Assembly: GCA_002729515.1 (NCBI GenBank)
Contig: PBYF01000143.1
Coordinates: forward strand, 1-64,000
DNA from: Deltaproteobacteria bacterium
GTDB taxonomy: Bacteria > Myxococcota_A > UBA9160 > SMWR01
DNA length: 64,000 bases
Reading direction: 5' to 3'
Below are positions 1 to 64,000 of the stretch, one piece after another; position 1 is the first letter of the stretch; every line of letters starts with the position of its first letter. Under the pieces are notes generated by a model. It saw nothing but the letters and a program-made list of their open reading frames with translations. It did no database searches and had not been told where the DNA came from. The translations under genes and the position numbers were made by a program.

Positions 1-195
1 GCCTGCGGTTGCTGATCGCGAGCTAGCGAGCGCGCCGCGCACTCAGTCGAGCTAGCCGAGCGCGCCGCGCACTCAGTCGAGCTAGCCGAGCGTGTCGGCA
101 ATCGCCTGCGGTTGCTGATCGCGAGCTAGCGAGCGCGCCGCGCACTCAGTCGAGCTAGCCGAGCGCGCCGCGCACTCAGTCGAGCTAGCCGAGCG
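1..195. repeat. nested direct repeat at window edge
   Basis: Bases 1-92 recur exactly at 104-195, a period of 103. Within each copy a 30-base unit (31-60, 61-90 and again 134-163, 164-193) is itself repeated in tandem. The units contain short palindromic pieces such as GAGCTAGC and CGCGCCGCGCG-like GC blocks. The array lies just downstream of the stop codon of the acyl-CoA synthetase, and its left end is cut by the window. No reading frame of interest is seen. It may be an intergenic repeat family of this genome; whether it recurs elsewhere cannot be judged here. Confidence 0.85.
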
Positions 196-221
196 CCGCG
201 AACTCCGTTGCGCTCGTTGCT

Positions 222-1712
222 CTAGCGGTTCAGGGCGTGCTTCATGACCTTGCCGGTTTCGGTGCGCGGCAACTCGGGGACGGCGATGAAACGCTTCGGC
301 AGCTTGAAGTCGGCGAGCCGCTCCGCTCCCCAGCGGCGCAGCGCGTCGCTGGGGAGGACGGCCCCGGCCTCCAGGACACAGAACGCATGGCCGACCTCGC
401 CCCAGCGCTCGTCGGGCACACCGACTACCGCGACATCGCGCAGGCTGGGGTGCGCTTCGTACACGGCCTCGATTTCGGCCGGATAGACGTTCTCCCCGCC
501 AGAGATGTACATATCGTGCGCTCGTCCCACGAGTGTGGCGAAGCCCTCCTCATCCAACGTGGCGAGATCGCCCGTGCGCAGCCACTGCCCCCGCATCACT
601 TCGGCGGTGGCCTCGGGCCGTCCCCAGTAGCCCGTCATGAGAATGGGCCCGCGGACCACGATCTCGCCGGTCTCGCCCGGCGCCACGTTCCGCCAGGCTT
701 CGGGCGGGCCGTCGATGTTCTCGCGCTGCACGACGCGCACTTCGGCGTGGCGCACTGGGAGTCCCACGCTTCCCGCCTTGCGCACTGCGTCTTTCGCGTC
801 GAGGCAGTACAGGATCGAGGTCTCCGTCTGTCCGAACCCCTGTTTCATCACGAGACCTTGCGCCTCGAAGCAGCGGATCAACTCCACGGGTATCGCGGAG
901 CCGGCCGTGAAGAGAAAACGCAGGCTCGAGAGATCCCGCTCCGGCCCGAGAGCCTCGAGCAGCTCGCGAAACATGGAGGGGACTCCCCCGAAGAAGCTGA
1001 TCCCTTCGCGATCTACGGTGTTCCACGCCTCGTGCGCAACGAAACGCCGCTCGAGCACGATCCGGCCGCCGGCGTATAGCGTGGGCAGGGCGAGGATCTT
1101 CAGCCCGAAGGAATGAAATAGCGGGAGCGCGACGAGCACCCGGTCCCGCGCAGTCAGTCCGAAGAAGATCTCCGCGTTGCGCGCGTTGTAGAGGGTCTTC
1201 CTGTGGGGCAGGAGAGCGCCCTTGGGCCTGCCCGTCGTGCCCGACGTGTACATCAGGAGCATCGGGTCCTCGGGACGCACGGCTGCAATCGCGTCGACGG
1301 ACCGCGCGACGCTCATGGCTGTCTCGTAGGTCCGGGTGTCGAGCAGCTCCCAGTCGCCGGAGATCCCTGTCTCTCGATCGTGCACGAGCAGGCGCGGCGA
1401 GCAGTCCGCCAGCAGCCCACCGATCTCGCGCGGCGTGAGCCGAGCATTGAGCGGCGTGGCGATCGCTCCCAGTCGAGCCGTGGCGAGGACGAGTTCCAGG
1501 TACGCGATACCGTTGCGGAGCACCAGCGCCACTCGGTCTCCCCGCCCGACGCCACGCGAGGCGAGGACCCCCGCGCAGCGCCGCACCCGCGCTTCGAGGC
1601 CGGCGTAGTCGAGCCGCCGCTCTCCGTCCACCAGGGCCAACTGACTGCCGCGCTCGTTCGCGTGGCGGAGGATCCAGCTGGCGACGTTCGCATCGACCTG
1701 GGGCGTCGACAT
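222..1712 (-). CDS. AMP-dependent acyl-CoA synthetase/ligase
   Basis: Class I adenylate-forming enzyme expected to activate a carboxylic acid (probably a fatty or aromatic acid) to its CoA thioester through an acyl-AMP. Visible family motifs, in order: the P-loop-like YTSGTTGRPKG, the GFGQTETS acyl-AMP binding motif, the hinge region with SGGENVYPAEIE, and the C-terminal catalytic lysine in TETGK near the end. The length of about 496 residues is normal. An in-frame start further upstream would add 25 low-complexity Arg/Ala-rich residues, so the ATG giving MSTPQVD is preferred. It is transcribed divergently from the MaoC-type hydratase gene, and both fit acyl-CoA metabolism. The acid substrate cannot be read from sequence. 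Confidence 0.9.
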   Translation of the reverse strand: MSTPQVDANVASWILRHANERGSQLALVDGERRLDYAGLEARVRRCAGVLASRGVGRGDRVALVLRNGIAYLELVLATARLGAIATPLNARLTPREIGGLLADCSPRLLVHDRETGISGDWELLDTRTYETAMSVARSVDAIAAVRPEDPMLLMYTSGTTGRPKGALLPHRKTLYNARNAEIFFGLTARDRVLVALPLFHSFGLKILALPTLYAGGRIVLERRFVAHEAWNTVDREGISFFGGVPSMFRELLEALGPERDLSSLRFLFTAGSAIPVELIRCFEAQGLVMKQGFGQTETSILYCLDAKDAVRKAGSVGLPVRHAEVRVVQRENIDGPPEAWRNVAPGETGEIVVRGPILMTGYWGRPEATAEVMRGQWLRTGDLATLDEEGFATLVGRAHDMYISGGENVYPAEIEAVYEAHPSLRDVAVVGVPDERWGEVGHAFCVLEAGAVLPSDALRRWGAERLADFKLPKRFIAVPELPRTETGKVMKHALNR

Positions 1713-1762
1713 CTCTAGTGCCGCGAGAGATGCAGCCGCCGCAGTGTGGCGAGGGCGGCTGC
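1710..1762. promoter_or_regulatory. two adjacent inverted repeats in divergent promoter region
   Basis: Between the divergent ligase and hydratase genes lie two perfect dyads. The first is CATCTCT (1710-1716) with AGAGATG (1726-1732). The second is GCAGCCGCC (1732-1740) with GGCGGCTGC (1754-1762). They abut each other. The left arm of the first contains the ligase start codon, so it could act as an operator or as an mRNA hairpin on the minus-strand transcript. No regulator gene adjoins; function is inferred from symmetry and position only. Confidence 0.45.
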
Positions 1763-1865
1763 GGTGACGGCTTCCTCGCCGACGCATCGCGTGGCCCCCC
1801 GGTGCACGGACTCACTCACGTCACCAATGATAGACTCAGGGGAATCGAAAGGAAGGGAGCGCACG

Positions 1866-2741
1866 GTGAACCTCAAGGGCGAGCCGGCCCACGTGGGCCG
1901 GCACTGCGGAGCCAACGAGTACGAGATCACGCGCGAGGGGATCGAGTTCTACGCCGATGCTCTCGACGATCACGACCCGATCCACGAGCAGTGGGCACCA
2001 CCGCTCCTCCACCACTCGGAGTGCTACAAGCACGCGGGCGAGTGGTACCTGAAGAATCTCTTCGGAAATCTCCACGCGCAGCAGGACTGGGAGATCTTTG
2101 CACCGCTGCCGCCAGGCTCTCGGGCCCGCACGCGTTCGACCATCGTGGACCGCTTCCAGAAGCGCGGCCGCGACTACGTGGTGAACGAGACCGACCTGAT
2201 GGATGCGGCCGATGGCCGGCTCCTCGTCCGCGGCCGCACGTTCCAGTCCTTTTTGCCGCCGCAGGAGCCGAGCGCAATGGGGGAGAGTGGCTTCGTGGTG
2301 GACGAGTCCACCGTCCGCAGCAAGCAGAAGCGAGAGCGCCCCCCGTTTCCGACCGCCACCGGACCCGACGTGGGATCGTGCACCAAGACGATCGACGCCC
2401 GCCGCTGCTGGATGTTCTCGGGGCCGGGCCGCAACTACCACACGGATGCCGAGCAGGCTCAGAAACTCGGATTCCCGAATATCGTGGTACAGGGAATGAT
2501 GTCGACCTGTTTTGTCTCTGAGCTCATGCAGCGCGCCTTCGGCATGGGGTGGCTCCAGGGCGGGCGGATGTCCGTGAAGCTCACCAACGTCCTGTGGGTG
2601 GACGAGACCGTGACCGCCCGGGCGAAGATCCGCGAACAGACGCCCGAGGGCGAGCGGCTTCGCGTCCACTGCGATGTGTGGATCGACAAGGCGGATGACA
2701 CTCGGGTGTTGCTCGGAAGCGCCAGCGCGCTGCGGGTCTAG
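1866..2741 (+). CDS. MaoC-like double hotdog dehydratase/hydratase
   Basis: About 291 residues with two hotdog halves, as in the FAS1-like/MaoC enoyl-CoA hydratase family acting on 3-hydroxyacyl or enoyl thioesters. The GTG start is chosen because a strong ribosome site (GGAAGGGAG, 1851-1859) sits six bases upstream; an in-frame ATG at 1827 has none. The N-terminal half has DDHDPIH (about residues 30-40), which preserves an Asp...His pair. The C-terminal half has the hydratase-like segment with RNYHTD followed by the GFPNIVVQGM element, but the Asp usual in the R-hydratase signature is replaced and the usual IxHG histidine is Gln. It is divergent from the acyl-CoA ligase. The exact substrate is unknown. 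Confidence 0.8.
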   Translation: MNLKGEPAHVGRHCGANEYEITREGIEFYADALDDHDPIHEQWAPPLLHHSECYKHAGEWYLKNLFGNLHAQQDWEIFAPLPPGSRARTRSTIVDRFQKRGRDYVVNETDLMDAADGRLLVRGRTFQSFLPPQEPSAMGESGFVVDESTVRSKQKRERPPFPTATGPDVGSCTKTIDARRCWMFSGPGRNYHTDAEQAQKLGFPNIVVQGMMSTCFVSELMQRAFGMGWLQGGRMSVKLTNVLWVDETVTARAKIREQTPEGERLRVHCDVWIDKADDTRVLLGSASALRV

Positions 2742-2761
2742 CGGCGCCCTCCGAGGCGCCG
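2742..2761. terminator. hairpin between convergent genes
   Basis: CGGCGCC (2742-2748) and GGCGCCG (2755-2761) form a 7-bp GC stem with a 6-base loop immediately after the hydratase stop codon, in the gap before the convergent aminotransferase gene. There is no T-run, so it is at best a weak or Rho-assisted terminator. Confidence 0.35.
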
Positions 2762-2832
2762 GCGGGTTGCCGCCGCTTGCCTATGCGGGCGTCGGGTCTC
2801 GGCCTTGGGTGCGGTCTGCTTCCGGGCAGCCA

Positions 2833-4212
2833 TCAACTCCGCCCGGCGAAGCGGTGCTGGGCTTCGGGCCAGACATCCTCGAGCACCGCCAGCATCCGGT
2901 CCACGTCTTCCCGGCTGGCACATAGTGGCGGCGCCAGCGCCACGCTTTGGAACAGGGCACGCACGATGAGGCCCCGCTCGAAGCAGGCATTCGCGATCCA
3001 ATGCGTGTCGGCGACATTCGGGAAGGGCTCTTTCGTTTCGCGATCGCGGACGATCTCGATCGCGGCCAGCATGCCGAGGCCGCGGATCTCGCCAGTGATC
3101 GGCGAGTCCGCGAAGGACTTCCGGAGCCGCTCGAGCAGGTGGTTGCCCACCCGGTGCGCGTTTTCGACCAGGCCCTCGGACTCCAGAATGTCGAGGTTCG
3201 CGAGCCCCGCGGCACAGCACGTCGGGTGGTTGTTGTAGGTGAAGCCGTGCATGAGCGGGAGTCCGGAGGGCAACTGGTCGCGCAGGGTCTCGTAGACCCG
3301 GTCGGAGATCACCGAGGCCGCGAGCGGCAGGTAGCCCGATGAGATGCCCTTGGCGAACGACACCAGGTCGGGCCGCACATCCCAATGCTCCATACCGAAC
3401 CAGCGCCCGGTGCGCCCGAATCCCGTGATCACCTCGTCCAGGATGAGCAGGACGTCGTGGCGGCGGCAGATCTCTTGGATCTCGGCGAAGTAATCGGGCG
3501 GCGGGGGCACGATGCCGCCGGTTCCCATCACGGGCTCGACCAAGAAGGCAGCGACCGTGCCCGCATCCTCGCGTTGCAGGGTCTGCTCCAGGTCTCCGGC
3601 GCAGGGCATGCCGCAGCCGGGGGAGACCTTTCCAAACTCGCAGCGGTAGCAGTAGGGCGGTGCTACGTGAAGGTGATCGGGATCCAGATCCGCGAGCACG
3701 TGGTAGGCGGAGATGCCCGTGGCGCTTCCGGTGGCCCGGGACGAGCCGTGGTAGGCCCAGCGCCGGGACAGGATGCGCTTCTTCTCCGGGCGGCCTCGGG
3801 CAGCGTGGTAGAGACGCGCGAGCCGGAAGTTGGTCTCGTTCGCCTCGCTGCCGCTGGTCCCGAAGAGCACATGGCGGAGCCCGAGGTCAGCGGGCAACAA
3901 CTCGACCAGGCGCCCCGCCAGGCGTGCGGCCGGCGCGTTGCCGAAGTCCCAGAACGACGGGTAATAGGCGAGTTCGCGCATCTGTTCGGCCACGGCCTCG
4001 GCAATCTCGGTTCGGCCGTGTCCGACGTTGATGTTGAATAGGCCGGAAAATCCGTCGAGCACGGTTCGCCCGTCTGCGAGCTCGAGCTCGACACCCCGGC
4101 CCGCCACGAAGATCTGTGCGCCGCACTGCTCCTGCTTGTGGAGTTCTGCGATCGGGTGGATGACGTGGGCCCGGTCGAGCGCCTGGATTTCGGCGTAGTC
4201 GATGTGGCTCAT
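2833..4212 (-). CDS. class III PLP-dependent aminotransferase
   Basis: About 459 residues, normal for class III (omega-amino acid or beta-alanine type) aminotransferases, which move an amino group between an amine or omega-amino acid and a keto acid using pyridoxal phosphate. Seen: FGTSGSEANETNFRLAR (PLP phosphate region), YHGSSRATGSATG, the Asp that contacts PLP in LILDEVITGFGRTG, and the Schiff-base lysine in SFAKGISSGY. A Cys-rich insert (CYRCEF...GCGMPC, about residues 190-205) is typical of one subgroup. The ATG giving MSHIDYAEIQ is used; longer in-frame starts add unrelated sequence antisense to tilS. The start lies only 25 bases from the divergent tilS start. The substrate is undetermined. 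Confidence 0.88.
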   Translation of the reverse strand: MSHIDYAEIQALDRAHVIHPIAELHKQEQCGAQIFVAGRGVELELADGRTVLDGFSGLFNINVGHGRTEIAEAVAEQMRELAYYPSFWDFGNAPAARLAGRLVELLPADLGLRHVLFGTSGSEANETNFRLARLYHAARGRPEKKRILSRRWAYHGSSRATGSATGISAYHVLADLDPDHLHVAPPYCYRCEFGKVSPGCGMPCAGDLEQTLQREDAGTVAAFLVEPVMGTGGIVPPPPDYFAEIQEICRRHDVLLILDEVITGFGRTGRWFGMEHWDVRPDLVSFAKGISSGYLPLAASVISDRVYETLRDQLPSGLPLMHGFTYNNHPTCCAAGLANLDILESEGLVENAHRVGNHLLERLRKSFADSPITGEIRGLGMLAAIEIVRDRETKEPFPNVADTHWIANACFERGLIVRALFQSVALAPPLCASREDVDRMLAVLEDVWPEAQHRFAGRS

Positions 4213-4237
4213 AGGGGGCAGCGTATACCATGGGCGC

Positions 4238-5233
4238 ATGCTGCTCCGAAGCGTCGCCGAGGCCTTGTCCCGGCTGGACATCCGGGACAGCTCGCTCCTG
4301 GTAGCCATTTCCGGGGGGGTCGACTCGGTCGCGCTCTTCGCGGCCCTGGAGGAGCTGGCCGAACCCTTCGGCCTGGATTTGTCGATTGGGCACGTGAACC
4401 ACGGACTGCGGGGCGCCGATTCGGATGCCGACCAGGCCTTCGTGGAAACGTTCGGGGCAGAGCGTGGGGTGGGGGTGAAGGCGATTTGCGCGGCCCCGGA
4501 TCGCCCCCCCGGCCCCAGCCGCGAGCGGCTCACGCTTCAGGAGGCCGCGCGACAGAGCCGCTACGCGGCATTGGAGTGCGCTGCGCGCCAGGTTGGCGCC
4601 GAGCGGATCGCCACGGCGCACAATCTCGACGATCAGGCCGAGACGGTGCTGCTGAGGCTGCTGCGCGGGACGGGTCCGGACGGGCTCGGGGGCATCCCCG
4701 AGCACTCGGCAGACCTCTCTCCGAGCGCCCCGGTCGTGCGTCCGCTCCTGGGGGTATCCCGTGCCGCCATCGAACGTTTCGCCCGCGAGCGCGGTCTAAG
4801 CTGGCGGGAGGACGCGAGCAACGCCTCGCCCGCCTACACCCGCAATCGCGTGCGTGCGCGGCTGCCCGAGCTGGCCCAGGAGTTCAATCCGGGCCTGCTC
4901 AGGGCATTGGCGAAACTGGCCGATGCACAGCGACGGGATACCGAATGGATTGCTGCAAGGGTCGAACAGGAGGTCGCGGCTCGCTTCTCCTCAGACGGGG
5001 GTGCGCTGCTGATCGACGCCACGAACTGGGCAGAGCTGCCCGAGGCCCTGGCGCGCCGCGTCGCCCGGGCGGCGCTGGTGCGCTCCGGCGCCGGGCGACA
5101 CGTGACCCGGGTTCACCTGGAGCGGATGTGCGGATTCTTCGCGAGCGCAGCCACCGGCAAGCGCCTCGAGCTGCCTGGGCGGCGGGTCCTCGAGCGGCGA
5201 CGCGAGGGATTCAGGTTGCATCCGCCGTGCTAA
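4238..5233 (+). CDS. tilS: tRNA(Ile)-lysidine synthase
   Basis: ATP-dependent enzyme that converts C34 of the CAU-anticodon tRNA-Ile to lysidine, so that it reads AUA and is charged with Ile. The N-type ATP-pyrophosphatase loop is visible as AISGGVDSVALF near residue 24. The family motifs GHVNHGLRG, EAARQSRY and THA-like HNLDDQAETVLLRLLRG follow, as does the TRNRVR element. At about 331 residues it is on the short side, like the compact TilS forms. The ATG at 4238 gives MLLRSVAEAL; an upstream in-frame start is possible but without a ribosome site. It is followed directly by ftsH, a common pairing. Confidence 0.92.
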   Translation: MLLRSVAEALSRLDIRDSSLLVAISGGVDSVALFAALEELAEPFGLDLSIGHVNHGLRGADSDADQAFVETFGAERGVGVKAICAAPDRPPGPSRERLTLQEAARQSRYAALECAARQVGAERIATAHNLDDQAETVLLRLLRGTGPDGLGGIPEHSADLSPSAPVVRPLLGVSRAAIERFARERGLSWREDASNASPAYTRNRVRARLPELAQEFNPGLLRALAKLADAQRRDTEWIAARVEQEVAARFSSDGGALLIDATNWAELPEALARRVARAALVRSGAGRHVTRVHLERMCGFFASAATGKRLELPGRRVLERRREGFRLHPPC

Positions 5234-5285
5234 GCTCTGTTTCCTGTACTGGTTTTTGCCGCTCGGGCCCACCGGTGGAGAATCC

Positions 5286-7205
<1,920 letters not shown>

Positions 7206-7220
7206 CTCCGAAGGGAAACG

Positions 7221-8063
7221 ATGGAGACGATCTTCCCGAGAGACCGGGTCACGATCGTCGCAGTGCTGAACGCGACCCCGGACTCGTTCTCGGACGGCGG
7301 GCGATTTGTTACGCAGGGCGGACAGCTGCGGCTCGACGAGGCCATCGATGCAGCCGCCGGGCTGATCGATGCTGGTGCGCACGTGCTCGACGTGGGCGGG
7401 GAGTCGACTCGCCCGGGTGCCCGCGAGGTGCCCGCTCGAGTGGAGCGGGACCGGGTCGTACCCGTGGTGGAGGCACTCTCCAAGCGCTTCGCTGCGCCGG
7501 TGTGCGTGGACACGCGCAAACTGCCCGTGGCAGCGGCCGCGCTCGACGCGGGGGCCTCCATCGTCAACGACGTTTCCGGCCTCGCCCACGATCCCGGTCT
7601 GGCGGGGCTGGCGGCGCAACGCGGCGTGAGCCTGGTCCTGGGTCACCTGCGTGGAACCCCTGAAACCATGCAGGACGCCCCGACCTTTGCCGACGTGCTG
7701 GCCGAGGTGGCCGGCGAACTGGAGGAGAGCGCCGGGAAGGCGCGCGCGGCCGGGGTTCCAGATGCACAGATCTGCGTAGATCCCGGTATCGGTTTCGGCA
7801 AGAACCTCGAGCAGAACTTGAAGCTTTTGGCGGGTGCCGGAGAGCTCCGCCGCCGAATCGGCCTGCCCGTGCTGGTGGGCCCCTCGCGCAAGTCGTTCCT
7901 CGGCGCGTTGACTGGCGACCCGGTGCACGAGCGCGATGCAGCGACAGACGCCGCATGTGCCGTGGCGGCATTCGTGGGTGCGGACGCGGTGCGGGTCCAC
8001 GCGGTGGCGGGCGCGCGCCGCGCGGTGGCGGTGGGACGCGCGCTGCGGGGAGCGACGTCGTGA
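7221..8063 (+). CDS. folP: dihydropteroate synthase
   Basis: Condenses p-aminobenzoate with 6-hydroxymethyl-dihydropterin pyrophosphate in folate synthesis; the sulfonamide target. Both signature motifs are present: VLNATPDSFSDGG near residue 14 and DVGGESTRPGA near 56. The pterin-binding VDP/GIGFGK segment and GPSRKSF follow. Normal length (280 residues). ATG with AAGGGAA upstream. The stop overlaps the cdaA start (GTGA), indicating coupled translation within the operon. Confidence 0.95.
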   Translation: METIFPRDRVTIVAVLNATPDSFSDGGRFVTQGGQLRLDEAIDAAAGLIDAGAHVLDVGGESTRPGAREVPARVERDRVVPVVEALSKRFAAPVCVDTRKLPVAAAALDAGASIVNDVSGLAHDPGLAGLAAQRGVSLVLGHLRGTPETMQDAPTFADVLAEVAGELEESAGKARAAGVPDAQICVDPGIGFGKNLEQNLKLLAGAGELRRRIGLPVLVGPSRKSFLGALTGDPVHERDAATDAACAVAAFVGADAVRVHAVAGARRAVAVGRALRGATS

Positions 8064-8938
8064 TCGAGTGGCTGTGGGAGCTGCTCCAGGAATTCTGGGT
8101 CTACCTGCAGGACACCTACGACCCGGTTCGAGACACGCTCGACATCGGGATCGTGGCTTTCGGCATCTACTGGCTGCTGCTCCTGATCCGCGGCACACGC
8201 GCCGTACAGATCCTGGTGGGCCTCGTCGTCCTGATCGGAGCGCTGGTTGCATCGCGGGTCTTCGAACTCGTCACGCTCCAGTTGATTCTCGATTCATTGC
8301 TTGCTCCTGGTGTCATCATCCTCGTGGTGCTCTTCCAGCACGATATCCGTCGCGCGCTGGCGCGGATGGGCCGCGGGCTCTTCCGCGGCGTCTCTCCGGA
8401 ACAGGAATCGCAGATTGTCGAGGAAATCGTGCGCGCGGCACAGCTGCTTTCGAAGCGGCGAGTGGGCGGACTGATCGTGCTGGAACGCGACACGGGGCTC
8501 GACGACCAGCTCGAAGCCGGCACCCCGCTCGACGCTGCTGTGGCGAAGGGCCTGCTGGTATCGCTCTTCCTCCCCGCTTCGCCGCTCCACGACGGCGCGG
8601 TAGTCGTCCAACGGGGACGCATCGCCATGGCTGGGGCGATCCTGCCCCTCACCCTGCGCGACGATCTTCCCGAAGGTGTGGGCACGCGGCACCGGGCCGC
8701 GGTCGGGATCACGGAAGAGACCGACGCGGTCGTCGTCGTGGTTTCCGAGGAGACCGGATCGATCTCCCTGGTCATGGGAGGCGAGATCACCAGCGGCCTC
8801 GACACACCGGAGCTGCGCGGCTCCCTGGCAGAGGTCCTGGGCAGTGACCGGCGAGACCTGCCGGACGAGGCGGGCCATCCCGGTGGCGAGGAGCACGCGG
8901 TTCCCGAGGAGGGGGCCGAAGCGAGGTCCGCGAGCTGA
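8060..8938 (+). CDS. cdaA: diadenylate cyclase CdaA
   Basis: Makes cyclic di-AMP from two ATP at the membrane. Three hydrophobic N-terminal helices (residues about 28-92) precede the DAC domain, which carries both catalytic motifs intact: DGA at 178-180 and RHR at 210-212. The GTG start overlaps the folP stop. About 292 residues with an acidic Glu-rich tail. It is followed by cdaR and glmM, the conserved trio in which CdaR and GlmM modulate cyclase output and link c-di-AMP to cell-wall precursor supply. Potassium and osmolyte homeostasis is the known role of c-di-AMP in other bacteria; its targets here are not in the window. Confidence 0.93.
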   Translation: MIEWLWELLQEFWVYLQDTYDPVRDTLDIGIVAFGIYWLLLLIRGTRAVQILVGLVVLIGALVASRVFELVTLQLILDSLLAPGVIILVVLFQHDIRRALARMGRGLFRGVSPEQESQIVEEIVRAAQLLSKRRVGGLIVLERDTGLDDQLEAGTPLDAAVAKGLLVSLFLPASPLHDGAVVVQRGRIAMAGAILPLTLRDDLPEGVGTRHRAAVGITEETDAVVVVVSEETGSISLVMGGEITSGLDTPELRGSLAEVLGSDRRDLPDEAGHPGGEEHAVPEEGAEARSAS

Positions 8939-8940
8939 CC

Positions 8941-9636
8941 ATGGCGCGCAAACGCCGGACCGGAAACTTTCGCTACGCAGTCCTCGCCATCGTGATCGCG
9001 ATGGTGCTGTGGGGCTTGGCGCGGGGCGGATCCACGGTGGAGCGCGAATACGAGCTTCCGCTCGTCTTCGATGCACTGCCGGACGATCTGGTGATCACGG
9101 ACCAGACGGTGACCAAGATCAACATCCGGGTGCGGGGCAGTCGCGCCACCTTCCGCAACCTGTCCGCGGCGGAACTCGAGTACGTGGAAAGCGTGGGGGG
9201 CGCAAAGCCAGGGCGGGCCCGCTACGAGGTGGACGACGACCGCCTCGACCTGCCGCGCGGGCTCCGGGTGGTGGGTCGTTCGCCCTCCCAGATCGACGTG
9301 CGGTTCGAGCGCAGGGGCCGAAAGAACGTGCGGATTCGTGCCGATGTACAGGGAGAACCGCCGGAGGGCTACAAACTCAATGGGGTGGAGATCGAGCCGG
9401 CACGGATCTGGCTCACGGGGGCGCGCAGCCGGGTACTGCGCCTCTCGGAGGTGGTCACCGAAACGATCGACGTGTCGCAGCTCGAGGCACCGGAAGAGCG
9501 CGAGGTGAAGCTCTCGATCGGCGCAGATCACGTATGGGTCGAGAACGACGAGGCGGTTACGGTGAAGATCGACATCGAGCCGCTCGAGCCGCCCGAGGGC
9601 GTCGCACCCGGCGGGAAGGGGCAGCAGACCGGATGA
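8941..9636 (+). CDS. cdaR: YbbR-domain regulator of diadenylate cyclase
   Basis: Single-pass membrane protein: a basic N-terminus (MARKRRTGNFR), one transmembrane helix (about residues 12-28), then extracytoplasmic YbbR-like beta domains. In Firmicutes the equivalent protein binds CdaA and tunes it. The position between cdaA (2-base gap) and glmM (ATGA overlap) supports the assignment more than sequence alone, since YbbR domains are divergent. At 231 residues it is shorter than the four-repeat Gram-positive forms and has about two repeats. Confidence 0.85.
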   Translation: MARKRRTGNFRYAVLAIVIAMVLWGLARGGSTVEREYELPLVFDALPDDLVITDQTVTKINIRVRGSRATFRNLSAAELEYVESVGGAKPGRARYEVDDDRLDLPRGLRVVGRSPSQIDVRFERRGRKNVRIRADVQGEPPEGYKLNGVEIEPARIWLTGARSRVLRLSEVVTETIDVSQLEAPEEREVKLSIGADHVWVENDEAVTVKIDIEPLEPPEGVAPGGKGQQTG

Positions 9637-10994
9637 GGGATCGATTGTTCGGAACCGATGGCGTGCGCGGTCGGGCCAATGAACACCCCATGACGGCGGA
9701 GGTCGCACTGGCGCTCGGCCAGGCGATTGCCCACGTATTGCGGGTACCCGGTGCCGAGCGGCGCCGGATCATCATCGGCAAGGACACGCGGCTTTCGGGC
9801 TACGTATTCGAGGACGCACTCGCGGCTGGTATCTGCACCATGGGTGTCGACGTGATCCAGGTGGGTCCGATGCCTACCCCGGGGATGGCCTTCCTGACTC
9901 AGGACATGCGGTGTCACGCGGGTGTCATGATCTCGGCGAGTCATAACGCGTACGAGGACAACGGCATCAAGTTCTTCTCGAGCGATGGTTTCAAGCTGCC
10001 CGACGCGATCGAGACGCGCATCGAAAGCCTCATTGCAAGCGGCGAGTTGGCGACGCTGCGCGCCCCGGCCAACGAGATCGGCCAAGCCCGTCGCATCGAC
10101 GATGCCGAGGGCCGCTACGTCGTCTTCCTGAAGAAGACCCTCCCGCCCGGATTTTCGCTGGAGGGGCTCCGGGTGGTGCTCGACTGCGCCAACGGCGCGG
10201 GGTACAAGGTGGGCCCCACTGTTCTAGCGGAACTCGGTGCAGAAGTATTCGCGCTGGGCGTCGAACCCAACGGCCGGAACATCAACAACGGCTGTGGTGC
10301 GCTCTTCCCCGAGCGCACGGTGGCGAAGGTCCGCGAAGTGCGGGCAGATGTCGGCATCGCGCTCGACGGCGACGCGGATCGCGCGGTACTGGTGGACGAG
10401 CAGGGCGAGATTCTCGATGGCGACGAACTCCTCGCGCTCTTTACGCGCGACCTGATCGAGCGGGGCGCGCTGCGCGGCGACCAGGTCGTGGGTACCGTGA
10501 TGAGCAACCTGGGCCTCGAGCACGCGTTGACGGCCATGGGAACGCAACTGCTTCGCACGTCCGTGGGCGATCGCTACGTGGTGGAGGCCATGCGCAAGGA
10601 GGGCTGCAACCTGGGCGGTGAGCAGTCCGGACACCTGGTCTTTCTGGACCACAACACCACGGGTGACGCTCTGGTTACGGCACTCCAGGCGCTCGCGATC
10701 ATGCGGCGCAAGGGCGGCCGGCTCTCCGAGCTGGCGGAGGCCTTCGAGCGTTTTCCGCAGACACTCGTCAGCGTTCCGATCGCCGCGAAGCGCCCAATCG
10801 AGGAACTGCCAAAGGTGATGGAGGCGCTCGAGAGAATCGAAGCCGAGTTCGAAGGCCGTGGACGCGTAGTGATCCGCTACAGCGGTACCGAGCCCAAGGC
10901 CCGCATCATGGTGGAGGGTGACGACGCATCGCGCGTCTCCGAGGTTGCGGCGGAACTCGCCGATGAGCTGCGCTACGCGTTGGCCGAGGGCTAG
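9633..10994 (+). CDS. glmM: phosphoglucosamine mutase
   Basis: Interconverts glucosamine-6-phosphate and glucosamine-1-phosphate for UDP-GlcNAc, hence peptidoglycan and LPS. The active-site phosphoserine lies in ISASHNAYEDNG (Ser103 from this start), the metal loop is DGDADR, and the sugar- and phosphate-binding GGEQSGH and RYSGTEPK motifs are present. 453 residues, typical. The ATG overlaps the cdaR stop; longer open frame upstream is antisense/alternate-frame to cdaA and is not coding. UDP-GlcNAc made through this step is also the donor expected for the HpnI step encoded later in the window. Confidence 0.96.
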   Translation: MRDRLFGTDGVRGRANEHPMTAEVALALGQAIAHVLRVPGAERRRIIIGKDTRLSGYVFEDALAAGICTMGVDVIQVGPMPTPGMAFLTQDMRCHAGVMISASHNAYEDNGIKFFSSDGFKLPDAIETRIESLIASGELATLRAPANEIGQARRIDDAEGRYVVFLKKTLPPGFSLEGLRVVLDCANGAGYKVGPTVLAELGAEVFALGVEPNGRNINNGCGALFPERTVAKVREVRADVGIALDGDADRAVLVDEQGEILDGDELLALFTRDLIERGALRGDQVVGTVMSNLGLEHALTAMGTQLLRTSVGDRYVVEAMRKEGCNLGGEQSGHLVFLDHNTTGDALVTALQALAIMRRKGGRLSELAEAFERFPQTLVSVPIAAKRPIEELPKVMEALERIEAEFEGRGRVVIRYSGTEPKARIMVEGDDASRVSEVAAELADELRYALAEG

Positions 10995-10996
10995 CG

Positions 10997-11707
10997 GTGC
11001 CGGGACTCACCCTCGCGCTTCATGGCCTCGCCAGCCTGCGGGACGCTGCGGGAGCCACCGAGGTGGATCTGCCGGCGGCCGCAATGCTGGCCGAATTGGC
11101 GGGTGTCGACGTGGTGCGCCTCGCAGTGAGCGAAGACCTGAAGCCGGTTCGCGAGGACGACATTCGGGACGTGCGCCGCGCCGCACGCCGGCTCGAGCTG
11201 CGTCTGCCGCCGAGCCAGGCTCTCGTCAAGGTCGCTCTCGAAGGGCGCCCCCACCGGGTGGTGCTGGCGGCGGAGGGCCGCGCGCCCGGGGCGCCGGCAG
11301 CGCCCCTCGACCTCTCCGGCCGCGGAGCACCGCTGGAGCCGGTGGTTCGGACACTGGCCGAGGCGGGCATCCCGAGCTGCGCGGTCGTGGCCCCCGACCT
11401 CGATGCGGTGAAGCGAGTCCACGCCGAGAGCATTCCCGCCCTCGAGTTCTACACCGGGTCGCTCGTAGACCTGCCGCCGTCGGAGCGTGGTCCGGAGTTG
11501 GAACGTCTCGGAGATGCGGTCCGGCTCGCGTCGAAGCTCCAGTTGGCCATTGGTCTGGGCGGAGGGCTCTCGTTTCGCAATCTCACAGAGGTGCTCACCA
11601 CCTGTCCCGCCGCCGAGTGGGTGACGATCGGCCGCTCTGCGCTGGCCCGCGGCTTCCTGGTGGGCTTGGACCGGGCCCTGCGCGACTTGCGCGCCCGGAT
11701 CGCATGA
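10997..11707 (+). CDS. PdxJ-like protein lacking catalytic residues
   Basis: Alignable end to end with PdxJ (pyridoxine 5'-phosphate synthase), has the right length (236 residues), and occupies the usual pdxJ slot after glmM. However, the residues that define the enzyme are gone. The GVNIDH motif is replaced by LTLALHG, the HLREDRRH segment reads LAVSEDLKP (both histidines and the Arg lost), the Glu of NLEMA is Arg (LELRL), and the His of NAGHGL is Gly (GLGGGL). The TIM-barrel pattern and the phosphate-loop-like IGRSALARG remain. I infer a folded but non-PdxJ protein, or one with a different activity. GTG start two bases after glmM; its stop overlaps the nnr start. Confidence 0.75.
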   Translation: MPGLTLALHGLASLRDAAGATEVDLPAAAMLAELAGVDVVRLAVSEDLKPVREDDIRDVRRAARRLELRLPPSQALVKVALEGRPHRVVLAAEGRAPGAPAAPLDLSGRGAPLEPVVRTLAEAGIPSCAVVAPDLDAVKRVHAESIPALEFYTGSLVDLPPSERGPELERLGDAVRLASKLQLAIGLGGGLSFRNLTEVLTTCPAAEWVTIGRSALARGFLVGLDRALRDLRARIA

Positions 11708-13299
11708 CGCTGCACCGGATCTGGCCGCTCGTCGGTGCGGAGACCATGCGCGCCCTCGATCGCCACACGATCGAGACCCTCGGCGTGCCGGGCGAGGTGC
11801 TGATGGAGAGTGCCGGCCGCGCGGCCGCGCAGGTCGTTCTCGAAGAGCTGCGCGCTGCGGGCGAGGTGCTCGTGGTCTGTGGCATGGGCAACAACGGCGG
11901 CGATGGCTTCGTGGTCGCACGCCACCTGCATCTGCTCGGCGTGCCGGTGCGCCTGGCCCTGCTGGGAGAGTCGCGGCGGCTGCGCAAAGACGCGGCGGCC
12001 AACGCGCGCCGGGCGCGCACGGCAGGCCTCGAGATCGGCGGACCGCGCTGGCGCGCTCCGCGGCGCGGCGTGATCGTCGATGCGATCTTCGGGACCGGGC
12101 TTTCGCACCCGGTCGACAAGGCGCCGGCGGCCAGCGTGCGGCGAATTGCGGCGAGTCGCGGTTCCGACGTGCGCGTGGTGGCGCTCGACATGCCCTCCGG
12201 GATCTGCGCCGACACGGGTCAAGCGCTCGGTGATGCGGTGCGCGCCGATGTAACCGTCACCTTCGGCCTGCCGAAAATCGGGCTCGCACTCGAGCCGGGA
12301 CGCGAGCACGCCGGTCGGGTGGTGGTGGCCCGTATCGGCATCGTCGACGAGACACCGACAGCGCGCCCGGACGCCGCGGTCTGGACCCGGGCTGCGGCCG
12401 GCGAGCGGATGCCGGCACGGCCCCCAGCCGGGCACAAGGGCCGCTTTGGTCACGCGCTGGTCGTGGCGGGTTCGGAGGGCAAGACCGGCGCCGCTGCCCT
12501 CGCCGCAGATGCGGCGGCACGGGTGGGCGCCGGGCTGGTCACCGTGGCGTGCCCGGCCGGAGTAAACGAGATCCTCGAGGTGAAGTGCACCGAGGCCATG
12601 ACCGCGCCGCTTCCCGACACCGCCGGCCGCGCGCTTGCGGCCGGGGCCGAGGACGCCCTCGTCGAACTTGCGGCAGGGCGGAGCGCTGTCGGCATGGGTC
12701 CCGGGCTGGGAGGCAGCGCCGAAACGGCGAAGCTCGTGCGCGGTGTGGCGCTCCGAGTGCGGGCGCCGCTGGCACTCGATGCCGATGCACTGCACCCGTT
12801 TGCGGCTTCGCCCGAACTGCTGCGCGAGCGGGCCGGCGCAACATTGCTCACCCCGCATCCGGGCGAGGCGGCGGCGCTGCTGGGAGGATCCGCTCGCGAA
12901 CTCAACCGCGACCGGCCGGGCGCCGCACGCTGCCTGGCCGAGCGCACGGGTGCCGTGGTGCTGTTGAAGGGCGCCGGCACGGTGATCGCCTCGCCGGACG
13001 GTGCGCTGCTCGTGAATCCGAATGGCGGTCCGGCGCTGGGCAGCGGGGGCACGGGCGACGTTCTGCTCGGCATGGCTGCGGGCCTCCTGGCCCAGGGGCT
13101 CAACTGCTTCGATGCCGCAGCGCTCGCCGCCTTCTGGCACGGCTTCGCCGCCGACCGGATCGCCGAGCGCACCGGGCCGTCGGGCTTGCTCGCGGGCGAC
13201 CTGGCCGGCGAACTGCCCGAAGCGGGTCGGATTCTGCGCGCTGCGGCCGTCGCCCCGATCGCGGGAGAACGCCTTGCGCTGGCCTTCCCCGAGCCCTGA
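11704..13299 (+). CDS. nnr: bifunctional NAD(P)HX epimerase/dehydratase
   Basis: Repairs hydrated NAD(P)H. The N-terminal YjeF-type epimerase domain (about 1-210) shows GMGNNGGDGFVVARHL and DAIFGTGL. The C-terminal ADP-dependent ribokinase-like dehydratase (about 230-520) shows KTGAA, PHPGEAA, KGAGT and the NPNGGPALGSGGTGDVL segment with the catalytic Asp. 531 residues, as for the fused YjeF form. ATGA overlap with the PdxJ-like gene. In related genomes acpS often sits between these two genes; it is absent here. Confidence 0.94.
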   Translation: MTLHRIWPLVGAETMRALDRHTIETLGVPGEVLMESAGRAAAQVVLEELRAAGEVLVVCGMGNNGGDGFVVARHLHLLGVPVRLALLGESRRLRKDAAANARRARTAGLEIGGPRWRAPRRGVIVDAIFGTGLSHPVDKAPAASVRRIAASRGSDVRVVALDMPSGICADTGQALGDAVRADVTVTFGLPKIGLALEPGREHAGRVVVARIGIVDETPTARPDAAVWTRAAAGERMPARPPAGHKGRFGHALVVAGSEGKTGAAALAADAAARVGAGLVTVACPAGVNEILEVKCTEAMTAPLPDTAGRALAAGAEDALVELAAGRSAVGMGPGLGGSAETAKLVRGVALRVRAPLALDADALHPFAASPELLRERAGATLLTPHPGEAAALLGGSARELNRDRPGAARCLAERTGAVVLLKGAGTVIASPDGALLVNPNGGPALGSGGTGDVLLGMAAGLLAQGLNCFDAAALAAFWHGFAADRIAERTGPSGLLAGDLAGELPEAGRILRAAAVAPIAGERLALAFPEP

Positions 13300-13771
13300 C
13301 GCGACTCGGGCGGCGGGGCGCTGTCTGGCCGCCGTCGTGGGCGAGGGCTGCGTGATCGCGCTCTTCGGTCCGCTCGGCGCGGGGAAGACCGCCTTCGTCA
13401 AGGGATTGGCCGATGGCCTGGGTGTCGACCCGCTGCAGGTGGCGAGTCCCAGCTTCGTGATCGCAGCGGAGTATCCCGCGTCCCGGGGCCGTCGCCTGGC
13501 GCACGTAGACTGCTATCGACTCGACGGGGCGGCGGCGCTCGATCACGCGGGCTTTCAGGACTTGCTGGGCCCGGATTCCGTGGTCGCTGTCGAGTGGGCG
13601 GACCGGGCGCTCGGTGCACTGCCGGCCGATCGTCTCGAGATCCGTATCGACCGGTCCCGGGACGAGGCGGCGCAGACGCAGCGTGTGCTACACGCAAAGG
13701 GCTCGGGACCCGCCTCCCGGGAAATCCTGGCTCGCTGGAGCGACGCGTTGACAGGTGATCAATGGCCCTGA
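13274..13771 (+). CDS. tsaE: tRNA threonylcarbamoyladenosine biosynthesis ATPase
   Basis: P-loop ATPase of the TsaBDE complex that installs t6A37 on ANN-decoding tRNAs. Walker A is FGPLGAGKT; a Ser-Pro-SF switch (VASPSFVI), the HVDCYRL motif and VEWADR follow, as in TsaE. The TTG start at 13274 is chosen because it includes the family-typical [13 protein letters not shown] helix; it overlaps the end of nnr by 26 bases. 165 residues. Its 3' end overlaps lysC by 10 bases. Confidence 0.88.
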
Positions 13772-15003
13772 TTGTCCAGAAATACGGCGGCACGAGCGTC
13801 GGTGATCTCGACTGCATCCGGAACGTCGCCCAGCGCGTCGTGTCCAGCGCTGCGGTCGGCAACCAGGTGGCGGTCGTCGTCTCCGCAATGGCCGGCGAGA
13901 CGGATCAGCTGGTGAGCTGGGCCCGGGAGATCGGCGGCGAGCAGCCGGACCCGCGGGAAGTCGACATGCTGGTCTCAACCGGCGAGCAGAAGACGATTGC
14001 GCTGCTCGCCCTGGCGATCCGGCAACTGGGGCACTCGGCCCGCTCCTTCACCGGTGGCCAGATGGGGATCCGCACCGATACCGCCCACACGCGCGCGCGC
14101 ATCGCGAGCGTCGATGCCGAGCGGCTTCAGGCGGTCCTGGATCGGGGAACCGTGGCGGTGCTCGCCGGCTTTCAGGGTATCGATGACGAGGGCAACATCA
14201 CGACGCTCGGCCGAGGCGGCTCCGATACCTCGGCGGTTGCGGTCGCCGCGGCTCTGGGGGCCGACATCTGTGAGATCTACACGGACGTCGAAGGCGTCTA
14301 CACGAGCGATCCGCGCGTGGTGCCGCGGGCCCGCAAACTCGACCGCATCTCTTACGATGAGATGATCGAGATGGCGAGCCTCGGTGCGAAAGTGCTCCAG
14401 ATCCGCTCGGTGCGCTTCGCAATGCGCCACGGAGTGCCACTTCACGTGCGCTCCTCGTTCATACCCGATGAGGGCACTTGGGTGGTGCCGGAGGAGGGGG
14501 TCATGGAAGGCTTGTTCGTGTCGGGTGTCACCTACAACCGAGACGAGGCGAAGATTCGGTTGCGCGGCGTGAAGGATCACCCCGGTATCGCCGCGCGGAT
14601 TTTCGCACCGCTCTCGGAGGCGGAAATCGTGGTGGACATGATCATCCAGAACCTGTCTCAGGACGGGACGACCGATATCACCTTCACCGTGGCGCGGGAC
14701 GACTACCGCCGCGCGCTCGCGATTGTCGAGGCCGAGTGTGCAGCCATCGGTGCGGCCGGTGTCGATGGGGACCAGAGCATTGCGAAGGTGTCGATCGTCG
14801 GCCTGGGCATGAAGGACCACGCCGGTGTGGCGAGCCGCATGTTCCAGGTACTGGCGGAGCACGGGGTCAACATCCAGCTCATTTCCACCAGTGAGATCAA
14901 GGTTTCGGTGGTGATCGAGGAATCGCACACGGAATCGGCGGTGAGAGCCCTCCACGCGGCGTTTCTCGAGGCCGGCGCAGATGAGCCGCGTTCCGAGGCC
15001 TGA
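13762..15003 (+). CDS. lysC: aspartate kinase
   Basis: First step of Lys/Met/Thr and diaminopimelate synthesis: phosphorylates aspartate. The N-terminus has [11 protein letters not shown], followed by the kinase [11 protein letters not shown] and [13 protein letters not shown] motifs. Two C-terminal ACT domains (about 265-330 and 345-405, the second starting [16 protein letters not shown]) are the expected allosteric sites for lysine and/or threonine. 413 residues, a stand-alone kinase without fused homoserine dehydrogenase. ATG with AGGTGAT upstream; overlaps tsaE. Confidence 0.95.
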
Positions 15004-15361
15004 GCCGGTGGGGCAGGGGCCCGCGGCTGCCGCATTCGCGGTCGCAGCGGCGCTTTGGCTCGTTGCCCTCGCGCCCGCCGGCCCGACGCCGTCCGTTTCC
15101 GCCACTGCAGCGCCAGCATCCGGGCCCGCGCGTCTGCTCTTCGGCGCGGCCCTCGATCCCAACCGGGCCGGCGCCGCGACGCTCGAAGTCCTGCCCGGGA
15201 TCGGCCCGGCGCGGGCTGCGGCCATCCTGGCCGCGCGCTGTGAGCACGCCTTCGCGAGCGTTTCCGACCTCGAGCGCGTGCCCGGCATCGGGTCCCATAC
15301 GCTCGAACGGATCGCACCCATGTTGAGAGTGAGCGGCGCTTCCCCGACCTGCGTCCAGTAA
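14981..15361 (+). CDS. ComEA-like helix-hairpin-helix protein
   Basis: 126 residues: an N-terminal hydrophobic segment (about 17-37, probable signal anchor), an Ala/Pro-rich linker, then two helix-hairpin-helix motifs (LEVLPGIGPARAAAIL and LERVPGIGSHTLERI). This is the arrangement of ComEA-type DNA-binding proteins, which bind DNA during uptake. No other competence gene is nearby, so a role in uptake is only inferred. Overlaps the end of lysC by 23 bases, so it is likely co-transcribed. Confidence 0.8.
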   Translation: MSRVPRPEPVGQGPAAAAFAVAAALWLVALAPAGPTPSVSATAAPASGPARLLFGAALDPNRAGAATLEVLPGIGPARAAAILAARCEHAFASVSDLERVPGIGSHTLERIAPMLRVSGASPTCVQ

Positions 15362-15371
15362 ACTCGCCCCG

Positions 15372-16724
15372 ATGGTCACAATCAGTCAGCGCCTGATCGA
15401 GATCCGGTCCTACCTGAGCGAGCGCCTCTGGCGCCAGGAACTGGAACCGGGCACATGGGCTGGACGCGGTGCCCGGCTCCTGCAGTTCTCGATCATGGTG
15501 GGAGAGGGCTTTGTTCGCGACCACCTGCTGCTGAGAGCCAGCGCGCTGACCTACTTCACGGTGCTCGCGCTCGTCCCCCTTCTGGCCATCGTGAGTTCGG
15601 TCCTGTCGGCGGTGGGAGTGACCGAGAACCTCGTGGATCCCGCGATCGACAGATTCACCGCCGTCGCTCCCGAGGTTGGGATGAGGATGCACGAGTTCGT
15701 CAACAACGCGAACTTCGGCGCACTCGGGAGCCTCGGCGCCGCGACGCTCTTCCTCACCACGGTGCTCGGAATCAGCAACATCGAACGCTCGTTGAATCAT
15801 ATCTGGGGCGTGCAGCAGGAGCGACCCTGGGCCCGCCGTCTGCCCGACTACCTGGCGGTTCTCATCGTGGCGCCGCTGTTGCTCGGCGTCGGGCTCTCGC
15901 TGGCGACCACCGTCAAAAGCCAGTGGGTCGTCCAGAAGCTCCTGGAATACCCGATCTTCGAACTCGCCTACTCCCTGGGTCTGAAGCAGGTACCGACTCT
16001 GATGCTCGGCGGGGGATTGGCCTTTCTGTACTGGTTCCTGCCGAATACGACGGTCCGGCCGCTTGCGGCAATCCTGGCTGGAATTGTCGCGGCGGTGGGG
16101 GTGAGCGGTGCGCTGAGCGTCTACATGAATTTCAGCGTCGGGGCCCTCCGGGCCGATATCCTGTACGGCGGTTTTGCACAATTACCGCTCTTTTTCGTCT
16201 GGGTTTATCTCGTCTGGGCCATTGTGCTCTTTGGAGCCGAAATTGCCTTCGCCTACCAGAACCTCGCGCTCTACGTACGTGAGGTTCGCGGTGAGAGCGC
16301 AGGACCGGCGGAGCGCGAGGCGATCGGTCTGCGCATCGCGCTCGAAATCGCCCGTTCGTTTCGAGACACCCGCCAACCTTGGACCGAAGACGAACTCTCG
16401 GACGGCCTGCGCGTTCCCGTGCGCACCGTGCGTGACATCCTGGTTCCGCTCCACCGCGCGCGCATTCTCGCCAGCGTAGAAGCCCCGGAAGGCGGAGGTT
16501 CCGGGTGGCAGCTCGGGAAACCGGCCGAAAAGATCCAGGCTGTCGATGTTCTCACTGCGTTGCGCGGCTCGCGGGAGCCGATTGCGGGCGAAACCGAGGT
16601 AACGCGAGCCGTGGAGTCACTGCTGGCCGAGATCCACGGCGGGGAAGTAAAGGCGGCGCGAGGCCAGTCGCTCGCCCACTTGCTGGCTGGAATTCCGAAA
16701 CTTTCCCCGAAGCCGCAGGCCTGA
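15372..16724 (+). CDS. YihY/BrkB family inner-membrane protein
   Basis: About six hydrophobic segments in residues 45-305 with the family's conserved patches (RASALTYFTVLALVPLLAI, SNIERSLNHIWGVQQERPW, LYGGFAQLPLFFVWVYLVW). Once misassigned as RNase BN; the true function is unknown. The C-terminal 130 residues are soluble and look like a winged-helix domain (LRVPVRTVRDILVPLHRARIL pattern), found in one subgroup of this family. 450 residues. Ten bases after the ComEA-like gene and ending two bases before the cysteine desulfurase start. Confidence 0.88.
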   Translation: MVTISQRLIEIRSYLSERLWRQELEPGTWAGRGARLLQFSIMVGEGFVRDHLLLRASALTYFTVLALVPLLAIVSSVLSAVGVTENLVDPAIDRFTAVAPEVGMRMHEFVNNANFGALGSLGAATLFLTTVLGISNIERSLNHIWGVQQERPWARRLPDYLAVLIVAPLLLGVGLSLATTVKSQWVVQKLLEYPIFELAYSLGLKQVPTLMLGGGLAFLYWFLPNTTVRPLAAILAGIVAAVGVSGALSVYMNFSVGALRADILYGGFAQLPLFFVWVYLVWAIVLFGAEIAFAYQNLALYVREVRGESAGPAEREAIGLRIALEIARSFRDTRQPWTEDELSDGLRVPVRTVRDILVPLHRARILASVEAPEGGGSGWQLGKPAEKIQAVDVLTALRGSREPIAGETEVTRAVESLLAEIHGGEVKAARGQSLAHLLAGIPKLSPKPQA

Positions 16725-16726
16725 AT

Positions 16727-17866
16727 TTGCGCGTCTACCTCGACCACAACGCAACCACTCCGCCGCGGGAGGAAGTGGTCGACGCGATGGAACGCGTACT
16801 GCGGGAGACCTGGGGCAACCCCTCGAGCACCCATGCGGAGGGAGCCGCTGCACGCGCAGCGGTGGATCGAGCGCGGGAGCAAGTCGCAAGCCTGGTCGGC
16901 TGTGCGCCGCGCGACCTGCTGTTTACCGCGGGCGCCACCGAGGCGAACAACACGGCCCTGCTCGGCGTACTGTCGGGCACGCCCGGGCACATCCTCTCCA
17001 GCGCCGTGGAGCACCCTTCGGTCGAGGCTGCGCTCGACGCACTCGAGTCACGCGGCTGGGAGGTCACCCGGGCGCCGGTAGATCCGGACGGACGGGTCGG
17101 TGCGGAGACGGCGATCGATGCCCTGCGCGAGGACACCGCACTCGTCTCGTTGATCTGGGCCAACAACGAAACCGGGGTGCTTCAGCCCGTGGACGAGATC
17201 GCCGAGGCCGCCCGGGAGCGAGGGATCCTCTTCCACACGGACGCGACTCAGCGCGTCGGAAAGCTGCCGATCGACCTCTCGCATACGCCCGCGGACCTGC
17301 TGTCGCTCTCAGCCCACAAACTGAACGGGCCAAAGGGCACCGGCGCATTGGTGGTGCGGCAAGGGCTCGCGTTCGAGCCCCTGCTCCGCGGGGGGCCCCA
17401 GGAAGGCGGCCGTCGCGGGGGCACCGAAAATGTTGCGGGCATCGTCGGGTTGGGAGAGGCGTGTGCCCTCGCGGCCCGCGAGCTGCCGGAGCGGGCCCGG
17501 CGCACCGGAGCCCTGCGCGACCGGCTCTGGGAGGGGATCTCGCAGAAGATCGCCGGAGTGCGCTGGAATGCCGCTTCCGACGCAGTTCTCCCCAATACCC
17601 TCAATGTTGGCTTCGAGGGGGTGGCGGGGGAAATGTTGCTCCAGGCCCTCGATCTCGAAGGTATCTCCGCGTCCGCGGGGGCCGCCTGTGCCTCGGGCTC
17701 GATCGAAGCTTCGCCGGTGCTCGTCGCCATGGGCCGGAGCCCCGCCGAGGCCCGGGGCACGTTGCGCTTCAGCGTCGGGCACGGCGTGGACGAATCCCAG
17801 ATCGACCACGTTCTCGCACTGCTTCCCGATCTGGTCGAGCGCGCGCGCGTGGCGGGAGACGTCTGA
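16727..17866 (+). CDS. cysteine desulfurase (NifS/IscS family)
   Basis: PLP enzyme that removes sulfur from cysteine as an enzyme persulfide. Seen: VYLDHNATTPP at the N-terminus, GATEANNTALLG, EHPSV, the PLP lysine in SAHKLNGPKGTGAL, and the persulfide cysteine in the loop ACASGS. About 379 residues. The TTG at 16727 gives the family-typical LRVYLDHNATT beginning just after the yihY stop. It overlaps mnmA (TGATG), so the product probably supplies sulfur directly to tRNA thiolation; no iscU or other Fe-S assembly genes adjoin. Confidence 0.93.
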   Translation: MRVYLDHNATTPPREEVVDAMERVLRETWGNPSSTHAEGAAARAAVDRAREQVASLVGCAPRDLLFTAGATEANNTALLGVLSGTPGHILSSAVEHPSVEAALDALESRGWEVTRAPVDPDGRVGAETAIDALREDTALVSLIWANNETGVLQPVDEIAEAARERGILFHTDATQRVGKLPIDLSHTPADLLSLSAHKLNGPKGTGALVVRQGLAFEPLLRGGPQEGGRRGGTENVAGIVGLGEACALAARELPERARRTGALRDRLWEGISQKIAGVRWNAASDAVLPNTLNVGFEGVAGEMLLQALDLEGISASAGAACASGSIEASPVLVAMGRSPAEARGTLRFSVGHGVDESQIDHVLALLPDLVERARVAGDV

Positions 17867-18936
17867 TGGCGTCCGAGCGGGTCGTGGTGGCCATGTCGGG
17901 CGGGGTCGATTCGTCCGTGGCGGCTGCCCGGGTCATCGCGGCAGGGCACGAGGCTGTGGGCATCACGCTCCACCTGGCGGGAAGCGACTCCCGCTGTTGT
18001 TCTCTCGCCGATGCGGACGATGCCCGGCGCGTCGCCGAGCGGCTCGGAATTCGTTTTTTCGTGGCCAACTATCGAGAGCGTTTCCGGCGTGAAGTCATGG
18101 AGAGCTTCGCCGATGCCTACTTGGCCGGTCGCACGCCGATCCCGTGCGTGACCTGCAACTCCCGTTTCAAGTTCGATTACCTGCTCGAGCGCGCACGCGT
18201 TCTGGGGGCTGAGGCGGTGGCGTCGGGTCATTACGCTCGCGTGGACACGGATCCCCGTACGGGTCGGTGCCGCTTGCGACGCGCCGCAGACCTCGAAAAA
18301 GACCAGACGTACTTCCTGTTCGAGCTGAAGCAGGAGCAGCTGGCTCGGATCCGATTTCCTCTCGGCGAACTCACCAAGGTGGCAGTGCGTGCCGAAGCGC
18401 GCGCCCTCGGACTCGCCACGGCGGAGAAGTCCGAGAGCCAGGAGATCTGCTTCGTTCCCGAGGGCAACTACGCCTCGGCGGTCGAGCGCATCCGTCCCGA
18501 TCGGCTTCCGGGAGTGGGTGAAATCGTCGACGGAGACGAGCACGTTCTCGGGTATCACCGCGGCATTCACCATTTCACCGTCGGTCAGCGGCGGGGACTC
18601 GGCATAGCGGCGGATCGGCGCTTCTACGTCACGCGCATCGACGCCGCGCGCAATCGAGTTGTCGTCGGGGACGGGCAGGCACTGCGCGTCGGTACCGCAG
18701 AACTCGAACACGTGAGCTGGACCTCGGACGAGGCCCCCCGCGTTCCGGTCCCTTGCCGTGTACGTATCCGGAGCCGACATGCGGGTGCACCTGCGCTGGT
18801 CGAGGCCGGCAGCCACGGGACCGCACGCGTTCGGTTTGAAGCGCCGGTGAGCGCCGTTTCACCCGGTCAGGCGGCCGTCTTCGATCGTGGTGACGAGGTG
18901 CTCGGGGGCGGCTGGATTGCTGGCGCCCCGTCGTGA
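17866..18936 (+). CDS. mnmA: tRNA-specific 2-thiouridylase
   Basis: ATP-dependent thiolation of U34 in tRNA-Lys, -Glu and -Gln. PP-loop [12 protein letters not shown] near residue 9; catalytic cysteines in PCVTCNSRFKF and in SQEICFVPEG; tRNA-binding QTYFLF and GQRRGLGI segments. 356 residues. The ATG overlaps the desulfurase stop, and its own stop overlaps the rnc GTG, so the three genes are translationally coupled. Confidence 0.95.
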   Translation: MASERVVVAMSGGVDSSVAAARVIAAGHEAVGITLHLAGSDSRCCSLADADDARRVAERLGIRFFVANYRERFRREVMESFADAYLAGRTPIPCVTCNSRFKFDYLLERARVLGAEAVASGHYARVDTDPRTGRCRLRRAADLEKDQTYFLFELKQEQLARIRFPLGELTKVAVRAEARALGLATAEKSESQEICFVPEGNYASAVERIRPDRLPGVGEIVDGDEHVLGYHRGIHHFTVGQRRGLGIAADRRFYVTRIDAARNRVVVGDGQALRVGTAELEHVSWTSDEAPRVPVPCRVRIRSRHAGAPALVEAGSHGTARVRFEAPVSAVSPGQAAVFDRGDEVLGGGWIAGAPS

Positions 18937-19634
18937 GCGACTGCGACGGTGAATTCACATCGGGTGTGCTCGAGACTCGGCTCGACTACCGGTTCCGCGA
19001 TCGGTCGCTCCTCGAGACGGCGCTCGTCCACGCGTCGCTGGCCGGTGAAACGCATGGAGGCCGCGGCAACGAGCGGCTCGAGTTCTTGGGCGACGCAGTG
19101 ATCGACCTGGTCGTCGCACGACTCCTGTACGAGGCGCACACCAGCTGGGACGAGGGTGCACTGACGCGGGCCCGCGCCGGGCTGGTCAACAGGACATCGC
19201 TCGCGGACTGCGCCCGGCAGCTCGAACTCGGGCGCTTCGTTCGGCTCGGACGAACCGAACGGCGTGAGGCAGGAACCGAGAAGGACAGGATCCTCGCCGA
19301 CGTATTCGAGGCCGTGGTGGGTGCCATGTACCTCGATGGCGGCTTGGTCCCCGTGGAGGTTCTCGCGCGACGGGTCTTCGGAGAGGCACTCGAGTCCGGT
19401 CCGATCTCGGATCCGAAGACGCGTTTCCAGGAATGGGCGCATGCAGAGCTGCGCGAGACACCCCGCTACAGAACGGTGCGCGACAGCGGCGCAGAGGAGG
19501 ACGATCAGCGGTTCCGCGTCGAGGTGAGCGTTGCGGCCGCGGTGAGAGGGGCGGGGGTGGGCCGCTCCAAGCAGGCCGCCGAGCGCGAGGCTGCGATTGA
19601 CGCGCTGGCCCGGCTCGAGGGACGCGATGCCTGA
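18933..19634 (+). CDS. rnc: ribonuclease III
   Basis: Double-strand-specific endonuclease for rRNA and mRNA processing. The signature NERLEFLGDAVIDLV (about residues 46-60) and the second acidic patch DVFEAVVGAMYLDGG are intact. A C-terminal dsRNA-binding domain (about 158-228) ends in GVGRSKQAAEREAA. 233 residues. GTG start overlapping mnmA; the 3' end overlaps era by 8 bases, the usual rnc-era pair. Confidence 0.95.
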   Translation: MSDCDGEFTSGVLETRLDYRFRDRSLLETALVHASLAGETHGGRGNERLEFLGDAVIDLVVARLLYEAHTSWDEGALTRARAGLVNRTSLADCARQLELGRFVRLGRTERREAGTEKDRILADVFEAVVGAMYLDGGLVPVEVLARRVFGEALESGPISDPKTRFQEWAHAELRETPRYRTVRDSGAEEDDQRFRVEVSVAAAVRGAGVGRSKQAAEREAAIDALARLEGRDA

Positions 19635-20511
19635 GGAGAAGCACCGCTCGGGTCTGGTCGCGATCCTGGGTCGGCCGAATGCCGGCAAATCGACCCTCCT
19701 CAACCACCTGGTCGGCGGGAAGCTCGCGATCGTGACAGCCAAACCGCAGACGACGCGCAGCCGCATCCTGGGGATCTTGACGTTGGAGGGCGCCCAACTG
19801 CTGCTCCTCGACACGCCGGGTATGCACGCGGGCACGCGGGCGTTCAACGCGGCGCTCAACGATCAGGTGGACGAGGCGGCCGCCGACTGCGACGTGGCAC
19901 TCCTGCTGGTGGACCCGCGCAACGGCTGGGGCGACGAGCATGCGGCAATGCTGGCGGGACTGCGCGAGCGCGGGACACCCGTCGTGGTGGCTGCCACCAA
20001 GGCGGACCTGCACGCCGGGCGAGACGCCGCGTGGCCTCCGGCCGGAGCCCAGTCAGCCGACGTCTGGCTGCGGGTTTCCGGGCAGACGGGCGTTGGCGTG
20101 CCGGAACTCCTAGAGGCGCTGAGGGCACGGCTGCCCGAGGGGCCCCGGCTGTATCCCGAGGATCAACTCAGCGATCGGCCGCTGCGCTTCCTGGTGGCGG
20201 AGCAGGTGCGCGAGGCGGCCTTCGAGGAACTCTCCCAGGAGCTTCCCTACTCGCTTGCCAGCGAGGTGATCGAGTTCGACGAGAGCGATCCGGCGCTGAC
20301 CCGCATCCGCGCGAACCTCGTCGTCGAGCACGACAGCCAGAAGAAGATCGTCGTGGGGGCGGGCGGCGCGATGGTGAAGCGCATCGGGATCCGTGCGCGC
20401 AGTGAGATCGAGCAACTTCTCGGCGTGCGCGTGTACCTGGCGCTGTGGGTCAAGGTCGAGCCGAAGTGGCAGAAACGCCCGAAGCGCCTCGCGGCGCTCG
20501 GCTACTCTTGA
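19627..20511 (+). CDS. era: GTPase Era
   Basis: Ras-like GTPase with a KH domain that binds the 3' end of 16S rRNA and assists 30S maturation. G1 is GRPNAGKS, the switch has KPQTTRSRILGI, G3 is DTPG, and G4 reads TKAD. The C-terminal KH region has KKIVVGAGGAMVKRIG. 294 residues. The ATG giving MPEEKHRSGL is chosen over an upstream in-frame start inside rnc. Confidence 0.95.
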   Translation: MPEEKHRSGLVAILGRPNAGKSTLLNHLVGGKLAIVTAKPQTTRSRILGILTLEGAQLLLLDTPGMHAGTRAFNAALNDQVDEAAADCDVALLLVDPRNGWGDEHAAMLAGLRERGTPVVVAATKADLHAGRDAAWPPAGAQSADVWLRVSGQTGVGVPELLEALRARLPEGPRLYPEDQLSDRPLRFLVAEQVREAAFEELSQELPYSLASEVIEFDESDPALTRIRANLVVEHDSQKKIVVGAGGAMVKRIGIRARSEIEQLLGVRVYLALWVKVEPKWQKRPKRLAALGYS

Positions 20512-20514
20512 GCC

Positions 20515-22044
20515 GTGAAACGGGGCACGGACGTCGAGGAGCGCCTGGGACGGATCCGGGCGGGCGGCGAGGCCCGCTACCACGAAAAGGCACGTGAGTC
20601 CGGGAAGCTGTTCTGCCGGGAGCGGCTCGCGCGGCTGCTCGATCCGGATTCCCTCGTGGAGGACGCGGCCTTCGCCAACAGCCTCGCCGCGAATCTCCCG
20701 GCCGATGCGGTCGTGACGGGAACGGGTCGCATCGCGGGCCGCCCGGTCTGCGTGATGGCAAATGATTCGACCGTCAAGGCGGGCTCGTGGGGCGCACGCA
20801 CGGTGGAAAAGATCCTGCGCATCCAGGAACGCGCCGAGCGCCTGCAGGTCCCGCTTCTGTATCTGGTCGACTCGGCGGGAGCGCGCATCACGGACCAGAT
20901 CCAGATGTTCCCGGGTCGCCGCGGGGCGGGGCGCATCTTTCACAACCAGTGCCGGCTGTCGGGAATGGTTCCCCAGGTCTGCCTGCTCTTCGGGCCCTCG
21001 GCGGCAGGCGGGGCCTACATCCCGGCCTTCTGCGACATCGTCATCATGGTGGAGGGCAATGCGAGCATGTACCTGGGCTCGCCGCGCATGACCGAGATGG
21101 TGATCGGCCAGAAGACGACGCTCGAGGAACTGGGCGGTGCACGCATGCACTGCTCCGTGTCTGGCTGCGGCGACGTGCTGGTCGAAAGCGAGCAGGAAGC
21201 CATCGAGGCGGCGCAGAGTTACCTGGCGTACTTCCCCTCCCGAACCGGGGACCCACCGCCCACCCGAGAGCCGGCGCCGCCGGCGCTAGACCCCTCGGAT
21301 CTGGAGGCCCAGATCCCGGCGGAGGAGAACAAGCCCTTCGATGTGCACCGTGTGGTCGAACGCATCGTTGATGCGGGGTCCTTCTTCGAGATCAAGCGCC
21401 TGTTCGCCGGCGAACTCCTCACGGGGCTGGCACGGGTCGAGGGGCGGCCAGTCGGTGTGGTGGCAAACCAGCCCAAGGTGAAGGGCGGGGTGCTCTTCGT
21501 CGACTCAGCGGACAAGGCGGCGCGGTTCATCTGGCTCTGCGACGCCTTTGGCATTCCACTGCTCTTCCTGGCCGACGTGCCCGGCTTCATGGTCGGCAAG
21601 CAGGTGGAGCGCCAGGGAATCATCCGCGCCGGCGCCAAGATGATCATGGCCGTTTCCGAGGCCAGCGTGCCGCGGGTCTGTGTCGTATTGCGCAAGGCCT
21701 ACGGAGCCGGCCTGTACGCGATGAGCGGCCCCGGCTTTGCGCCCGAAGCGACCCTGGCCCTGCCGAGCGCGATGATCGCGGTCATGGGACCCGAGGCGGC
21801 CGTGAACGCCGTCTATTTCAACAAACTCCAGGGACTCGACACGGCGCACCGCGCCGCCGAGCAGGAACGGCTGCGCGCGGAGTATGTGGAGGACGTGGAT
21901 ATCGAGCGGCTCGGCAGCGAACTCGTCGTGGATGCGATCGTGGCCCCAGGCGCGCTGCGCGGCGAAATCGCGGCGCGGCTGGCCGCTGCGGCGGGCCGGA
22001 GGGATCCCGCGCCGGCCAAGCGCCGCAGCATTACACCAGCTTGA
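20515..22044 (+). CDS. acyl-CoA carboxylase carboxyltransferase subunit
   Basis: About 509 residues of the crotonase-like carboxyltransferase family (PccB/MccB/AccD5 type), which moves CO2 from biotin to propionyl-CoA, methylcrotonyl-CoA or a related acyl-CoA. Typical features: DSAGARITDQIQMFPG, the oxyanion GPSAAGGAYIPAFCD in the N half, and DVPGFMVGKQVERQG, RKAYGAGLYAMSGPGF in the C half. GTG start three bases after era. No biotin carboxylase or biotin carrier gene is in the window, so its partner must be elsewhere. A propionyl-CoA role would feed the methylmalonyl-CoA mutase at 41434, but substrate choice is not proven. Confidence 0.88.
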   Translation: MKRGTDVEERLGRIRAGGEARYHEKARESGKLFCRERLARLLDPDSLVEDAAFANSLAANLPADAVVTGTGRIAGRPVCVMANDSTVKAGSWGARTVEKILRIQERAERLQVPLLYLVDSAGARITDQIQMFPGRRGAGRIFHNQCRLSGMVPQVCLLFGPSAAGGAYIPAFCDIVIMVEGNASMYLGSPRMTEMVIGQKTTLEELGGARMHCSVSGCGDVLVESEQEAIEAAQSYLAYFPSRTGDPPPTREPAPPALDPSDLEAQIPAEENKPFDVHRVVERIVDAGSFFEIKRLFAGELLTGLARVEGRPVGVVANQPKVKGGVLFVDSADKAARFIWLCDAFGIPLLFLADVPGFMVGKQVERQGIIRAGAKMIMAVSEASVPRVCVVLRKAYGAGLYAMSGPGFAPEATLALPSAMIAVMGPEAAVNAVYFNKLQGLDTAHRAAEQERLRAEYVEDVDIERLGSELVVDAIVAPGALRGEIAARLAAAAGRRDPAPAKRRSITPA

Positions 22045-22121
22045 CCCCCCACGGGGGAATGCGGCGATTCGCCCCGTGCTAGCCTCGCCGGCGGCGATCG
22101 GAAGGGGGTGCGCTGGAGGGG

Positions 22122-23276
22122 ATGCTGGGGCTGTTCTCTGCCTTCGAATGGGCGCTCCTGGGGCCGGTGCTCATCGGGTGCATCTATTCCCTGCTGTGCC
22201 TGGGCGCGGTGTTCTGGTACCTGCGCCGTGCGGTTCACCCGCCTGCGACTGGAGCGTGGCCTCCGGTCACGATTCTGAAGCCGATCCACGGACTCGAGAA
22301 GAACCTCGAGGAGAACCTCCGCAGCGCCTGTGAACTCGACTACCCCACCTACCAGGTGGTGCTCGCGGTGCAGCGACTCGAGGATCCGGCGCTGCCCCTC
22401 CTGCGCGAACTCGAGCGCGAGTACGGCTCTGCGCGGATCAGCGTGGTCGCCGTAGAGAACCAACCCGTCGTCAACGGCAAGGTTCAGAATCTCATCCATG
22501 CCCTTGCCGCGGCACGGCATGACATCGTGGTGATCAGCGACAGCGATATCGGGTTGAGGCCCGACTACTTGCGGCAGATCGTGGCGCCCCTCGCCGATCC
22601 GGAAGTGGGCTGCGTCTGCACGCTCTACCGCGCCGTCGACTCCGACGTGTGGCACGAGAAACTCGAACACCTTTCCTACAACTCGGAGTTCATCGTCAAC
22701 GTGATCTTCGCCGAGGTATTCAGCGCGTACCCCTTCTGTCCGGGTTGCTCCGTGGCCATCCGGCGCAAGGCGCTCGATGAGATCGGTGGCTTCGAGCCGT
22801 TGCTCGACTTCCTCGTCGAGGATTTCGAACTCGGCCGCCGCATCAACGAGCGCGGCTACCGGACGGAGTTGATTCCCTACTTTGTCGACACGACGGTGGA
22901 TATTGAGAGGGCGGACGACTGGTGGAGTCACCAGGTCTACTGGGACCAGAACACCCGCGCGGTGGCACCGGTGGGGTTCTTCTTCACCGTGCTGATCCAG
23001 CCGCTGCCCTTCGCACTCATCTTCGCTCTGACGCGGGGCTTCGATCCCTGGGGGTTGGGTGTTCTCGCCGGCACCCTGGCCGTACGCTGGTTCACGCGGG
23101 CCGCCATCTTCTGGCGCATCGGCGACCGCGCGGGGCTGCGCCTGTTGCACTGGCTGCCGGTTCGCGATCTGGCCGGCTTTGGATCCTGGTTCGTGGCGCT
23201 CTTCAAGCGCACATTCGAGTGGCGACATTTCCACTTCGAATTGACGCGAGACGGTCGCATCCTTCCACGCCGCTAG
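22122..23276 (+). CDS. hpnI: hopanoid glycosyltransferase HpnI
   Basis: GT2/GT21-like membrane glycosyltransferase. In Burkholderia cenocepacia HpnI adds an N-acetylglucosamine unit to bacteriohopanetetrol. One N-terminal transmembrane helix (about 8-32), then the catalytic domain: KPIHGLEKNLEENL, the metal-site DSDIGL, PFCPGCSVAIRRKALD, and the catalytic-base region LVEDFELGRRI. The usual QxxRW element appears altered (HQVYWDQ). Two or three C-terminal membrane segments follow (about 283-330). 384 residues. The assignment is supported by hpnK 12 bases downstream. The ribosome site GGAGG sits unusually close to the ATG. Confidence 0.88.
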   Translation: MLGLFSAFEWALLGPVLIGCIYSLLCLGAVFWYLRRAVHPPATGAWPPVTILKPIHGLEKNLEENLRSACELDYPTYQVVLAVQRLEDPALPLLRELEREYGSARISVVAVENQPVVNGKVQNLIHALAAARHDIVVISDSDIGLRPDYLRQIVAPLADPEVGCVCTLYRAVDSDVWHEKLEHLSYNSEFIVNVIFAEVFSAYPFCPGCSVAIRRKALDEIGGFEPLLDFLVEDFELGRRINERGYRTELIPYFVDTTVDIERADDWWSHQVYWDQNTRAVAPVGFFFTVLIQPLPFALIFALTRGFDPWGLGVLAGTLAVRWFTRAAIFWRIGDRAGLRLLHWLPVRDLAGFGSWFVALFKRTFEWRHFHFELTRDGRILPRR

Positions 23277-23288
23277 AGACTTCGACAC

Positions 23289-24161
23289 GTGAATCCCAAG
23301 CGGCTCATCCTGACGGCTGACGACTTCGGAATGGCGGTTGCGGTGAACGAGGCCGTCGAGTGCGGGCACCGGGAAGGAGTGCTCACGACCGCAAGCCTCA
23401 TGGTCGGCGCTCCTGCCGCGGCGGACGCCGTGGAACGCGCGCGTCGGCTTGCGCGGCTGCGGGTGGGGTTGCACGTGGTGCTCGTGGAAGGCCGCCCGGT
23501 GCTGCCGGCGGATCGGGTCCCGGACCTGGTGGACGGCGACGGCGCGTTCCGCACCGACCTGGTTCGCTCCGGCTTTGCCTTCTTCTTCCGACCCGGGGTA
23601 CGGGCGCAACTCGCGGCAGAGATTCGGGCGCAATTCGAGGCCTTTCGGGCGACAGGCCTGCCCCTCGATCACGCGAACGCGCACAATCACATGCACCTCC
23701 ACCCCACCGTCTCGAGGTTGATCCTGCAAGTCGGGCGTGAGTTTGGGCTGGCGGCGGTGCGCCTCCCCTTCGAACCCCCGGGGGCGTCGGCTCGAGCTGC
23801 CGGTTGCAGCGCTTGGAGCCGGCGACTCACCGCGACCGCGTTGGCACCGTGGACGGGACTGCTACGTTCCCGGCTCCGCCGAGCACGGGTCGCGCACAAC
23901 GATTTCGTCTTCGGGCTAAATGACAGTGGCCGCATGGAGGAGTCGCTGGTGCTGCGCCAGCTAGCTTGCCTTCCACGGGGTGTGACTGAGATGTATTTCC
24001 ACATAGCCACACGCCGCTGCCAGACCCTCGAACGGCACATGCCGGACTACCGGCATCAGGAAGAGCTCGCTGCACTGCTCAGCGACCGCGTGCGCAAGTC
24101 GCTGCGGAACAAGGGCATCGAACCGATCGCCTTCGGTGACCTTCCCGGGCTGACCGGCTAG
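23289..24161 (+). CDS. hpnK: hopanoid deacetylase HpnK (YdjC family)
   Basis: Carbohydrate deacetylase-like protein. HpnK removes the acetyl group from the GlcNAc-bearing bacteriohopanetetrol made by HpnI. The N-terminal LTADDFGMAVAVNEAVE contains the paired metal-binding Asp residues; LRVGLHVVLVEGRPVLP and the His-rich AHNHMHLHP complete the site. It matches the HpnK subgroup rather than chitooligosaccharide deacetylases, especially in LMVGAPAAADAVERARRL. 290 residues, GTG start. Confidence 0.9.
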   Translation: MNPKRLILTADDFGMAVAVNEAVECGHREGVLTTASLMVGAPAAADAVERARRLARLRVGLHVVLVEGRPVLPADRVPDLVDGDGAFRTDLVRSGFAFFFRPGVRAQLAAEIRAQFEAFRATGLPLDHANAHNHMHLHPTVSRLILQVGREFGLAAVRLPFEPPGASARAAGCSAWSRRLTATALAPWTGLLRSRLRRARVAHNDFVFGLNDSGRMEESLVLRQLACLPRGVTEMYFHIATRRCQTLERHMPDYRHQEELAALLSDRVRKSLRNKGIEPIAFGDLPGLTG

Positions 24162-24204
24162 CGCCGGACTCCCGGATATCCACACACCACGGAAGTAGAG
24201 GGAT

Positions 24205-25338
24205 ATGCCCGAACCCGAGAACATCCAGACGGTCCCGGCCGCCCGTATCGAGTTTCAGGCGGACGACAGGCAATGGATTGCCGACCGCATCCAGGAGGTG
24301 CTCGCCAGCGGACAGTTGACGCTCGGCCAGCACGGTAAGGCCTTCGAGGCGGGCTTCGCCGATCTCTGCGGCGTGAAGCACGCGATCGCCGTCAACAGCG
24401 GTACCGCTGCACTCGAGATCGCGCTGCGCGGAGTCGGCGTCGAGGGCAAGGACGTGCTCGTGCCGGCGAATACATTCTTCGCCACAGCGGCTGCAGTCGT
24501 CCACGCGGGTGGACGCCCGGTGCTGACGGACACCGACCCCGAGACTTTCGGAACCGCCCCTGAGGAGATCGAGTCTCGCCTTAGCGCCGATACGGCGGCG
24601 ATCGTGGTGGTGCATATCGGCGGCCTGGTGTCGCCGCGCATGCAGGAGATCCGGGCTCTCGCCGACGCGCGGGGGATCGCGCTGGTCGAGGACGCAGCAC
24701 ACGCACACGGCTCCGCTCACGAGGGCGTGCGCGCCGGCGCCTTCGGCACGGCGGCAGCCTTCAGCTTCTACCCCACGAAGGTCATGACCGCGGGGGAAGG
24801 CGGGATGATCACCACGAACGACGACGTTCTGGCGGAAGAGGCCCGGATCTACCGCGACCAGGGCAAGGCCAGCTTCACTGTCAACGCGCACACGCGGCTC
24901 GGCTACAACTGGCGAATGTCCGAGCCCCACGCGATCATCGGGCGCCGTCACCTCGAACGCCTGCCCGACATGATCGCAGACCGCCAGCACATTGCCGGAC
25001 TCTACGACGCGGCCCTCAAGGACTTCGCGGGACTCACACCCCTGCGTATTCCTCCGGGTGGAGAGTGCAACTACTACAAGTACATCGCCTTGCTCGCCCA
25101 TCCAACGGACCGCAAGGCCCTGAAGGCGGAATTGCGCGAGAAGCATGGCGTCTCGTTGGCGGGCGAGGTATACGAAGACCCGATTCAACGGCAGCCTATC
25201 TTCGAGCGTTACGGGGACACTGGACTTCCGGTCTCGGAACAGGTCTGCGCAAATCACATCTGTCTGCCGGTCTTCTCGGGTATGACCGAGGCCCAGGCAC
25301 ACCAGGTGATCGACGCACTCGAGCAGATAATCGGCTAG
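24205..25338 (+). CDS. DegT/DnrJ/EryC1/StrS aminotransferase
   Basis: PLP-dependent sugar or cyclitol aminotransferase, 377 residues. Seen: NSGTAALEIALR, PANTFFATAAAV, the PLP-contacting VEDAAHAHG, and the internal-aldimine lysine in FSFYPTKVMTAGEGG. The C-terminal substrate region has GYNWRMSE. Family members aminate keto groups on nucleotide-linked sugars or, in the StrS branch, inososes of aminocyclitols; which applies here cannot be told. Clear ribosome site before the ATG. It lies between hpnK and hpnJ with two epimerase genes, all in one direction with gaps of 9-43 bases, so a role in tailoring the hopanoid head group is inferred. Confidence 0.9.
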   Translation: MPEPENIQTVPAARIEFQADDRQWIADRIQEVLASGQLTLGQHGKAFEAGFADLCGVKHAIAVNSGTAALEIALRGVGVEGKDVLVPANTFFATAAAVVHAGGRPVLTDTDPETFGTAPEEIESRLSADTAAIVVVHIGGLVSPRMQEIRALADARGIALVEDAAHAHGSAHEGVRAGAFGTAAAFSFYPTKVMTAGEGGMITTNDDVLAEEARIYRDQGKASFTVNAHTRLGYNWRMSEPHAIIGRRHLERLPDMIADRQHIAGLYDAALKDFAGLTPLRIPPGGECNYYKYIALLAHPTDRKALKAELREKHGVSLAGEVYEDPIQRQPIFERYGDTGLPVSEQVCANHICLPVFSGMTEAQAHQVIDALEQIIG

Positions 25339-25353
25339 CGGAAGGGGAAAGCA

Positions 25354-26301
25354 GTGAAGCACATGAATGTGGTGGTCACGGGCGGAAGCGGCTTCATCGG
25401 GTCACACGTGGTGGATGCGCTCGCCGATGCGGGTCACCGCATCACGGTCCTCGATCATCGGGTGAAGCCCCACCGGAGCGACGTGGAATTTGAGGACGTG
25501 GATCTGCTCGACCTGTCGTCCGTCATCGCTGCAACCGCCGAGTCGGAGCACATCTTTCACCTCGCTGCGGTCTCCAATGTGAACTATGCCTTCAAGTACC
25601 CGGCCTACAGCACGGCACTCAACGTCATGGGAACGACGAACGTGTTGGAGGCGGCACGCATCAACGGCGCGAAGCGCGTCTACCTGGCCTCGACGGTCTG
25701 GGTCTACAACGGCGCACCCGATGATGGCGTGGCCGACGAGACCGTGCCCTTCTATCTGAATGGGGCGGGGCATATCTACACATCGACGAAGATGGCCTGC
25801 GAGATGCTCTGCCACAACTACGGCGAACTCTACGGGCTCCCCGTCACGGTGCTGCGCTACGGGATCCCTTACGGTCCGCGAATGCGCGAGGAGTTGCTAA
25901 TCCCGATCTTCCTCAAGAAAGCGCTGAACGGTGAGCCGCTCACGATCAGCGGCGACGGAAGTCAGTACCGCAAATTCGTTTATGTGGAGGACATCGCTCG
26001 GGCCCACCTGCTCGCCATGCAGGAGCACGCGGCCGGCGAAACCTACAATCTCGAGGGAGCCGAAAAAGTAACGGTCCTCGAGGTGGCGGAGCGAATCCGC
26101 GAACTGCTCGGTGAGGGAGTCAAGATCGAGCGGGTCCCCGCCCGTGCCGGTGATTTTGGGGGCAAGGACGTCTCGGCAGACAAGGCGCTGCGCGACCTCG
26201 GCTGGCACGCCGATGTGGACTTCGCTTCCGGACTCAAGACCACTACCGAGTGGTTCTGCCAGCGCTGGGGTAACCCCCGCCAGGGAGCGACGGACTCCTG
26301 A
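25354..26301 (+). CDS. NAD-dependent sugar epimerase/dehydratase (extended SDR)
   Basis: 315 residues. Rossmann loop VTGGSGFIGSHVVD at the N-terminus, HLAAVSNVNYAF, the SDR catalytic pair in YTSTK, and GDGSQYRKFVYVEDIA in the C-terminal substrate domain. Extended SDRs of this type epimerise, dehydrate or decarboxylate nucleotide sugars. The GTG start is preferred to the ATG three codons later because GGAAGGGG lies at the right distance. Part of the hpn cluster; the precise reaction is unknown. Confidence 0.87.
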   Translation: MKHMNVVVTGGSGFIGSHVVDALADAGHRITVLDHRVKPHRSDVEFEDVDLLDLSSVIAATAESEHIFHLAAVSNVNYAFKYPAYSTALNVMGTTNVLEAARINGAKRVYLASTVWVYNGAPDDGVADETVPFYLNGAGHIYTSTKMACEMLCHNYGELYGLPVTVLRYGIPYGPRMREELLIPIFLKKALNGEPLTISGDGSQYRKFVYVEDIARAHLLAMQEHAAGETYNLEGAEKVTVLEVAERIRELLGEGVKIERVPARAGDFGGKDVSADKALRDLGWHADVDFASGLKTTTEWFCQRWGNPRQGATDS

Positions 26302-26320
26302 CGCTACCCGCAGTGAGTCC

Positions 26321-27262
26321 ATGAGCCGGCCGCGAGTCCTCGTGACGGGGGGAGCGGGCTTCATCGGCTCGTTCACAGCGGAACGCTTCGAGCGCGAGGG
26401 CTGGGAAGTCCGGATTCTCGACGACCTTTCCTCCGGAGATCGCCGCAACTGCGCCGAGGGCTGGGAACTCCGGGTTGCCGATATCGGCGACCGGGGTGCT
26501 GTGGCAGACGCGGTGTCGGATTGTGAGACGGTCGTGCACTTGGCGGCCTTCACATCCGTGCCCGAGAGCCTCGAGCGTCACGAGGAGTGCTACAGGATCA
26601 ACGTGGGCGGCACGTTCCAGGTCTTGGAGGCGTGCGCGAGTGCGGGGACACGCAGGCTCGTCTTCGCCTCCTCTTCGGCGGTCTACGCGGAACTGCCCGA
26701 CGCCCCGAAGCGGGAGACGGATTGTCCCGAGCCGATCAGCCCGTACGCCGTGTCGAAGCTCGAGGGTGAGCACCTGTGCGCGGCCTTTCGTGAGGCGCGG
26801 GGGCTCTCTTCGGTGGCTCTGCGTTTCTTCAATGTCTTCGGCCCACGGCAACCTGCCGATTCGGACTACGCCGCCGCTGTACCGATTTTCGCCGAGCGCG
26901 GCCTGCGGGGCGAACGCCTCACCGTTTACGGTGATGGCAAGCAGACCCGGGACTTCGTCTATGCCGAGGACGTGGCCGAGGCCATCTTTTCCGCGGCAGT
27001 GAGCGACGCGGAGGGGACCCTCAACGTGGGTACGGGCCGGCCAATCGACGTCTTGGCCCTGGCGGACAGCATCGTTCAATTGACCGGAGGCGTGGCACAG
27101 CATCGGTTCGAGCCGCCCCGTCCCGGCGACGTGCGATCTTCAACGGCCGATGTGGCCCAGATCGCCGAGGTTCTCGGCTGGAAGGCGCGCACTTCTCTCG
27201 AAGCGGGATTGTCGCCAACGCTCGCCTGGTGGCGGGAGCGGCTGGCCACCACCAAGCGCTAG
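26321..27262 (+). CDS. NAD-dependent sugar epimerase, GalE-like (extended SDR)
   Basis: 313 residues. VTGGAGFIGSFTAERF, HLAAFTSVPESL, the catalytic SSSAVY and SPYAVSKLEGE (Tyr/Lys), RFFNVFGPRQ, and YGDGKQTRDFVYAEDVA are typical of UDP-glucose/GlcNAc 4-epimerase-like enzymes. Distinct from the preceding epimerase, so the pair probably performs two steps or acts on two substrates. It ends 9 bases before hpnJ. UDP-GlcNAc or UDP-Glc is a reasonable but unproven substrate. Confidence 0.87.
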   Translation: MSRPRVLVTGGAGFIGSFTAERFEREGWEVRILDDLSSGDRRNCAEGWELRVADIGDRGAVADAVSDCETVVHLAAFTSVPESLERHEECYRINVGGTFQVLEACASAGTRRLVFASSSAVYAELPDAPKRETDCPEPISPYAVSKLEGEHLCAAFREARGLSSVALRFFNVFGPRQPADSDYAAAVPIFAERGLRGERLTVYGDGKQTRDFVYAEDVAEAIFSAAVSDAEGTLNVGTGRPIDVLALADSIVQLTGGVAQHRFEPPRPGDVRSSTADVAQIAEVLGWKARTSLEAGLSPTLAWWRERLATTKR

Positions 27263-27271
27263 GATTCTCAC

Positions 27272-28732
27272 ATGCGCAAGGTCCTGTTCCTGAACCCGCC
27301 CTCCTTCAAGGGCTTCGACGGAGGTGCCGGCGCCCGGTACCAAGCTCGGCGCGAGGTGCGATCGTTCTGGTTCCCCACCTGGCTCGCCCACCCTGCCGCG
27401 ATGGTGCCTGGAAGCAGGCTGGTGGATGCGCCACCCGCGGACTTGGGCCTCGACGACATCCTACCGCTGGCGACGGAATTCGAAGTTGCCGTCCTTCACA
27501 CCAGCACTCCCTCTTTCTTCTCCGATGCTCGCACTGCGGAAGCACTCAAGGAGGTCAACCCGAAGCTCGAGATCGGCCTCGTGGGCTCCCACACCGATGT
27601 CTTGCCGGGCGAGTCGCTGGAGAAGGCGAAATCGGTGGACTGGGTGACCCGCGGCGAGTTCGACCATACGGTCGTCGAGCTTGCCGAGGGCCGGCCGTTC
27701 GAGGAGATCGACGGGCTCTCCTGGCGTCACCATGGCGAAGTGGTGCACAACAAGCCGCGGCCCGTGCCCGAGGACCTGGACGCACTGCCCCATGTCGTGG
27801 ACGTATATGCGCGCGATCTCGTGCTCGAAAACTATCAGGTGGGTGAGGCGCTTTTTCCGTACGTCTCGTTCTACACGGGCCGGGGATGTCGCTCCCGCTG
27901 CAGCTTCTGCCTCTGGCCCCAGACCATCGAGGGGCACCGCTTTCGTACCCGAAGCCCAGCTCACGTGGCGGCCGAAGTGCAGAAGGCCCTCGACTACTGG
28001 CCCCAGCTCCGGGAGATCTTTTTTGATGATGACACGCTCACCGACGACATCGCGCACGTGGAAGGCATTGCGCGACGCATCGGCCCGACCCTCGCCGAAC
28101 GAAGGGTGACCTGGAGCTGCAACGCCAAGGGCAACGTGCCCTACGAGACACTCAAGATCTTGAAGGAGAACGGGCTCCGCGTCGTCACGGTTGGTTTCGA
28201 ATCCGGGAACCAGCAGATCCTCAACAACATCCGGAAGGGGATGAAGGTCGCGCGCTACCGACAATTCGCCGAGGATTGCCATGCGCTGGGCATCAAGATG
28301 CACGGTTGCTTCATTGTGGGCCTGCCCGGGGAGACCAAGGAGACAATCGAGGAGACGCTTCAGTTTGCCAAGGATATCGACCCGTACACGATCCAATGTT
28401 CCGTCTCCGCCGCCTATCCAGGCACTCATCTCTACAAGCAGGCCCGGGAGCAGGGCTGGCTCATCGAGGATACGACCGGCAAGCTGGTAATGGACGAAGG
28501 CTTCCAGGTCACCTCGATCTCCTATCCGCACCTCTCCCACGAGGAGATCTTCGAGGCCGCTGCCAGTTTCTACCGGCGCTTCTTCTTTCGCCCGGGCCCC
28601 ATTGCGAGGATCGTGAAGGAGATGCTGACGGATTGGAGCCAGATGAAGCTGCGCCTGAGCGAAGCCCGGGAGTTCTTCAGCTACTTGGCGACGCGGAAGA
28701 ACCAGGCGTCGGGGGGGGCTGAAACTCCGTGA
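27272..28732 (+). CDS. hpnJ: hopanoid radical SAM protein HpnJ
   Basis: B12-binding-type radical SAM enzyme, 486 residues. HpnJ is needed to turn the glucosamine head group of bacteriohopanetetrol into the cyclitol ether, a ring contraction/rearrangement. The N-terminus LNPPSFKGFDGGAGARYQAR and the phrase FWFPTWLAHPA are diagnostic of HpnJ. The radical SAM cysteines are in GRGCRSRCSFC (CxxxCxxC), near residue 210, followed by FFDDDTLTDD and the SAM-binding GFESGNQQIL. It closes the plus-strand hopanoid run; its 3' end overlaps the convergent HpnL-like gene by 56 bases. Confidence 0.93.
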   Translation: MRKVLFLNPPSFKGFDGGAGARYQARREVRSFWFPTWLAHPAAMVPGSRLVDAPPADLGLDDILPLATEFEVAVLHTSTPSFFSDARTAEALKEVNPKLEIGLVGSHTDVLPGESLEKAKSVDWVTRGEFDHTVVELAEGRPFEEIDGLSWRHHGEVVHNKPRPVPEDLDALPHVVDVYARDLVLENYQVGEALFPYVSFYTGRGCRSRCSFCLWPQTIEGHRFRTRSPAHVAAEVQKALDYWPQLREIFFDDDTLTDDIAHVEGIARRIGPTLAERRVTWSCNAKGNVPYETLKILKENGLRVVTVGFESGNQQILNNIRKGMKVARYRQFAEDCHALGIKMHGCFIVGLPGETKETIEETLQFAKDIDPYTIQCSVSAAYPGTHLYKQAREQGWLIEDTTGKLVMDEGFQVTSISYPHLSHEEIFEAAASFYRRFFFRPGPIARIVKEMLTDWSQMKLRLSEAREFFSYLATRKNQASGGAETP

Positions 28733-29717
28733 CGTTTCGAATCGAGTAGGTCCCGCCGATGGCGAGGCCGCACGCGATCCAGAGCAGGTCGCGCGCCCGA
28801 CGAATGGTGGCGAGCGCGAGTCCCGCCTCGGGAGAGCCGGTGAGTGCCGCACAGATCAACACCTGAGCCGCCTCCTGGGTACCGATGTCGCCGGGGACGA
28901 AGAAGAGCGTCGAACGCACCAAGACGACGAACGCTTCGATCACGATCGCGTCGGTGAACCCGATCGGGTAGCCGAGGGCGTTCATCGCGATCCAGGTTGC
29001 CACCGCGTTTCCGGACCACTCGGCCAGGGCACAGGTCACCGCCAAGGCCGCACGCGGGCGTTGCGAGGCGTAGAAGGTGATGAGTTGGTCCTCGACCTCG
29101 TGCACCGAGTCGAGGGCTTCGACGACCCGCTCGGGAAGGCGCTTGCCGAGCGGCCTGCGTTCGAGCCAGGCACGCAGCCGCGAGAAGCCGCGCCGGATTT
29201 GCACGAGGAGAAAGCCCAGGATGGCCAGAGCGAAAATACCGAACCCGGCGCCGGCGGCGGCGCGATAGGCGGGGGGCAGGACGTCGGCGCGAACAATCAG
29301 GATGAGTCCCACCGAGATGACGATCAACTGCGCGATGAGGTCCATCATCCGAGTCAGAACGAGGGAGGCCGCTCCGTCCGTGAACGGTATTCCGTAGTGG
29401 CGCTTGAGCAGGATCGCCTTCACCGGCTCCCCACCGAGGCCTGCGAAAGGCGTGATGGCCTCCAGGGCGGAACCCACCATCAGGACGCGCCAGATCCGCC
29501 AGATCCAGCGCGGCCTGAACGGGACTCCCCGCACGGTCAGCAGCCAGGACACGGCGAACAGCAGGTAACCCACGAAATACGCCGCCAGAATACCCAGGGC
29601 CGCCCATGGCCCGACTTCGCGCAGCCGCATTCCCACTTCCGACAGATTGGTCTGCCAGAGGACTACGGCCAGCAGTACCGTCCCGAGCACCAACATGCCG
29701 AGCACGAATTTTTTCAC
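28677..29717 (-). CDS. HpnL-like/LPG-synthase-TM family membrane protein
   Basis: About 346 residues with seven or eight hydrophobic helices and the family patches ALEAITPFAGLGGEPVKAILL, RMMDLIAQL and FFVPGDIGTQEAAQVL. This is the flippase-like membrane domain shared by lysylphosphatidylglycerol synthases and by HpnL, a membrane protein often found in hopanoid clusters. The GTG at 29717 gives MKKFVLGMLVLG with AGGA nine bases upstream. A TTG at 29759 that overlaps the upstream stop (TTGA) is the alternative. Position next to hpnJ makes an HpnL-like role in hopanoid-lipid handling or transport likely but unproven. Confidence 0.8.
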   Translation of the reverse strand: MKKFVLGMLVLGTVLLAVVLWQTNLSEVGMRLREVGPWAALGILAAYFVGYLLFAVSWLLTVRGVPFRPRWIWRIWRVLMVGSALEAITPFAGLGGEPVKAILLKRHYGIPFTDGAASLVLTRMMDLIAQLIVISVGLILIVRADVLPPAYRAAAGAGFGIFALAILGFLLVQIRRGFSRLRAWLERRPLGKRLPERVVEALDSVHEVEDQLITFYASQRPRAALAVTCALAEWSGNAVATWIAMNALGYPIGFTDAIVIEAFVVLVRSTLFFVPGDIGTQEAAQVLICAALTGSPEAGLALATIRRARDLLWIACGLAIGGTYSIRNVTEFQPPPTPGSSASPSS

Positions 29718-29755
29718 GAAGAATCCTGGCGATCGCTGGACGTGTGGGGGTGCGC

Positions 29756-30241
29756 TCAAGCGGCTCGGGGGGCCTGTTCGCTGGAGCTGGTCGCAGGCCC
29801 GGAGCCTTTCGAGGACGAGCTGAAACCGCGCTCCGGCAGCGAGCGGAGTACCAAGCGGGCGGCTCTCGCCAGCGCCGGGAAGAGAGTCGGAACGATGAGT
29901 CGCCGGTCGAAACTCGGCTCGCCGTGCGCCTCTTCATGAGGGAGATCCCTGGGCGCTAGCATGTGCCGGACGAGCCGCGGGTAGCGTTCTTCCTCGTCGG
30001 CCTGGAGATCGGGCGCATCGCCGATTAGAAGGTCGTTCTCGAGGCCGGCGACGGATCGAATCGGGGGGCCGGCATTGCTCTCGAACTGGAGGGCATGCGT
30101 CCCGAAGGGCAGGCTGCGCAGAAAAGAGGGCTCCTCCTCGCTCAGTTCCGGCCAGGGGAGATCGGCGGGCTCATGGTTCTTATGACCTTCGACAAGGGTT
30201 CGACAGAAGAGCCTCCCGTGCTCTTCGGATCCATTGCGCAT
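29756..30241 (-). CDS. hypothetical protein, possibly truncated ferritin-like
   Basis: 161 residues, not recognised with confidence. The ATG has a strong ribosome site (GGGAGGT) at proper spacing, which argues for a real gene. The segment with FCRTLVEGHKNHEPADLPWP, FESNAG and LQADEEERY resembles the first half of helical ferritin-like proteins, where an EExRH pattern binds metal; here the His is Tyr. The expected second half is missing, and the C-terminus is a Ser/Gly-rich tail. It may be a decayed or diverged copy. It is co-directional with the HpnL-like gene. Confidence 0.55.
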   Translation of the reverse strand: MRNGSEEHGRLFCRTLVEGHKNHEPADLPWPELSEEEPSFLRSLPFGTHALQFESNAGPPIRSVAGLENDLLIGDAPDLQADEEERYPRLVRHMLAPRDLPHEEAHGEPSFDRRLIVPTLFPALARAARLVLRSLPERGFSSSSKGSGPATSSSEQAPRAA

Positions 30242-30384
30242 CGCGCCCCACCTCCCAGCCGATCAAAGTCCCGCTACCGAGGACTCCCGCAGCGCGGGAC
30301 GATGCTAGCCCGTGTCTCCCGAGCAGACCAACGATTCGGAGAGCACCTTGACTCCAGCGGCCGCTTCCTCGACTTTCCGGGCCT

Positions 30385-31482
30385 ATGACGAATCTGGGCG
30401 ATGGCGGGACCGGGACAACCTGCCCCGTCAACTCGCACAACGAGTGGGACCCGCTCGAGGAGGTGATCGTCGGCCGCCTGGAGGGAGCGGTGATTCCGCC
30501 AAACCACCCCGCAGTGACATTCAACGTCCCCCGAAAAGTCGCGCGCTTCTATCGTTTCGTAGGGGGGCACCGCTATCCCCGGCTGCTCACATCGCCGGCC
30601 CAACGCGAACTCGACGAGTTCATTCGCGTGCTCGAGGGCGAGGGGATCACCGTGCGCCGACCGGAATGGCTCGACTTCTCGAAGCGCGTGCGCACGCCGC
30701 ACTGGAGTTCCACCGGTTTTGCCATCGCGTGTCCGCGCGACGGCTTCCTGGTGGTAGGCGACGAAATCATCGAAGCGCCGATGTGCTGGCGCGCGCGCTA
30801 CTTCGAGCCACTCGCCTACCGGAAGCTCTTCCGGAGGTACTTCGAGGAGGGCGCGCGGTGGACGGCCGCACCCCGGCCCATGCTTTCAGACTCGCTCTAC
30901 GATGCGGACTACCGCCCGCCGGACACCGGAGATCCCATCGGGTACGTGATTACCGAGGAAGAGGTCGTATTCGACGCCGCCGACTTCGTCCGCTGCGGCC
31001 GAGACCTTTTCGTCACCCGGAGCAACGTCACCAACGTGCTGGGTATCGAGTGGTTGCGGCGCCACCTGGGCGATGACTACCGAATTCACGAAGTCGAGAG
31101 CCGGTGCCGGCAGCCCATGCACATCGACTCGAGCTTCATGCCCCTGGCCCCCGGAAAGCTCCTGGTGAATCCCGAGTACATCGACGTCAATCGTCTGCCG
31201 CCCGTACTGAAGAACTGGGATGTGCTCATTGCGCCGCAACCCGACAAGGTGCGGAGCGCCGTGGCATCCATGTGCTCGGACTGGATCAGCCTGAACGTGT
31301 TGATGCTCGACGAAAAGCGTGTGATCTGCGAGAAGGCCCATCCGTCGATGCAGCGCGCCCTCAGTGACTGGGGCTTCGAGACGATTCCCGTCTCGTTCCT
31401 GCACTACGCGCCGTTCGGTGGTTCGTTTCACTGCGCGACACTCGATGTGCGCCGCCGCGGTGTGCTCGAGTCGTACTTCTGA
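30385..31482 (+). CDS. arginine-dependent amidinotransferase (AGAT/StrB1 family)
   Basis: 365 residues, alignable over its whole length with glycine amidinotransferase and the amidinotransferases of streptomycin (StrB1) and cyanotoxin pathways. These move the amidino group of arginine to an acceptor amine, leaving ornithine and a guanidino product. The catalytic triad is intact: Asp in FDAADF (197-200), His in MHID (His246), nucleophilic Cys in FHC (Cys350). CPVNSHNEWDPLEEVIVG and VRRRG are also conserved. The acceptor is unknown; glycine, an amino sugar or an aminocyclitol are possible. No clear ribosome site before the ATG. It stands next to the hopanoid genes and ends 6 bases from the convergent ABC permease. 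Confidence 0.9.
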   Translation: MTNLGDGGTGTTCPVNSHNEWDPLEEVIVGRLEGAVIPPNHPAVTFNVPRKVARFYRFVGGHRYPRLLTSPAQRELDEFIRVLEGEGITVRRPEWLDFSKRVRTPHWSSTGFAIACPRDGFLVVGDEIIEAPMCWRARYFEPLAYRKLFRRYFEEGARWTAAPRPMLSDSLYDADYRPPDTGDPIGYVITEEEVVFDAADFVRCGRDLFVTRSNVTNVLGIEWLRRHLGDDYRIHEVESRCRQPMHIDSSFMPLAPGKLLVNPEYIDVNRLPPVLKNWDVLIAPQPDKVRSAVASMCSDWISLNVLMLDEKRVICEKAHPSMQRALSDWGFETIPVSFLHYAPFGGSFHCATLDVRRRGVLESYF

Positions 31483-31488
31483 GCGCTG

Positions 31489-32682
31489 CTACTCGTAGCT
31501 GAGCGACTCCACGATGTTCATGTCGGCGGCCTTTCGAGCGGGGTAGAGGCCAAAGAAGACACCGACCAGCATCGAGACTCCGAAGGCCACGACTACGCTC
31601 ACACCGGAGACGGGAATCGGTACGTCGTTGATGAAGCCAATCCAGATCGGGAGCCCGACGCCGAGCCCGACACCGAATACACCGCCGGCCAGGCTGAGGA
31701 TCGACGCCTCCAGCAGAAATTGGAGCAGGATGTCGCGGCGTCCCGCCCCGAGTGCCAGGCGAATGCCGATATCCCGGGTGCGCTCCGTCACCGTGACGAG
31801 CATGATGTTCATGACCCCGATGCCTGCCACGAGCAGGGATACGCCGGCGATCGCCATCAAGCCCAGGGTGATCGCGTCTGAGACCTGCTTCACCAGCACG
31901 AGATAGGTATCGAGGGATTCGATCGTGTAGCCGTCGATGTTCCGGTACTGAGAGATCAGCACGTCTTTGGTGTCGGCCACCACGGTGGGGACGGTCTCCG
32001 GACTCTCTGCCTGCATGTAGACCACATCGACCGTGCGGGTATTGCCGACGTGCTTGAGGGTCCAGAAGGGCACGATTGCGACCAGGCCCGCTGCCTCGCT
32101 CTTCTCGAGAGCGGCAGCACTTTCGACGCCTTCGCGGTAGACGCCGATGACACGAAAGCGCAGATCGAACAGCCGCAGGTAGGTGTCGTGGAGTTCTCGC
32201 CCGCCGTAGAGGTCGCGATGGAGTTCCTTGGAGATGACACAGACCTTCGCGAAGTTCCGGTCCTCCAGGTCGCTGAAGAAGCGTCCCTGGAGCATGCGGA
32301 GGTTGCGCACCTGGTAGTACGAGGCAGTTGAGCCGAGCACGGCCACCACTCGGGGCTCACCGTCGATGGGTACCGTGGCGGCGTCGTCCAGCACCGGTGC
32401 CAGCGCCGAAACGCCCCGCACCCGCTCCCGGAGCAGGTCCAGGTCCTCGAAACTCAACTCCGTCGGGTTGGGACCAATGCCGGTTCCATAGGCGAAGACG
32501 AGGTTCGAGCCCACGCCCTCGATCAATGACACCACGTAGTCGCGGCCCACCAGGCCGATCGAGACCACCACCACGACGCTGGCGGTGCCGATCCCCATGG
32601 CCAGCATCGTGAGCAGTGAGCGGCCACGCTGGCCCTGAAGGCCCTCCCACGCGAGTCGGAAGAGCAGGTTATGCCACGCCAT
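31489..32682 (-). CDS. MacB-like ABC transporter permease
   Basis: About 397 residues of the FtsX/MacB permease type: one N-terminal transmembrane helix, a large periplasmic domain (about 50-270) and three C-terminal helices with the conserved GVMNIMLVTVTERTRDIGIRLALGA motif. Such permeases work with an ATPase, an HlyD-like adaptor and TolC to move small molecules or lipoproteins out of the periplasm. The ATG giving MAWHNLLF overlaps the ATPase gene by 14 bases. Last gene of the four-gene minus-strand operon. Confidence 0.92.
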   Translation of the reverse strand: MAWHNLLFRLAWEGLQGQRGRSLLTMLAMGIGTASVVVVVSIGLVGRDYVVSLIEGVGSNLVFAYGTGIGPNPTELSFEDLDLLRERVRGVSALAPVLDDAATVPIDGEPRVVAVLGSTASYYQVRNLRMLQGRFFSDLEDRNFAKVCVISKELHRDLYGGRELHDTYLRLFDLRFRVIGVYREGVESAAALEKSEAAGLVAIVPFWTLKHVGNTRTVDVVYMQAESPETVPTVVADTKDVLISQYRNIDGYTIESLDTYLVLVKQVSDAITLGLMAIAGVSLLVAGIGVMNIMLVTVTERTRDIGIRLALGAGRRDILLQFLLEASILSLAGGVFGVGLGVGLPIWIGFINDVPIPVSGVSVVVAFGVSMLVGVFFGLYPARKAADMNIVESLSYE

Positions 32683-33370
32683 CGAGGGTCTGTCCGTCGC
32701 GGAAATGGACCACGCGCTGCGCAGCCGCAGCCACCTCCCGGTCGTGGGTGATGAGCACAATCGTCGCTCCGTTCGCGTGGAGCTGCGCGAAAAGCTCGAG
32801 AATTTCGCGCATGGTCTTGCTGTCGAGTGCACCGGTGGGCTCATCCGCCAGCAGGAGCGGAGGCTCGTTGACGAGAGCACGGGCGATGGCAGCACGCTGG
32901 CGCTGACCGGACGACAATTCGTTGGGTCGGTGGCCGAGCCGGTGACCGAGATCCACCTCTTCTAGCCGCAGGCGCGCCCGCTCTTCGCACTCCGCGGGCG
33001 CGAGCGTCCGGCTGTAGAGCGCCGGGAGAGCGGCGTTCTCGAGGATCGAGAGTTGCGGCAGCAGGTGGAACTGCTGGAAGACGAAGCCGATGGATCGGTT
33101 GCGTAGCAGCGAGAGTTCTTCGCGAGATCGACCCGTCGTCAGCTCTCCGTCCAGGTGGTAGCTGCCCTCGTAATCGGCGTCGAGCAGGCCCACGATGTGG
33201 AGGAGCGTCGATTTTCCCGAGCCGGACGGACCCATCACGGCCGTGAACTCGCCGTGCTGTACCTCCATGTCTACGCCGCGCAGCGCCGGAACAGGCACGC
33301 CATCGCGCCCGTAGGACTTGCTCACCGCCGAGAGTTGGATCAGCGGCTCGCTGTCAGCGAGCGGCGACAT
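32669..33370 (-). CDS. MacB-like ABC transporter ATPase
   Basis: About 233 residues with Walker A GPSGSGKST, Q-loop FVFQQFHLLP, the signature NELSSGQRQRAAIARAL (LSGGQ variant LSSGQ), Walker B LLLADEPTGALD and the switch His in ITHD. LolD/MacB type. The start at 33370 gives MSPLADSEPLIQL and overlaps the adaptor gene; a longer GTG start 14 codons upstream lacks a ribosome site. It powers the adjoining permease. Confidence 0.92.
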   Translation of the reverse strand: MSPLADSEPLIQLSAVSKSYGRDGVPVPALRGVDMEVQHGEFTAVMGPSGSGKSTLLHIVGLLDADYEGSYHLDGELTTGRSREELSLLRNRSIGFVFQQFHLLPQLSILENAALPALYSRTLAPAECEERARLRLEEVDLGHRLGHRPNELSSGQRQRAAIARALVNEPPLLLADEPTGALDSKTMREILELFAQLHANGATIVLITHDREVAAAAQRVVHFRDGQTLDGVA

Positions 33371-34508
33371 CGGGGATCCGAATTTCGAGCCGGACACCGT
33401 CTTCGAGTCCACTCGAATAGCCGACGACGACCCTGGCCTCGGGCTCGACGCCTCCGAGAATTTCTACCGTCGAGATGCCCTGACGGCCGAGTTCGACCGG
33501 TGTGCGGCGGGCGTGGTCGCCGACGACTGTATAGACAAAGGGTGCTCCGTCACCGCGGTGCACGGCCATTGCCGGTACCTGGAGCGCGTCGGCAACATCC
33601 GCCACCAGAATGTCGACATCGACCGTCATGCCGGGAATCAGCCCCTCGCTCGGGGGCTGAACCAGGGCCAGGCTCTCCGAAACCGAACGGTTCTCCTTCA
33701 CCACGACGTAGGGCACGATTTCCGACACAATGGCGGACCACTCGCGGTCGGGCCATGCGTTCGCCGTGATTCGCATCTGCTGGCCGACGCTCACACGGCC
33801 CAGGTCGACCTGGTCGACGTTGGCGCGAATGCGCAGCCGGCTGAGATCGGCGAGCCAGAGGACCGGTGCCCCCACTTCGCTGATTTCGTCCTGTTTGTAA
33901 GACGTTCTGTAGACGGTCCCGTCGAAGGGTGCGAGAACCTTGGTGGCCGCGAGCTGGGCCCGAAGCTCCGCGATCCGCAGGTCGAGGGACGCGACACGCA
34001 GGGGAACCTCGCTCTGCAGATTCTCGAACCGCTCGCGCGCTTCGGCCTGCTGAGCGCGGCTCTCGGCGTAGCGGTGCGGGTTGAGAGCTCCCTCCGCATG
34101 CAGCTCGGCGTCCGTCGCGGCCCGCTTCGACACGCGCGTGTGGGTGCGCTGGGCAGCGCGGAGCGACTCCTCCGCCGCGAGCTTCTCGCTCTCGGCGGAG
34201 GCGAGTTCGGCGGCGACAGGCCCTGGCTCGATCTCGAGGACCACGTCCCCGGTGACCACGCGCGTGCCCGGCTCGGGGATCTCTAGAATGCGACCCGCCA
34301 CGCGCGCATGGACCCGGAGTTCCGCCTCGGGAACTGGTTCCACCGTACCGTTCGTATTGACCTCGACCCGGAGCGGGGCTCGGCGGGCGACCGCGACTTC
34401 GATGGATAGTGCGGGAGTGCGGGCGCAGAGGAGTCCTGCGAACAGGAGCAGCGCCCCCGCCCCCCCGGCCAGCAGCCAGGACCTGCGTACAGATGAGATA
34501 GCCGACAT
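33354..34508 (-). CDS. HlyD/MacA-like periplasmic adaptor
   Basis: 384 residues: an N-terminal signal anchor (about 10-28), a lipoyl-like half (ELRVHARVAGRILEIPEPGTRVVTGDVVLEIE), a coiled-coil hairpin (about 100-180), the second lipoyl half (KVLAPFDGTVY) and a beta-barrel region. Membrane fusion proteins of this type join the inner-membrane ABC transporter to the outer-membrane channel. Six bases after the TolC-like gene. Confidence 0.92.
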   Translation of the reverse strand: MSAISSVRRSWLLAGGAGALLLFAGLLCARTPALSIEVAVARRAPLRVEVNTNGTVEPVPEAELRVHARVAGRILEIPEPGTRVVTGDVVLEIEPGPVAAELASAESEKLAAEESLRAAQRTHTRVSKRAATDAELHAEGALNPHRYAESRAQQAEARERFENLQSEVPLRVASLDLRIAELRAQLAATKVLAPFDGTVYRTSYKQDEISEVGAPVLWLADLSRLRIRANVDQVDLGRVSVGQQMRITANAWPDREWSAIVSEIVPYVVVKENRSVSESLALVQPPSEGLIPGMTVDVDILVADVADALQVPAMAVHRGDGAPFVYTVVGDHARRTPVELGRQGISTVEILGGVEPEARVVVGYSSGLEDGVRLEIRIPDVAAR

Positions 34509-34514
34509 GGGATG

Positions 34515-35933
34515 TCAGGGGGTAGCAGACGCCGTCTCGCTATCCGGCGCCGAGGCCACCGGGGCGAGCACCTGGAAGGCGAGACGGCCGAGTTCGTGCT
34601 GCAGGTTCGCCCACAGCTCGACCTGCTCGTAGTCCGCGTCGACAGCATCGAGGGCCACGCGGGTGCGATCCTCGCGTGCATCGACGGCACCTCGGAGACC
34701 GCCGCGCTCGGCCTGCAGCTTCACGTTGGCCAAGCGCACTTGCTCCTCGGCCGCCTCGATCCGGTCGCGAACGAGTCCGAGCCGCTCGGCCCCGGCCTCG
34801 AGGCGCCGGATCAGTTCCCGCACCCGCGCACGTTTCTCCGCCAGAGTCTGTTGGTAACGGAGCCGGGCGATCTCTGCGTCGCGCTGTGCACCCCGAATGG
34901 CGTGGTTGGTTCGCAGGCCATCGAAGATCGGTACCTCCACGTCGACACCAACCCAGACCTCGTCCTCGTAGGCGTCGTAGCGCTTGGGTCCGTAATGGGA
35001 ATACCCGCTGACGAACTTCATCGTGGGAAGGCGACCGGCCTTGGCTGCCTCGACCGAGGCAATCTCCATGCGGCGCCGCACGTCGAGGATGCGCATTTCG
35101 GGTGACTGGCCCACCTCTTCGATAATGCCGTAGTCGACCGTGCGCAGGTCGACATTTGGCAGGCTGCTGGGGTCGAGGGGAACGCGCAGCGGCTCGTCCT
35201 CGCCAATTGCGAGCCAGAGCTCGGCGCGGGCCGAAGCAATCTCCTGTTCCCAGTTGCGTTCGGCGAACTCCGCGTCGGTCGTGTGCAGGCGCACGAGGTT
35301 GCGGTCGCTCGATACGACGCGCCCCGCATCGAGGAGATGGGTTGCCTGCTCGTCGAGCCACACGGCCTGGTCGTACTGGATGGCCGCGATCTCCGCCTTG
35401 CGCTCGAGTGCCACCAGCCGGGCGTAGCGTTGAATCACGTCGAAGGCGATTTCTTCCCGGTCGCGCGCCTCGGTCAGGCCGGCCACTTCGGCGGCGAGTT
35501 CCTCGCGTTCGATCTCGCGGAACTGCTTGAGGTCGAGAAGGATCTGGCTCACGCAGAGCTGCAGCCAGGCGCGATCTTCCGAGAGCGTGGCCAGGCCGTA
35601 CTTCTTGACCTGGCCCTGCCCGTCGACTGCGCTGATCGTGTCGTTGTAACGGTTGGACCAACCGAGATCGCTCGTAACCCCTACCTGGGGCATCACGGCA
35701 GCGCGAGCCTCCTTGGCGCCGTGGTCCGCGCGGTCGGTTTTCAGCCGAGCGATGCGCGCAGCGGTGCCTTCGGCGAGGGCCTTCGAGATCGCCTCGTCCA
35801 GTGTCAGTGTGTCGTAGGCCTCTTCGGCCTGGGCGATGCCAGGGACCACGAGGAGCGTGCAGACGAGGACACGCAGCACCGCCCATCGAATCCCGATCCT
35901 GGTGTGGGTCGCCCCATAGTGGCGCTCGTGCAT
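34515..35933 (-). CDS. TolC-family outer membrane efflux protein
   Basis: About 472 residues. An N-terminal signal sequence ends near VPGIAQA/EEA, then two long helical repeats alternate with short strands (LTLDEAISKALAEG at the start; coiled-coil-rich LRYQQTLAEKRARVRELIRRLE in the second half), as in TolC. The ATG at 35933 is preferred since it puts the hydrophobic signal core close to the N-terminus; an ATG 15 codons upstream is possible. First gene of the tripartite exporter operon. The cargo is unknown. Confidence 0.87.
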   Translation of the reverse strand: MHERHYGATHTRIGIRWAVLRVLVCTLLVVPGIAQAEEAYDTLTLDEAISKALAEGTAARIARLKTDRADHGAKEARAAVMPQVGVTSDLGWSNRYNDTISAVDGQGQVKKYGLATLSEDRAWLQLCVSQILLDLKQFREIEREELAAEVAGLTEARDREEIAFDVIQRYARLVALERKAEIAAIQYDQAVWLDEQATHLLDAGRVVSSDRNLVRLHTTDAEFAERNWEQEIASARAELWLAIGEDEPLRVPLDPSSLPNVDLRTVDYGIIEEVGQSPEMRILDVRRRMEIASVEAAKAGRLPTMKFVSGYSHYGPKRYDAYEDEVWVGVDVEVPIFDGLRTNHAIRGAQRDAEIARLRYQQTLAEKRARVRELIRRLEAGAERLGLVRDRIEAAEEQVRLANVKLQAERGGLRGAVDAREDRTRVALDAVDADYEQVELWANLQHELGRLAFQVLAPVASAPDSETASATP

Positions 35934-35979
35934 CCGTTCAATCCCCGAGGAGCTGTGCACGCCGGCACAGTGGCACATC

Positions 35980-37557
35980 CTATCCGTCACTCCCGGGCGG
36001 TTCAACTTCCCCCGGGGTTGCAACGGTGGACGGCGTGGGGTCGGAAACAGGACCCGCCCACCAAGTCGCGAGCGTAGCGAAGACGGCAAATATCGCAGCC
36101 GCGAGGCCAATCCAACTCGATATCGAATCGAAGAAATGGAAGACCTCGACCAACCCCCAACCGGCAGCCGAGAGGCCCACGAGGGCCACGCCCACCGCCG
36201 GGGCGCGCGACCAGAGCAGCGCGAATACCACCAGGATCGCCGAGTAGTAGCCGGTGAGTTCGGTCGTCACCGGGATCAGGCCCACGCCGAGAATTGCCGC
36301 CACCCAGAGCGGCTGCCGCTGCACCGCCAGCGCGAGCAACGCGACGAAGCCCGCCGCCAGCGCAACGAATAGCGGCCGCCGCTCGGCGAAGGTCGCTCGG
36401 CGCGCCTGCTTCCACGGCTGGAAGGGATCGTCGAGCGACCGGTCCAGCAGGTCGCGTGTCGTGCGCTGCGGGTGCCACGCGAGGAAGCTGCGCAGTCCCG
36501 TGTGATTGCGCACCGGAGCATCGAGCAGCGCACGACTGTTCTCTGAGAAGTCCGACCAGGATCCGGCTCCGGTCGACGCCGCGGCGGCCGCCAGCAGCAA
36601 CGCGGCGGCAATGAGCCCTCCACCGGCGAATCGGCGCACCTCGCGCCCCAGGCGGATCCGTCGCTCGCGAAGCCAGCGGCCCGCCACCTGGAGACCCGGA
36701 CCGGCGAGGGCGACTCCTGGATAGATTCGAACCAGCGTGGCCAGGGCGAAGCAGGCGCCTCCGGTGCCCGGACGTCGGCGTGCCAGCAGGCAGACTCCAA
36801 TGAGAACGGCCGAGAGTTCGAGCTGTCGCAGCACGCCTCCCCCGACCCAACCGAACTGCGAGGGGTAATTCGTTCCAAAGAAAAGCAATGCGACGCAGAG
36901 GGTCCGCCAGCCGAAGGTCCAGGTGACGGCGCCGAAGCCCAGCAACAGGAGCACAGGATCGAGGAGCCGGAGCGCCAGGATCTGGCCGTCCCGAGCCGGC
37001 GATGTCCCGGCGAGTGCTCCGCCGAAAAGCCCCCACACCGGCGTCGCGTTGTACCCGTGGTCGGTCTGCATCCGACGCCAGCTCTGCGGGGTTGGCTTGT
37101 CCCTGAACCAGGCCAGGTCCCGCTGGAACGCGACCCAGCGCTCGGGCGTGAAATGAGACGTGCACTCGCCCGGCCGGTCGAGCGCGCCGGCGCCATTCTC
37201 GAGCCGCTTCGTCTGGAGATTCCGAATCCGCCGCTTGCGCACCCGTTCGTCGCCATCGACTGCCGCATCCGCCAGCGCGACACAGCGGTAGAGACGGCTG
37301 TAGCCGAGTTCCGGGAAGTACTTCGCCCCCATGTAGTAGTGAAACGTCTCGGAGGGGTGCCCAAAGCCCGGAAAATTCAGCTGGCCCAGATTCGTCCAAC
37401 ACAGCGCCCCGAAAAGGCCCAGAGCGGCCAAGCCCGCGTCCCAGACCCGGCGAGAGCGGGGCGCAGCCCGAAGCCAGCCGCCCGTCACGAGCGGCGCCAG
37501 CAGCCAGACAAAGCCCGTCAGCGCGACGACGGCCTTGACCGTCTCCACCTCGCGCAT
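35980..37557 (-). CDS. polytopic membrane protein, possible glycosyltransferase
   Basis: About 525 residues with ten or more hydrophobic helices. An N-proximal periplasmic-type loop holds FHYYMGAKYFPELGYSRLYRC and a long segment to about residue 170. The architecture resembles polyprenol-phosphate-sugar-dependent GT-C transferases (GT87-like), but I recognise no decisive active-site motif, so the function is open. It is 46 bases upstream of the TolC-like gene on the same strand and could be co-transcribed. The start is uncertain: ATG at 37557 or GTG at 37581, neither with a good ribosome site. Confidence 0.75.
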   Translation of the reverse strand: MREVETVKAVVALTGFVWLLAPLVTGGWLRAAPRSRRVWDAGLAALGLFGALCWTNLGQLNFPGFGHPSETFHYYMGAKYFPELGYSRLYRCVALADAAVDGDERVRKRRIRNLQTKRLENGAGALDRPGECTSHFTPERWVAFQRDLAWFRDKPTPQSWRRMQTDHGYNATPVWGLFGGALAGTSPARDGQILALRLLDPVLLLLGFGAVTWTFGWRTLCVALLFFGTNYPSQFGWVGGGVLRQLELSAVLIGVCLLARRRPGTGGACFALATLVRIYPGVALAGPGLQVAGRWLRERRIRLGREVRRFAGGGLIAAALLLAAAAASTGAGSWSDFSENSRALLDAPVRNHTGLRSFLAWHPQRTTRDLLDRSLDDPFQPWKQARRATFAERRPLFVALAAGFVALLALAVQRQPLWVAAILGVGLIPVTTELTGYYSAILVVFALLWSRAPAVGVALVGLSAAGWGLVEVFHFFDSISSWIGLAAAIFAVFATLATWWAGPVSDPTPSTVATPGEVEPPGSDG

Positions 37558-37633
37558 CGAGAAGCTGGGGACCCCCGCCACGCCGGGGGATGCTACCGCG
37601 GCAGCCGGGGATCAAGTGTGCTAGCCAGTTAAC

Positions 37634-38062
37634 GTGAGCTGGCAAACCCCGGAACCCGAAGATCTCTGCGGGATCTCCCAGGTGTGTTCGATCACCGGCC
37701 TCTCGGCGCGGACGGTCCGCTATTACGAGGAAGTGGGTCTACTGCCGGGGGTGCGGCGCCGAGCCGGAGGCCGTCGGATCTACGGCGCCGATGAAATCGA
37801 GCGCCTGCGCTTCATCGGCCGCCTCAAGGCCCTGGGGCTTTCTCTGGCCGAAGTCAAGGAGTTGAACGCCGTCTATGCCATCGGCGGTTCGACCCGCGCG
37901 ATGCTCACGCGCCTGGACAGCGTGCTCGAGAAAAGACTCGGAGAGCTGGACGCGCGGATTGGGGACCTGTGCACGCTGCGGGACGAGATCGCTCGCTATC
38001 GCGACCGGGTGGCCAAGCGCACGCGGGGGGGGCGGCGGGGGAATGGAAAGGGCCCGGCATGA
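37634..38062 (+). CDS. MerR-family transcriptional regulator
   Basis: 142 residues. An N-terminal winged helix has CSITGLSARTVRYYEEVGLL and the wing RRIYGADEIERLRFI, followed by a long coiled-coil dimerisation helix (about 85-130) and a basic tail. No metal-binding cysteine pattern at the C-terminus, so it is of the acyl-CoA/carbon-metabolism type rather than mercury-responsive. GTG start. The stop overlaps the IcmF start (ATGA), so it very likely controls the downstream mutase operon. Divergent from the membrane protein gene. Confidence 0.9.
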   Translation: MSWQTPEPEDLCGISQVCSITGLSARTVRYYEEVGLLPGVRRRAGGRRIYGADEIERLRFIGRLKALGLSLAEVKELNAVYAIGGSTRAMLTRLDSVLEKRLGELDARIGDLCTLRDEIARYRDRVAKRTRGGRRGNGKGPA

Positions 38063-41000
38063 AGGTGCAAGAGCCGCCCGCCGCTATCCACACACCGCAC
38101 CGGGTGCGAGTGGTGACGGCTGCGTCCCTATTCGATGGCCACGATGTCGCGATCAACATCGTGCGACGGGTGCTGCAACAGCAGGGGGCGGAGGTGGTGC
38201 ACCTCGGTCACGATCGCTCGGTTGAGGAGATCGCCCAGGCGGCCCTCCAGGAGGACGCGGACGCGGTTGCCGTCTCGTCCTACCAAGGCGGGCACATGGA
38301 GTTCTTCGGCTACCTCGTCGCCCGACTCGAGGCGCTCGGAGCCGGCCGCGTACGGGTCTATGCCGGGGGGGGCGGCACCATCACGCCCGTTGAGGCGGAG
38401 GAGTTGCACCAGCGGGGTGTGGCACAGGTCTTCGGGCCCGCGGAGGGCCGGGCGCTGGGGCTCGAAGGGATGGTCCGGGTGCTCCTGGACGAGTGCGCAG
38501 CGGCCGGCCGGCCACCGCTCGACAATTGCCTGGAGCGACTCTCGCCCCAGGCGCCCGGCGCCGTGAGCCGGGCCATCTCGTGGTTCGAGCAGGGGGCGAC
38601 CGAGGGCGAGGCCCAACGGCTCGCGGGACGGCAGCCGCTGCTTCGCCGAGCAGGCTCGGCGGCTCCGGTGATCGGTTTCACGGGTACCGGGGGCTCCGGC
38701 AAATCGACCCTCGTCGACGAGTTCGTGCGCCGGATCCGTCTCGAATTTCCGGAGCGCAGCATCGGTCTCCTGCTCGTGGACCCGACGCGGCGGCGGTCCG
38801 GGGGCGCATTGCTAGGCGACCGCATTCGCATGAATTCCATCCATGGTCCTGGAATTTTCGTCCGGTCCCTCGCCACCCGGCAGGCGCACCGCGCGCTCTC
38901 GGCAGCCGTCGACAATGCGCTCGCCGTGCTCCAGGCAGCGGGCTTCGACCTGCTCCTGCTGGAAACCGCCGGCATTGGTCAGAGCGACTCCGAGGTAACC
39001 GATCGGGTCGACCGGGCAGTCTACGTGATGACCCCGGAGTACGGCGCGCCTTCGCAGCTCGAGAAGATCGACATGCTGGACCTGGCGGACGTAGTCGTGC
39101 TCAACAAGTTCGACCGACCCGGGGCAATCGATGCATTGCGCGACGTCCGCAAGCAGTGGCGACGCAACCGGGGAGCCTTTTCGCTTCCGGACGAGCAGAC
39201 CCCGGTATTTGCCACAGTGGCCGGCCGTTGGGACGATCCCGGCACGGACAGCCTTTGCGCAGAGCTCCGCGATTGGATGCTGGGGGCGTCGAGCGGCAGC
39301 CGGGTCGAGACCCGTTCGGCGAAGCCGGCGGGGCTGCTCCCGGCTTCACGGACACACTACCTGGCCGAAATCGCCGAGTCGCTGCGAAGCTGGCACGCCG
39401 AAACCGAGATCCAGGTCGCCCGGGCCTCCGACGTGGACGGCTTGAACCGCGCGGTCGCCGCGCTCGGTGACGACCCCGCGGCCGAATCGGTCCGCCGGCG
39501 GCGCGACGCGCTGCTCGCGGAACTCGAACCAAAACTTCGCGATCAGATCCTCGCCTGGCCCGAGACCCGAGCGGCCTACGCGGCGGCCGAGCAGTCCTAC
39601 GCGGTGCGCGGCCAGGAGTTCCGGGTCGAGAACCACGCCGAGACATTGGCCGGAACCCGGATTCCCAAGGTGGCGCTGCCGGCGGGCGAAGGCTGGGGCG
39701 AACTCGCGCGCTATTTCCGCACCGAGAACCTGCCGGGACATTTCCCGTTCGCGGCGGGCACCTTCCCCTTCCAGCGCGAAAACGAGGCTCCAACCCGGAT
39801 GTTCGCGGGGGAGGGCACCCCGGAGCGAACCAACCGGCGTTTCCACCTCATCACCCGCGGGCAATCAGCGGCTCGTCTTTCCACCGCCTTCGACTCGGTG
39901 ACGCTCTATGGGGGGGACGCGGATGAGCGGCCCGATATCTACGGGAAGGTCGGAAATTCCGGTGTATCAGTCTGCACGGTCGATGACGCCAAGAAGCTCT
40001 ACTCGGGCTTCGACCTGTGCTCGCCCTCGACGTCCGTCTCGATGACGATCAATGGACCGGCGCCCACCGTGCTGGCGTTCTTCGTGAACGCAGCGGTGGA
40101 CCAGGCCGTGGAACGCCACCTGCGCGAGACGGGGCGGCTCGAGGCGGTGCGCCGCGAGTTCGGTGCCGACGCTCCGCGCTATGGCGGCGACCTTCCGGAG
40201 CACCACAACGGGCTCGGGCTCGGGCTCCTCGGCGTCCCCGGCGCCGAGGTGGTCGACGCCGAGACCTACGCACGGCTGCGCGCGAAGACACTCCGGCAGG
40301 TGCGCGGCACCGTGCAAGCCGACATCCTGAAGGAGGATCAGGCCCAGAATACCTGCATCTTCTCGGGCGACTTCTCGCTCCAGGTGATGGGCGACATTCA
40401 GGAATTCTTCGTATCCAATTCGGTGCGCAACTTCTACTCCGTCTCGATTTCCGGCTACCACATCGCCGAGGCCGGTGCGAACCCGATCACTCAGCTGGCC
40501 TTCACGCTCGCCAACGACTTCACCTACGTCGAGTACTACCGTGCCCGGGGCATGGATGTGGATGCCTTCGCACCGAACTTCTCCTTCTTCTTCAGCAACG
40601 GACTCGACGCGGAGTACAGCGTGATCGGCCGGGTGGCCCGGCGCATCTGGGCGGTCGCCATGCGCGATGTCTATGGCGCCTCGGAGCGCAGCCAGAAACT
40701 CAAGTACCACGTGCAGACGTCGGGCCGGTCGCTCCACGCGCAGGAGATGGCGTTCAACGACATTCGCACCACGCTTCAGGCCCTGACTGCGATCGAGGAT
40801 GCCTGCAACAGCCTCCACACCAATGCCTACGACGAAGCGGTCACGACACCGACCGAGGACTCGGTGCGCCGGGCGCTCGCAGTGCAACTCATCATCCAGC
40901 GCGAATTGGGCCTGTCGAAGAACCAGAATTCGCTCCAGGGCTCCTACGCGATCGGCGAGTTGACGCGCCGGGTCGAGGAGGCCGTGCTGAGCGAGTTCGA

Positions 41001-41403
41001 ACGCCTGTCCGAACGCGGGGGCGTGCTTGGCGCGATGGAGAGCCTCTACCAGCGCGGCAAGATCCAGGATGAGAGCCTGCACTACGAGTCGCTCAAACAC
41101 TCGGGGGCACTTCCGGTCGTGGGCGTCAATACCTTCGAGAACCCGGTTCCACAGGAAGTGCCCGAACCTCGGGATCTCATGCGCTCGAGCGAAGCGGAGA
41201 AGCGACAGCAGGTGGACAACCTGCGGGCATTTCACGCCCGGCACGCCGAGGTGGCGCCGGCCGCGCTGCGGCACCTCCAGGATGCGGTGCGTCGGGGCGA
41301 CAACGTCTTCGAGGAACTGCTCGAGACCGTGAAGGTTGCGAGTCTCGGTCAGATCAGCGACGCCCTCTTCGAAGTCGGTGGCCGCTACCGGCGCTCGATG
41401 TAG
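38059..41403 (+). CDS. icmF: fused isobutyryl-CoA mutase IcmF
   Basis: Adenosylcobalamin-dependent carbon-skeleton mutase interconverting isobutyryl-CoA and n-butyryl-CoA, fused to its own G-protein chaperone. Order: B12-binding domain (about 15-150) with the cobalt-ligand His in FDGHD (His28); MeaI-type GTPase (about 200-410) with P-loop GTGGSGKST; linker; TIM-barrel mutase domain (about 560 onward). Two residues mark the substrate: Phe582 in MFAGEG and Gln763 in QAQNT, where methylmalonyl-CoA mutases have Tyr and Arg. 1114 residues, typical. It may also act on related branched acyl-CoAs. Followed 30 bases later by methylmalonyl-CoA mutase. Confidence 0.94.
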   Translation: MKVQEPPAAIHTPHRVRVVTAASLFDGHDVAINIVRRVLQQQGAEVVHLGHDRSVEEIAQAALQEDADAVAVSSYQGGHMEFFGYLVARLEALGAGRVRVYAGGGGTITPVEAEELHQRGVAQVFGPAEGRALGLEGMVRVLLDECAAAGRPPLDNCLERLSPQAPGAVSRAISWFEQGATEGEAQRLAGRQPLLRRAGSAAPVIGFTGTGGSGKSTLVDEFVRRIRLEFPERSIGLLLVDPTRRRSGGALLGDRIRMNSIHGPGIFVRSLATRQAHRALSAAVDNALAVLQAAGFDLLLLETAGIGQSDSEVTDRVDRAVYVMTPEYGAPSQLEKIDMLDLADVVVLNKFDRPGAIDALRDVRKQWRRNRGAFSLPDEQTPVFATVAGRWDDPGTDSLCAELRDWMLGASSGSRVETRSAKPAGLLPASRTHYLAEIAESLRSWHAETEIQVARASDVDGLNRAVAALGDDPAAESVRRRRDALLAELEPKLRDQILAWPETRAAYAAAEQSYAVRGQEFRVENHAETLAGTRIPKVALPAGEGWGELARYFRTENLPGHFPFAAGTFPFQRENEAPTRMFAGEGTPERTNRRFHLITRGQSAARLSTAFDSVTLYGGDADERPDIYGKVGNSGVSVCTVDDAKKLYSGFDLCSPSTSVSMTINGPAPTVLAFFVNAAVDQAVERHLRETGRLEAVRREFGADAPRYGGDLPEHHNGLGLGLLGVPGAEVVDAETYARLRAKTLRQVRGTVQADILKEDQAQNTCIFSGDFSLQVMGDIQEFFVSNSVRNFYSVSISGYHIAEAGANPITQLAFTLANDFTYVEYYRARGMDVDAFAPNFSFFFSNGLDAEYSVIGRVARRIWAVAMRDVYGASERSQKLKYHVQTSGRSLHAQEMAFNDIRTTLQALTAIEDACNSLHTNAYDEAVTTPTEDSVRRALAVQLIIQRELGLSKNQNSLQGSYAIGELTRRVEEAVLSEFERLSERGGVLGAMESLYQRGKIQDESLHYESLKHSGALPVVGVNTFENPVPQEVPEPRDLMRSSEAEKRQQVDNLRAFHARHAEVAPAALRHLQDAVRRGDNVFEELLETVKVASLGQISDALFEVGGRYRRSM

Positions 41404-41433
41404 CTATTCTCCCGAGCGTCAAGGAGATCTCCG

Positions 41434-43584
41434 ATGAGCATCGACCCCAAAGCCCCGGCCGACCTCGACCGCTGGAAGGAACTGGCGACCAAAGAACTGC
41501 GCGGTGGGGATCCGGCAGCCCTGACCTGGACCACTCCGGACGGACTGGCGGTCAAAGCCCTCTACACGGCGGCGGACCTCGAGGCCCTCGAGTGGCTCGA
41601 CACCCTGCCGGGGGCGATGCCCTTCCTGCGCGGGCCGCGGGCCACGATGTACGCCAACCGGCCCTGGACCCTGCGCCAGTATGCGGGCTATTCGACCGCC
41701 GAGGAGTCGAACGCCTTCTTCCGGCGCAACCTCGAGGCGGGACAGCAGGGACTTTCCGTCGCCTTCGACCTCGCGACCCATCGCGGTTACGACTCGGACC
41801 ACCCGCGCGTCTCGGGCGACGTGGGAAAGGCCGGCGTCGCGATCGACTCGGTCGAGGACATGAAGATCCTCTTCGACGACATTCCCCTCGATCAGGTGAC
41901 CGTCTCCATGACCATGAACGGCGCAGTGCTCCCCGTGCTCGCCTGCTTCATCGTCGCTGGCGAGGAACAGGGTGTTCCAGCAGAAAAGCTCGCCGGAACG
42001 ATCCAGAACGACATTCTCAAGGAGTTCATGGTCCGCAACACCTACATCTATCCGCCCGATCCGAGCATGCGGATCGTGGCCGACATCATCGAGTACACGG
42101 CAAAGCACATGCCGAAGTTCAACTCGATCTCGATCAGCGGCTACCACATGCAGGAGGCCGGCGCGACGCCCGTACTCGAACTGGCGTTCACTCTGGCCGA
42201 CGGCCTCGACTACGTGCGAGCGGCGCTCTCGAAGAACCTGTCCATCGACGATTTCGCCCCCCGCTTGTCGTTCTTCTGGGCGATCGGCATGAATTTCTAC
42301 CTCGAGATCGCCAAGATGCGCGCAGCGCGGCTGTTGTGGTGGGAGCTCATGGGTCAGTTCGACCCGAAGTCTCCGCGCTCCTCGATGCTGCGCACTCACT
42401 GCCAGACGTCGGGGGCGAGCCTCACCGAACAGGACCCCATGAACAACGTCGTCCGCACCACGATCGAGGCGATGGCAGCCGTTTTCGGCGGCACCCAGTC
42501 ACTGCACACCAACGCCTATGACGAAGCGCTGGGACTCCCGACCGATGCGACCGCCCGGGTGGCGCGCAACACGCAGCTCATTCTCCAGGAGGAGACGGGC
42601 ATTCCGCACGTGGTGGACCCCTGGGGCGGGTCTTATTTCATGGAGTCGCTCACGGCCAGCGTCGCCACCGAGGCGCGCAAGGTGATCGCCGAGGTCGAGG
42701 AGCTCGGCGGAATGACGCGGGCCATCGTGCAGGGCATGCCCAAGCTGCGCATCGAAGAATGCGCGGCGCGGCGCCAGGCGCGCGTCGACCGGGGCGATGA
42801 CACGATCGTGGGCGTCAACAAGTACCGACTCTCCGATGAGGACGAACTCGACATCCTCAACATCGACAACGAGGCGGTCCGCCGCGCCCAGGTGCAGCGT
42901 CTGGAGGCAATCCGAAGCACGCGGGATGCGGCGCGGGTCGAGGCCGCGCTCGCCCGGTTGACCGAGCTGGCGCAAAGCGGTGCGGGGAACCTGCTCGAGG
43001 CCGGAGTCGAGGCCGCGCGGGCGCGGGCCACGGTGGGTGAGATCTCAGATGCCCTCGAGAAGGTGTACACGCGCTACCGCGCAGACGTTCAAACTGTCTC
43101 CGGGGTCTACCGAGGCGTCTACGAGGGCGATGACGAGTACGACTCCGTGGTGCGCGACGTCGAAGCCTTCGCGACAGAAGCCGGGCGCAGGCCGCGGCTG
43201 CTCGTGGTCAAGCTCGGCCAGGACGGACACGACCGCGGCATGAAGGTGATCGCAACGGCCTTCGCCGACCTGGGCTTCGACGTCGATGTGGGGCCGCTCT
43301 TCCAGCTGCCCGCCGAGGCCGCGCGCCAGGCGATCGAGAACGACGTGCACGTCGTAGGCGTCTCGAGCCAGGCGGCGGGGCACAGAACCCTGGTACCCGA
43401 GCTGGTGGCGGAGCTGCGCGGGCAGGGCAGCGAAAACGTCGCCGTGGTGGTGGGGGGCATCATTCCGCCGCGCGACCACGAAGCACTGCGCGCGGCCGGG
43501 ATTGCGGCGATCTTCGGCCCCGGCACGCCCGTCACGAAGTCGGCGCGCGAGGTACTCCGGGTGCTGCGCGATCGCCTCGGATGA
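41434..43584 (+). CDS. methylmalonyl-CoA mutase
   Basis: B12-dependent mutase converting (R)-methylmalonyl-CoA to succinyl-CoA. 716 residues with the barrel and the B12 domain in one chain. Substrate-binding Tyr83 (RQYAGYS), Arg201 (VRNTYI) and His238 (SGYHMQ) match the methylmalonyl-specific positions. The cobalt-ligand motif is GQDGHDRG in the C-terminal domain (about residue 598). An ideal ribosome site AAGGAG lies 7-8 bases before the ATG. The stop overlaps the MeaB start, so mutase and chaperone are coupled. The epimerase is not in the window. Confidence 0.96.
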
Positions 43585-44585
43585 GCCCGCACGATCTTCC
43601 CGACGCATCCAGCGGGTCCGAGGCCTGGTGCGACGCGATTCGCAGCGGTGACCGCCGCGCCCTGGCCCGGACGATCACGCTGATCGAGAGCACCCGCACC
43701 GATCGGGCCGCCCTGGGCCAACGCGTGCTCGAGCAGCTCGTGCCGTACACAGGCGCGGCACAGCGCGTGGGGGTCACCGGGCCGCCGGGTGTCGGCAAGA
43801 GCAGTCTGATCGAGACACTCGGTCTCCACCTGATCGGACGGGGTCACCGGGTCGCCGTGCTGGCGGTCGACCCGAGCAGCCCGGTCAGCGGCGGGAGCAT
43901 CCTGGGCGACAAGACGCGTATGGAGCGCCTCTCCCAGCACGAAGCCGCCTATATCCGTCCGTCGCCCTCGGGCGGTTCGCTGGGCGGCGTGGCCCAGCGC
44001 ACGCGTGAGGCCCTGCTCGTTTGCGAGGCAGCGGGCTTCGACGTGGTGCTGATCGAGACAGTCGGCATCGGTCAGTCCGAAGTGAGCGTGGCTTCGATGG
44101 TCGATTTCTTCCTCGTGCTGATCCAGCCAGGTGCCGGCGACGAACTCCAGGGCATCAAAAAGGGCGTGCTCGAATTGGCCGACGCACTGGTGGTCAACAA
44201 GGCCGACGGCGACCAGGAGGCCGCCGCGGCGCGGTCCCGCGCCCAGCACGCGCAGGCTGTGGCCCTGCTGCGCCCGGGCTCCGAGCACTGGCAGCCCCGC
44301 GTGCTGACCGCAAGCGCCCACACGGGACGCGGCATCGCCGAACTCTGGGACACCGTCGAGGCGCAGCGCCAGGCGCTCGAGGCGAGCGGCGAGCGCCAGG
44401 GCCGCCGCCGCCAGCAGGCCCGAGCCTGGATGTGGAGCCTCGTGGAGGAGGGGCTACTCGGTGCATTCCGGTCCGATGCGGCCGTCGCAGCGGCCGTCGA
44501 GGCCGCAGAGGCCGACGTCCAGTCGCTGAAGACCACGCCGGCCGCCGCCGCTCGCGCCCTGCTGGACGCGTTCCGCTCCCACTGA
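43581..44585 (+). CDS. meaB: methylmalonyl-CoA mutase GTPase chaperone MeaB
   Basis: G3E-family GTPase (ArgK/MMAA type) that gates cobalamin delivery to, and protects, methylmalonyl-CoA mutase. Walker A is GPPGVGKS, followed by [19 protein letters not shown] (switch I region), ETVGIGQSE (G3) and NKAD (G4). The C-terminal dimerisation arm is present. 334 residues. The genome therefore carries two mutase chaperones side by side: this one and the GTPase domain built into IcmF. Confidence 0.95.
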
Positions 44586-44661
44586 ACAGCCGGGCTCCCC
44601 GCGCTTCACATCACCGCGCTTCCTGCCGATGGAGGGAGGCGAAGTCGCGAGGTGCGCCGAC

Positions 44662-45306
44662 GTGCAGATCCACATGGAAGAGCGCGAGATCACCGTGAAG
44701 GTGGTCTATTACGGTCCGGCCCTCTCGGGCAAGACCACCAATCTCCAGCAACTCCACGGCCTCATCGATCCGGGCGCGCGGGGCAAGATGGTGACCCTCG
44801 ACACCAGCGATGACCGCACGCTCTACTTCGACTTCCTGCCCATCGAGTTCGGCACGCAAAACGGCTTTTCAGTGAAGCTCAAGCTCTTCACGGTACCGGG
44901 GCAGGTAATGCACAAGTCCACACGCAAAGTGGTGCTGGCCGGTGCCGATGCCGTTGCCTTCATCGCCGATTCGCAGCGCTCAGGCGCCGGCGCCAACGCC
45001 TACTCGTGGCGCGACATGGAGGCGAACCTCAAGTCGAACGGAATCGACTTCGAGGCGGTGCCGAAGGTCGTGCAGTTCAACAAGCGAGACCTTCCGAACG
45101 TGAAACCGCTCCAGGAAATCCGGAAAGCCTGGGGCGACGTCCCCACCTTTCCGGCTGTGGCCATTCGGGGCGAGGGTGTGATCGAGACCTTTCGAGAGCT
45201 GCTGCGCCTCGTGTATCGCAGCATCGATGAGCGCCACGCGTTCGCCCAGAACTTCGGCGTTTCGGAAGACGACTTCCTCAAGGGTGTCTTCCACAGCTTC
45301 GAATAG
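44662..45306 (+). CDS. MglA-like small Ras-type GTPase
   Basis: About 214 residues. The GTG start (GAGGTG seven bases upstream) gives MQIHMEEREITVKVVYYGP, matching the family's usual beginning; an ATG at 44629 would add 11 residues. P-loop YYGPALSGKTTNLQ, the prokaryotic signature FTVPGQV and the NKRD G4 motif are intact. MglA-type proteins set cell polarity and drive gliding or pilus motility in Myxococcus, with MglB as GAP. No mglB is nearby. A C-terminal extension of about 20 residues (HAFAQNFGVSEDDFLKG) is unlike standard MglA. Confidence 0.88.
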   Translation: MQIHMEEREITVKVVYYGPALSGKTTNLQQLHGLIDPGARGKMVTLDTSDDRTLYFDFLPIEFGTQNGFSVKLKLFTVPGQVMHKSTRKVVLAGADAVAFIADSQRSGAGANAYSWRDMEANLKSNGIDFEAVPKVVQFNKRDLPNVKPLQEIRKAWGDVPTFPAVAIRGEGVIETFRELLRLVYRSIDERHAFAQNFGVSEDDFLKGVFHSFE

Positions 45307-45361
45307 ACCCCGCTGGCTCGTTTGACACCTCAGTCGAAGTAATACACCCTGGGGGACGCCA

Positions 45362-45397
45362 GTACCCGCCAGAACCCCGGCGTATCGGGGTCTGTAC
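45362..45397 (+). promoter_or_regulatory. hairpin in ribBA leader
   Basis: Interrupted stem: GTAC (45362-45365), AG and ACCCCG (45374-45379) pair with CGGGGT (45386-45391), CT and GTAC (45394-45397), closing a 6-base loop. It ends just before the GGAGGT ribosome site of ribBA. The conserved boxes of the FMN riboswitch are not present. A translation-control role is inferred from position. Confidence 0.4.
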
Positions 45398-45414
45398 GGG
45401 AGGTCGGATCTCGT

Positions 45415-46680
45415 ATGCCCCCCCCCAATAAACTGAAACTCCATTCGTCCCGCGAAGAACTGCACGCCGCCATCGCGTCGGCCGAGGCGGCGATCGAGGA
45501 TATCCGCGCCGGAAAGATGGTGATCCTCGTGGATGACGAGGACCGCGAGAACGAGGGGGACCTGTGCATCGCAGCCGAAAAGATCACCCCCGAAGCCATC
45601 AACTTCATGGCGAAGTACGGGCGCGGGCTGATCTGCCTCTCCCTCACCGAGGAACGGCTCGAACAGCTGCACCTGTCGATGATGGTGCCCGACTACGAAA
45701 ACACTTCGGGCTTCGGCACCGCCTTCACTGTTTCGATCGAGGCAAGGCACGGAGTCACCACGGGAATCTCCGCGGCCGACCGCGCGACCACCGTCCTGAC
45801 CGCCATCGCGGAGGACGCCAAGCCCACCGACCTGGTGCGTCCCGGTCACATCTTTCCCCTCCGAGCTCGAGCGGGCGGCGTGCTGCGGCGCACCGGTCAG
45901 ACCGAGGGCTCCGTAGACCTGGCCATGCTCGCGGGCTGCGCCCCAGCCGGCGTGATCTGCGAGATCATGAACGACGACGGGACGATGGCACGGCTCTCGG
46001 ACCTGGTGGCATTCGGGCAGGAACACGGCATCAAGATCGTCACGGTGGCCGAGCTCATCCAGTACAGACTCCGCAAGGAGACCCTGGTTCAGCGCATCGC
46101 AACCGCCAAGATGCCGACGAGCGCCGGTGAGTTCCGGGCAGTGGTCTACGAGAACCAGATCGACCACATCGACCATCTGGCGCTGGTCAAGGGCGAGTGG
46201 ACGCCGGAAGATCCCGTGCTCGTGCGCGTCCATAGCGAGTGCCTGACCGGGGATGCATTTGGCTCGCGCCGCTGCGATTGCGGCGAGCAGCTCGACGCCG
46301 CGCTCGAGATGATCGAGGGCGAGGGGCGCGGTGTCGTGCTCTACATGCGCCAGGAAGGGCGTGGCATCGGTCTAAAGAACAAGATCATGGCGTACGCACT
46401 CCAAGACGAGGAGGGCCTCGACACCGTTCAGGCCAACGAGCGGCTCGGCTTTCCCCCGGACCTGCGCGACTACGGTGTGGGCGCCCAGATCCTGCGCGAT
46501 CTCGGCGTCATGAATCTGCGTCTCATCACCAACAACCCCGGGAAGCGCGCCGGGATCGAGGGCTACGAACTCACCATCGTGGAACGCGTGCCTCTCGAGA
46601 TACAGCCCAACGAGAACAACCTCGAATATCTCCGGGCCAAGAAGGAAAAGCTCGGACACGTGCTGCACCTGATGAGCTGA
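45415..46680 (+). CDS. ribBA: bifunctional DHBP synthase/GTP cyclohydrolase II
   Basis: Supplies both precursors of riboflavin. The N-terminal domain (about 20-220) makes 3,4-dihydroxy-2-butanone 4-phosphate: acidic [11 protein letters not shown] and [10 protein letters not shown] are intact. The C-terminal domain (about 225-420) opens GTP: zinc ligands in [19 protein letters not shown] and the catalytic [12 protein letters not shown] are intact. 421 residues. The other rib genes are not adjacent. Start at ATG 45415, preceded by GGAGGT at rather long spacing. Confidence 0.95.
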
Positions 46681-46736
46681 TCCGGTCGACGGATCGCAGC
46701 GTTGACCGGCGTTGCCTCGCGCGAGGGGAGCCTTAT

Positions 46737-47714
46737 ATGTTCGATTCCGTAGAGAAGGTGGAGCAAAGCCTCGCCGAGCAGGGCTACATCTGCGACGCGA
46801 AGATTGCCACGGTGGTCTTCCTGGCGAGCAAGCTCGAGAAGCCGGTGCTGGTCGAGGGTCCGGCAGGGGTGGGCAAGACCGAGCTGGCCAAGGTCGTCGC
46901 CGCCGCCACGGATCGAAACATGATCCGTCTGCAGTGCTACGAGGGCCTGGACGAGGCCAAGGCGCTCTACGAGTGGGAGTATTCGAAGCAGCTCCTCTAC
47001 ACCCAGATCCTAAAGGAGCACTTCACCCAGCTCATGGGGGGAGCCAAGACCGTCCGTGCGGCTGCCGAGGCCGTGGCCCAGGAGGACAGCGTGTTCTTCT
47101 CGGACAACTTCATCGTCCCCCGGCCCCTGCTCAACGCGATCCGGACGGAGGAGCCTACGCTGCTCCTGGTGGACGAGGTCGACAAGTCCAACCCCGAGTT
47201 CGAGGCCTTCCTGCTGGAGGTTCTCTCGGACTTCCAGGTCACGGTGCCCGAACTCGGCACCCTCGAGGCCGTGCAGCGGCCGCTCGTCTTTCTGACCTCG
47301 AATAACGCCCGGGAGATGAGCGACGCCCTCAAACGCCGCTGCTTACACCTCTACATCGACTACCCGTCCGCAGCACTCGAGACCCGAATCCTCGAGACGA
47401 AAGTGCCCGAGGCCGGCAAACAGCTGGTCGAGGATGTCGTCCAGATGATGCACAAGCTCCGGCAGCTCGACCTGAAGAAGACGCCCTCGATCAGCGAGAC
47501 GCTCGACTGGGCGCGGGCCCTGCTGGCCCTCAACGCCAACGAGCTGGACGAAGAACTGGTAAATGCCACCTTCAACGTGATCCTGAAGTACGAGGGCGAC
47601 GTGCGGAAGGCCCAATCCGAACTCAGCAAGCTCCTCGAAAAGAAGGCCGGCGAGGCCGCAGCTGCCGAACCCGTCCCGGCACCGGCGGCCGCGAAGCGGG
47701 GCGCGCTGCACTAG
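46737..47714 (+). CDS. MoxR-type AAA ATPase (CoxD-like)
   Basis: About 325 residues. Walker A GPAGVGKTELAK near residue 42, Walker B LLLVDEVDKS, sensor FLTSNNAREMSDALKRRCLH. MoxR ATPases act with von Willebrand A proteins as chaperones that mature or insert metal centres into enzyme complexes. ATG with GAGGGGAG at proper spacing. A Pro/Ala-rich tail ends 8 bases before the VWA gene, its expected partner. The client enzyme is not in the window; no carbon-monoxide dehydrogenase genes adjoin. Confidence 0.92.
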   Translation: MFDSVEKVEQSLAEQGYICDAKIATVVFLASKLEKPVLVEGPAGVGKTELAKVVAAATDRNMIRLQCYEGLDEAKALYEWEYSKQLLYTQILKEHFTQLMGGAKTVRAAAEAVAQEDSVFFSDNFIVPRPLLNAIRTEEPTLLLVDEVDKSNPEFEAFLLEVLSDFQVTVPELGTLEAVQRPLVFLTSNNAREMSDALKRRCLHLYIDYPSAALETRILETKVPEAGKQLVEDVVQMMHKLRQLDLKKTPSISETLDWARALLALNANELDEELVNATFNVILKYEGDVRKAQSELSKLLEKKAGEAAAAEPVPAPAAAKRGALH

Positions 47715-47722
47715 GAGCCGGC

Positions 47723-49144
47723 GTGCAGCAGAAGATCCTCGAGTTCACGAACATCCTGCGCAAGAGCGGGATCCGGGTGTCTACCGCCGAGGCGATCGAC
47801 GCCTTCCAGGCTCTTGACGAGCTGCCGATCGACCAGCGCGCGGTCTTCAAGGACGCGCTGCGAGCGACCATGGTGAAGCGGGGCGAGGAGATCGGCGCCT
47901 TCGACGAGCTCTTCGACCTCTACTGGTCGGGCTTCTACGACAACCTTCGCGAAACCTTTGGGGAAGCTACCGGTGGCCTCGAATCGGGGGACCTCGACCT
48001 CGACGAGCTGATGCGCCGCATCGCGGAGGCACTGGGGAAGCTTCCGGGCGACCCCGGGGATCTGAGCGAACTCGCGAAGGCGCTGCTCACGGCGGACCTC
48101 AGCGCGATGGAGCAGCTCATCCGCGAGGCGGCCGAGGCCGCCGGGGTCGACCGGATCGAGAACTTCCTCCAGGTGGGCTTTTTCAGTCGCCGCACGCTCG
48201 ACCAGATGGACCTCGACGGGGCAGGGGACCAGCTGCGCGACCTCGCCGCCCAGCTGGAAGAAGCCGGACTTTCGCCGCAAGAGATCCAAGCCCTTCGGGA
48301 CCTGATCGAACGCCTGATGGAGGCTGCGCGCCGCGCCGTGCGCGCCTTCACCGAGCGGGAGCTGCAACAGCAGAACCACGACTACATGGAGAAGTTCCGG
48401 CGCGAGACGCTGCTGGAGAAGAGCTTCTACCACCTCACCGAGGACGAGATCCGAAAGATGCGGGAGGTGGTGGAGCGGCTGGCCCAGAAGATCAAGAACA
48501 TCCTCTCGATCCGGCGGCGGCGCCTCAACAAGGGCAAGCTCGACCTCCACCAGACACTGCGGCGCAACATGTCCCACGGGGGCATGCCCTTCGACCTGGT
48601 CTTCAAGCAACGCAAGAAGGACCGGCCGAAGCTGGTGATCCTCTGCGACGTTTCGTCCTCCGTGGCGAACGTCTCGCGCTTCATGCTCCAGTTCGTCTAC
48701 AGCCTCCAGGAAGCCTTCACGAAGATCCGCGCCTTTGTCTTCGTGGCGGAGTTGGGCGAGGTGACGCAGCTCTTCGCCGAAGACGACATCAACGACGCGA
48801 TCGAGAAGGCACTGGACGGCGGCGACGTGATCAACGTCTACACCCGCTCCAACTTCGGACACGCCTTTCACTACTTCTGGCAGAACTTCCTCTCGGCGAT
48901 CGACAACAAGACGACCGTCCTCATCCTGGGCGACGCCCGCAACAACTACAACGACCCCCGGGCCTGGTGCCTGCGGGACCTGCACAACAAGGCCAAGAAC
49001 GTCGTCTGGCTCAACCCCGAAAGCCCCAGCGCCTGGGGCTTCGGCGACTCGGTCATGGACAAGTACCGGCCCTACACCGACCTCGCCGAGGAGTGCCGCA
49101 ACCTCAGGCAACTCTCGAACGTGATCGACCGACTGGTGCTCTGA
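47723..49144 (+). CDS. VWA-domain protein, CoxE-like
   Basis: 473 residues, GTG start with AGGAG upstream. The N-terminal two-thirds are helical and charged; the C-terminal part is a von Willebrand A domain with the metal-ion site DVSSSV (near residue 311), then a conserved YTRSNFGHAF and LGDARNNYNDP, as in CoxE-family partners of MoxR ATPases. With the preceding ATPase it forms a likely two-component maturation or remodelling machine in the cytoplasm. Confidence 0.9.
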   Translation: MQQKILEFTNILRKSGIRVSTAEAIDAFQALDELPIDQRAVFKDALRATMVKRGEEIGAFDELFDLYWSGFYDNLRETFGEATGGLESGDLDLDELMRRIAEALGKLPGDPGDLSELAKALLTADLSAMEQLIREAAEAAGVDRIENFLQVGFFSRRTLDQMDLDGAGDQLRDLAAQLEEAGLSPQEIQALRDLIERLMEAARRAVRAFTERELQQQNHDYMEKFRRETLLEKSFYHLTEDEIRKMREVVERLAQKIKNILSIRRRRLNKGKLDLHQTLRRNMSHGGMPFDLVFKQRKKDRPKLVILCDVSSSVANVSRFMLQFVYSLQEAFTKIRAFVFVAELGEVTQLFAEDDINDAIEKALDGGDVINVYTRSNFGHAFHYFWQNFLSAIDNKTTVLILGDARNNYNDPRAWCLRDLHNKAKNVVWLNPESPSAWGFGDSVMDKYRPYTDLAEECRNLRQLSNVIDRLVL

Positions 49145-49633
49145 GCCCCGCCCGGAGCGAAAGCAGTCCGGCGAGCGCAGCGTGTCCGTCCGCTCGCAAT
49201 CTCAAGCCCGGCGAATGCGAAACGCCGGGGAGCGGCTGGCGCCCGAAGCGAATTGTCCTGGCCCGCACCCAGAGAAAACGCCCCGCCGAGTTCCCGGCGG
49301 GGCGTTAGAAGAGCGGAGGGCGGTGGACACATGATGGGGGGTGAGAGGTTGGACATTTCGGTGAGAAATGCCACATCCACCGCCGCTCCGAGTTGTAGTA
49401 TGCGCCGGGAAGGCCTGAGAGTCAAACAGGATTTTGGATCGACCCGGGTGGTCCCCACCTCGAATGCTACTTGCAGCAACTCCATAAAACTCTTTGAATC
49501 CAATACCTTTCAAAGAGCATTGCAACTGTTTTCGACCGCTCCAATCGCGCCTTTTGCTTGGCGTATACGAGGTGCTCCAGTAGCTTCCAGCGTCGCCGTG
49601 TGCCCCCCCCCACGGCCGGAGGAGTTCCAATCC
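49145..49633. other. gene-free stretch rich in inverted repeats
   Basis: 489 bases between the CoxE-like gene and miaB. No credible gene is seen; the reading frame open into miaB is not accepted, since miaB has its own ribosome site. It holds at least four stems: 49277-49288 with 49295-49306 (12 bp); GAGCG and GCGGTGGA (49311-49327) with TCCACCGC and CGCTC (49376-49388), enclosing CATTTC/GAAATG (49354-49359, 49365-49370); GGTGG/CCACC (49447-49459); and CTCTTTGAA (49490-49498) with TTCAAAGAG (49509-49517). The 49400-49560 part is visibly AT-richer than the genes. It could hold a small RNA or a structured miaB leader. Confidence 0.6.
49277..49306. terminator. 12-bp hairpin after coxE-like gene
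   Basis: AACGCCCCGCCG (49277-49288) pairs perfectly with CGGCGGGGCGTT (49295-49306) around a 6-base loop. On the plus strand no T-run follows. On the minus strand the stem is followed by TTTT, so a factor-independent terminator would work better in that direction. It most likely ends the moxR-coxE transcript, possibly with Rho. Confidence 0.6.
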
Positions 49634-51079
49634 ATGCCCCGGGTCCTGGTCCGCACCACCGGGTGCCAGATGAACGTCCACGATTCCGAAAAGATCGAGA
49701 ACCTGCTTCTCCACCGGGGCTGGTCGCGGGCGAGTGCTCTCGAGCAGGCCGACCTGCTCGTGATCAACACCTGCTCGATCCGAGAAAAGGCAGAGCACCA
49801 CCTCTACAGCGAGCTCGGCCTGCTGCGCGAGTGGAAAGCCGCCGGTGCGGGCCGTGTGCTCGCGGTGGGAGGTTGCGTCGCCCAGCAGGAGGGCGACGCG
49901 TTGCTGCGCCGTTTCCCGCATCTCGACTTCGTCTTCGGCACCCATAGCCTGCGCTGGGTTCCCGCCATGGCCGACGCTGCCCGCGGGGGATCCCGGGCTG
50001 CACGGGTCGAGCAAACGCGTTCGCTCGATCGGTTCGACTGGCCCGAGCGTCATCCCGATTTCCCCGACGCCACCCCGGGGCGTGCCTCACTCACGGTGAT
50101 GGAGGGCTGCGACATGTTCTGCAGCTTCTGCATCGTGCCGCGCACGCGGGGCCGCGAAATCAGCCGTCCCGCCGACGGGATTCTCGCCGAGGCGCGCGCG
50201 CTCGTCGCCGGCGGGGCATGCGAGTTGACCCTGCTGGGCCAGACGGTCAACGCCTACGGTCGCCACGACCGGCGCCGCCGGGAGAGTGGACGTACAGGCG
50301 GCGGCGACCCGGGTGCGGCCATGACGATTGGCTTCGCGGACCTGCTGCACGACCTGGCTCGGATTCCGGGATTGCGGCGCATTCGCTACACGAGCCCGCA
50401 CCCGAGTTTCTTCGACACCGCGCTCGTGCGGGCCCACGCCGAAATCGAGGCGCTCTGCCCTCACGTACACCTTCCGGTCCAGAGCGGTTCCGACGCGGTG
50501 CTAGCGCACATGCGCCGCCGCTACACGAGACGGGACTTCCTCGCCAGCGTCGAGGCGCTGCGCGCTGCGCGGCCGGAACTCGTGCTGACGACCGACCTGA
50601 TTGTGGGCTTCCCCGGAGAGACCGATCGCGACTTCTGCGAGACATTGTCCCTGGTGCGGGAAGTGGGTTTCGTGGACAGTTTCTCGTTCAAGTACTCGCC
50701 GCGGCCCGGTACCCCCGCCGCCGAGCTTTCCGATTCTCCGGCACCCGAACTGGCCCAGGAGCGGCTAGAGGAGCTCCAGGCCCTGCAGCGCGAGCAGACG
50801 CTGACCTACCACCGCAGCCGGATCGGGCAGCGCACCGAGGTGCTCGTGAGCGGCCCCAGCCGGCGCGGAGGCCTCCAGCTTTCGGGCCGCGACCCGGCCC
50901 ACCGAGTGGTCAACTTCGAAGCGCCGAACGGGGTAGTCGTGGCGCCGGGCTCACTCCAGGCCGTGGACGTGGTCGAAGCCAGCCCCCACTCGCTGATCGG
51001 CAGCCTCGCCGGCCCCCATCGGTTGCCAACCACCCAGATCGTCGGCGGTCGGGTGCGAACCGGGAGGTCGCTGCCGTAG
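49634..51079 (+). CDS. miaB: tRNA-2-methylthio-N6-dimethylallyladenosine synthase MiaB
   Basis: Radical SAM methylthiotransferase acting on i6A37 of tRNA. The N-terminal UPF0004 domain has the three cluster cysteines in TTGCQMNVHDSE, NTCSIREKAE and GGCVAQQ. The radical SAM motif is CDMFCSFC, near residue 160, with the family phrase VPRTRGREISR. A C-terminal TRAM domain (about 395-460) binds tRNA. 481 residues. The ATG has GGAGGAG (49619-49625) upstream. The related RimO and MtaB are less likely given TTGCQMN and the RGRE phrase. Preceded by the structured stretch described separately. Confidence 0.93.
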   Translation: MPRVLVRTTGCQMNVHDSEKIENLLLHRGWSRASALEQADLLVINTCSIREKAEHHLYSELGLLREWKAAGAGRVLAVGGCVAQQEGDALLRRFPHLDFVFGTHSLRWVPAMADAARGGSRAARVEQTRSLDRFDWPERHPDFPDATPGRASLTVMEGCDMFCSFCIVPRTRGREISRPADGILAEARALVAGGACELTLLGQTVNAYGRHDRRRRESGRTGGGDPGAAMTIGFADLLHDLARIPGLRRIRYTSPHPSFFDTALVRAHAEIEALCPHVHLPVQSGSDAVLAHMRRRYTRRDFLASVEALRAARPELVLTTDLIVGFPGETDRDFCETLSLVREVGFVDSFSFKYSPRPGTPAAELSDSPAPELAQERLEELQALQREQTLTYHRSRIGQRTEVLVSGPSRRGGLQLSGRDPAHRVVNFEAPNGVVVAPGSLQAVDVVEASPHSLIGSLAGPHRLPTTQIVGGRVRTGRSLP

Positions 51080-51135
51080 GCGAGCGCCGTTGGCCGGGCT
51101 AGCTTCGCCGTTCGTCGGGGGATGGGGGGCAGACA

Positions 51136-53094
51136 GTGAAAGCGCTAATCCTCGCGGTCGACGACCAGCGCTACTTCCGCGAGCTGATTGCCGGGACGCT
51201 CTCCGAAGAGGGCTTCGATGTGCGGACGGCATCGAGCGGCGAGGAGGCCCTCCGGATCCTGGACCGGGCCGACTTCGACCTCGTGCTGGCAGACCTGGTG
51301 ATGCCCGGCATGAACGGGACCGAACTCGTCCAGCGCATCAAGCAGCGGAACCCGGAGCAGGACGTACTCGTCGTCACCGGCATCGTCGACGTCGCGACCG
51401 CCGTAGACACGATGAAACTCGGCGCTACGGACTACCTGCTCAAACCCTTCGACCGGCACACTCTGACCAACAGGGTGGCTGCGATTCTGCAAAACCGGCG
51501 GCTCGAGACTGAACACGCCCAGCTGCTGGCGGAAAACATCGAGTACATCGGCGAGCGTTCGCTCTACGCGCACGGCCTGGCGCTCGTCTCCACGCTGGAA
51601 ATCGAGCCACTGGCGCGGCGCATCGCCGACAGCCTGTGCCGCGAGACCCGGGCCCAGGGCGCGGTCGTCTGGCTAGCGAGGGAGGACGCGGGGGTTCTCG
51701 AGCTGTCGGCGGCCCGCGGGGCGTCGGCCGTCGACGACGCCCCCGAGCGGCTCGAAACCGCCGCGCTGCCCACGCCGCTCCGCGAGGGCAAGTGCAGCGT
51801 GCTCCTCGCCGGGGGAGAGCCGGACGCGCCCAATTTGCTGTGGGGGGTGCTTCGCTGTGACGGTGCCCTCCTGGGGGTTGTCCGACTCAGCCATAAGCTC
51901 GAGGACGACGCCTTCGACGCCCTGGATCAGAGCGGCGTGGAGCGCTTCCTCCGCTTTGCGGAGGTGGCGGTCGCGAACGCCCGGCACGTCCGAGCGCTCC
52001 AACGGCAGGGACTGCGCGAACCCGTCACCGGCGCCCACAGCTTCGATTACTTCCGCGATGTGGCCGGAAACGAGATCGAGAAAGCGAGCCACTTCGGTCG
52101 CCGCGTGGCGCTGCTGTTGCTCGAACTGGGGCCCCGCTCCGCACTGGCTCGCATCGGCGGGGACGCGGTGCTTCACCCGTGGCTTGCGGGAATTACCGAC
52201 CAGCTGCGACGTCTGCTCCGGAGTATCGATGTGCTCGCGGTCGATTCGAATGGGCGCTTCGCCATGCTGCTCCCGGAGGCCGACGCGGTAAGCGCAGCGC
52301 TGCTCAAGCGCAGGGCGCTGGCGGGGCTGGAGGAGAGCGGACTGTTCAGGGGCCTCGCGGACGACGTACGGCCGTCCCCCGCCGCGGGCATTGCCGTCTA
52401 TCCGAGCGACGGGACCGAACTCGACGCGCTGCTCGCCGTGCTGGAGACGCGGATTGCCGAGAGTCGCGCGAGCCCGGTGAAAACACTGGGACTCGGGCGC
52501 ATCTCCCTGGCGTCGAGCCTCCGGGCGTTGCTGCAGCGGGGCGCGTCTCAGCGCGATCCGGCCGCGCCGCAGCTGGCCCGCTTGATCCTCGCCGAGCTGG
52601 GACGCCGCCCGCGAGACCGGGGCATCCTCTACATCGTTCCTGGAAACACGCTGGCGTCGGCCGTGCGCGACGGGCTCGAGAGCCTGCGCGGGGCGGTGCT
52701 ACACACGGAACTCGCCATCATCAGCGACGGGCTCGAGAGCCTGCGCGGGGCGGTGCTACACACGGAACTCGCCATCATCAGCGACGGGCTCGAGACCCTG
52801 CACGGGTCGGTGCCGGACACGGAACTCGCCATCATCAACGACGGCGAGCGCCTCGAAAGCGATGCCCCGGCGGTGAACTGGGTGTCGCCGCCAAGCAGCG
52901 GCGAGCTGCCACCCTGCCTGCTTCAATACGGCGACGCTCCGGCCTACGCATTGGTCTGCGAGGAGAGCGGGAACGGGAAGCCGGCGCTGCTCTACCACAG
53001 CAACGACCGCGACCTGGTCGAGCACCTGGCCTTCCGGCTTCGGGAAGAGCTGGCGCTGCCGGATGTGTCCGGCTTCGAACTGGGCGGCGCGTGA
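51136..53094 (+). CDS. response regulator with GAF and degenerate GGDEF domains
   Basis: 652 residues. An N-terminal receiver domain (1-120) is complete: acidic pair D9-D10, phosphoacceptor Asp53 in LADLVMPGMNG, and the conserved Lys in YLLKP. A GAF-like domain follows (about 140-285). Next is a GGDEF-like domain (about 295-445) whose active-site loop is degenerate (SNGRF where GGDEF is expected), so no diguanylate cyclase activity is predicted. After that comes a 19-residue repeat present three times (512-568), then a C-terminal segment of unknown fold. GTG start. GTGA overlap with the next gene suggests a functional pair. No histidine kinase is adjacent. Confidence 0.85.
   Translation: MKALILAVDDQRYFRELIAGTLSEEGFDVRTASSGEEALRILDRADFDLVLADLVMPGMNGTELVQRIKQRNPEQDVLVVTGIVDVATAVDTMKLGATDYLLKPFDRHTLTNRVAAILQNRRLETEHAQLLAENIEYIGERSLYAHGLALVSTLEIEPLARRIADSLCRETRAQGAVVWLAREDAGVLELSAARGASAVDDAPERLETAALPTPLREGKCSVLLAGGEPDAPNLLWGVLRCDGALLGVVRLSHKLEDDAFDALDQSGVERFLRFAEVAVANARHVRALQRQGLREPVTGAHSFDYFRDVAGNEIEKASHFGRRVALLLLELGPRSALARIGGDAVLHPWLAGITDQLRRLLRSIDVLAVDSNGRFAMLLPEADAVSAALLKRRALAGLEESGLFRGLADDVRPSPAAGIAVYPSDGTELDALLAVLETRIAESRASPVKTLGLGRISLASSLRALLQRGASQRDPAAPQLARLILAELGRRPRDRGILYIVPGNTLASAVRDGLESLRGAVLHTELAIISDGLESLRGAVLHTELAIISDGLETLHGSVPDTELAIINDGERLESDAPAVNWVSPPSSGELPPCLLQYGDAPAYALVCEESGNGKPALLYHSNDRDLVEHLAFRLREELALPDVSGFELGGA
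52669..52839 (+). repeat. three 57-bp tandem repeats within the response regulator
   Basis: Units at 52669-52725, 52726-52782 and 52783-52839. The first two are identical at the DNA level; the third differs at several bases. Each encodes 19 residues (DGLESLRGAVLHTELAIIS and a variant). The frame is kept, so the protein simply lengthens. Identity of two units points to a recent duplication. Confidence 0.95.
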
Positions 53095-54056
53095 GCGCGC
53101 GGGTACTGGTTGCCGATGGCAACACCCAGCGCGCCGCTGCAATCGTACGGGCGTGCTCGAAGCGGGGGTTCGAGACCCGGGTCGTCCATCAGGGCGCCGC
53201 TGCACTCGAGGCAGCGCTCTCGGAAGTACCGGACGCGATCGTCTGCCAGCTCGGCCTGCCCCTCATCGAGGGCTCGCGCCTCGAGGGAATTCTCCGGGCC
53301 AATCCGCACACGCAAGCGGTGACGCTCGTCTACCTGGCGGACCAGACCGCTGACGCGGAGCGGCTCGCTGTGGGCGGCCGGATCCTCGCGCCTCCGATCG
53401 AGCCCGATCAGGTGGCAGCCCGTCTGGAAGCCGCACTGGGGACACTGGAAGCCGCACTGGGGGCACCGCCCGAGCCGGTCCGAGACCGGCAGCCCTTCGC
53501 TGCGGAGCACGCCGCACGGCTGCGCGAATGGCTCGAATTGGACCAACCGGGCGCACGGCCCCGCCGCGACGCGAAAGTCGTCGTCCTGTCGACGCGTTCC
53601 GGGGTCCTGCGCGACTTCACCGCACTCCTCGCACGGCTCCCGGGCGCTGCTTTCGACACCGGCCTGGAAGTGGGGCCCGCGGACCTCGTGTCCCTGGGGC
53701 GCGTGAGTGTCGATGCGCAGATCGGAATCGAATTCCTGCATGTCCCGGTTGGCCCGGCCTTCAAACCCGCCTGGCCGGTCGCGGGCCACGGCGCTCTCGC
53801 CACGCTCGTGCTGCTGGCCGCCCCCCTGGGCCCGGCCGTGGCGGATGTGCGGGCGGCCCGCGAGGGGCTGACGGCGGATCCGTGTGCACGCAGCTACCAC
53901 CTCGTGCTGCTCGGCAAGGGCGAGAGCGTGGCGGCCGAAGACGTCCGGGAGAACCTGGCCATCGCCGACGAAGGATCGCTCTTCCCGATTCCGCTGGACA
54001 GCGCCGACGAGGCCGATCGGCTGCTGCGGGATCTTCTCGAGCGAATGCTGCCCTGA
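53091..54056 (+). CDS. pseudo-receiver/degenerate Ras-like domain protein
   Basis: 321 residues. Residues 1-120 look like a receiver domain, but the phosphoacceptor Asp is Gln53 ([12 protein letters not shown]) and the Lys is Pro. Residues 160-320 resemble the Ras-like GTPases of the Streptomyces Cvn and Myxococcus MglA kind: the [25 protein letters not shown] stretch lines up with the family's DFGRV...LFGTPGQ region, and [12 protein letters not shown] with GALGAVVLVDA. The P-loop is gone, though ([11 protein letters not shown] in place of GxxxxGKT). Both halves therefore look like non-catalytic scaffolds. A 21-bp direct repeat (53424-53465) lies in the linker. GTG start overlaps the preceding gene. 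Confidence 0.7.
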
Positions 54057-54115
54057 ATTCGAGCGACCGCGAGTGCCGGAACTCTCCGACTGGCCCACGC
54101 AGGAATACGCTGTCG

Positions 54116-54144
54116 TTGACCAGGTCGTCACCGATGACTAAACT
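54116..54144 (+). promoter_or_regulatory. sigma70-type promoter of guaB
   Basis: TTGACC (54116-54121), a 17-base spacer, then TAAACT (54139-54144). This would start transcription near 54151, leaving a leader of about 20 bases before the guaB ATG at 54173. It excludes the in-frame ATG at 54134 as start, since that would lie upstream of the transcript. Confidence 0.6.
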
Positions 54145-54172
54145 TCGGAGCCATTCAACGCCGGGTGGCCCC

Positions 54173-55636
54173 ATGAGCGACAGTCGAATCCGTGAGGGAC
54201 TGACGTTCGACGATGTCCTGCTCGAGCCCGGCGAAAGTGCGGTTCTCCCGGACGCCGTTTCCACTCGCACCCAGCTGACTCCCGGGATCGAGCTTCACAT
54301 CCCGCTGGTCACGGCGGCGATGGACACCGTCACCGAGCACGAAACCGCGATCGGCATCGCGCAAAACGGCGGCATCGGGATCATCCACAAGAATCTCCCG
54401 CCTGCTGCCCAGGCCTCCGAAGTCGACAAGGTCAAACGCTCTGAGGCAGGCATGATCGTCGACCCGATCACGCTCAATCCCGAGCAGCGAATCTTCGAGG
54501 CGCTCGAGGTGATGGCCCGATACAAGATCTCGGGCGTACCGATTACCCGCGATGGTAAGGCCGTCGGCATCCTCACCAATCGCGACCTGCGTTTCGTGCG
54601 CGACACACACCAGGAAATCTCGGCCGTGATGACCCACGAGAACCTGGTGACGGTGCCGCCCGGCACGACGATGGAGCGCGCCAAGGAACTGCTCCACGCC
54701 CACCGCATCGAGAAGCTCCTGGTCGTGGACGCCCAGGGAACCCTGTGCGGGCTGATCACGATCAAGGACATCGAGAAGACCGAGCGCTTTCCGAACGCGT
54801 CGAAGGATGCTCTGGGGCGTTTGCTGTGCGGTGCCGCCGTGGGAACGGAAAGAGACCAGCTCGAGCGTGTCCAGGCCTTGGTGGACGCAGGGGTGGACAC
54901 CATCGTGGTCGACACCGCCCATGGCCACTCGCGCGGGGTGCTCGAAACGGTGGAGGCACTGCACCGGACCTTCCCGGACGTGCCCCTCATCGGCGGAAAC
55001 GTGGCCTCGGCCGAAGGCACCGAGGCGCTGATCAAGCGCGGCGTCTCGGCCGTGAAGGTCGGCGTCGGCCCTGGGTCGATCTGTACCACGCGGGTCGTGG
55101 CGGGTGTCGGCGTGCCACAATTTACCGCCGTTACCGATACCGCAAAGGTGGCGGAACGCTCCGGTATTCCGATCATCGCGGACGGCGGGATCAAGTACTC
55201 GGGCGACATGGTGAAGGCACTGGCCGGCGGCGCGTCGGCCGTCATGATCGGCGCGCTATTCGCAGGGACGGATGAGGCTCCCGGCGAGGTCGTGCTCTAC
55301 AAGGGTCGCTCCTACAAGGTGTACCGCGGCATGGGATCGATCGGCGCGATGACCGACGGCAGCGCCGACCGCTACTTCCAGACCGAGGTGCGCGACCTGA
55401 ACAAGCTGGTGCCGGAAGGCATCGAGGGGCGCATCCCTTACCGCGGCAGCCTGACGAGCAACGTTCACCAGCTCATCGGGGGCCTGCGCTCGGGCATGGG
55501 TTACGTCGGTGCGGCCGACCTGGGCGAGCTGCGTCAGAAGGCCCGCTTCGTGCGCATCACATCGGCGGGTCTCCACGAGAGCCACGTGCACGACGTGGTG
55601 ATTACCAAGGAGGCTCCGAACTACCGGATCGAGTAA
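54173..55636 (+). CDS. guaB: inosine-5'-monophosphate dehydrogenase
   Basis: Oxidises IMP to XMP, the committed step of GMP synthesis. The barrel starts with [10 protein letters not shown]. Two CBS domains (about 95-210) interrupt it, the catalytic Cys is in [15 protein letters not shown], and the mobile flap has [14 protein letters not shown]. 487 residues, full length. Followed by guaA, then dnaE, all plus strand. Confidence 0.96.
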
Positions 55637-55710
55637 ACTCATCGCACCCCCCCCTCCGCACATCGAGCGCCGGTCCCTTCAGACCGGCCCAGTAGAATCG
55701 AGACGCCCCC

Positions 55711-57282
55711 ATGGCTCCCGCTGCGCAGTCTCCGACCTCGGAACGCGATCGCATCCTCATCCTCGACTTTGGCTCTCAATACACGCAGCTCATCGCACGA
55801 AGGATCCGGGAGAAGAATGTCTACTGCGAGATCCACCCCGGCACACTCCCCCTCGACACCATCCGCGACTGGGACTCCCGGGGCATCGTGCTCTCGGGCG
55901 GGCCCTCGAGCGTCCTCGATCCCAATGCGCCGAGCGTCGACCCCGGCATCGTCGATCTGGGTGTTCCCGTGCTCGGCATCTGCTACGGACTCCAACTCCT
56001 TGCCCACCAGCTCGGCGGTCTGGTGGAGCGGGCCGACGATCGCGAGTACGGGCGCGCGTTGCTCAAGCTCGAATGCGACGACCCGCTTTTCCGCGAACTC
56101 GAGGGCGGCTCCGAACGCGTCGTGTGGATGAGTCACGGCGATCGGGTGTTGCGTCTGCCCGAGAACTTCGCGGTGCTGGGCACCAGCGAAAGTTCACCGT
56201 TCGCCGCGGTCCGCCACGCTGCCCGGCCGATCTGGGGCGTGCAATTCCACCCGGAGGTGATGCACACCGAAGGCGGCGCGCAGATGCTCTCGAACTTCGT
56301 CCACAACATCTGCCGATGCACCGGCTCCTGGACGATGGAGACGTTCATCGAGGAAGAGGTGGCGCGCATCCGCGCTCGGATCGGAGCCCGCCGTGTCATC
56401 TGTGGCCTGTCCGGAGGAGTCGACTCGTCCGTGGCCGCCGCCCTGGTGCACCGGGCAGTCGGCGACCAGTTGACCTGCATCTTCGTCGACAACGGTCTGC
56501 TCCGGCAGGATGAACGCGCGGACGTCGAGGCCCTCTTCGGCGAGAGCCTGGGCATGAGCCTCGTAACGGTAGACGCATCGCAGCGCTTCATCGCAGCCCT
56601 CGCCGGCACGATCGACCCGGAGCAAAAGCGCCGCATCATCGGGCGCCTGTTCATCGAGGTATTCGAAGAAGAGGCTCGGCGCATCGGCGATGTCGACCAC
56701 CTGGTCCAGGGAACCCTCTACCCCGACGTCATCGAGAGCGTCTCCGTGAAGGGTCCCTCGGCCACGATCAAGACCCACCACAATGTCGGCGGCCTGCCGG
56801 AGCGCATGCGCCTATCCCTGGTGGAGCCGCTCCGCGAACTCTTCAAGGACGAGGTCCGCGAGGTGGGGCGCCGCCTCCGGCTTCCGGAGCGCGCCATCGG
56901 CCGGCACCCCTTCCCGGGGCCGGGCCTCGCGGTGCGGATCCTGGGCGAGGTGACCGAGGAGCGACTCGCGGTGCTGCGACGGGCGGACGCCGCGGTCCGC
57001 GACGAAATCGACAAGGCGGGTCTTCACGACGAACTCTGGCAGGCCTTCGCCGTGCTGCTTCCAGTCCAGACGGTGGGCGTCATGGGCGACGAGCGCACCT
57101 ACGAGAACGCCGTCGCGGTGCGCTGCGTCACCTCCGTGGACGCCATGACCGCCGATTGGGCTCGCATCCCCGGCGACGTGCTCGCGGCAATCTCGAGCCG
57201 GATCATCAACGAGGTCAAGGGCGTCAATCGGGTGGTCTACGACATCTCCTCGAAACCACCCGCCACGATCGAGTGGGAGTAG
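55711..57282 (+). CDS. guaA: GMP synthase (glutamine-hydrolysing)
   Basis: Aminates XMP to GMP. Class I glutamine amidotransferase domain (1-200): nucleophile Cys in [15 protein letters not shown], His/Glu in [11 protein letters not shown]-pyrophosphatase domain: [14 protein letters not shown]-terminal dimerisation domain ends in PPATIEWE, the family-typical terminus. 523 residues. 74 bases after guaB. Confidence 0.96.
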
Positions 57283-57286
57283 CCGG

Positions 57287-60200
57287 GTGACTCAGCCGTT
57301 CGTTCACCTGCACCTCCACAGCCAGTACTCTCTGCTGGATGGGGCGATCAAGATCGATCCGCTCTTCGAACGCGCAAAGGCCCTCGACATGCCCGCCGTG
57401 GCACTCACGGACCACGGAAACCTCTTCGGAGCCATCGAGTTCTACGAGGCAGCGCAGCGTCACGGAGTAAAACCGATCCTGGGCTGCGAGGTCTACCTCG
57501 CCTCGGGCTCGCGCTTCGAGAAGGACGCGCGCGCGAGAGACACCCGGGGCTTTGACGCCATCAACCACCTGCTGCTGCTCGCGATGGACGAAGTCGGCTA
57601 CCGGAACCTGATCCACCTGGTGTCGAGGGCCTACCTCGAGGGCTTCTACTACAAGCCCCGCATCGACCTCGACCTGCTGCGCGAACGCAGTGCGGGGCTC
57701 ATCGCAACCTCGGGCTGCCTTTCTTCGATGGTGAGTCGGGCGATCAGCGCCGGGCAGCTCGACACGGCTTGGCAGCGCGTCGATGACTTCTCCTCGATCT
57801 TCGGCGACCGCTTCTATCTGGAGCTCCAGCGCCATGGCATTGGCGACCAGGACCGGGTGAACGCCGAACTGGTCAAGATGGCGTCGGATCTGCGGCTCCC
57901 ACTGCTGGCGACGAACGACGCCCACTACCTCGAGTCGGAGGACCACGAGCACCACGACGCGCTGCTGTGCATCGGAACGGCCTCCAACCTGGACGATCCG
58001 AACCGCTTCAAATTCGACGGCCACGGCTTCTACGTGCGCTCTGGCGACGAGATGTTGGAGATCTTCCACGACCACCCCTCGGCCGTGACCAACGCCCTGG
58101 AGATCGCCGAGCGCTGCAACCTGGAACTCGACGTCGATCCGTCGAATTACCACCTGCCGGAGTTCCAGGTCCCGGCGGGCACGACCCGCGAGCAGGCGCT
58201 GGAGGAGGGCTCCTGGGCGGGGCTCCGCACGCGTCTGGGCCTGGCCCCCGACGAACCGATTCCGCCGCGCCACGGCGACTACGTCAAGCGTCTCGAACAC
58301 GAACTCGGCGTGATCAACGGGATGGGGTTCGCCGGCTACTTCCTGATCGTGGCGGACTTCATCGCCCACGCGCGGGAGCTGGGCGTGCCGGTGGGGCCGG
58401 GACGGGGCTCCGCGGCGGGGAGCCTGGCCGCGTACACGCTTGGGATTACCGGCGTAGACCCCATCGAGTACGACATCATCTTCGAGCGCTTCTTGAACCC
58501 CGAGCGCGTCACGATGCCAGACATCGACGTGGACTTCTGCATGAAGGGCCGCGACGCCGTCATCCGCTACGTCTCGGAGAAATACGACGGCGAGGGAATC
58601 GACGGCAAGCGCGTCGCCCAGATCATCACCTTCGGGAAACTCCAGGCCCGAGCCGTGATCCGCGACGTCGGCCGGGTCATGGCCATGCCGTATGGCGACG
58701 TGGACCGGATCGCAAAGCTCGTCCCCGACAGCCTGGGAATCACGCTCGCCGAGGCGCTGGAACAATCGGCCGAACTGCGCTCACGGGTCGAAGCGGACGG
58801 ACAGGTGCGCAAGCTCATCGAAACGGCCCGCAAGCTCGAGGGCCTGACCCGCCACGCCTCGACCCACGCCGCCGGAGTGGTGATCGGAACGAGGCCCCTC
58901 ATCGAGACGGTCCCGCTCTACCGCGACGCCAAGTCGGGTGACGTGATGACCCAGTTCGACATGCGCTGCGTCGAGAAGGTCGGACTGATCAAGTTCGACT
59001 TCCTGGGGCTGCGAACGCTCACCACCATCGCCGACACCGAGCGGCGTATCCGCGAGAAGGGCGAGCCGGGCTTTTCCATCGAAGCCGTGCCGCTCGACGA
59101 TCCCGCCACCTACGCGCTGCTTTCGGCGGGAAACACCGAGGGCGTGTTCCAGGTCGAATCGAGCGGCATGACCGACCTCGTGACGAAGCTCCGCCCGCAG
59201 AACTTCAAGGAACTGATCCCGATCGTCGCACTCTACCGGCCCGGGCCACTCGGCTCGGGGATGGTCGAGGACTTCATCAACCGCCGCCACGGACTCACCA
59301 CGATCGAGTATCTGCTTCCCGAACTCGAGGAGATCACGGCCGAGACGCTCGGCGTGATCGTCTACCAGGACCAGGTGCTCCAGATCGCCAACCGCCTGGC
59401 GGGCTATTCCCTCGGCGAGGCGGACGTGTTGCGCCGTGCGATGGGCAAGAAGAAGCCCGAGGAGATGGGCCGGCAGCGCGATCGATTCGTGTCCGGCGCC
59501 GTCGACCGAGGCGTCGAGGAGCGCAAGGCCCACGCGGTTTTCGACCTGATGGCTGAGTTCGCGGGCTACGGCTTCGCCAAGTCGCACTCGACGGCCTACG
59601 CCCTCATCACCTTCCAGACGGCCTATCTGAAGGCAAACCACCCGGAGGAATACCTGGCGGCACTGATGACGACGGAATCGGGCAACCACGACAAGCTCGC
59701 CCGCTACATCGCCCACGCCACGCAGAGCGACATCGAGGTGCTCAGTCCGTGCCTGAACCAATCGGCCCGGGATTTCACAGTCGTGGACCGGGGCATCCGC
59801 TTCGGGCTCGCCGGTGTGAAGAATGTGGGTGAGGGCGCGATCGAAGTCGTGCTCGAAGCGCGTGCTGAGGGCGGACCCTTCCGCAGCCTCTACGATTTCG
59901 CGGAGCGAGTGGACGCGCGCCGTGTGAACCGACGCGTGGTGGAAAGCCTCGTCAAATGCGGTGCCTTCGATGCGCTCCATGAGAACCGGGCGGCGGTGTG
60001 GCAGACGCTGGATGGGGCGCTCGAGGCAGGCGCATCCGCGCAGCGCGACCGCGCGATCGGCCAGGAGAGCTTGTTCGACAACCTCGGCGGCACTTCGGTG
60101 AACGACCCCGAGTTGCCGGAGGCGCCGCCGTGGACCGATCGTCAGCGTCTCGAGCACGAGAAGGAGGTGCTGGGGTTCTACGTCACCGGGCATCCACTCG

Positions 60201-60790
60201 CGGCGTTCGAGCAGCGGCTGGCGCGTTTCGCGGATGTGCGCGCCGGCTCGACCGAAGACAAAGAGGGATGCGATGTGCGCGCCGGCGGCATCCTGACGGC
60301 GCTGCGGGAAACGCGCACCCGAAGGGGCTCGCTCATGGCCTTCGGGACACTCGAGGACCTGGAGGGGTCATTCGACCTGGTGATCTTCGCCGAGTCCTAC
60401 GCCCAGTACGGGGGCCTGCTCAAACAGGCGATCGCGGCGGGCAAGGAGGAAGGCCCGGTACCGCTCCTGGTATCGGGAGCACTCGAAACGGGAGACCCGC
60501 CCAAGATCCTGGTGAGCGAGGTGCTCGAGCTCGAGCGGGCAGACGAGCGACTCGCGCGGACGCTATCGCTTCGCATCGGCGCTGCGGACGCCACTCGCGA
60601 CCGGCTCAGTGCCCTCCGCTCCATCCTTTCCCAGCATCCCGGCGATTGCCCGGTTTCGCTCCACCTGGTGATTCCCGAAGAAAGCGAGACCGTGATCGCG
60701 TTGCCCGGGCTCGGGGTGCGGCCGGGTACCGCGCTGGTCGACGCGCTCACGGGGATCTTCGGGCGGGACGTCACGGAGCTCTCGTTTTGA
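57287..60790 (+). CDS. dnaE: DNA polymerase III subunit alpha
   Basis: Replicative polymerase catalytic subunit, 1167 residues. N-terminal PHP domain (about 1-280) begins FVHLHLHSQYSLLDG with LTDHGNLFG. The polymerase catalytic aspartates lie in PDIDVDFC (near residue 411-418), with GPGRGSAAGSL upstream and the fingers region AMGKKKPEEM downstream. A helix-hairpin-helix and an OB-fold (about 990-1090) complete it. GTG start with GGAG upstream, 4 bases after guaA. Its TGA overlaps the next gene's TTG start. Confidence 0.96.
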   Translation: MTQPFVHLHLHSQYSLLDGAIKIDPLFERAKALDMPAVALTDHGNLFGAIEFYEAAQRHGVKPILGCEVYLASGSRFEKDARARDTRGFDAINHLLLLAMDEVGYRNLIHLVSRAYLEGFYYKPRIDLDLLRERSAGLIATSGCLSSMVSRAISAGQLDTAWQRVDDFSSIFGDRFYLELQRHGIGDQDRVNAELVKMASDLRLPLLATNDAHYLESEDHEHHDALLCIGTASNLDDPNRFKFDGHGFYVRSGDEMLEIFHDHPSAVTNALEIAERCNLELDVDPSNYHLPEFQVPAGTTREQALEEGSWAGLRTRLGLAPDEPIPPRHGDYVKRLEHELGVINGMGFAGYFLIVADFIAHARELGVPVGPGRGSAAGSLAAYTLGITGVDPIEYDIIFERFLNPERVTMPDIDVDFCMKGRDAVIRYVSEKYDGEGIDGKRVAQIITFGKLQARAVIRDVGRVMAMPYGDVDRIAKLVPDSLGITLAEALEQSAELRSRVEADGQVRKLIETARKLEGLTRHASTHAAGVVIGTRPLIETVPLYRDAKSGDVMTQFDMRCVEKVGLIKFDFLGLRTLTTIADTERRIREKGEPGFSIEAVPLDDPATYALLSAGNTEGVFQVESSGMTDLVTKLRPQNFKELIPIVALYRPGPLGSGMVEDFINRRHGLTTIEYLLPELEEITAETLGVIVYQDQVLQIANRLAGYSLGEADVLRRAMGKKKPEEMGRQRDRFVSGAVDRGVEERKAHAVFDLMAEFAGYGFAKSHSTAYALITFQTAYLKANHPEEYLAALMTTESGNHDKLARYIAHATQSDIEVLSPCLNQSARDFTVVDRGIRFGLAGVKNVGEGAIEVVLEARAEGGPFRSLYDFAERVDARRVNRRVVESLVKCGAFDALHENRAAVWQTLDGALEAGASAQRDRAIGQESLFDNLGGTSVNDPELPEAPPWTDRQRLEHEKEVLGFYVTGHPLAAFEQRLARFADVRAGSTEDKEGCDVRAGGILTALRETRTRRGSLMAFGTLEDLEGSFDLVIFAESYAQYGGLLKQAIAAGKEEGPVPLLVSGALETGDPPKILVSEVLELERADERLARTLSLRIGAADATRDRLSALRSILSQHPGDCPVSLHLVIPEESETVIALPGLGVRPGTALVDALTGIFGRDVTELSF

Positions 60791-61554
60791 GGCGGACGCT
60801 CTCGGTTCTGGTGCTTGCGCTGTGTTTCGCAGTGCCCGCCGGCGCAGCGGACGTGCGCCGGGTCGATGCGTTGGGGGCCGCCCCCATGGCGGGCGAGGGC
60901 CGGTCGCGGGGATCCCCACGCGACGAGGCATTGCGCCGCGCGCTCCAGGAGGCGGTCTGGCGCATCGCGATCGAGCAGCTCGCCTCCGCCGGAGCGATGC
61001 CGGAGGACGCAGTGGTTTCCGGTGCGCTGGGCAACGACCCTCTGGTGTATGCGACCCGCTTCCAAATCGTCGAGGATCGGGGCGAGCGACCGGCGCTCTT
61101 CAGCGACGACCCGGAAATCGGGAGTGAATACGTGGTGCTCGCGGAGGTGTACGTGGACGTCGATCGCGTGCGGCGGCAGCTCTCGGGCGCCGGGTTGATG
61201 GGCGCGCCCTCCGGAGATGCGGGCGGGCGTTTCCAGACCCGGGTGACGCTCGTCGACGTGCAGCGCTGGGCGGAGATCCAGGCCGTGCGGACGCTGCTTG
61301 GAGAGATCGGTGCAGAATCGGCCGTGCCGATCGAGCTGGTGCGCGGACGCGCGGTGCTCGCCGTCGAAAGCCGCCACTCTGCAGCGGAATTGATGGTCGC
61401 GCTCCGGGCCGTGGCGCCGCCCGAGCTTCGCCTCGAACTGCTGGGGGCCGGTCCCGATGGGCTCGAACTGCGCGCCCGCTTTCTGGAAAATTCCGGCTCC
61501 AGCTCACCCGCCCGATCGTCCCGATTTGACACCACCGGGGCGAAAGGGTATTGA
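60787..61554 (+). CDS. secreted protein, possibly FlgT-like
   Basis: 255 residues. The TTG start overlaps the dnaE stop (TTGA) and gives a clear signal peptide (LRRTLSVLVLALCFAVPAGA). The RDEALRRALQEAVWRIAIEQL stretch resembles the N-terminal helix of flagellar FlgT/LPP20-like domains, followed by alternating strands (EYVVLAEVYVDVDRV). No flagellar genes are near, so the function is unknown. Its 3' end contains the promoter of the downstream tRNA gene. Confidence 0.7.
   Translation: MRRTLSVLVLALCFAVPAGAADVRRVDALGAAPMAGEGRSRGSPRDEALRRALQEAVWRIAIEQLASAGAMPEDAVVSGALGNDPLVYATRFQIVEDRGERPALFSDDPEIGSEYVVLAEVYVDVDRVRRQLSGAGLMGAPSGDAGGRFQTRVTLVDVQRWAEIQAVRTLLGEIGAESAVPIELVRGRAVLAVESRHSAAELMVALRAVAPPELRLELLGAGPDGLELRARFLENSGSSSPARSSRFDTTGAKGY
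61526..61554 (+). promoter_or_regulatory. sigma70-type promoter of tRNA-Val
   Basis: Consensus TTGACA (61526-61531), a 17-base spacer, then TATTGA (61549-61554). Transcription would begin near 61561, 15 bases before the mature tRNA. The promoter lies inside the last codons of the secreted-protein gene. Confidence 0.7.
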
Positions 61555-61575
61555 TTTCGCGTCTTTAGGACGCCC

Positions 61576-61651
61576 AGGCACGTAGCTCAGTGGCTAGAGC
61601 GCCGCCTTGACACGGCGGAGGTCGGCGGTTCAATCCCGCCCGTGCCTACCA
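61576..61651 (+). tRNA. tRNA-Val (anticodon GAC)
   Basis: 76 bases including an encoded CCA (61649-61651). Acceptor AGGCACG pairs with CGTGCCT; D stem GCTC/GAGC; anticodon stem CCGCC/GGCGG with loop TTGACAC (anticodon GAC at 61609-61611); T stem GGCGG/CCGCC with loop TTCAATC. It reads GUC (and GUU) valine codons. Confidence 0.97.
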
Positions 61652-61756
61652 ACGAGCTGCGATAGAGCACGTATCTACATGAACCTCCCCCGAACATGAT
61701 CACGCCCCTCGTCTTCTCGCCCAACGGCGGGACGCGGTCCGCGTGCGCGGGGAGTG

Positions 61757-61779
61757 CCACCCGGGTGCAACCCGGGTGG
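61757..61779 (+). promoter_or_regulatory. perfect hairpin in infC leader
   Basis: CCACCCGGGT (61757-61766) and ACCCGGGTGG (61770-61779) form a 10-bp stem with loop GCA, about 80 bases upstream of infC. No T-run follows. infC-rpmI-rplT leaders in other bacteria carry structures bound by ribosomal protein L20 or used in attenuation; this may be the local equivalent, though the similarity is positional only. Confidence 0.5.
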
Positions 61780-61859
61780 GCGTGCGTGCGATGCGGCCGG
61801 GTCGGGCGCCCCCCGGACGCGACAACTCGTCGAAAGAACCCGACCAGGAGGAATCACGC

Positions 61860-62453
61860 CTGAGGGACTTCAGAAGGGCCCCGAAGAAGGACACGACCCG
61901 TCTCAACGAACAGATCCGAGTACCGATGATTCGCGTGATCGGAAGCGACGGCGAGCAACTCGGGGTGCTCGCTACCGAGGATGCGCTCACGCGGGCACAG
62001 GACGAGGGGTTTGACCTCGTCGAGGTCGCTCCCGGATCCGACCCCCCGGTGTGTCGGATCATGGACTACGGGCGCTACCGCTACGAGCAGCAGAAGAAGA
62101 AGAAGGCGGGCCGAAGCAAGGGGCACGCCGCAGCGCTGAAGGAAGTAAAGCTACGGCCTCGCACCGATGACCACGACCTCGAGACGAAGCTCAAGAATGC
62201 GCGGCGCTTCCTGCTGGACGGCGACAAGGTGAAAGTGACGGTGATGTATCGAGGACGCGAAATGGTGCACCGCCAGCTCGGGCGCAAGCAGCTCGACCGC
62301 GTGGTCGAAATGCTCGGAATACTCGCGACGGTCGAGAACCCACCGCGCATGGAGGGGCGCTTCCTCTCGATGATCCTCGTGCCAAACCGCGAGGGCGTAG
62401 CCGAGGCGAGAAAGTTCATCGATGCGCAGGAAAAGGAGGCGGTGGCCGACTGA
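61860..62453 (+). CDS. infC: translation initiation factor IF-3
   Basis: About 197 residues. The product beginning ([20 protein letters not shown]) matches the usual IF-3 N-terminus, but no ATG, GTG or TTG stands there: the in-frame codon at the right place is CTG (61860), eight bases after a strong ribosome site GGAGG (61847-61851). infC in other bacteria starts at rare codons such as AUU, which IF-3 itself discriminates against, giving autoregulation. An in-frame start near 61743 would add a Pro/Arg-rich stretch unlike IF-3. C-terminal domain motifs ([14 protein letters not shown]) are intact. Confidence 0.92.
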
Positions 62454-62473
62454 GCCACCGCGGAGGACGATCG

Positions 62474-62668
62474 ATGCCGAAGATGAAAAGCCACCGGGGA
62501 GCTGCCAAGCGCTTCAAGCGCACCGGTACGGGCAAGATCGTGCGATCGAAACCCAACAAGCAGCACATTCTCACCAAGAAGTCGCCCAAGCGGAAGCGGC
62601 ACCTGCGCAAGAGCGCCATCGTGGCCGCGGTGGATGCCAAGCGGCTCGAACAGATGCTCCAGAAATAG
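62474..62668 (+). CDS. rpmI: 50S ribosomal protein L35
   Basis: 64 residues, highly basic, starting [18 protein letters not shown] as in all L35. GGAGG lies seven bases before the ATG. Between infC and rplT in the conserved order. Confidence 0.97.
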
Positions 62669-62731
62669 CCGGCCCGCAGGGCCCGCCGCTCGCCGGAGGC
62701 GAGCGGATTCGACCAGACGAGGAGAGACCCC

Positions 62732-63088
62732 ATGTCCCGCGTGAAGCGCGGCGTCGCCGCACGGCGACGCAAGAACCGGATCCTCAAGAACGCAAGCGGC
62801 TATTCCGGCGCGCGCAGCCGACTTCTGAAGACCGCACGCGAGGCAGTGGAGAAGGGCTGGAAGTACGCCTACCGCGACCGCCGACAGCGCAAGCGACGCT
62901 TCCGGGCGCTCTGGATCGCGCGCATCAACGCGGCAGCGCGCGAGCACGACCTCTCGTACAGCCGCTTCATGCACGGTCTCAAGCAGGCCGGCGTGGAGAT
63001 GGATCGCAAGGTGCTGGCGGAGATGGCCGTCTCGGACCCGAAGGCCTTCAGCGCGCTCGCCGAACTGGTCCGTTCGCAGGCGGCGTAG
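62732..63088 (+). CDS. rplT: 50S ribosomal protein L20
   Basis: 118 residues, starting [19 protein letters not shown] with the family's [22 protein letters not shown] stretch. L20 is an early 50S assembly protein and in several bacteria represses its own operon. AGGAGAG precedes the ATG. Confidence 0.97.
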
Positions 63089-64000
63089 TTGCCGGGCGAG
63101 CCGTCGGGCCTCGAGGAGATCCTCGCGCGGGCCCGGGGCGAAATCGGCGAGGCCGCCACGCCCCAGGCGCTGACGGAAGTCCGCGCGCGCTACCTCGGGC
63201 GCAAGGGTTCGATCTCGTCCGAGCTGCGCGCACTGGGCAAGCTCGATCCCGCGCAGCGCAAGGTCCGCGGTCAGGCCGTGAACGCCGCCAAGCAGCGAGT
63301 CGAGGAACTGGTTGCAGCGCGGCGTTCCGAACTCGAGGGAGGCGAACGGGCACGCGAGCTCGCGGACAATCAGGTCGACATCACGCTGCCCGGAGCCACG
63401 CCGCCGGCCGGCCATCTCCATCCGCTGACCCACGTCACTCGCGACATGGTGAACTTCTTCGCCTCCATGGGGTTCTCGGTAGAGGACGGCCCGGAGGTCG
63501 AGACGGACTGGCACAACTTCGAAGCCCTGAACATTCCGCCGGAACATCCCGCACGAGATGAGCAGGACACTTTCTATCTCGAGGGCGGCAACCTGCTGCG
63601 CACCCAGACCTCGAACGTGCAGATCCGCGCGATGACGGGGCGCACTCCACCGCTGCGCTTCATCGCACCGGGCCGGGTCTACCGGCACGACACTTCGCTG
63701 AAACACAGTCCGATGTTTCACCAGATCGAGGGCTTCCTCGTCGATGAAAGGGTGACGTTCGGCGACCTGAAGGGCGTTCTCTTCGCGTTCGCGCGGCACC
63801 TCTTCGGTGCCGACAGCGCCCTTCGCTTCCGAGCCAACCACTTTCCGTTTACCGAGCCGTCGGCCGAGATGGACGTGCGCTGGCGCGGAGAATGGCTCGA
63901 GTGGGGCGGCTGCGGAATGATCCATCCGCACGTGCTCGAGCGCTGCGGCATCGATCCCGAGGCATGGCAGGGGTTCGCCTTCGGCATGGGCATCGACCGC
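63089..64000 (+). CDS. pheS: phenylalanyl-tRNA synthetase alpha subunit (3' end cut)
   Basis: The 304 codons present start at TTG directly after the rplT stop, giving MPGEPSGLEEILARARGEIG, the usual N-terminal coiled-coil. YLGRKGSISSELRALG, the class II motif 1 region PLTHVTRDMVNFFASMGF, motif 2 (RVYRHDTSLKHSPMFHQIEGF) and the start of motif 3 (GFAFGMGIDR) are all present. The window ends inside motif 3, about 25 residues short of a typical PheS. pheT is expected beyond the edge. Confidence 0.95.
   Translation, partial: MPGEPSGLEEILARARGEIGEAATPQALTEVRARYLGRKGSISSELRALGKLDPAQRKVRGQAVNAAKQRVEELVAARRSELEGGERARELADNQVDITLPGATPPAGHLHPLTHVTRDMVNFFASMGFSVEDGPEVETDWHNFEALNIPPEHPARDEQDTFYLEGGNLLRTQTSNVQIRAMTGRTPPLRFIAPGRVYRHDTSLKHSPMFHQIEGFLVDERVTFGDLKGVLFAFARHLFGADSALRFRANHFPFTEPSAEMDVRWRGEWLEWGGCGMIHPHVLERCGIDPEAWQGFAFGMGIDR

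Follow-up and report, generated by a model that had tools for sequence, protein, structure and literature searches.

An extended cyclitol-ether gene cluster

The bacteriohopanetetrol (BHT) cyclitol ether is made by HpnI, HpnK and HpnJ (Schmerk et al. 2015, according to the part of PMC12583986 covered here). The locus described here raises the question of what three further sugar genes do between hpnK and hpnJ. They lie in the window, i.e., the whole stretch of 64,000 nucleotides that was analysed. An earlier note on this DNA had reported three co-directional sugar-modifying genes at this place, with gaps of 9-43 bases, and the coordinates confirm this arrangement (Table 1). The genes hpnI, hpnK, DegT, SDR1, SDR2 and hpnJ form one run on the plus strand with intergenic gaps of 12, 43, 15, 19 and 9 bases.

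HpnI, HpnK and HpnJ, clustered in this co-directional run, all score above their curated NCBIfam cut-offs (310, 233 and 578 bits, respectively), HpnI only narrowly. The three core enzymes of the known pathway are present, adjacent and matched over their full length. The window differs from that pathway in its three added sugar genes and in an HpnI from a divergent clade, in which the (Q/R)xxRW motif is changed. Catalytic motifs are intact in DegT (SFYPTK), SDR1 (YTSTK), SDR2 (YAVSK) and HpnJ (CxxxCxxC). An open frame at 26111-27262 overlaps SDR1, but SDR2 itself likely starts at the ATG at 26321. A scan for promoters and terminators gave no signal above that of shuffled sequence.

Table 1. Genes of the extended hpn cluster in the window
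Feature	Coordinates	Strand	Evidence
hpnI, module-type GT21-like glycosyltransferase	22122..23276	+	TIGR03472 326 bits; VED aa 232-234; HQVYW aa 270-274
hpnK, YdjC-type N-deacetylase	23289..24161	+	TIGR03473 400 bits
DegT/DnrJ/EryC1/StrS-family PLP aminotransferase, separate subclade	24205..25338	+	PF01041 348 bits; tree
SDR1, extended NAD-dependent SDR	25354 (GTG) or 25363 (ATG)..26301	+	PF01370; alignments
SDR2, GalE/UDP-HexNAc 4-epimerase-like extended SDR	26321..27262	+	PF01370; nearest PDB chains
hpnJ, radical SAM ring-contraction enzyme, B12-binding-like N-terminal part	27272..28732	+	TIGR03471 708 bits
HpnL-like flippase-domain membrane protein (LPG_synthase_TM)	28680..29759	-	PF03706; TIGR03476 149 bits, below cut-off 196
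Ferritin-like, hopanoid-associated gene, shortened copy	29756..30241	-	aligns with residues 17-128 only of 294-aa G038 protein
AGAT-type amidinotransferase, catalytic FHC motif	30385..31482	+	PDB chain matches

Two genes on the minus strand follow hpnJ. In other genomes, equivalents of the HpnL-like gene adjoin amidinotransferase or hpn genes, and many loci have a homologue of the ferritin-like gene close to their hpn genes.

Conservation of the gene set

We surveyed 80 genomes of the order to which the window genome belongs and found HpnJ in six. One of these, G038, is from another family and has the order hpnK-DegT-SDR1-[macB]-SDR2-hpnJ, with the MacB-like permease on the opposite strand. 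Its proteins are 65% (HpnK), 73% (DegT), 79% (SDR1), 67% (SDR2) and 72% (HpnJ) identical to those of the window. An HpnL-like gene and an amidinotransferase lie farther along the same locus, and HpnI is encoded on another contig. The set also occurs in an alphaproteobacterium, G586, where a single contig carries DegT-SDR1-hpnL-SDR2-hpnK-hpnI-hpnJ, hpnL standing for the HpnL-like gene. Here, identities to the window are 62% for DegT (which is cut by the contig end), 70% for SDR1, 60% for HpnK, 56% for HpnI and 64% for HpnJ; SDR2, at only 43%, may not be orthologous.

Other HpnJ loci lack the trio. Among 379 genomes of the phylum, DegT was found at E <= 1e-95 only in the window genome and G038. 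The trio is absent from the other four HpnJ-bearing genomes of the order, all of which have hpnJ, hpnK and hpnI. It is also absent from 80 GTDB HpnJ loci and from 26 HpnJ loci of 25 other alphaproteobacterial genomes (among them G394, which is also the genome of locus L067). In these GTDB and alphaproteobacterial loci we found no DegT, no SDR2 and only weak matches to SDR1, whose 25-32% identity is the level that would be expected of HpnA-like proteins. Where inspected loci show hpnI, hpnJ and hpnK together, the genes are usually adjacent and without extra sugar genes. These absences come from about 110 inspected HpnJ loci whose flanks varied in length and often ended at contig ends, and only three genomes are known to have the module, in a collection that consists mostly of draft assemblies.

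Given that G038 and G586 also have the trio amid their hpn genes, its grouping in the window is not due to chance. The earlier note had proposed gene order in relatives and the placement of the aminotransferase in a tree as checks, and both came out in its favor: the set is kept beside hpn genes in these two genomes, and DegT falls outside the ArnB, WecE and perosamine synthase branches. The occurrence of the set in three genomes, one of them alphaproteobacterial, suggests an undescribed hopanoid head group that is richer in amines.

HpnI changed along with the module

The HpnI proteins of the three genomes are 48-56% identical to one another and on average about 32-34% identical to 110 other HpnIs, which average 46% among themselves. 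A tree of 34 HpnIs places the three in a clade of their own (support 100/100), whose stem is 1.52 changes per site long. We compared them at positions where at least 85% of the 31 other HpnIs agree. Fifteen such positions, including Arg273, Asp233, Gly116 and Pro192, differ in all three.

Two of these changes affect the canonical HpnI signature, which consists of the (Q/R/H)xxRW arginine and the ADD motif and is lacking in the module HpnIs. Arg273, an arginine in 31/31 other proteins, is replaced by tyrosine in 3/3 module HpnIs. Asp233 of the ADD motif, which is beside the presumed catalytic aspartate, is replaced by glutamate, again in 3/3, while 31/31 others retain the aspartate. Tyr273 aligns with Arg275 of ceramide glucosyltransferase, a residue that is presumably needed for the use of UDP-glucose. 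The Arg273Tyr change suggests that the module HpnI may not use UDP-GlcNAc.

HpnK has lost none of its conserved positions and HpnJ two, both mildly. Trees of the two proteins show no clear clade of the three genomes, which is neither supported nor rejected (AU p 0.46 in both), so that these two genes may or may not have been transferred jointly with the module. The G586 HpnJ is on average 69.5% (up to 76%) identical to other proteobacterial HpnJs versus 64% to the window HpnJ. With next to no conserved residues lost and no clade in the trees, we rejected the idea that HpnK and HpnJ take part in a change of specificity. As far as the sequences can tell, HpnI is the enzyme that changed along with the module.

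The aminotransferase and the two SDR proteins

DegT shares the PF01041 fold family with ArnB, WecE, perosamine synthase and QdtB, but lies outside these groups. It scores below every NCBIfam equivalog cut-off, those for PseC, ArnB, WecE, LegC and DesI included, the best being PseC with 243 of the 423.5 bits required. Its identity to chains of perosamine synthetase, QdtB, a scyllo-inositol transaminase, ArnB and WecE is 31-34%. An assignment to ArnB, WecE or perosamine synthase was therefore excluded by both score and tree. In the tree, DegT belongs to a separate clade (100/100) with relatives on Anabaena cylindrica plasmid pANACY.04 and on a plasmid of Streptomyces sp. SAT1.

In both of these relatives, the DegT gene adjoins a relative of SDR1 (46% identical in Anabaena, 41% in Streptomyces). 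Since the two genes are adjacent in two unrelated settings, the pair probably acts in sequence. The Streptomyces locus additionally encodes APH(7''), a DHQ-synthase-like cyclase, a sedoheptulose-phosphate-isomerase-like protein, a GHMP kinase and a PhyH dioxygenase, a content that fits a hygromycin-B-type cluster. It resembles the window in its adjacent DegT (42-43%) and SDR1-type genes, which have the same subclade and the same tryptophan-for-acid motif. However, it is an aminoglycoside-type cluster without hopanoid genes.

The window SDR1 keeps the catalytic Thr, Tyr and Lys. Its STVWVYN segment (T-V-W-V-Y-N) aligns to TSEVYG of UDP-glucuronate decarboxylase, and SDR1 was also aligned to GalE-like chains. 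The tryptophan in place of the acid of the TDE/TSE motif (T-V/C-W) is kept in all six relatives. With the required acid replaced, a function as 4,6-dehydratase or UDP-glucuronate decarboxylase was rejected, and a role as a plain dehydrogenase or epimerase is likelier. SDR1 is probably the dehydrogenase partner of DegT, and may be a dehydrogenase that forms a keto-sugar.

SDR2, a predicted epimerase, has the motifs of GalE-type 4-epimerases, namely FASSSAVY (SSxVY) and YAVSK (YxxxK). Its nearest PDB chains are 6wjb and 6wj9 (NAD-dependent epimerase) and 4zrm (UDP-glucose 4-epimerase). The earlier note had spoken of two epimerases. That description suits SDR2, by motif and nearest relatives, but does not carry over to SDR1, which is without the dehydratase/decarboxylase acid.

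An amidinotransferase beside hpn genes

The span considered in the earlier note (24205-27262) contains the trio, but omits an amidinotransferase gene at 30385-31482, 1.7 kb downstream, that is relevant to the same pathway. The encoded AGAT-type protein had no Pfam or NCBIfam match at 1e-5. Its PDB matches are SxtG (449 bits), glycine amidinotransferase (342), HsvA (325) and inosamine-phosphate amidinotransferase (253). It is full-length, in that residues 12-365 match the glycine amidinotransferase and SxtG chains, with the catalytic FHCAT at aa 348.

Among 385 evenly sampled alphaproteobacterial genomes, searched for the amidinotransferase at E <= 1e-100, HpnJ is present in 4/4 genomes with the amidinotransferase versus 29/385 overall (hypergeometric p 2.6e-5). 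Without the centre genome, which had been picked for having both genes, the figure is 3/3 (p 3.5e-4). Within the order of the window genome, three of the five amidinotransferase genomes have HpnJ, and none was detected in the other two. In the window, in G038, at loci L044 and L116 and in Methylobacterium bullatum, no more than a few kb separate the gene from hpn genes. L116 and M. bullatum have the order hpnK-hpnJ-hpnI-hpnL / AGAT. It adjoins the HpnL-like gene in four genomes (G458, G586, G078 and G005). Relatives also occur on Bradyrhizobium plasmids, where no hpn genes are close by.

Guanidine-substituted BHT cyclitol ethers were described in 1985. One has been reported in the genus Methylobacterium (PMC5358736), and guanidine-substituted hopanoids are also reported for methylotrophs, Zymomonas, Geobacter and cyanobacteria (PMC5642901). 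Dolichospermum is among the reported producers. The parts of these two papers covered here do not name a gene for guanidinylation, and our literature search returned no paper joining "hopanoid" and "amidinotransferase". Given that the amidinotransferase occurs beside hpn genes in a genus with guanidine-substituted hopanoids, it is, on the evidence of family and neighborhood, a good candidate for the guanidinylation step. The window resembles the system for guanidine-substituted BHT cyclitol ether or BHT glucosamine in having an AGAT-type gene beside hpnL and hpnI/J/K, as in M. bullatum. It differs in its module, since the M. bullatum locus has no DegT or SDR1 within 12 kb on either side.

A proposed pathway and its alternatives

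We view the cluster as a variant of the BHT cyclitol-ether pathway with a custom donor sugar, a reading that we hold with about as much confidence as doubt. In this pathway, SDR2 would epimerise and SDR1 oxidise a UDP-N-acetylhexosamine to a keto-sugar, which DegT would transaminate, yielding a UDP-diamino hexosamine or one with another amino modification. The altered HpnI would transfer the modified sugar to BHT. As in the normal pathway, HpnK would then strip the N-acetyl group and HpnJ contract the ring to an aminocyclitol. The AGAT-type enzyme would probably turn one amine into a guanidine. This would result in a cyclitol-ether hopanoid that exceeds BHT cyclitol ether by one nitrogen and is probably guanidinylated. 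Each chemical step and its place in the sequence, as well as the donor sugar, the site of the additional amine and the final lipid, are inferred from family membership and genomic context.

The extra genes could instead act after transfer: an ordinary cyclitol ether would be made first, SDR1 would oxidise a ring hydroxyl, DegT would aminate it and the amidinotransferase would guanidinylate it. The combination of a cyclitol with an amidinotransferase resembles streptidine chemistry, an analogy with the aminocyclitol antibiotics, and one aminoglycoside-like cluster, which also has APH(7'') and a DHQ-synthase-like cyclase, does contain the DegT-SDR1 pair. Nevertheless, we think later tailoring unlikely. 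It leaves unexplained why a motif changed in HpnI, the first enzyme, and not in HpnJ, and the nearest relatives of SDR1 and SDR2 are nucleotide-sugar enzymes. HpnI binds the donor sugar, so that changed sites there, together with little alteration of HpnK and HpnJ, favor a new donor. The suggestion in the earlier note that a different donor sugar feeds HpnI is backed to this extent, by a separate HpnI clade and a changed motif beside HpnK and HpnJ proteins that appear unchanged.

O-antigen loci commonly contain DegT enzymes and extended SDRs, and perosamine synthetase is the best-scoring PDB match of DegT. The trio might therefore make a nucleotide sugar for another glycan, such as an O-antigen or capsule, and merely share the operon. 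We consider this improbable, because the trio lies among hpn genes in three genomes, one of them alphaproteobacterial, HpnI co-varies with it and DegT falls in none of the ArnB, WecE and perosamine branches. The recurrence among hpn genes elsewhere and the co-variation of HpnI led us to reject O-antigen sugar supply as the main reading.

It is equally improbable that the acceptor of HpnI changed, e.g., to a pentol/hexol or aminotriol side chain, with DegT and the SDR proteins modifying that side chain. The usual substrates of DegT enzymes and extended SDRs are nucleotide sugars or cyclitols, and HpnO is a class III aminotransferase. The (Q/R)xxRW region could conceivably touch the acceptor as well as the donor, and hopanoid side chains do carry amines and extra hydroxyls; however, side-chain amination is assigned to HpnO, an aminotransferase family protein (both according to the part of PMC12583986 covered here).

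Finally, we considered mis-binning of the contig, given an assembly contamination estimate of 7.66%. It seems improbable, since the cluster is surrounded by housekeeping genes and the same assembly contains a squalene-hopene cyclase (on a separate contig, C119). The N-termini encoded by the neighbors of this cyclase gene resemble HpnH and squalene-synthesis enzymes, as judged by eye.

Implications for hopanoid diversity

Hopanoids with a cyclitol-ether head group are widespread as membrane lipids and serve as biomarkers, and the portion of the literature covered here assigns only three genes to their head group. In its most far-reaching form, our proposal is twofold: that a mobile module (the special HpnI, DegT, SDR1 and SDR2) directs the synthesis of a diamino- or guanidino-aminocyclitol ether, and with it of a new hopanoid class, via a nucleotide sugar unused in known lipid pathways, and that the hpn-adjacent amidinotransferase is the missing guanidinylation enzyme. 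We advance this combination tentatively, as possible but rather doubtful.

If true, a donor-swapping module with its own HpnI would predict an undescribed hopanoid by its mass. Such a module would account for a part of the unassigned hopanoid diversity in environmental extracts, and would offer a route to studying how far HpnJ tolerates other sugars. With the link to the amidinotransferase, a gene assignment that has been pending since the 1985 description would become directly testable in a laboratory methylotroph.

The hopanoid gene cluster may include an export system, because MacB-like and HlyD-like genes lie near it both in the window and in G038, a genome of the same order but another family. 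In G038, a MacB-like permease separates the extended SDRs SDR1 and SDR2. The amidinotransferase (AGAT) of this genome has an HlyD-family gene nearby, which matches the window's adaptor at 53%. G038 also carries a second SDR1 copy, which is adjoined by a sulfotransferase-like gene; the aminotransferase DegT is absent from its vicinity. The Anabaena plasmid bearing a DegT-SDR1 pair is mobilizable.

Features by location
Feature	Location	Strand	Remark
MacB-like permease and HlyD-like periplasmic adaptor	window 31489-34508	-	adjoin amidinotransferase
Second SDR1 copy	L131 9917-10921 (G038 C60)		73% identical
DegT-SDR1 pair, then sulfotransferase, GalE, NUDIX hydrolase	L126 11986-16994 (Anabaena cylindrica pANACY.04)
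Ferritin-like family member	window 29756-30241	-
Ferritin-like family member	L102 13003-13887

Another genome, G005, has two AGAT genes (L145, L146), one with an HpnL-like gene nearby, and HpnJ was not detected in this genome. AGAT relatives with 61% identity occur on Bradyrhizobium conjugative plasmids (L129, L130), with hpn genes absent from their vicinity.

In many genomes, members of a ferritin-like family recur in the neighbourhood of hpnL and hpnIJK; in the window, G038 and the alphaproteobacterial G586, they lie close to AGAT. Further members occur at L166, L170, L174, L176, L052, L066, L074 and L088. The window copy aligns with the G038 protein over the N-terminal part only. Comparison with Pfam gave no match to the family, whose ExxH-type motifs are EEKRH and EEGRH. 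It is possible that these proteins are diiron enzymes with hopanoids as substrate.
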